A DNA stretch of 21,297 nt from a virus: the IMG/VR virus record IMGVR_UViG_3300022542_001022, positions 1 through 21,297 of that record. One strand, written 5' to 3'. The notes beneath the pieces are model-generated. The model saw only the letters and a list, made by a program, of their open reading frames with translations. It ran no database searches and had not been told where the DNA came from. Of this stretch, positions 1 through 21,297 are shown piece after piece (positions within the stretch are counted from its first letter, which is position 1; every line of letters begins with the position of its first letter). Both the position numbers and the translations under genes were made by a program.

Positions 1-1
1 A

Positions 2-1318
2 TCATTGGTTGGCTCACCTGTTACTTTACAGTTAGAAGATGCAGATGGTATTATTAAATTTACAGATACAGGTACTGGTTCACACACTATTGCTGATGCA
101 ACGTGGACAGCAACGTGGTCTAAAGAAGTTGATATACATGAAGTTGTTGATGTTGTTTATCAAGGATTGCAAAATACTTCTGGACCAATAGACTTAGCAT
201 TACATGGAAGTCCTCTTACATCAAAATTCTTACTTGGTGATGAAGTTGACGTATATGTTAATGAATTATTACAAGAAACAGTAACAGTTGCTTCATTGGG
301 TAGCCCAGCTGTAGTTGGAGTTATGTTATCTTCTTATACATTACAACCACAAGATACTATTCGCATAATTAAAACAGCACATGATATTGTTGAGGCTGAT
401 GAAGCATTTGATCCAGATGTAACAGATGACGGCACAGTTCATGTTCAATATAAGAACTTTTATGATTATACTGAAGTTGTATCTATTGGTGAAAATAGAA
501 TAGATGAAGTTAAAACATATTATTTTTGGGTTGGTGATAAAACAGTTCGTACTATTCCAAATAGTGCATTATCACTTCGCGAATCTGCCGAGCAATTAGC
601 AGAAATTCCAATCCCATATATAATTTTCCAAAATCTTAAGATTCAGGAAGTAACCGTTGATACGTCAACAAGATTACCAGCGAGATATAATCAAATTGTG
701 TTACGTGGACATGCAGGATTAATTAATGCTGATAATCGTTATGTATTACGATTTACACGAGACTTAACGTTACGAGATGAATTAGAAAACCGTGAAAACG
801 AACCAATGCTTAAAAATGTTCACACTGAATGGGAAATTTTTAGAGAAAAGCAAACATATCATCCTCTTCGTGTATTATGGAATAATATTACTGAAAGCAT
901 GGTTGAATATAGTCTTGCTGATCCAACTACTCGTATTCCAGCTCGTGAGCGTGAATTATATGACGAAACATACGGAACAGATACCCGTTATGGATTGGGG
1001 GAAGGGCAGATATTTGTTGATAGTGCGACTGCAATTACGACAGTCCTTGCCGACTTAAATAATCCTGATAATGACTTTTCACCAACTGATATTGAATTAT
1101 TCTTCCAGCAGTATAGTTTTGATACTAACGACAATATAATATTGGCAATGGACCGAATTTACAATACTTTTTCATATGAACATGTTAATAGAATATTACA
1201 TTCTGTGTTATTAGACGCGTTTGCTAAAAAGGCTAAATACCCCGACATATTTAAAACTTCCATGGTTTCTTTACATGGTATCAGAATTTTAGAGACGGCA
1301 GGACTTTATGATGATTAG
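2..1318 (+). CDS. Large virion structural protein, C-terminal part (5'-truncated by window edge)
   Basis: The frame is open to the left edge: a TTG codon occurs at position 5 but coding continues upstream of it, so this is the C-terminal 438 or so residues of a longer protein. The first 170 residues are rich in beta-forming and Gly/Ser/Thr residues and include three Gly-Ser-Pro tripeptides (bases 11-19, 206-214, 299-307). The C-terminal half is more charged and mixed, ending in a helical-looking stretch around 'ILHSVLLDAFAKKAKYPDIF'. Segments such as 'DDGTVHVQYKNFYDYTEVV' and 'YYFWVGDKT' resemble large structural proteins of marine T4-like phages (recalled pattern, not searched). It lies directly upstream of a second large structural protein, separated only by a homing endonuclease gene. 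It is probably a baseplate, tail or fibre-associated virion component; the exact role is unknown. Confidence 0.8.
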   Translation, partial: SLVGSPVTLQLEDADGIIKFTDTGTGSHTIADATWTATWSKEVDIHEVVDVVYQGLQNTSGPIDLALHGSPLTSKFLLGDEVDVYVNELLQETVTVASLGSPAVVGVMLSSYTLQPQDTIRIIKTAHDIVEADEAFDPDVTDDGTVHVQYKNFYDYTEVVSIGENRIDEVKTYYFWVGDKTVRTIPNSALSLRESAEQLAEIPIPYIIFQNLKIQEVTVDTSTRLPARYNQIVLRGHAGLINADNRYVLRFTRDLTLRDELENRENEPMLKNVHTEWEIFREKQTYHPLRVLWNNITESMVEYSLADPTTRIPARERELYDETYGTDTRYGLGEGQIFVDSATAITTVLADLNNPDNDFSPTDIELFFQQYSFDTNDNIILAMDRIYNTFSYEHVNRILHSVLLDAFAKKAKYPDIFKTSMVSLHGIRILETAGLYDD

Positions 1319-1338
1319 GAATCATTTAAGGTTATTAT

Positions 1339-1346
1339 CATAAATA
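1339..1346 (+). promoter_or_regulatory. T4-type late promoter box CATAAATA
   Basis: CATAAATA fits the NATAAATA late-promoter consensus of T4-like phages. The 13 bases ATCATAAATACTA (1337-1349) recur exactly at 6178-6190 in front of another virion gene, which supports a functional site. The box ends only five bases before the ATG of the homing endonuclease, so the expected start of transcription falls on or next to that ATG. It probably belongs to the structural gene starting at 2299. Confidence 0.65.
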
Positions 1347-1351
1347 CTATT

Positions 1352-2299
1352 ATGAAAAAAACGAAACCAAAACTAACTACAGAACAATTTGTTGAGCGGG
1401 CAAAAAACACTCATGGTGACTGTTATGATTATTCTAACACTATTGTAGATGGAATGAGCAAAAAAATAATAATTACATGTCCCAATCACGGTGATTTTGA
1501 TCAATGGCCGTCTGATCACTTGAGAGGATCTGGGTGTCGTATATGTAGTGGAAATAAGAAAATTACCACAGGTGAATTTATAAAAAGAGCAAAATCAATA
1601 CACGGCAATAAGTATGATTATAGTAATGTTGAATATAAAAATTTAAAAACAAAAGTGAATATAATTTGTGGTGATCATGGTATGTTTACACAAACTCCAA
1701 GCGATCATTTACATGGTGGATATGGATGTCCAACATGTGGAGGAACAAAAAAGGTCACAACTGATGACTTTATTCAACGAGCACAAGATAAACACAATAA
1801 TAAGTATCAATATGACAATATTAACTTGGTTAATATGCACAGTAAAGTTAATATAGAATGTGATATACACGGAGAATTTATTCAACGTGCAGCCGACCAC
1901 TTGAATGGATCAGGTTGCCCGAAATGTAGTTTTGAGCATTCAGGAGTATACAATGAAACATATTTTAAAAAAAATCCTACTCGTAAACTATCTCCTGCTA
2001 CATTTTATGTTGTTGATGGATATATAGATAAGTTGGAGTTTTGTAAAATAGGAATAACAACCGAAACGATAAAACAACGTTTTTCTGGTAAGTGTGAAAT
2101 TAGTGATGTATTAGAAATTAAAACTAGTTTATATAATGCTTGGTTGTTAGAGTGTGTAATTTTAAGACAATTAAACGACTCCCGTTTTCGTTATCAAAAT
2201 TTGCGCTCTCAAAATTTTGTGGGCTGGACTGAATGTTTTTCACGAAAACAAAAAAATGAAATTATTAAGTTAATTAATCAATATCAGGAAATTGGATAA
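1352..2299 (+). CDS. Homing endonuclease-like protein: three zinc-finger repeats plus GIY-YIG/T5orf172-type nuclease domain
   Basis: The protein has 315 residues. The first 190 or so form three repeats of about 62 residues, each starting with a pattern like 'FIxRAKxxHGxKYDYS' and ending in CxxH...CxxC (C-P-N-H/C-R-I-C, C-G-D-H/C-P-T-C, C-D-I-H/C-P-K-C). This is the DUF723-like zinc module of phage homing endonucleases. The C-terminal domain carries 'FYVV' (Y219), 'KIGIT' (G234), R243 and E267 in 'WLLECVILRQL', as in the T5orf172/MUG113 branch of GIY-YIG nucleases. By family knowledge it would nick or cut DNA and spread itself into phages lacking it. It sits alone between two structural genes, has no good Shine-Dalgarno sequence, and starts five bases after a late promoter box. 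Its TAA overlaps the next ATG (TAATG). Activity is not proven by sequence. Confidence 0.85.
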   Translation: MKKTKPKLTTEQFVERAKNTHGDCYDYSNTIVDGMSKKIIITCPNHGDFDQWPSDHLRGSGCRICSGNKKITTGEFIKRAKSIHGNKYDYSNVEYKNLKTKVNIICGDHGMFTQTPSDHLHGGYGCPTCGGTKKVTTDDFIQRAQDKHNNKYQYDNINLVNMHSKVNIECDIHGEFIQRAADHLNGSGCPKCSFEHSGVYNETYFKKNPTRKLSPATFYVVDGYIDKLEFCKIGITTETIKQRFSGKCEISDVLEIKTSLYNAWLLECVILRQLNDSRFRYQNLRSQNFVGWTECFSRKQKNEIIKLINQYQEIG

Positions 2300-5200
2300 T
2301 GCCTAACACAAAAACATTGGATCCAGTACAGGGCTTAGTTGACTACGTTCTGGAGATTAAACCATACCACACTAAGATTGTTGAAGTGTTGGTTGAATAT
2401 ATTCAAACGGATCCGATAAATGTTACAGTTACAGAAGATATTGACTTATGTATCAATTTGGGATACCCAAGTATTGATAGTCGTTACATATTCCCTATAA
2501 TTGGTGTTGATACTATTGCAAATACCTTCACCGTCTCTGGTGATCAGACACCATCACTTTTTGTTGGTATGATTACTGAAGTATTTGGTAGCACTCTTAA
2601 TGATAACAAGTACACAATAACTTCAATATTATTTGATGGTGTTAACACTGTTGTTAGTGTATCATCAAATATTCCAGACACTACGATAGATGGACAACTT
2701 GTCCATAATGCGATTGAATATTGCCCAGATAGTAATTTATATGGAACAAACATAACACCCGATTTGATTGAAGAGTCGTGCGCAGGTGGTTTTGGTGATG
2801 TGTATGATTCATATACTCCAATTTATGATATTGATAGTGTAGATGATACACTTAATCAAATAACTATTGCTGGTGATTATTCTGCAGAATTTGCAATGGA
2901 TGTACCAATACAATTTGAATATGTTACAGTCACTACAGGTTCGCCTGTAATATCAACAATAAACAGCTTATCATTAACTGTACTAAGTGTTACAGTTGAT
3001 AATACAATTCCTACAGCTCCATTAACGATTATTACTTCAGTCCAAGATTGGTATATAGTTGGTTCGCCTGCGACATTTGATAATGGTGTAATATACATAA
3101 CAAACATAGCATATGATGTTGTTGATATAAATGAAGGAACATCAATTAACACATTTTCCATTGCTGGTGATTATACTAATACTTTTGATAATGGTACTTT
3201 ACTTGAAATTAAATTCTCTGATGGTAATGATGGAATATATTATGTTATACAAACTCAACTATCAGGCGGCAATACAATAATATTTGTTTCACAACATGTT
3301 CCATTTCCAGAAGCAACAAGAAAGGGACAACTTTTATTTAGAGCTATAGGATTTGACGAACAAGTTTATTGTTCTACTGTTCCAGAATCAAGAATTGATG
3401 TAGTATTTGATGAACGAATTGAGTTTGGTAATTTACAATTAGATTTCCAAGATAACATTATGGCATATAACCTTGAGAACACAGATAGTGTTCCTTATGG
3501 TGGTTTCCCATATGGTACTATACTAAGCGCTACAGAACCAGCTATTATTGAATCTGTTAATGCACCATCCCCTTCAGGAAGTCCTTTAAGTATTCCTTTA
3601 TTTACTTTTTGGTTAGACCAAACATTATCAACAGGTTCTCCTATAACGGTAACATCTGCAGTGATGAAACAATGGAACGGATTACGCTGGGTTAGTATTT
3701 CAACCGCATATTGGGTTGATTCAGATACAGATCAAATGTATCAACGCATATACAGAATCGTTGATGGTACTACAATAGATACAGGTTGGGTAGAAGTTAA
3801 TAGCTTAGGCATATTTGGTGGAACAGAAATATTTGGTGCAAGTGAAATAGAACCAATAGCTGTACAAAATTATTCAGCAGGATCAACAGGAAGTCCACTT
3901 ACAGGACAGACAACATATACATTAGGAACTCCAGTACCAAGTGCAGATTCAGAATTAATATCAGTAACGGTTAATGGTTTACCTGCAGGTATTACACTTG
4001 ATAGTGCAACAGTGTTTACTATTACAAGTCCAACTGTAGATGTTGGAGATTGGATTGTTGCTACTATTAAAGATAGAACAGGAACACCATCAAATGTTCT
4101 TATTGCTGGATACAGTTCTGAACCTCATACAGTATTCCATGGTGGTGTATTCGGTGGGGGTTCTCCTTTAGAGAATGTCGTAACACCAAACGGTACCAAC
4201 AGTTTTGAAATATATGGTGGTAACTTTGCATATCATTTCTTTGGTGGAAATAAATTTGAAGGGTATGATGATACAGGATTATTAGGAGAATGGCAGACAA
4301 CATCATTTGCAGTTGTAGATGTTAATGCACCTGGTTCTCCAACATCATATTCAATGTCAGTACCAGGTGATCTTACTACATACTTCACCGCAGGAGTATC
4401 ATTCTATGTTAGTACTACTCAAACAAACAAAGGATGGTTTACCACAGTATCATCAAATTTTGATGGAACGAATACTATAATTATAGTTAGTGAAGAAGTA
4501 CTTGAATCAATATTTACCACCGGTGGTTCACCTGGTATCACTATTGATCAAAACTACACTAAAGACCTTGGAACAATTCAAGGCGCGTTGTTTGATCCAA
4601 GTACACAAAAGACAATTGTTATTCCTAAAACAACTGGTGATGCAAATGTTGATAGAATAACATATCAGTGGATCGGTCCATTACGAATTGATGTTGATAT
4701 GCTACCAACAGATTTCTTAGGTCAAACGATTACTGGTAATATGGAAATATCTGGTGAGCTTATCGGTTCAGCAAACTTCCTTAATATTATAAACGTGAGT
4801 TTGGCCAATAATACGTTTACTGTTCTTGGTGATCAAACATCATACTTCGCATCCGATGCAACATTCACAATACAAGATGCTTATACAAATAATGGTTCAC
4901 CTGAAATAACTAACAACGGCGATTGGATAACAGATCAAGTTTATTATAATTATAGTGTCGCTGGTACAGAAGAGATAGTTGCTGTTGACTTTGTGGCAAA
5001 TACTATTACGATTGCTGGAGATTATATCAGTAAATTTTCAAATGGCTTTGTTTTTGATATTGATGCTGGGGGATCTCCAAGCATTACAGGTACCTATATT
5101 GTTGATGTACCTGGAGCGACTCTCATTGCTTCACCAGTCCAAACAGTTATTCCATTAACAACTGATATAATTGATATTAGTGGATCACCAGCACCACTAA

Positions 5201-5883
5201 CAACTGCAATATTTGGCGAAACCAGTGAAACAATAATACACGTAACAGATACTATAGTAACAGATACAACAAACCCAAGTGAACCAATATATGGTCGTAT
5301 ATTAAGTGCCCAAGCAACAACTGGTACGCAAGTTTCAGGACAAATAACAGATGAGTTACAATTCGGTTGGACTGTTGATGATTGGTTCCAATATGCAATA
5401 TTATCAGTAGATTTAGTAGACAATACAATTACTGTTACAGGTGATGCTCGTGGCGATTTACAAATTGGTCAAGATTTTGAAATACTTGGTGCTTATGATA
5501 CTACTGGTTCACCTCCAAATGGTTCACCTCCAGGTATAACGAATAATGGACTGTATAAAGTACGAATTGATGAAGAGTATAGAAACGGATCTCCAATACG
5601 ATCAGAAGTTGATTTTGATGGTACGAATACAACGATAACAGTATATCCAGATCTTGAAACAACAGCAGTGCCATATGGATTTATTGAACCTGATAACAAT
5701 GCACAAGCAATCATAGCGTTTAGTGACTTAATTGGTGTCATTGCAGTTGAAACTGCTGATGCGGTCGTATTACAAACTGGTGGTGCTATTATTGATTCTT
5801 GGGATTATACATTCTGGGATGTTGGTTCTTTTGATGAGAATCTCGGTACGGTTATTCATTTATACAGTGGTACTTTTGAGTAA
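2299..5883 (+). CDS. Large repetitive virion structural protein with 14 GSP tripeptides
   Basis: The protein has 1194 residues. The N-terminus ('VLEIKPYHTKIVEVLVEYI') matches a pattern common at the start of large structural proteins in marine T4-like phages (recalled, not searched). The rest is almost entirely beta-type sequence with at least seven copies of a motif like 'NTFTIxGDxTxxFxxGxxF', starting near residues 71, 190, 288, 672, 835, 898 and 1037. Several are followed by a strand such as 'DGTNTIIIVS'. Fourteen Gly-Ser-Pro tripeptides are scattered through it, with varied codons. There are no membrane segments or enzymatic motifs. The ATG overlaps the stop of the homing endonuclease (TAATG), with AGGA about nine bases upstream inside that gene. 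It is probably a tail, baseplate or fibre component; late expression is inferred from the promoter at 1339. Confidence 0.85.
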   Translation: MPNTKTLDPVQGLVDYVLEIKPYHTKIVEVLVEYIQTDPINVTVTEDIDLCINLGYPSIDSRYIFPIIGVDTIANTFTVSGDQTPSLFVGMITEVFGSTLNDNKYTITSILFDGVNTVVSVSSNIPDTTIDGQLVHNAIEYCPDSNLYGTNITPDLIEESCAGGFGDVYDSYTPIYDIDSVDDTLNQITIAGDYSAEFAMDVPIQFEYVTVTTGSPVISTINSLSLTVLSVTVDNTIPTAPLTIITSVQDWYIVGSPATFDNGVIYITNIAYDVVDINEGTSINTFSIAGDYTNTFDNGTLLEIKFSDGNDGIYYVIQTQLSGGNTIIFVSQHVPFPEATRKGQLLFRAIGFDEQVYCSTVPESRIDVVFDERIEFGNLQLDFQDNIMAYNLENTDSVPYGGFPYGTILSATEPAIIESVNAPSPSGSPLSIPLFTFWLDQTLSTGSPITVTSAVMKQWNGLRWVSISTAYWVDSDTDQMYQRIYRIVDGTTIDTGWVEVNSLGIFGGTEIFGASEIEPIAVQNYSAGSTGSPLTGQTTYTLGTPVPSADSELISVTVNGLPAGITLDSATVFTITSPTVDVGDWIVATIKDRTGTPSNVLIAGYSSEPHTVFHGGVFGGGSPLENVVTPNGTNSFEIYGGNFAYHFFGGNKFEGYDDTGLLGEWQTTSFAVVDVNAPGSPTSYSMSVPGDLTTYFTAGVSFYVSTTQTNKGWFTTVSSNFDGTNTIIIVSEEVLESIFTTGGSPGITIDQNYTKDLGTIQGALFDPSTQKTIVIPKTTGDANVDRITYQWIGPLRIDVDMLPTDFLGQTITGNMEISGELIGSANFLNIINVSLANNTFTVLGDQTSYFASDATFTIQDAYTNNGSPEITNNGDWITDQVYYNYSVAGTEEIVAVDFVANTITIAGDYISKFSNGFVFDIDAGGSPSITGTYIVDVPGATLIASPVQTVIPLTTDIIDISGSPAPLTTAIFGETSETIIHVTDTIVTDTTNPSEPIYGRILSAQATTGTQVSGQITDELQFGWTVDDWFQYAILSVDLVDNTITVTGDARGDLQIGQDFEILGAYDTTGSPPNGSPPGITNNGLYKVRIDEEYRNGSPIRSEVDFDGTNTTITVYPDLETTAVPYGFIEPDNNAQAIIAFSDLIGVIAVETADAVVLQTGGAIIDSWDYTFWDVGSFDENLGTVIHLYSGTFE
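5506..5535 (+). repeat. 15-bp tandem duplication coding for GSPPN/GSPPG
   Basis: Two adjacent 15-base units share the same first 12 bases (GGTTCACCTCCA) and differ in the last codon. They encode GSPPN-GSPPG within the 1194-residue structural protein and are the only place where two GSP motifs sit side by side. Confidence 0.8.
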
Positions 5884-5897
5884 TTATAAGGTAAACT

Positions 5898-5905
5898 GAT
5901 AAATA
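5898..5905 (+). promoter_or_regulatory. T4-type late promoter box GATAAATA
   Basis: GATAAATA fits NATAAATA and lies in the 62-base gap between the 1194-residue structural gene and the small DUF5659-like gene, 40 bases before the ATG at 5946. Confidence 0.65.
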
Positions 5906-5945
5906 ATGCAAGATAAAACACATTATAGGATAAAAGGGTAATCCA

Positions 5946-6176
5946 ATGACAATTACAGAATTTCACACAACGGACATAGTACTTGCAGCAAGTTTGCGAG
6001 TGCATAATTATAGTATGACTTCAATTGAACGGAATGGCAACAAAGGTACTTTCATTTTTGCCGACGTTGAAGATGAATTTATAAGCAAGTTTGACCTCGG
6101 AAATGTGCAGGTTGAGCCGATTATGTTCAATAATGCAATTAAACAACTAACCACTAGCGTTCGGCGAATGGGTTAA
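5946..6176 (+). CDS. Small DUF5659-like phage protein
   Basis: The protein has 76 residues. The pattern 'TTDIVLAASLRVHNYSMTSIERNGNKGTFIFADVE', followed by a hydrophobic 'MFNNAIKQL', resembles the DUF5659 family of short phage proteins ('TxDLxLAAxLxxxGxxLxxIExxGxxxxFxF'). The function of that family is not known. The start is supported by AAAAGGG seven bases before the ATG and by a late promoter box at 5898. It lies between two virion genes, so late expression and a minor virion or assembly role are plausible but inferred only from position. Confidence 0.75.
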   Translation: MTITEFHTTDIVLAASLRVHNYSMTSIERNGNKGTFIFADVEDEFISKFDLGNVQVEPIMFNNAIKQLTTSVRRMG

Positions 6177-6179
6177 GAT

Positions 6180-6187
6180 CATAAATA
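6180..6187 (+). promoter_or_regulatory. T4-type late promoter box CATAAATA
   Basis: CATAAATA lies between the stop of the DUF5659-like gene and the ATG at 6221 and shares a 13-base identity (ATCATAAATACTA) with the site at 1337-1349. The distance to the start codon (33 bases) leaves room for the AGGAG ribosome binding site at 6208-6212. Confidence 0.7.
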
Positions 6188-6220
6188 CTAAAAAGATTCA
6201 AAATAGCAGGAGACTATAGA

Positions 6221-7414
6221 ATGGAACAACTTTTACCAATTAGCGTTAAAGGACACGTAAACATCACAGATGATGCTGGCAACGTGTTACTTGACAGAGA
6301 CAATGCAGTGCATCCTCAAAATTTAGCTCGTGTTATAGCAAGAGCACTTTCACGTGAAGATAATTATTGGATTCACAGAATTGCGTTTGGTAATGGCGGC
6401 ACTTCAACTGATGCTGCATTCCAAATCACTTATAACACCCCAAACGATGGCCAAAGCCCTGATTCAAATACTTGGGATTCTCGTTTATATAACGAAACTT
6501 ATTCTGAAATTATTAACGAAAGTATCGGTGGTGGATTATTAGGGACAGATCCAGGTTCTGCTGGTCCAAATGCTGGACAACGTCCTGGTGGCGGTGCTGA
6601 TCCTTCTGGTGATCCTACATCAGTAGAACACGTTTCTGGTCCAGGTGTTCGTAGTAATGAACTTGGTCTTACTTCTGAAATTGTTATTTCAGCTGTATTA
6701 AATCCTGGTGAACCAGCCGGTCAATTTATAAACGATCAACAAGCTCCAACAGAGAATACAGAAAGCGATTTCACTTTTGATGAAATCGGTCTTTTTACTA
6801 CTGGTGGTCCAGCTATTGCTTCTACAGGATATCATAATATTGATGTTGGAAATAGAACATCAGAAGATGATTCTGGCCTCGTTGCAAATACAGCATATTC
6901 TATAGATGTTACAATTGATGGTGGTTCTGTTCAACAAATTAACTTTACTACACCAGTAGCAGGTGGTTCAGGTCCTAGTAACGAAATATTATATGGTGAC
7001 ATATGTGAAGCTATCAACACAGGTGATGTTGCTTGGGGAACTCCAGTATTTTCAGGTGGTGTAATATCTATTACGGATAATACAGTCAGCTTTCCTTCAA
7101 TTACTGGTGCTCAAACATTTGGATTTTTGCAAGTTTCAAGTTCTACACTTGGAGTTGCTTCATCTGTATTAGTAGCGGTAGGAACTGGTGGTGGTGCAGA
7201 TATGCTTGCCTCATTAAATCCACCTACAGGCGGAATTCTTGAAGCTGCAGTTGCAGGTGAAGATGCTGGTATTCAAAATGATCCAGTTGCTTCTACTACA
7301 GAACGTGAAAGATTATTAACACATATTATCTTTTCACCAGTATTAAAATCTGCAAACAGAACGTTGACTATTACATATACTCTTACAGTATCCGTAGCAC
7401 GAACAACAGCATAA
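6221..7414 (+). CDS. Virion structural protein (397 residues)
   Basis: The N-terminal section ('NVLLDRDNAVHPQNLARVIARAL', 'IHRIAFGNGGTSTDAAFQITY', 'WDSRLYNETYSEII') matches a conserved pattern I recall in structural proteins of T4-like marine phages. The middle, near residues 110-150, is rich in Gly/Pro/Asp. A later section (about 205-310) is beta-type and may be an inserted domain ('AYSIDVTIDGGSVQQINFTTP'). The C-terminus ('LLTHIIFSPVLKSANRTLTITYTLTV') looks like the closing part of the conserved fold. The start has an AGGAG site and its own late promoter, and the gene ends just before a strong terminator. The exact position in the particle is unknown. Confidence 0.8.
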   Translation: MEQLLPISVKGHVNITDDAGNVLLDRDNAVHPQNLARVIARALSREDNYWIHRIAFGNGGTSTDAAFQITYNTPNDGQSPDSNTWDSRLYNETYSEIINESIGGGLLGTDPGSAGPNAGQRPGGGADPSGDPTSVEHVSGPGVRSNELGLTSEIVISAVLNPGEPAGQFINDQQAPTENTESDFTFDEIGLFTTGGPAIASTGYHNIDVGNRTSEDDSGLVANTAYSIDVTIDGGSVQQINFTTPVAGGSGPSNEILYGDICEAINTGDVAWGTPVFSGGVISITDNTVSFPSITGAQTFGFLQVSSSTLGVASSVLVAVGTGGGADMLASLNPPTGGILEAAVAGEDAGIQNDPVASTTERERLLTHIIFSPVLKSANRTLTITYTLTVSVARTTA

Positions 7415-7432
7415 ACTGTTTTTCAACACATT

Positions 7433-7459
7433 AAAAAAGGACCTAATAGGTCCTTTTTT
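7433..7459. terminator. Bidirectional rho-independent terminator between convergent genes
   Basis: A perfect 12-bp stem, AAAAAAGGACCT (7433-7444) with AGGTCCTTTTTT (7448-7459), encloses a 3-base loop AAT. It has an A-run on one side and a T-run on the other, so it can terminate in both directions. It lies between the stop of the + strand gene (7414) and the stop of the convergent minus-strand gene (7481). Confidence 0.93.
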
Positions 7460-7480
7460 AGTTTACGTATACCAGGTATT

Positions 7481-7960
7481 TTATTGTGCTGGTGTAATCG
7501 TAGTATCAGTAGATGCAATGTTATCTGTAGTAGTAACAGTATCATCAGTACTTTCTGTGACAGTAGCATTAACTGTTTGATCAGCTGGTGCCGGTGCAAC
7601 AGGTGCTGCAACAGGTGCTGCAACAGGTGCTGGTGGTGGTGTAATACCGATAACGCTACTAGAAGGATTCATAATCTTACCAGTTCCGGTTGCGACTTTG
7701 CAAAGTTGGTGGAAATATTCAAGAGCATTTACACCATTTCCAAGTGTTACATTGCTCATAAGATCCCATAATTCATATAATTCAGCATTTCGGTTAGTTA
7801 CGATTTTAAACAAACGTCTTTTATCAATAGTGTCTAGTGCATCTAAACGAATAAAGTAAGTGTTTCCAAGGTGATCACGCTTCATGACGGCCACTTCCAC
7901 AAGTGTATTATCTTTCAGCAAATCAATCCATTCTATATGTGGATATTTTGATAATGGCAT
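7481..7960 (-). CDS. Conserved phage protein with Pro/Ala linker tail, probably virion-associated
   Basis: The protein has 159 residues. Residues 1-100 form a compact mixed domain ('HIEWIDLLKDNTLVEVAVMK', 'LYELWDLMSNVTLGNGVNAL', 'EYFHQLCKVATGTGKIM'). I recall similar sequences in T4-like marine phages, without a known function. Residues 108-128 form a low-complexity Ala/Pro/Val linker encoded by 12-bp tandem repeats, and the last 30 residues are Thr/Asp rich and likely disordered. The ATG is preceded by AGGAG at good spacing. It is the last gene of the minus-strand PAAR/adhesin block, 95 bases after the adhesin stop, so a late virion or assembly role is plausible but not shown. Confidence 0.75.
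   Translation of the reverse strand: MPLSKYPHIEWIDLLKDNTLVEVAVMKRDHLGNTYFIRLDALDTIDKRRLFKIVTNRNAELYELWDLMSNVTLGNGVNALEYFHQLCKVATGTGKIMNPSSSVIGITPPPAPVAAPVAAPVAPAPADQTVNATVTESTDDTVTTTDNIASTDTTITPAQ
7596..7631 (-). repeat. Three 12-bp tandem repeats coding the Pro/Ala linker
   Basis: GCAACAGGTGCT (plus-strand reading) is present three times in a row with no mismatch. On the minus strand it encodes repeats of the Ala-Pro-Val-Ala type. The length is a multiple of three, so copy-number change would keep the frame. Confidence 0.9.
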
Positions 7961-8004
7961 TATTATTCTCCTATAATATTTGTAAATAATTTATTACCTG
8001 AAAA

Positions 8005-8011
8005 TATTTAG
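8005..8011 (-). promoter_or_regulatory. Possible late promoter box CTAAATA
   Basis: On the minus strand the gap between the adhesin stop and the 159-residue gene contains CTAAATA, a relaxed match to the late box, 44 bases before the ATG at 7960. A second near-match, AATAAATT, lies at 7988-7995. Neither is a full NATAAATA match, so the gene may instead be read from the PAAR promoter. Confidence 0.3.
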
Positions 8012-8055
8012 CGGGATTATTTGAGGGGTTACCAATCATTTTAAAAAGGGTAATA

Positions 8056-10689
8056 CTAGTTTCCAGCAGCATAGTGATCTTGTATTTGTGCCGGTGTTAA
8101 TGAATAATCATATAAAGACATATCATCTATATTACCATTAAATGTTGCACCACTAGCAGTACTCCACCCCAATTGACCTATTGACCAACCATTTGTAGCG
8201 ACACCCGTATATACTTCAGCTAACGCATCGCTATTATCAAGTACTCCATTAATATATAAATATCGGTTAATTCCATCCTCCACATAAACTATATGGTACG
8301 TCTGACCTAATACTACAGATAATGTTGAATTGAATTCATTTCCTGTTGATGGGGATTTATTAATAGCAAATTTTTTCGTAGACTCCCTATACAAGAATGC
8401 AATGCTATGTTCTCCTATAGTTTCATCTCGTTGATCATATATAAACTGACTACCAGTTCCTGTATTGTCAGCAATTATTTTAAGCGTTACTTCAATTGAA
8501 AAATTAGTTGGAGTGTTCCCTAGTGGTACTCCTGTTCCGTTAACAGTTCCTGAACTGCCATTAAATAGTACAGATGTATCATCTTCTGCTGGTATGAGAC
8601 TGGGCTGTCCTACACTTATGTCTCCTCCATACGTACCAGTATATGTACCTATTTCGTCTGTGGCTGGATCAGTAGCGAGACTTTCGCCTAATCTCCAATA
8701 TGCGATTGGAGTATCAGCAATAATGGTACTATAATATAGAGAATATCCTGCTTCAATATAATGATTTTGTACTTGACTTAATGTTAACACCTTATTATAA
8801 ATTGCTACTTCATCCATTACAGCATTTGTAAACCACGCACCCACTCCTGATGATTGTATAGAACCAATATGTCCTTCTCCTCTTGATGTGTCGAGAGATG
8901 AACCTGTACCACTAAGATACGCAGCATTCAAATCAACACCATTAAGATACATCTCTACATCAGATATGCTGTTAGCAACAATCACCAAATGATATGTAGT
9001 ATCTTGTTCTATAGTTAAACTTGCACCAAATGTTTTTCTGGTTGAAGATGAAAATCCATTACCACCGTCACCGATTATAATATAAGCATTTGAAGCAGTT
9101 ACATACATAGAAAATCCAGAATACCCATTCACATTTCTGTGTGTCGAAAAGAGTGAATTAACAGGAGCATTTATATCTGTTATACTAAACCAAAATTCAA
9201 ATGTTATTGGAAAATCAATTGATGTGCCCAAAGAACCAAGTGACACACCTGTTAATTCAGAAGTACTTCGTACAGTTCCACCAGCAAAGTCTACAGATTT
9301 ATCTACTTCTACAAGAAGAAGACTTGTTTGATATTGTGTATATGTTCCTTGATACGTTCCATCATATGTACCTATTTCATCAGTAGCAGTAGTTCCACTT
9401 GCCTCTCCCAGTCTCCAATATCCAATAGGTGTGTCAGCAATAATTGCATCATAATATGGCATTGGAAGAGTAATATTCCAAACAAATGAATCATCGGCAG
9501 TTTCACCTTTTCCATCATTAGCGGTAACTGTAACATTATATGGGCTGTTTGTTGCAGCTCCAAAATCAACAGTTCCAGAAATTAATCCAGTATTAATATC
9601 AATGGTTACTCCAGAAGGTAAATTAACAGCACTGTATGAAATAATATCACCATTAGGATCTGTAGCTGCTGAATCCAATGTTACAATAGTATTTTCATCG
9701 TCAGTTTGATCAAGAATATCTTGATCAAATATAGGAGGAAGGTTAGGTTGGGCGTTAACTTCCCAAGTAAAATCATCAGTGTCAATACCACCTTTCCCAT
9801 CATTAGCGGTAATAATAACACTATAAGGGCTACTAACAATAGCACCTACATCAACTGTACCTGAAATTAATCCAGTGTTGATATCAATGGTTACTCCAGT
9901 TGGTAGATTAGTTGCACTATAAGAAATAATATCACCATCAGGGTCGGTAGCGGATGATGATATAGAAATAGTATCACCGTCAAAGCTAATTTGATCAAGA
10001 ATATCTTGATCAAATATAGGTGGTGAGTTCGTTACTGCATATGGCTCAAATACATACGGAGCACCTATTAATGTAGTTGAAGGACAATCACCTTGAACAT
10101 AATTTTGATATGGTGACCAAGCTGATCCATTCCATTGTTGAACATGTCTTTCGGCTGGTGGATTAGTTGGAGTTCCATTCTGCCTTTCTGAGGTACTAAT
10201 TACAATCATTGTACGCTCATGTCCAGTATATATTTTTGTTATCTCAGCATCATCTACTGGACCTCCACTACCACCGCCCATATAAGTTTCAACAAATGCA
10301 GACAGACAATCTTCATCCATACCACCACTATCGAATTGTACGTCCTTTCCTCGTTCATATATTTCAATATATGAACTAACACCGTTAACGGCAGTACGCA
10401 ATAAATCTATTCCGTTTATATCACACCCACCATTTCCATCAGGAACTTGTGTAACATTATATGTTTCTTTTACTACACTTTCGTAACTAACTATTAAATC
10501 ATATGTGATTGGGCTACTCACAGTTTCAACTTTGATAGATATATTATTCCATTCTGGACCTTGTTTGATGCTCCTGAAATATGTCCCACCAATAAACAGA
10601 CGCGAGCGATGCTCAGCAAATGATGGAGCTGAACAATCTGCCACAGGCGGCATTGTTGGTCTATAGTCGTAAGGGGGTTTACAGCTCAT
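8056..10689 (-). CDS. Putative adhesin: two Ig-like/putative cadherin repeats followed by two LamG-like domains
   Basis: The protein has 877 residues. Residues 1-215 are unrecognised and likely attach to the particle. Residues 221-315 and 316-410 are a tandem duplication of 95 residues starting with 'PPIFDQDILDQ' and containing 'ATDPDGDIISYSA', 'GVTIDINTGLISGTVD' and 'VTANDGKG', the pattern of He_PIG/cadherin-like beta domains. Residues from about 412 and from about 632 begin two LamG/concanavalin-like domains ('IIADTPIGYWRLGE', 'IIADTPIAYWRLGE', each followed by 'ATDEIGTYxGTY'), a fold often binding sugars. The gene is coupled to the PAAR spike gene by a TAATG overlap and lacks a clear ribosome site of its own. 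It is likely a late-expressed host-recognition or particle-decoration protein; the binding target is unknown. Confidence 0.8.
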   Translation of the reverse strand: MSCKPPYDYRPTMPPVADCSAPSFAEHRSRLFIGGTYFRSIKQGPEWNNISIKVETVSSPITYDLIVSYESVVKETYNVTQVPDGNGGCDINGIDLLRTAVNGVSSYIEIYERGKDVQFDSGGMDEDCLSAFVETYMGGGSGGPVDDAEITKIYTGHERTMIVISTSERQNGTPTNPPAERHVQQWNGSAWSPYQNYVQGDCPSTTLIGAPYVFEPYAVTNSPPIFDQDILDQISFDGDTISISSSATDPDGDIISYSATNLPTGVTIDINTGLISGTVDVGAIVSSPYSVIITANDGKGGIDTDDFTWEVNAQPNLPPIFDQDILDQTDDENTIVTLDSAATDPNGDIISYSAVNLPSGVTIDINTGLISGTVDFGAATNSPYNVTVTANDGKGETADDSFVWNITLPMPYYDAIIADTPIGYWRLGEASGTTATDEIGTYDGTYQGTYTQYQTSLLLVEVDKSVDFAGGTVRSTSELTGVSLGSLGTSIDFPITFEFWFSITDINAPVNSLFSTHRNVNGYSGFSMYVTASNAYIIIGDGGNGFSSSTRKTFGASLTIEQDTTYHLVIVANSISDVEMYLNGVDLNAAYLSGTGSSLDTSRGEGHIGSIQSSGVGAWFTNAVMDEVAIYNKVLTLSQVQNHYIEAGYSLYYSTIIADTPIAYWRLGESLATDPATDEIGTYTGTYGGDISVGQPSLIPAEDDTSVLFNGSSGTVNGTGVPLGNTPTNFSIEVTLKIIADNTGTGSQFIYDQRDETIGEHSIAFLYRESTKKFAINKSPSTGNEFNSTLSVVLGQTYHIVYVEDGINRYLYINGVLDNSDALAEVYTGVATNGWSIGQLGWSTASGATFNGNIDDMSLYDYSLTPAQIQDHYAAGN
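9705..9729. repeat. Near-perfect palindrome at the second Ig-like repeat boundary
   Basis: TTTGATCAAGA and its reverse complement flank the triplet ATA, giving 11-bp arms. It encodes the FDQDILDQ start of the second Ig-like repeat and recurs 285 bases away. Confidence 0.85.
9989..10015. repeat. Second copy of the palindrome at the first Ig-like repeat boundary
   Basis: The same inverted repeat as at 9705-9729 with 12-bp arms around ATA. It encodes FDQDILDQ at the start of the first Ig-like repeat. Confidence 0.85.
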
Positions 10690-10979
10690 TAGTTGGCAAA
10701 GACGTCCGGAGATCCATTAGTGATGGTACCACCATGTGTAGCAGGTATAGGACTACAAGTATGATCGACGATTGGATCACCAACCCGTGCGACAGGGATA
10801 CTATTAATGAATACATTTTTAGATCCACTTGCAATTGGTGTTGGATTATAACAATGTCCAGCAGTATTATCAACGTTAATTCTTGTTACAGGAAGACCGT
10901 TGGCAAATACATTCCCACTACCATTTTGCATAACATCACCACAACTGATTGGATCGCCTATTCTACACAATGCAGGCAT
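10689..10979 (-). CDS. PAAR-domain spike tip protein
   Basis: The protein has 96 residues covering a full PAAR domain. It shows the repeated 'GDP' and 'NxxPVxRxGD' type elements: 'ALCRIGDPISCGDVM', 'NVFANGLPVTRIN', 'NVFINSIPVARVGDPIVDHTC', 'ITNGSPDVFAN'. His and Cys residues suitable for the tip metal site are present (for example C5, C13, H42, C43, H67, C69). PAAR proteins cap the central spike of contractile tails (T4 gp5.4) and can carry effector or binding partners. The ATG follows AGGAG. The stop overlaps the start of the adhesin (TAATG), so the two are made together. A late promoter box lies at 11003-11010. Confidence 0.92.
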   Translation of the reverse strand: MPALCRIGDPISCGDVMQNGSGNVFANGLPVTRINVDNTAGHCYNPTPIASGSKNVFINSIPVARVGDPIVDHTCSPIPATHGGTITNGSPDVFAN

Positions 10980-11002
10980 AAATTACTCCTTATTTTATCT
11001 TA

Positions 11003-11010
11003 TATTTATA
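11003..11010 (-). promoter_or_regulatory. Late promoter box TATAAATA for the PAAR/adhesin genes
   Basis: Read on the minus strand this is TATAAATA, the exact T4 late consensus. It lies 23 bases before the PAAR ATG and overlaps by four bases the opposite box at 11007-11014. Confidence 0.8.
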
Positions 11011-11014
11011 AATA
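11007..11014 (+). promoter_or_regulatory. Late promoter box TATAAATA for the holin candidate
   Basis: An exact T4 late consensus on the plus strand, 23 bases before the ATG at 11038, followed by a GGGAG ribosome site (11026-11030). It shares bases 11007-11010 with the divergent box for PAAR. Confidence 0.8.
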
Positions 11015-11037
11015 TGGATAAGACAGGGAGAATTACA

Positions 11038-11406
11038 ATGGAAGTAAATGGATTTAGAAAATGGTCAAATGCGGTGGCGGAGTCAGTTGACGCGTGGCGG
11101 ATAATTCCACGTGCAATGGTTGCAGCTTATGGTGTTTTAACGTGGAAAACATGGGTTTGGTATACGTCAATTGACGTTATCATAACAAAAACAAATTGTC
11201 AACTATTGGGAACTGAGGTGGTTTGTGATATTACTGGTGTAGTTGGACCAAGCACACAACAAGCAATATTAGTAACAGCAATCGTTTCAATGGCAGCAGT
11301 TGTAATCGGATTATACTCAAGTTCTGGTAAAGATTGGACCAAACCATTATTGCCATGGTTTAGTAAGAAACAAGAACCAGCAAAAGAAGAACAAGCCGAG
11401 CAGTAA
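11038..11406 (+). CDS. Small two-transmembrane protein, holin candidate
   Basis: The start is chosen at 11038, since GGGAG lies seven bases upstream; an open frame continues further upstream but would run through the divergent promoter. The product has 122 residues. Segment 1, about residues 24-50 ('MVAAYGVLTWKTWVWYTSI'), and segment 2, about 75-95 ('AILVTAIVSMAAVVIGLYSS'), are hydrophobic and likely span the membrane. The last 25 residues are polar and charged (KK, KEE). Two segments plus a charged tail fit class II holins and also other small phage membrane proteins. It is the only + strand gene here and has a late promoter, which suits lysis timing. The lytic transglycosylase is elsewhere (17532-18470). 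The holin role is inference. Confidence 0.6.
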   Translation: MEVNGFRKWSNAVAESVDAWRIIPRAMVAAYGVLTWKTWVWYTSIDVIITKTNCQLLGTEVVCDITGVVGPSTQQAILVTAIVSMAAVVIGLYSSSGKDWTKPLLPWFSKKQEPAKEEQAEQ

Positions 11407-11409
11407 TAA

Positions 11410-12327
11410 TTACCTACTCAACATTGGGACGTATTGTTCAAGATTTTGAGCAATTTTCTTTAGTTCATATTTTCCTAAGAATCTCATGAACTGGAAATAA
11501 TTGAATGAACCAGGATCGTTCATTTCACTGTCAATAATTTCATCCATCTTACGGCGTATGCATTCAGGCTGCGCCGTAAGATCCATCAATAGTTTATTCT
11601 CAGCATACAAATGACGTACAATTTGTTCCGTTCCATTCTGATCTACCCATGAGTCATTCATTATATTGACACGTTCAAATGGATCTTTATATGCATTGAA
11701 TATCTTAGTTTTGCGGATGCGTGGATATGCACTTCCTACATTATCGCCTGAATCACCACGAAGACATTTTTCAAACATGAATAAATCAGCATCGCCGTTC
11801 CACTCTTCAAGTGTTCTATCTTTTCCAGTAGCGGGATCTACTAAACGAACTCCATCATGACGAAGAAGTTGGATCATATCTTTATCTCCACTAACGATAA
11901 TAATTTCATCGTCTGGATGCTGTTGACAAAAACCAGCCACCAAATCATCAGCTTCTAACCCATCTCCTGCTAAGCATACAATAGTGGAGTGTACGCGAAC
12001 CATTTCTTCAAACTCTTGAAGATGCTCCATAAACGCTTCAAACTTCTCTTTTTCTTTTGGTGTCATACTTTGCCGGCGATTGCCTTTGTAAGGCTTACCA
12101 GAAAGACAAAGGTCACTTCCAGTGTACAATTTTCGCCAACTTGATCTATCAAACGCCATAATAACTTTATGAGGATGAAACAATTTAAAATATTTGTTTA
12201 ATGTTGTTAGTGCTATGTGGTGAGCAAGCCCAGCAGTTGTTTGATCGTCTTGTTGTTTGTTAGCAAAGAACGCTCTGTATAACAAATTACTAATATCAAA
12301 CAGGATATACTTCTTACAAGAGGGCAT
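11410..12327 (-). CDS. rnh: RNase H / 5'-3' exonuclease (T4 Rnh-like, FEN family)
   Basis: The start is placed at 12327, where AGGAG stands at good spacing; the frame extends 13 codons further but without a site. The protein then has 305 residues, the same length as T4 RNase H. Metal-binding acidic residues of the FEN family are visible: D11 ('FDISNLLYRAFF'), D60 ('MAFDRSSWRK'), E125/D127/D128 ('LEADDLV'), D148/D150 ('VSGDKDMIQLL') and D192/D195 ('RGDSGDN'). 'YKGNR' fits the helical-arch substrate site. In T4 this enzyme removes RNA primers and adjacent DNA from lagging-strand fragments. It overlaps the upstream gene by 14 bases and ends three bases from the stop of the convergent holin candidate. 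Confidence 0.93.
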   Translation of the reverse strand: MPSCKKYILFDISNLLYRAFFANKQQDDQTTAGLAHHIALTTLNKYFKLFHPHKVIMAFDRSSWRKLYTGSDLCLSGKPYKGNRRQSMTPKEKEKFEAFMEHLQEFEEMVRVHSTIVCLAGDGLEADDLVAGFCQQHPDDEIIIVSGDKDMIQLLRHDGVRLVDPATGKDRTLEEWNGDADLFMFEKCLRGDSGDNVGSAYPRIRKTKIFNAYKDPFERVNIMNDSWVDQNGTEQIVRHLYAENKLLMDLTAQPECIRRKMDEIIDSEMNDPGSFNYFQFMRFLGKYELKKIAQNLEQYVPMLSR

Positions 12328-12688
12328 TATTAACTCCTTGTGCTTGATTTTCTTGATCTTGTTCAATCAAATCTCTATATAACATAGTTATCCATTTTTG
12401 GACTACTATTTCTTCGTCTACACCTGTAATGCCATTGTCTCGGAGGTAAGTTACGAATGCTTCATTCCAATCCAAATCTACTCTGATACCATTTTTTGGA
12501 TCTTCCAATAAGCCTTTTATTTCAACCCAAGGTTCTTGATCTTTAATTGCCTTAGCTTCTTCAGCAGCTTTATCTTTTATTGCTTTAGCTTCTTCTTCGT
12601 CCTTTTTCTCTTCTGCACGTTCTGCACGTAAATCTTTGAGAATATCTTCACGAATTTCTTCTGCATTTTTCCACCAACGTAACTTCAT
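12314..12688 (-). CDS. Conserved hypothetical protein with charged coiled-coil-like segment
   Basis: The start is placed at 12688 ('MKLRWWKNAEEIREDIL'), with CAGGT upstream; an upstream ATG at 12727 is in frame but lies in the hairpin region. The product has 124 residues. Residues 15-55 are almost all Glu, Lys, Ala, Asp and Arg with a near-duplicated 'EEAKAIKD' element, likely a helix or coiled coil. Residues 55-110 ('EPWVEIKGLLEDPKNGIRVD', 'LDWNEAFVTYLRDNGI') form a compact domain. I recall similar proteins next to replication genes in marine T4-like phages, but no function. It overlaps RNase H by 14 bases, so the two are probably translated together. Confidence 0.75.
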   Translation of the reverse strand: MKLRWWKNAEEIREDILKDLRAERAEEKKDEEEAKAIKDKAAEEAKAIKDQEPWVEIKGLLEDPKNGIRVDLDWNEAFVTYLRDNGITGVDEEIVVQKWITMLYRDLIEQDQENQAQGVNNALL

Positions 12689-12710
12689 AATATTATACCT
12701 GTTGCATTTG

Positions 12711-12726
12711 TGATTGTTTCCAATCA
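12711..12726 (-). other. RNA hairpin with GAAA tetraloop between clamp gene and the 124-residue gene
   Basis: On the minus strand TGATTG-GAAA-CAATCA forms a perfect 6-bp stem capped by a GNRA tetraloop, 37 bases after the clamp stop and 22 bases before the next ATG. No U-run follows, so it is not a normal terminator. It could protect the clamp mRNA end or affect translation of the next gene; the function is inferred. Confidence 0.5.
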
Positions 12727-12763
12727 TTTTCCCAAATTGTTAACTTGCGGGACATTTAATTCA

Positions 12764-13468
12764 TTAAACTTGGGGAAGAACGAATAAATTTAAACCTTGA
12801 ACTGAAATACTTAATATACCTTTCTGTCCAATAGTAAACGTACCTTCGGAGTTTTGTTTAAACAAAGGAAGTAATGTCTTAATAGGATAACGGTGAGCAA
12901 AGTTAGTGTCACTATCATCGGTTAAATTTTCAACCTTATTTGTAAACGTATATGAGAATATATCACTGTTTATATCAACGAGTTCAAAAGAGACGCCTTT
13001 CTTATTACTAATAATAGTAACAATACCAGCATTCATTGCAGATTGTCCTTTTTGAAGCATAACAACAGCTTCTGCATTTAAAGGAACACGATATTTTAAA
13101 GTATCATTTATTTGTCGTGGTGCTTGAATAGTTGATGGATTGGCACAACGATAATCAATCTTGACACCTTTCGCTTTCATTGTCAAAGACCGAGCGTATT
13201 CACTACCATCTGGAGTTTCTGCTTCTATTGTAAAGTCTTCTTGTGTTTTTGCAATATCTAACCGTGACGTAAATACACTGATACGATTTAGTCCTATTGA
13301 ACCAAATGACATATCAGGGACGTTTTCGTCTTGGAATAATACTACAGTTTTATCATCATCTATTGCACGCACAAGGTTAGGTTCAATGATAATATTATCA
13401 ATATCAACCATTTGAGCTGCCCTAACTACTTTTTGTATATATGCGATTTCGTCTGTACTAATTTTCAT
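12764..13468 (-). CDS. 45: DNA polymerase sliding clamp (gp45-like)
   Basis: The protein has 234 residues, against about 228 for T4 gp45. Family signatures include 'GSIGLNRISVFTSRLDI', 'KIDYRCANPSTIQAPRQIND' and the closing beta segment 'GILSISVQGLNLFVLP'. In T4 the clamp is a homotrimeric ring that tethers DNA polymerase and also serves as a mobile activator of late transcription through gp33/gp55. The ribosome site is AAGGAT. A sigma70-type promoter lies just upstream, with its -35 inside the end of the DUF488 gene, so the clamp can be made independently of the polymerase operon. No loader genes (gp44/62) are in the window. Confidence 0.93.
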   Translation of the reverse strand: MKISTDEIAYIQKVVRAAQMVDIDNIIIEPNLVRAIDDDKTVVLFQDENVPDMSFGSIGLNRISVFTSRLDIAKTQEDFTIEAETPDGSEYARSLTMKAKGVKIDYRCANPSTIQAPRQINDTLKYRVPLNAEAVVMLQKGQSAMNAGIVTIISNKKGVSFELVDINSDIFSYTFTNKVENLTDDSDTNFAHRYPIKTLLPLFKQNSEGTFTIGQKGILSISVQGLNLFVLPQV

Positions 13469-13491
13469 TATGTTATCCTTATTTTTCTCTT

Positions 13492-13520
13492 ATTATACTA
13501 GAAATTAAGCAAAGAATCAA
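13492..13520 (-). promoter_or_regulatory. Sigma70-type early promoter for the clamp gene
   Basis: On the minus strand: TTGATT (13515-13520), 17-base spacer, TATAAT (13492-13497), 23 bases before the clamp ATG. The -10 is a perfect consensus and the -35 matches four of six. The -35 and spacer overlap the last codons of the DUF488 gene. The same elements and spacing occur at 18537-18565. Confidence 0.7.
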
Positions 13521-13932
13521 CAACAACTTTCTGACCCTCTGCCTTTTCTTCTTTTTCGTTTTTCCATTCGGGTATTATAAACCCTGTTTCTATCTTAATC
13601 CATTCAGCAAGTATCCTACGATGACAGAACTCATTTGGACTTTCGTAGCAGAGTAATATACTGTTTTCAGGCAACAAATAATATATCATCTCTGCTGATA
13701 ACTTACCTGAAGACCGCCTACTCTTAATTAGATTAATATAATTTACTGTATATTCCTTTTCTGTCATTAACCCTTTACGAATAGAATCAACCATTGACCA
13801 TTCGGGTGCTAATAATGGAAGCCTACAGCCTGCAAACCATTGAGGGGAAGAATAACTAATGCCCAATGCGTCTGGGTTACCTCCACAACGAGCATAGTTA
13901 GAAGTTTGTATATTTTTGGGGTTCATATTCAT
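13498..13932 (-). CDS. DUF488-family protein with polymerase-like clamp-binding C-terminal tail
   Basis: The protein has 144 residues. The DUF488 pattern is visible: 'TSNYARCGGNPDALGISYSS' at the N-terminus, 'RLPLLAPEW', the aromatic 'YTVNYINLI', and the signature 'LLCYESPNEFCHRRILAEW' (C95, C103, H104, R105). DUF488 proteins are widespread and poorly characterised. After a charged linker of about 15 residues (123-136) the chain ends in VVVDSLLNF, which matches the end of the DNA polymerase in this window (MVIESLLDF) residue by residue or by conservative change. In T4/RB69 the polymerase end docks in the clamp, so this protein likely binds the clamp, whose gene is next. It starts at an ATGA overlap with the upstream gene. 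The catalytic role, if any, is unknown. Confidence 0.8.
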   Translation of the reverse strand: MNMNPKNIQTSNYARCGGNPDALGISYSSPQWFAGCRLPLLAPEWSMVDSIRKGLMTEKEYTVNYINLIKSRRSSGKLSAEMIYYLLPENSILLCYESPNEFCHRRILAEWIKIETGFIIPEWKNEKEEKAEGQKVVVDSLLNF

Positions 13933-14234
13933 TGTTGAACGTAACCCAATCCTTTTCTGATTAAACTTTCAATTCCGTAGTGCATTGCTTCAGTGTATAT
14001 CCATCTTTCATCTGCAGACATTTGACTCCAACCATCTTTAAGTTTGGGATGAGTTAACATAAATTGGTTTATCATATCACCTGCCACTTGATATCCATCC
14101 CATTCATCTTTAGTAAGTTCTTTATAAAGATTACCAAACTCCGACAAGTTAAACATACCATCATCATATAATTGGGTTATCGCTTGTTTATTTCCATCAA
14201 CACTACAATCCATTTCTGATAGTTTTTTATTCAT
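13929..14234 (-). CDS. Hypothetical protein between polymerase and DUF488 genes
   Basis: The protein has 101 residues, mostly helical-looking and soluble ('LYKELTKDEWDGYQVAGDMI', 'SADERWIYTEAMHYGIESLI'). I do not recognise a family. AGGAG precedes the ATG 12 bases after the polymerase stop, and its TGA overlaps the DUF488 start (ATGA). It is therefore part of the dsbA-groES-polymerase transcript and translationally coupled to the DUF488 gene. A replication-related or accessory role is suggested only by position. Confidence 0.75.
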   Translation of the reverse strand: MNKKLSEMDCSVDGNKQAITQLYDDGMFNLSEFGNLYKELTKDEWDGYQVAGDMINQFMLTHPKLKDGWSQMSADERWIYTEAMHYGIESLIRKGLGYVQQ

Positions 14235-14246
14235 AATATTCTCCTA

Positions 14247-16880
14247 TTAAAAATCCAATAATGATTCTATTACCATTCCTTGTTTTGAAGGAACGTCTTT
14301 ACCAATCGCTTTTATGATATTACCAAGAGGTTTATCAACTAATCGTGTAATATGAGCAGGCATATCAATTTCAAAGTTATCATAAAACCACTGTGGAACG
14401 ACTTCCATATCAGTAGGCAATGCAATGCTTTTGAAACGTCCAACCTTCTGCTTAATATAAAATACTTTAATCTTCATCCCTGAAGTGATTGGCATACTTT
14501 CTTTATCGTTATGTTTTTCAAGATTTAAGTTATAATGTATACTGGCTGCAACATGACCTGGTAATCTTTGGCCTGCTCCATATATTTCTAAATCTTTCGT
14601 ATACTTTTCTACGTTCTGTACACCTTTGGGTAAACCAATAGTCATCACATCATCAGCATTTTCTAATTCTTCTTTATAATCAACAATATCTTGAGCAATT
14701 ATATCCCATGATTCATCTTTAAGGAACCGTTCCACAAATGAATTAAGTCTTTTAGAAACTGCAGGTGGTAATGTTGTTTTCTTAGTATCAACACCCATGA
14801 CTTTTAACTTATCAACTTTTTCACCTTCATTATCAATAACATGAAGAATGTATCGTTTTTTATCAACAAAGATTCCACGATCAGAAACAATTTCACGACC
14901 AGTTAAAATGATATCATCAAAACCTGGATTACATAAGAAAGTTTCTCTCATAAATTCTGGGAATGAATCACTTATTACTTCTCCAACTCTATCAGCAATT
15001 AATACAGCTTGCTCAGCATTCTCTGCATGTGTTACAAAATACGTACTATCAGTATCACCATATGCGACTGACCATTTGTCAGAATATCCATGGTGAATTT
15101 TTCCATCATGTGTCTTCTTAGTATCTAAATCAACATATGTACCATCTTTCAGTTTGTATTTCTGTAAGTCAGGTACAACATATTCACCATCTAATAATTC
15201 ACAAGCCTTAGCACATTGATGAACAAGAATCATACGACCAGTACCAGTTGTACTTTCTCCCATTCTTAAATCATAAAAACGGAAATATGCATTATTTAAT
15301 GCACCATATAAACTATTCAGTTTAATCTTATATACATATTGTAATCTATCATAATATGCTGCTTTTTGTTTGTCTCCATCATTCAACGCCTGTCCTTTTA
15401 GCTTTTGGAATTCTTTACGTGTAGAGTACCATTCTTCAAGAATAGCTGGGATAATACCTTTTTTCTCTTGAGTGAATACAGTACCATACCCACTAACAGC
15501 ACAAACGTCATCCTTTAACACTCCTCTCCACTCATCAGCAGTTTTCTTTAATATATCACCATTCTCATATTCAAGTGTAAGTTCAACAAAACTACCTTTT
15601 GCAATTTCTTCTGATGCCCTTACTGTTTCAACAAACTGACCTATTAATGTTTCAGGACTGATGTTAATAGAACGGATAGCAGATGGATATAGGGAGTTAA
15701 TATCAACAGAGCCTATGTTTTCATGTAATCCTACTTGTGGGATAAGTACGAACGCACCTTGAATAGATCCAGTCGTATCAGGTACATGAACATTGGGAAC
15801 TCGTAAGTTTAAATCATGCCAACAGTAATTATTGATAGCAAGTTCAGCAAGTTTTAATGTACCACCAACGTGTTTAAACAAGCCACCAGAAATATGATAC
15901 ATTTCATTTGCAAGTGCAACATAACCAAGACGGTTTTCAAATCCTACAAGAACTTCCGTATCTCGTATATTGTACCGAACAAAATATTGAAAGTCTTTAC
16001 GATATAAGTCATGAAGAGTTCCTTCATAATGTAGTTTAGGTAACTCTGGCAGAACGTCAAGTGCAACAGATTCTAATTTATAAGATGGTCTTTCTGCCAT
16101 CTCATATTTTTTGAATAGTTCAAGATAATCAACACTTTCACGACCTTGTAAATCAATAGTCTCTTGTATGTTTCCAAACTTTTCAACTTCACGGTATCTA
16201 GGATTTCCAGCACCTGGAAAAGATAACATTCTAAAATATTTCTTACCAAGAACAATTTCAATTCTTTTAGCAATATACGGCATATCAAAGAAGTCACTAT
16301 TCCAACCACATAACACATCACAATCTTCTATTTCAGCAATGATGTAGAGTAATAATTCTTTTTCATTTTTACAGAATACAATTTCTGCTAAGTCATTAAG
16401 TTCTTGATCAAATTGTTTTGGATCTGTCCAAGAATCATCAGGTGGAACACAATACACAACAGTACGGTTTTCGTGTTGATGATGCATTGCAATAGAGTTG
16501 ATTGGAGCGTATGGATTAGCAACAGAACTGAAACCAAGTTCCTTGTCGTAATCAACTTCAATATCCAGAAAGCAAACATTAAGGATAGGAGCAGGTTTCC
16601 CATAATAGTAGTCAGAAAGAATACGTATTTCAGGAGCGATATCAGATTCAAATAACTCCAACCCATAGCTTTCCATGTCTGAACGAGCAGCATTAAATTC
16701 TTTCGCAGTTCTGAAGTCGTGACGAGTTAATTTATCACCGAATATGCTGACATCTTCTCCTTCTTCGTCTTTAGTAAAGAAGAAAAATGGAGCTGGATAA
16801 GTTTTCTCTACTCTACCATCAGGTCCACGCTCCCATACTATTACATCATCACCTTTTCTTTTGGCGGATATGTAACTCAA
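14247..16880 (-). CDS. 43: Family B DNA polymerase (gp43-like) with 3'-5' exonuclease
   Basis: The protein has 877 residues, close to T4 gp43 (898). Exonuclease motifs: ExoI 'FLDIEVDYD' (D106/E108), ExoII 'GWNSDFFDMPYIAKR' (D196), ExoIII 'YNIRDTEVL' (Y303/D307). Polymerase motifs: A 'VDINSLYPSAIR' (D393), B 'KIKLNSLYGALNNAYFRFYD' (518-537), C 'YGDTDSTYF' (D609/D611). All catalytic residues are present and there is no intein or split. The chain ends in 'MVIESLLDF', the expected clamp-docking tail. The start is an unusual TTG overlapping the groES stop (TTGA), with GGAG seven bases upstream inside groES; no ATG occurs in frame before the conserved region. Translation is therefore likely coupled to groES. 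Confidence 0.97.
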   Translation of the reverse strand: MSYISAKRKGDDVIVWERGPDGRVEKTYPAPFFFFTKDEEGEDVSIFGDKLTRHDFRTAKEFNAARSDMESYGLELFESDIAPEIRILSDYYYGKPAPILNVCFLDIEVDYDKELGFSSVANPYAPINSIAMHHQHENRTVVYCVPPDDSWTDPKQFDQELNDLAEIVFCKNEKELLLYIIAEIEDCDVLCGWNSDFFDMPYIAKRIEIVLGKKYFRMLSFPGAGNPRYREVEKFGNIQETIDLQGRESVDYLELFKKYEMAERPSYKLESVALDVLPELPKLHYEGTLHDLYRKDFQYFVRYNIRDTEVLVGFENRLGYVALANEMYHISGGLFKHVGGTLKLAELAINNYCWHDLNLRVPNVHVPDTTGSIQGAFVLIPQVGLHENIGSVDINSLYPSAIRSINISPETLIGQFVETVRASEEIAKGSFVELTLEYENGDILKKTADEWRGVLKDDVCAVSGYGTVFTQEKKGIIPAILEEWYSTRKEFQKLKGQALNDGDKQKAAYYDRLQYVYKIKLNSLYGALNNAYFRFYDLRMGESTTGTGRMILVHQCAKACELLDGEYVVPDLQKYKLKDGTYVDLDTKKTHDGKIHHGYSDKWSVAYGDTDSTYFVTHAENAEQAVLIADRVGEVISDSFPEFMRETFLCNPGFDDIILTGREIVSDRGIFVDKKRYILHVIDNEGEKVDKLKVMGVDTKKTTLPPAVSKRLNSFVERFLKDESWDIIAQDIVDYKEELENADDVMTIGLPKGVQNVEKYTKDLEIYGAGQRLPGHVAASIHYNLNLEKHNDKESMPITSGMKIKVFYIKQKVGRFKSIALPTDMEVVPQWFYDNFEIDMPAHITRLVDKPLGNIIKAIGKDVPSKQGMVIESLLDF

Positions 16881-17164
16881 GAAAGCACTCCAACTATATC
16901 TTGTTCAAATACGATAAGTAATGTGTCACCTTCATGCTCTTGTTCTAATCCAGTACCATCTGCCACAATAACTCTGTCACCTTCTTTAACAGACATTGGT
17001 CGTATTGAACCATCTTCAAGCACTTTACCTATTCCAACAGCAATCACAGTACCAGTCGTTGGTTCTTCACCACCACCAGCAATAACGATTCCACTATCAG
17101 TTGTTTCTTTCGCTTCATCGCGTTTGATAATAACACGATCATATAAGGGACGAAGAGTACTCAT
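16877..17164 (-). CDS. groES: GroES-type co-chaperonin
   Basis: The protein has 95 residues, a standard GroES length. It opens with 'LRPLYDRVIIKRDEAKETTD', followed by the mobile loop with 'SGIVIAGGGEEPTTGTV', which keeps the hydrophobic Ile-Val-Ile segment that contacts GroEL. It continues with 'GDRVIVADGTG' and 'LLIVFEQDIVGVL'. T4 uses the unrelated-in-sequence gp31 for capsid folding with host GroEL; this phage carries a true GroES fold and no GroEL in the window, so it would form a hybrid with the host chaperonin. One base separates it from the dsbA stop, and its end overlaps the polymerase TTG start. The ribosome site (AGGAGGAG) lies in the dsbA end. Confidence 0.93.
   Translation of the reverse strand: MSTLRPLYDRVIIKRDEAKETTDSGIVIAGGGEEPTTGTVIAVGIGKVLEDGSIRPMSVKEGDRVIVADGTGLEQEHEGDTLLIVFEQDIVGVLS
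16881..16891 (-). promoter_or_regulatory. Ribosome binding site for the TTG start of DNA polymerase
   Basis: GGAG at 16888-16891 stands seven bases before the TTG at 16878-16880, inside the last codons of groES. This supports TTG as the true polymerase start. Confidence 0.6.
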
Positions 17165-17165
17165 G

Positions 17166-17447
17166 TTACTCTCCTCCTAATTTGCCTTCAACTAGAGTTT
17201 CATAAAGAAGTTCAAAGTCTTCATTCTCTGCTTGTAAGTCTGCGTAGTTATGTTTATACATCGTACGTGCTAATTTGTTTACAATCTTTTTTGGAACATC
17301 AAATTGATTGTGCACTGCATCGGCAATTTCTTTCATTGATTCTTTTTCGTCGTCGGCACGTTGAAGACAATGCGTCATTTCTGCAAGCATTTGTTTCATT
17401 TTCTGACGGTCGGTAGGACTGCTAGGAATAGTAATATGGTCACTCAT
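17166..17447 (-). CDS. dsbA: DsbA-like double-stranded DNA-binding protein
   Basis: The protein has 93 residues, against 89 in T4 DsbA. The C-terminal half ('QFDVPKKIVNKLARTMYKHN', 'YADLQAENEDFELLYETLVE') fits the T4 DsbA helical pattern, with a corresponding 'Gly-Val/Asp-Val-x-KK/GK' turn and 'YHKDN'-like and 'AExEExxELYDT'-like sections; the N-terminal half is less conserved. In T4 this small protein binds double-stranded DNA and was described as helping late transcription. It is the first gene of the operon with groES and DNA polymerase, behind a sigma70-type promoter (17477-17505), with AGGAG before the ATG. Confidence 0.8.
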   Translation of the reverse strand: MSDHITIPSSPTDRQKMKQMLAEMTHCLQRADDEKESMKEIADAVHNQFDVPKKIVNKLARTMYKHNYADLQAENEDFELLYETLVEGKLGGE

Positions 17448-17476
17448 GTGTTTCTCCTTTTTATTGTTATACGGAG

Positions 17477-17505
17477 ATTATACACTAAGTGTAGAGAAAA
17501 AGCAA
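17477..17505 (-). promoter_or_regulatory. Sigma70-type promoter for dsbA-groES-polymerase
   Basis: On the minus strand: TTGCTT (17500-17505), 17-base spacer, TATAAT (17477-17482), 29 bases before the dsbA ATG. The -35 is part of the U-tract of the terminator of the preceding gene. The spacer and -10 edge include an interrupted palindrome, TACACT-A-AGTGTA (17481-17493), a possible operator. Confidence 0.65.
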
Positions 17506-17523
17506 CGGGTCATTGCTGACCCG
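17496..17523 (-). terminator. Rho-independent terminator after the lytic transglycosylase gene
   Basis: On the minus strand CGGGTCA-GCAA-TGACCCG forms a perfect 7-bp stem (17506-17523) with a GCAA GNRA-type loop, followed by TTGCTTTTT. It lies nine bases after the lytic transglycosylase stop. Confidence 0.85.
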
Positions 17524-17531
17524 CTGAAAGT

Positions 17532-18470
17532 TTAAGAAGAGGTTAACCCAACATGTGAGTTGAAGGGTCTAACTTCATTGATGATACGTCTAAGTACATG
17601 TTTATAATAAATGTGTTCTTTATGGTTCTTAATTCTATTAGCAGCACCCTGTCCAGTATTATATGCTACAACAGATTGTGACCAACTTTTGCTTTTCTTA
17701 CGATGGTCAGCAAAATTAAAAGCAGCTAATTGTAAACTAAACACATCATTTTGAATTAACTTAATGATAATTTCTTCATCACGAACTCGTTTTAAAGATT
17801 TACGTGCTGGAAAGTTTGTAGTAACCATACTTGGGTGAATTTTTAAAATACCCCTTGCTGTAGCTACTTTCATTTGCATTACACCATATGAGCGTTTACC
17901 CATTGGTAAATTAGTGTCACCGATGCGGTTACCAAAAGCACCTGCTCGGGTTTCTTGAATTAAAATTGCTTGGATAGTTTCAGGATACCCAATTCTTTTC
18001 CCAACATGATAAGCAAGTGTTATCAATTTACGTTGTTCAGGATTGTATCTAGTGTTTCTACCTTGATTCTTAACAATTGTAACAGCAATATTTTGTTCTG
18101 TCTCACCATCATTACTACCAACATTATAATCAACAGAATTAATAGTTAAGGATAGAGGAGGAGGACATAATTCAGCATTCTTTGCTGCGAGGGTGTATGG
18201 ATTCATTGAAGCTTCTGTTGTAAGTCTCACAGCTTCTGTTCGGCTACGTTCTACTTCAATAATAGCTTTGGCTTGTTGTAATGTTGCATTTGAATCAGCT
18301 ACTTTAATTGCTTCTAAGGTGGTCATACCTTTAAATGCTACAGTACAGATTGCTACAGTACAAATAGTGATGTATAACCCACGTGGATGTTTCTTAAAAT
18401 AAGTCTTTACATTTTCAATATAATTCACCCAGTTCTTCTTGTCTAGGAGTTTAGTTGCCTGCTTCTTCAT
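17532..18470 (-). CDS. Membrane-anchored lytic transglycosylase (SLT domain)
   Basis: The protein has 312 residues. A positively charged N-terminus is followed by one hydrophobic segment (about 32-48, 'LYITICTVAICTVAF'), likely an uncleaved signal anchor. Then come a helical region (50-100), a Pro-rich link and an SLT-like catalytic domain from about 145. The presumed catalytic Glu is E173 in 'IQAILIQETRAGAFGNRIGD', followed by 'SYGVMQMKVATARGIL' and 'SVVAYNTGQGAANRI', the usual order of family 1 lytic transglycosylase motifs. It would cleave peptidoglycan between MurNAc and GlcNAc, for lysis or genome entry. The gene has its own promoter and terminator, unlike its neighbours. The ribosome site is GAGGT. 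Confidence 0.85.
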   Translation of the reverse strand: MKKQATKLLDKKNWVNYIENVKTYFKKHPRGLYITICTVAICTVAFKGMTTLEAIKVADSNATLQQAKAIIEVERSRTEAVRLTTEASMNPYTLAAKNAELCPPPLSLTINSVDYNVGSNDGETEQNIAVTIVKNQGRNTRYNPEQRKLITLAYHVGKRIGYPETIQAILIQETRAGAFGNRIGDTNLPMGKRSYGVMQMKVATARGILKIHPSMVTTNFPARKSLKRVRDEEIIIKLIQNDVFSLQLAAFNFADHRKKSKSWSQSVVAYNTGQGAANRIKNHKEHIYYKHVLRRIINEVRPFNSHVGLTSS

Positions 18471-18512
18471 TCTGTACTACCTCAAATTTAAAATAAGCGA
18501 AAGCAAGCCTAG

Positions 18513-18529
18513 TTAAAGACTTACTTTAA
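18513..18529 (-). other. Small hairpin in the leader of the lytic transglycosylase mRNA
   Basis: TTAAAG and CTTTAA pair around a 5-base loop. The element lies between the promoter -10 (18537) and the start codon (18470), in an unusually long leader of about 60 bases. The stem is AT-rich and weak, so regulation is only a possibility. Confidence 0.35.
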
Positions 18530-18536
18530 TCATACC

Positions 18537-18565
18537 ATTATACTACATTACCCTACAAAAATCAA
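18537..18565 (-). promoter_or_regulatory. Sigma70-type early promoter for the lytic transglycosylase
   Basis: On the minus strand: TTGATT (18560-18565), 17-base spacer, TATAAT (18537-18542). The elements and spacing are the same as for the clamp promoter at 13492-13520. It lies in the gap after the 2OG oxygenase stop. Confidence 0.75.
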
Positions 18566-18574
18566 CAGCTAATA

Positions 18575-19198
18575 TCACGCGAACTCACGCAGCCAACTCG
18601 TGTAATCTCCTGGAAAACATTTGGGATCATACAAAAATTGCTTTTCTGTCGCAATATGGAACCGAACTTGATATAAATCACCTACTAAAATTTCAGTGGT
18701 ATTATTGATAAAATGTGGTTCACTTGGAAATAGTATCAACGTTCCACGTTGAGGATTAAATCCAAATTGATGTTGCGCAAACTCTAACTTACCACCGTAT
18801 ACTTCAAAATCAGAATCAAAAGGAATCCGTTCTTGATAGTCACTTAAAAATAATACACCAGTAAAATCTCTGTCTTTTGTTTTAAGCCATTTCTTTCCTA
18901 TGTAATTACTATTTTCGCAATGTGGAGGATATCCTTTACATTCATCTGTATACCATTCAAATACCATTGGTTCAGTACCACGATAATCTACTCTATAATA
19001 TTCTTCAAATTCTGGGATAAGTTGTTCAATACGATTGAATATAATTTCTTCTGCACGGTCATGCATGCGTATAGTTTTAACTGGATGTCCTTCTGTATCC
19101 TCATCAGGAACAGTAAGTCCAAGCATATCTACCAAGTCTTCACAGTGAAGAGGAGAGATGAACTCCTGTTTAATTAAGAAAGGAGATTTAATTGCCAT
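18575..19198 (-). CDS. 2-oxoglutarate/Fe(II)-dependent oxygenase
   Basis: The protein has 207 residues, consistent with a single double-stranded beta-helix domain of the prolyl-4-hydroxylase-like type. The probable iron ligands are H93 and E95 in 'YPPHCENSNY' and H162 in 'LFPSEPHFINNT', with R179 in 'YQVRFHI' as the 2-oxoglutarate-binding residue. The motif is HxE rather than the more usual HxD, which is allowed in the superfamily. 'GGKLEF' and 'GFNPQRGTLILFPS' are typical core strands. Such enzymes are frequent in marine T4-like phages; the substrate (protein residue or nucleobase) is not known. AGGAG precedes the ATG, 17 bases after the protease gene stop. Confidence 0.85.
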   Translation of the reverse strand: MAIKSPFLIKQEFISPLHCEDLVDMLGLTVPDEDTEGHPVKTIRMHDRAEEIIFNRIEQLIPEFEEYYRVDYRGTEPMVFEWYTDECKGYPPHCENSNYIGKKWLKTKDRDFTGVLFLSDYQERIPFDSDFEVYGGKLEFAQHQFGFNPQRGTLILFPSEPHFINNTTEILVGDLYQVRFHIATEKQFLYDPKCFPGDYTSWLREFA

Positions 19199-19215
19199 AA
19201 GTTGGCTCCTATTTA

Positions 19216-20136
19216 TTATTTTGTTATAAAGGTAAGATCTTCTGTAAGTTTAATATCGTTATTTTGTGTTAAACGAATACGTAACTCTTCTACCAGATGA
19301 TCATCGCTGATTTCAAAAAATTCAGCTGGTGTTTCAATATCTTTAAATTCTTCTTCAAGCATATCCCAATCAATAACTTCAACAGTTTCTTGTATTGATG
19401 GATCAATTAAGAACTTACCTTTTTCAAGAATGTTTTGTCCTACTAATAATTTATGGTCCATGTTACTACGATCATTGAGATTAAATAATGCATCTTGTAT
19501 ACGTTTACCGTTTACTTCAATGTTCAATGCAATCACTGGACGATACTCAGTACCACCATCAGCTGATTTAACAGCTTGTTTGTCTTGCAATGGTAAAGTA
19601 ATAACGTTGTTTGATATATCTTTGGATACGAAACTAACAGTATTTGCTTTTTCGTGTATTTCAAATTTTTCAGCATGAAGTGAACTCATTAACGCACCAG
19701 TATCTACTTTGCCTTTTAATGTAACAGGTTGCGGGAAAGTAGTAAACCGAATTTCTACAACATCACCAATAACATTTTGATCATTTGCTTCACGAACCAT
19801 TACTTGTGTCATACGAGCTTTGGAAACAAACTTTACATTGACAGGACGGATTTGAAGTCTAACTGCTGTCCACACAAAAACTAAACGATCTTGAAAACTT
19901 TTTGCATCATCAGAGTCTGTATGCTTTTCGTCATACTTAGCAACGTTTTCTTTCTTACGATCAAGAGCGTATACCATCATAGGTTTTTTCTTATCATTAA
20001 CAATATCTTCAAGAGGATATACAGTACTACTTGTAAACCGATATTGTATCCCGTCAATAGAAATCTTTTCAGGTATAGACGATAGTTTACCTTGTGAAAA
20101 ATCTTTGTTTAATTCTTGTATGTTTTCAAATTTCAT
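19216..20136 (-). CDS. Retropepsin-like aspartic protease domain protein (RimB / 'ATP-dependent zinc protease' family)
   Basis: The protein has 306 residues. Residues 138-245 carry the family signature: 'LKGKVDTGALMSSLHAEKFEI' with the catalytic D145-T146-G147-A148, 'EYRPVIALNIEVNGK', and 'FNLNDRSNMDHKLLVGQNIL' followed by 'GKFLIDPS'. Pfam names this family a putative ATP-dependent zinc protease, but the fold is that of a retropepsin, and the bacterial member RimB/RloA2 acts with RimK-type ligases. Residues 1-130 are an extra N-terminal part I do not recognise, and residues 255-306 form an acidic tail. No ATP-grasp ligase gene is in the window. The gene stands between a 71-residue protein and the 2OG oxygenase in one transcript. 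The substrate is unknown. Confidence 0.8.
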   Translation of the reverse strand: MKFENIQELNKDFSQGKLSSIPEKISIDGIQYRFTSSTVYPLEDIVNDKKKPMMVYALDRKKENVAKYDEKHTDSDDAKSFQDRLVFVWTAVRLQIRPVNVKFVSKARMTQVMVREANDQNVIGDVVEIRFTTFPQPVTLKGKVDTGALMSSLHAEKFEIHEKANTVSFVSKDISNNVITLPLQDKQAVKSADGGTEYRPVIALNIEVNGKRIQDALFNLNDRSNMDHKLLVGQNILEKGKFLIDPSIQETVEVIDWDMLEEEFKDIETPAEFFEISDDHLVEELRIRLTQNNDIKLTEDLTFITK

Positions 20137-20150
20137 TATGATACCTTCTT

Positions 20151-20366
20151 TTACTTAACTTTAACTTCAGCATCTGCATAGCTTTTATATACATCTTCAA
20201 TATCATTAAAGAAACTTTCAAAATCACTATCAGTTTTTGCATTACGAATAGCAGAATGTAATTCACTCATTAATGAACGTAACATATGGCTACAATCTTT
20301 AAACTTCTCACCTTCATTTAACTGAACACCAGCTAATTCCATTAATCGTATCTTATCCATTTGCAT
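20151..20366 (-). CDS. Small hypothetical protein (71 residues)
   Basis: A helical, charged protein ('HMLRSLMSELHSAIRNAKTD', 'DFESFFNDIEDVYKSYADAE') of no recognised family. It overlaps the end of the exonuclease gene by 14 bases, and GAGGAG precedes two possible starts (ATGCAAATG), so the protein may begin at residue 1 or 3. It precedes the retropepsin-like gene by 14 bases in the same transcript. Confidence 0.7.
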   Translation of the reverse strand: MQMDKIRLMELAGVQLNEGEKFKDCSHMLRSLMSELHSAIRNAKTDSDFESFFNDIEDVYKSYADAEVKVK

Positions 20367-21024
20367 TCTCCTCGTAGAAGGTATTTATGCGTTCCAACAA
20401 TGGTACAACGTAATCATCAATCTTGCGTTTAAACACCAATGGCATCATTCCTTTCTCAACTGCAATGATTATCACGATATCTTCAATAGCTTCACCGAAT
20501 AACTCGTGATACATAATAGCATACGCAGTACATTGCAAGAAATAATCTTCTATCATGTCTGCATCTTTGTTACTATTGGACGTCTTAAAATCAATGATAG
20601 ATAGTGTCCCTTCGTATTCTCCCACACAATCAACCCGACCAGCAAGTGTTAATTTATCACTATACATTGGAATTTCTTGAGCACGAATATTGTCAATTTT
20701 GTTAAGGCGGAGTTTGATTTGATTGAATAAACGAATGTATTCTGGTTTCTCGCCTTTTAAGAAACCTTCTTCATTATTGAGGTATTTTTCGGCTAATAGA
20801 TGAACTGCAGTTCCACGAGTGGCACATCGTGCAGTTTCTGTATCAGCTTTTTTTGGACCGAGGGATTGTCTCCAAGCTTCAAGATATGGTTTAGGCTTGT
20901 CGCTAAGGACAGTTGTTATTGAAGGATATTTTGTTCCAGACGGAGTTGTATACCAACGCTGCCCATGGACAATTTCAGCATGCAATTCATCAAATTGTGG
21001 AATGTTTGTGTGTACGAACTTCAT
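20353..21024 (-). CDS. PD-(D/E)XK exonuclease, RecB/MGME1-like
   Basis: The protein has 223 residues. Core motifs in order: 'RGTAVHLLAEKYL' with H75, 'GRVDCVGEYEGTLSIIDFKTS' with D132, D145 and K147 (the D-x-K form of (D/E)xK), and 'YFLQCTAYAIMYHELF' with Q164 and Y168, the RecB-type QxxxY motif. The N-terminal 'YPSITTVLS' is common in phage members and MGME1-like enzymes. It is probably a single-strand-specific DNA exonuclease used in replication, recombination or host DNA breakdown. It stands just downstream of a basic protein and overlaps the next gene by 14 bases. Confidence 0.87.
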   Translation of the reverse strand: MKFVHTNIPQFDELHAEIVHGQRWYTTPSGTKYPSITTVLSDKPKPYLEAWRQSLGPKKADTETARCATRGTAVHLLAEKYLNNEEGFLKGEKPEYIRLFNQIKLRLNKIDNIRAQEIPMYSDKLTLAGRVDCVGEYEGTLSIIDFKTSNSNKDADMIEDYFLQCTAYAIMYHELFGEAIEDIVIIIAVEKGMMPLVFKRKIDDYVVPLLERINTFYEENANG

Positions 21025-21033
21025 ACATCTTCT

Positions 21034-21297
21034 TTATTTTTTTGCGGGTCTCTTACCAGCTAACCGTTGGTTCATCCGTGTAACCATTTTTGAAACAGCT
21101 TTTCTCTTTGATATAAGAGTTTTACGAATACGTACACCTTTCTTCATACGAGCAACTTTACGACCGTGGCGAACCTTTTTAGGATCTTTACGGGTTGCAC
21201 ATGATGATGGTGTTGCTACCATTTTACCTTTTTTTGGACCAGAAGTGCACCGATATTGACGTTTAATTACAGTTCCGAACCGTTTAAATTGGCGAAT
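21034..21297 (-). CDS. Very basic small protein with CX12C, 5' end outside window
   Basis: An ATG occurs at 21222, but the frame is open to the right edge ('FKRFGTVIKRQYRCTSGPKK' precedes it), so the start is likely outside the window and 87 residues are visible. About one third of the residues are Lys or Arg. Two Cys in 'YRC...SSC' (12 residues apart) could bind metal or form a pair. The 'YRCTSGPKKGK' pattern is one I recall in short conserved proteins of marine T4-like phages without a known function. Nucleic acid binding is likely from the charge. It is followed after nine bases by the exonuclease gene. Confidence 0.7.
   Translation of the reverse strand: MRQFKRFGTVIKRQYRCTSGPKKGKMVATPSSCATRKDPKKVRHGRKVARMKKGVRIRKTLISKRKAVSKMVTRMNQRLAGKRPAKK

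Follow-up and report, generated by a model that had tools for sequence, protein, structure and literature searches.

In bacteriophage T4, the DNA polymerase gp43 binds a pocket of the gp45 sliding clamp through the peptide SLDFLF (PMC12746103), and the C-termini of gp43, gp55 and gp33 are interchangeable (PMC2988020). Clients of the bacterial beta clamp, including Pol II, Pol IV and many transposases, carry C-terminal motifs of the QL(S/D)LF type (PMC11139829, PMC4549789). In this work, we describe a phage protein of the DUF488-N3a family whose C-terminus is much alike that of the polymerase encoded nearby. Judging from sequence comparisons, DUF488-N3a proteins are very probably sliding-clamp clients, with a tail matched to the clamp that is available.

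The window, that is, the whole stretch of DNA that was analysed, is an IMG/VR sequence of 21.3 kb, a fragment from a T4-like phage that is probably of the jumbo type. By polymerase, its nearest named relatives are Xanthomonas phage XacN1 and Stenotrophomonas phages CM1 and RAS14, at 44-45% identity. The minus strand contains groES, a DNA polymerase, orf101, DUF488, the clamp, orf137 and a 5'-3' exonuclease. The gp43-like family B polymerase (14247-16880, minus strand; PF00136, PF03104 and phrog_262) ends in MVIESLLDF, a predicted clamp tail (14250-14276, minus strand) with no promoter -10 box after it. It is followed by orf101 (13929-14234, minus strand), a small protein without a family match, and by the DUF488-N3a protein of 144 amino acids (13498-13932, minus strand), which ends in the clamp-type tail VVVDSLLNF (13501-13527, minus strand). 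The clamp gene comes directly after (12764-13468, minus strand). Gene order and translations thus confirm both tails as they were read in the original prediction, with DUF488 two genes downstream of the polymerase and the clamp next.

The window clamp is only weakly recognized by sequence (phrog_223, E 6e-4), and a PDB sequence search returned neither a DUF488 relative nor a true clamp relative. An AlphaFold model of the clamp homologue from a related locus (L080) has the PCNA/gp45 fold (T4 gp45, 1czd, TM 0.69 by target length), and by extension from this homologue the window phage probably encodes a clamp of gp45 fold. Immediately 3' of the clamp there is another conserved gene (window 12314-12727; phrog_13349), with homologues after the clamp in most loci; many of these have an acidic-aromatic end, [ST][DE][FY]E, possibly another short motif. 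Elsewhere in the window, among the structural genes, a protein at 1352-2299 has DUF4379 and DUF723 zinc-finger-like matches.

The window DUF488 protein passes the cut-off of the Pfam family PF22751, DUF488-N3a (31 bits vs 27; E 3.5e-7), and six of its relatives score between 31.4 and 41.5 bits. The match spans residues 37-113. Eight residues (L94, C95, Y96, E97, F102, C103, H104 and R105) are invariant in the alignment of all 17 homologues and fall in the conserved LLCYESPNEFCHR motif of the domain, residues 93-105 (13618-13656, minus strand). NCBIfam has no model for the DUF488 of the window clade, and profile searches of bacterial genomes returned few DUF488 members.

Searching IMG/VR with the polymerase, the clamp and DUF488, we found about 35 related loci, and in most of those bearing DUF488 this gene lies between polymerase and clamp. 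Among the related jumbo phages, 17 divergent DUF488 homologues were compared, sharing about 34-51% protein identity with the window protein, and 14 of these retain the tail. All the kept tails resemble VVDSLLNF: VVDSIIEF, MVDDLLVF, VADDVLEF, IVDELLKF, VVDSILDF, IVDSILDF, PVDDLLQF, IVDELFEF, LVDSIFDF, LINDLLEF, VVDNLFDF and VVDNLLQF. The final F is present in 14/14, with TTT and TTC equally used. Mean pairwise identity among the homologues is 0.47 in the core and 0.53 in the tail vs 0.21 in the charged linker between them, which agrees with the flexible linker proposed earlier: it is variable and probably flexible. The other three homologues (L042, L043 and L044) have no intact C-terminal tail though the polymerase has one. 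The tail is lost in L042, the protein reads past it in L043, and in L044 the gene is relocated 3' of the clamp and ends in INDIFGVK. The tail can therefore be lost, and cases of the kind that the original prediction had named as evidence against itself do exist, as a minority. Nor was the expected covariation of polymerase and DUF488 tails within each genome obvious by eye.

The similarity between the two kinds of tail is beyond chance. A scoring matrix built from polymerase tails alone gave scores of 12-19 to the 13 distinct DUF488 tails, and in a 363-kb relative with 591 gene-like ORFs (G021) the polymerase (21.4) and DUF488 (19.0) were the only ones to score above 4.1. The tail is not created by position alone, since other relatives have an insertion of a Peptidase S11 gene between polymerase and clamp, and none of these genes bears the tail. 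These genes, of the D-Ala-D-Ala carboxypeptidase type, are found at L017 8845-9705, L074 5016-5948 and L013 6940-7986.

The relatives differ in other ways as well. In a more distant group, it is an exonuclease that ends in LLDF or LVDF (L018 10454-11509, L021 10063-11082 and L023 10356-11378), the polymerase ending in NKLLDWG or similar, and there the exonuclease is a possible clamp client. Two polymerases contain intein splicing and LAGLIDADG domains (L071 2074-5970 and L068 820-4617), and two others consist of two ORFs about 1 kb apart, possibly with an intron or other insertion (L041 1103-4998 and L077 1-4338).

The codons of the DUF488 tail, the stop codon and the next six bases also form a predicted sigma70-type promoter before the clamp gene (TTGATT-17-TATAAT, 13492-13520, minus strand; consensus TTGACA-N17-TATAAT). 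This overlap was missed in the earlier reading of the locus, as was a possible exchange of tail DNA with the polymerase gene. The V-D codons of the tail contain the -35 box, and the -10 box is immediately 3' of the stop codon. Most loci have GTTGAC or GTTGAT among the last codons of the tail, and TATAAT or TATACT directly after the stop, 17 bases past the -35 box. The promoter is predicted by consensus, from sigma70-type hexamers with a 16-18 nt spacer that are conserved in relatives; over its full length, the window is no richer in promoter-like sites than shuffles are. The combination of TTGA[CT] 23 nt before the end of the stop codon and TATANT after it was found in 13 of 421 ORFs, all directly before the clamp, namely 11 DUF488 genes and two polymerase genes (L050 and L071). 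Weaker versions occur in L064 and L079, both in polymerase genes. The predicted promoter is in register with the tail at 11 loci for DUF488, and at 3-4 others where the polymerase comes directly before the clamp.

Such an arrangement raises the alternative that the tail is mainly promoter DNA, carried at the 3' end by any gene that happens to lie before the clamp, and that the peptide is a by-product or fossil of a polymerase end, with no docking of DUF488. Besides the shared register, this alternative would account for the codon usage: V-D is written GTTGAC in 10 of the 11 in-register DUF488 tails, whereas elsewhere that spelling makes up 17% of V-D pairs (P 2e-7, uncorrected for kinship among the phage sequences, which makes the counts not fully independent and weakens simple P values). 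Polymerase tails with DUF488 next have neither the GTTGAC codon choice nor a -10 box, and together with the bias this suggests that a DNA-level constraint is likely. It would also account for the relative L051/L005 (90% identity), where all that is left of DUF488 between polymerase and clamp is about 22 codons from its end, tail and promoter remaining (L005 8635-8756; G002:C1 11282-11347), and for L042, which has a promoter-like site but no tail. Part of the conservation of the tail DNA, and of the V-D residues, is thus explained by the overlapping predicted promoter. The promoter, however, puts a constraint on V-D and on the bases that follow the stop but none on the L-L-x-F of the spacer, where the amino acids are conserved and the codons vary: L, I, V and F alternate, and the F is invariant with either codon. 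Moreover, the tail is kept without an overlapping promoter in L077 and L039, where the promoter is shifted downstream, and in L040, with DUF488 913 nt from the clamp, and relatives of DUF488 in other contexts end in beta-clamp motifs. Peptide and predicted promoter each persist without the other, suggesting that both are selected, and we regard an explanation by promoter DNA as improbable.

The origin of the tail DNA is a separate question. Within the window, all eight codons compared between the polymerase and DUF488 tails differ, with 16 of 27 nucleotides identical including the stop, so that the claim that the tail is not a recent DNA duplication holds for this genome. It needs amendment when a relative without DUF488, L050/L006 (75% polymerase identity), is considered. 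The window DUF488 tail DNA and the clamp leader are identical to the 3' end of its polymerase gene and the DNA downstream at 23/27 and 11/14 nucleotides, which makes a shared DNA origin likely; the same stretch matches the window polymerase tail and the DNA after it at 18/27 and 6/14. The simplest reading of L050 would be a deletion that fused the polymerase to a DUF488 tail, but the stretch is short and constrained by the promoter. Both the window DUF488 and the L051 remnant have tail DNA nearer to that of the L050 polymerase (23-24/27) than to that of the window's own polymerase (16-19/27), suggesting that tail and promoter may move between genes. The same figures would fit a passive capture, in which a DUF488 gene inserted by the clamp took a copy of the polymerase 3' end, tail and promoter together, and the protein binds the clamp with little selected function. 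We consider this unlikely, since the tail has been retained by deeply divergent homologues, and in L040 at a distance from the clamp, and since clamp motifs of another type recur in other DUF488 lineages.

It is in these lineages that the strongest support for clamp docking was found, as the type of motif appears to follow the type of clamp. DUF488 relatives from bacteria and from Bacteroidota-type phages often end in a bacterial beta-clamp motif, QLSLF being the commonest and QASLF, QGSLF, QKSLF and QLDLF among the others. These phages presumably use the beta clamp of their host. A terminal pentapeptide of the Q..LF type is present in 28 of 66 distinct short DUF488 tails vs 7 of 701 control ORFs. 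After clustering at 60% identity, Qxx[LM][FL] stands at the C-terminus in 13/61 clusters vs 7/932 control ORFs (P 2.7e-12), and the strict published motif in 5/61 vs 3/932 (P 3.6e-5); QL(S/D)LF is the consensus in the literature (PMC11139829). Many bacterial-type DUF488 proteins do not have a Q..LF end. The presence of beta-clamp motifs in the same DUF488 clade suggests that clamp tethering is a trait of the clade, with a tail that fits the clamp present.

A further alternative is that the tail binds some other replication or transcription partner and not the clamp pocket. Clamp binding is predicted, and the AlphaFold models did not dock the tail: in a natural read-through fusion of DUF488 and clamp from L080, a continuous helix runs through tail and linker. 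The positive control, the polymerase tail with the clamp of L050, did not dock either (tail pLDDT about 62). Both the likeness to the polymerase tail and the QL[SD]LF-type ends of the relatives point to clamps, and we find another partner very improbable. There is strong support for the prediction that DUF488 is a new clamp client in the retention of the tail among the homologues, in its near-uniqueness in G021 and in the switch to beta-clamp motifs.

Taken as a whole, the likely explanation, in which we have good confidence, is that of a clamp-client DUF488-N3a protein with a docking tail, a tethering common to the clade and a predicted promoter embedded in the tail codons. A folded DUF488 domain would be joined by the variable charged linker to a C-terminal peptide. 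This peptide would dock in the pocket that receives the polymerase tail on the phage clamp, so that the protein would stay on DNA, at the replication fork or behind it. In the relatives from Bacteroidota-type phages and bacteria, beta-clamp motifs would play the same part, the tail suiting the clamp present. In the window clade, the tail codons would at the same time hold the predicted sigma70-type promoter of the clamp gene.

As for the DUF488 domain, its substrate is probably DNA that has just been synthesized, which it might modify or repair; this is a guess that draws on the genes next to DUF488 in other phages. Genes adjoining DUF488 in Bacteroidota-type phages match GNAT-phage-like, DAM-like-phage, amidoligase, dehydrogenase and ThiF families, and in Methanoperedens plasmids DUF488 is found near RadC, a methylase-bearing protein and a helicase (PMC9674854). 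Such neighbours suggest that DUF488 proteins may work on DNA at the fork. PF22556, the DAM-like phage family that lies beside DUF488 in Bacteroidota phages, had no match in the window clade and none in control genomes either; a DNA-modification role in the window clade is weakly suggested. The flanks of DUF488 across loci L168-L223 of the Bacteroidota-type phages (DAM-like, GNAT-like, amidoligase, Octopine_DH and ThiF) may form a DNA modification cluster.

A broader picture can be offered tentatively, as a possibility somewhat short of even: DUF488-N3a proteins may be widespread clamp-tethered enzymes of newly replicated DNA with motifs matched to each lineage, and in one jumbo phage clade tail and promoter may form a movable cassette that the polymerase and DUF488 genes swap with each other. 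This would put a family of unknown function, present in bacteria, plasmids and phages, at the replication fork. The locus would also show clearly how one set of bases can serve as a regulatory signal in DNA and as a docking motif in protein, both predicted, with the promoter of the clamp gene inside codons for the clamp's own putative ligand.

Compared with described families and systems, the window protein shares with the Active DUF488-N3 subclade of Pfam (PF22751) both the domain match and the conserved LLCYE...FCHR motif, but its clamp tail sits beyond the residues covered by DUF488-N3a. In the titles and abstracts of 25 papers mentioning DUF488, no link to a clamp was found. The relatives from Bacteroidota-type phages resemble bacterial beta-clamp clients in their C-terminal pentapeptides, although many of their ends depart from the strict motif in lacking the aliphatic second residue. 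A close parallel is that of the gp45 clients of T4 and RB69, in which gp43, gp55 and gp33 carry C-terminal clamp-binding motifs, and a clamp of gp45 fold is probably present in the window phage too. Here, in contrast, the carrier of the predicted docking tail is a DUF488-N3a protein, neither a polymerase nor a late-transcription factor, and the codons of its tail overlap the predicted promoter of the clamp gene.
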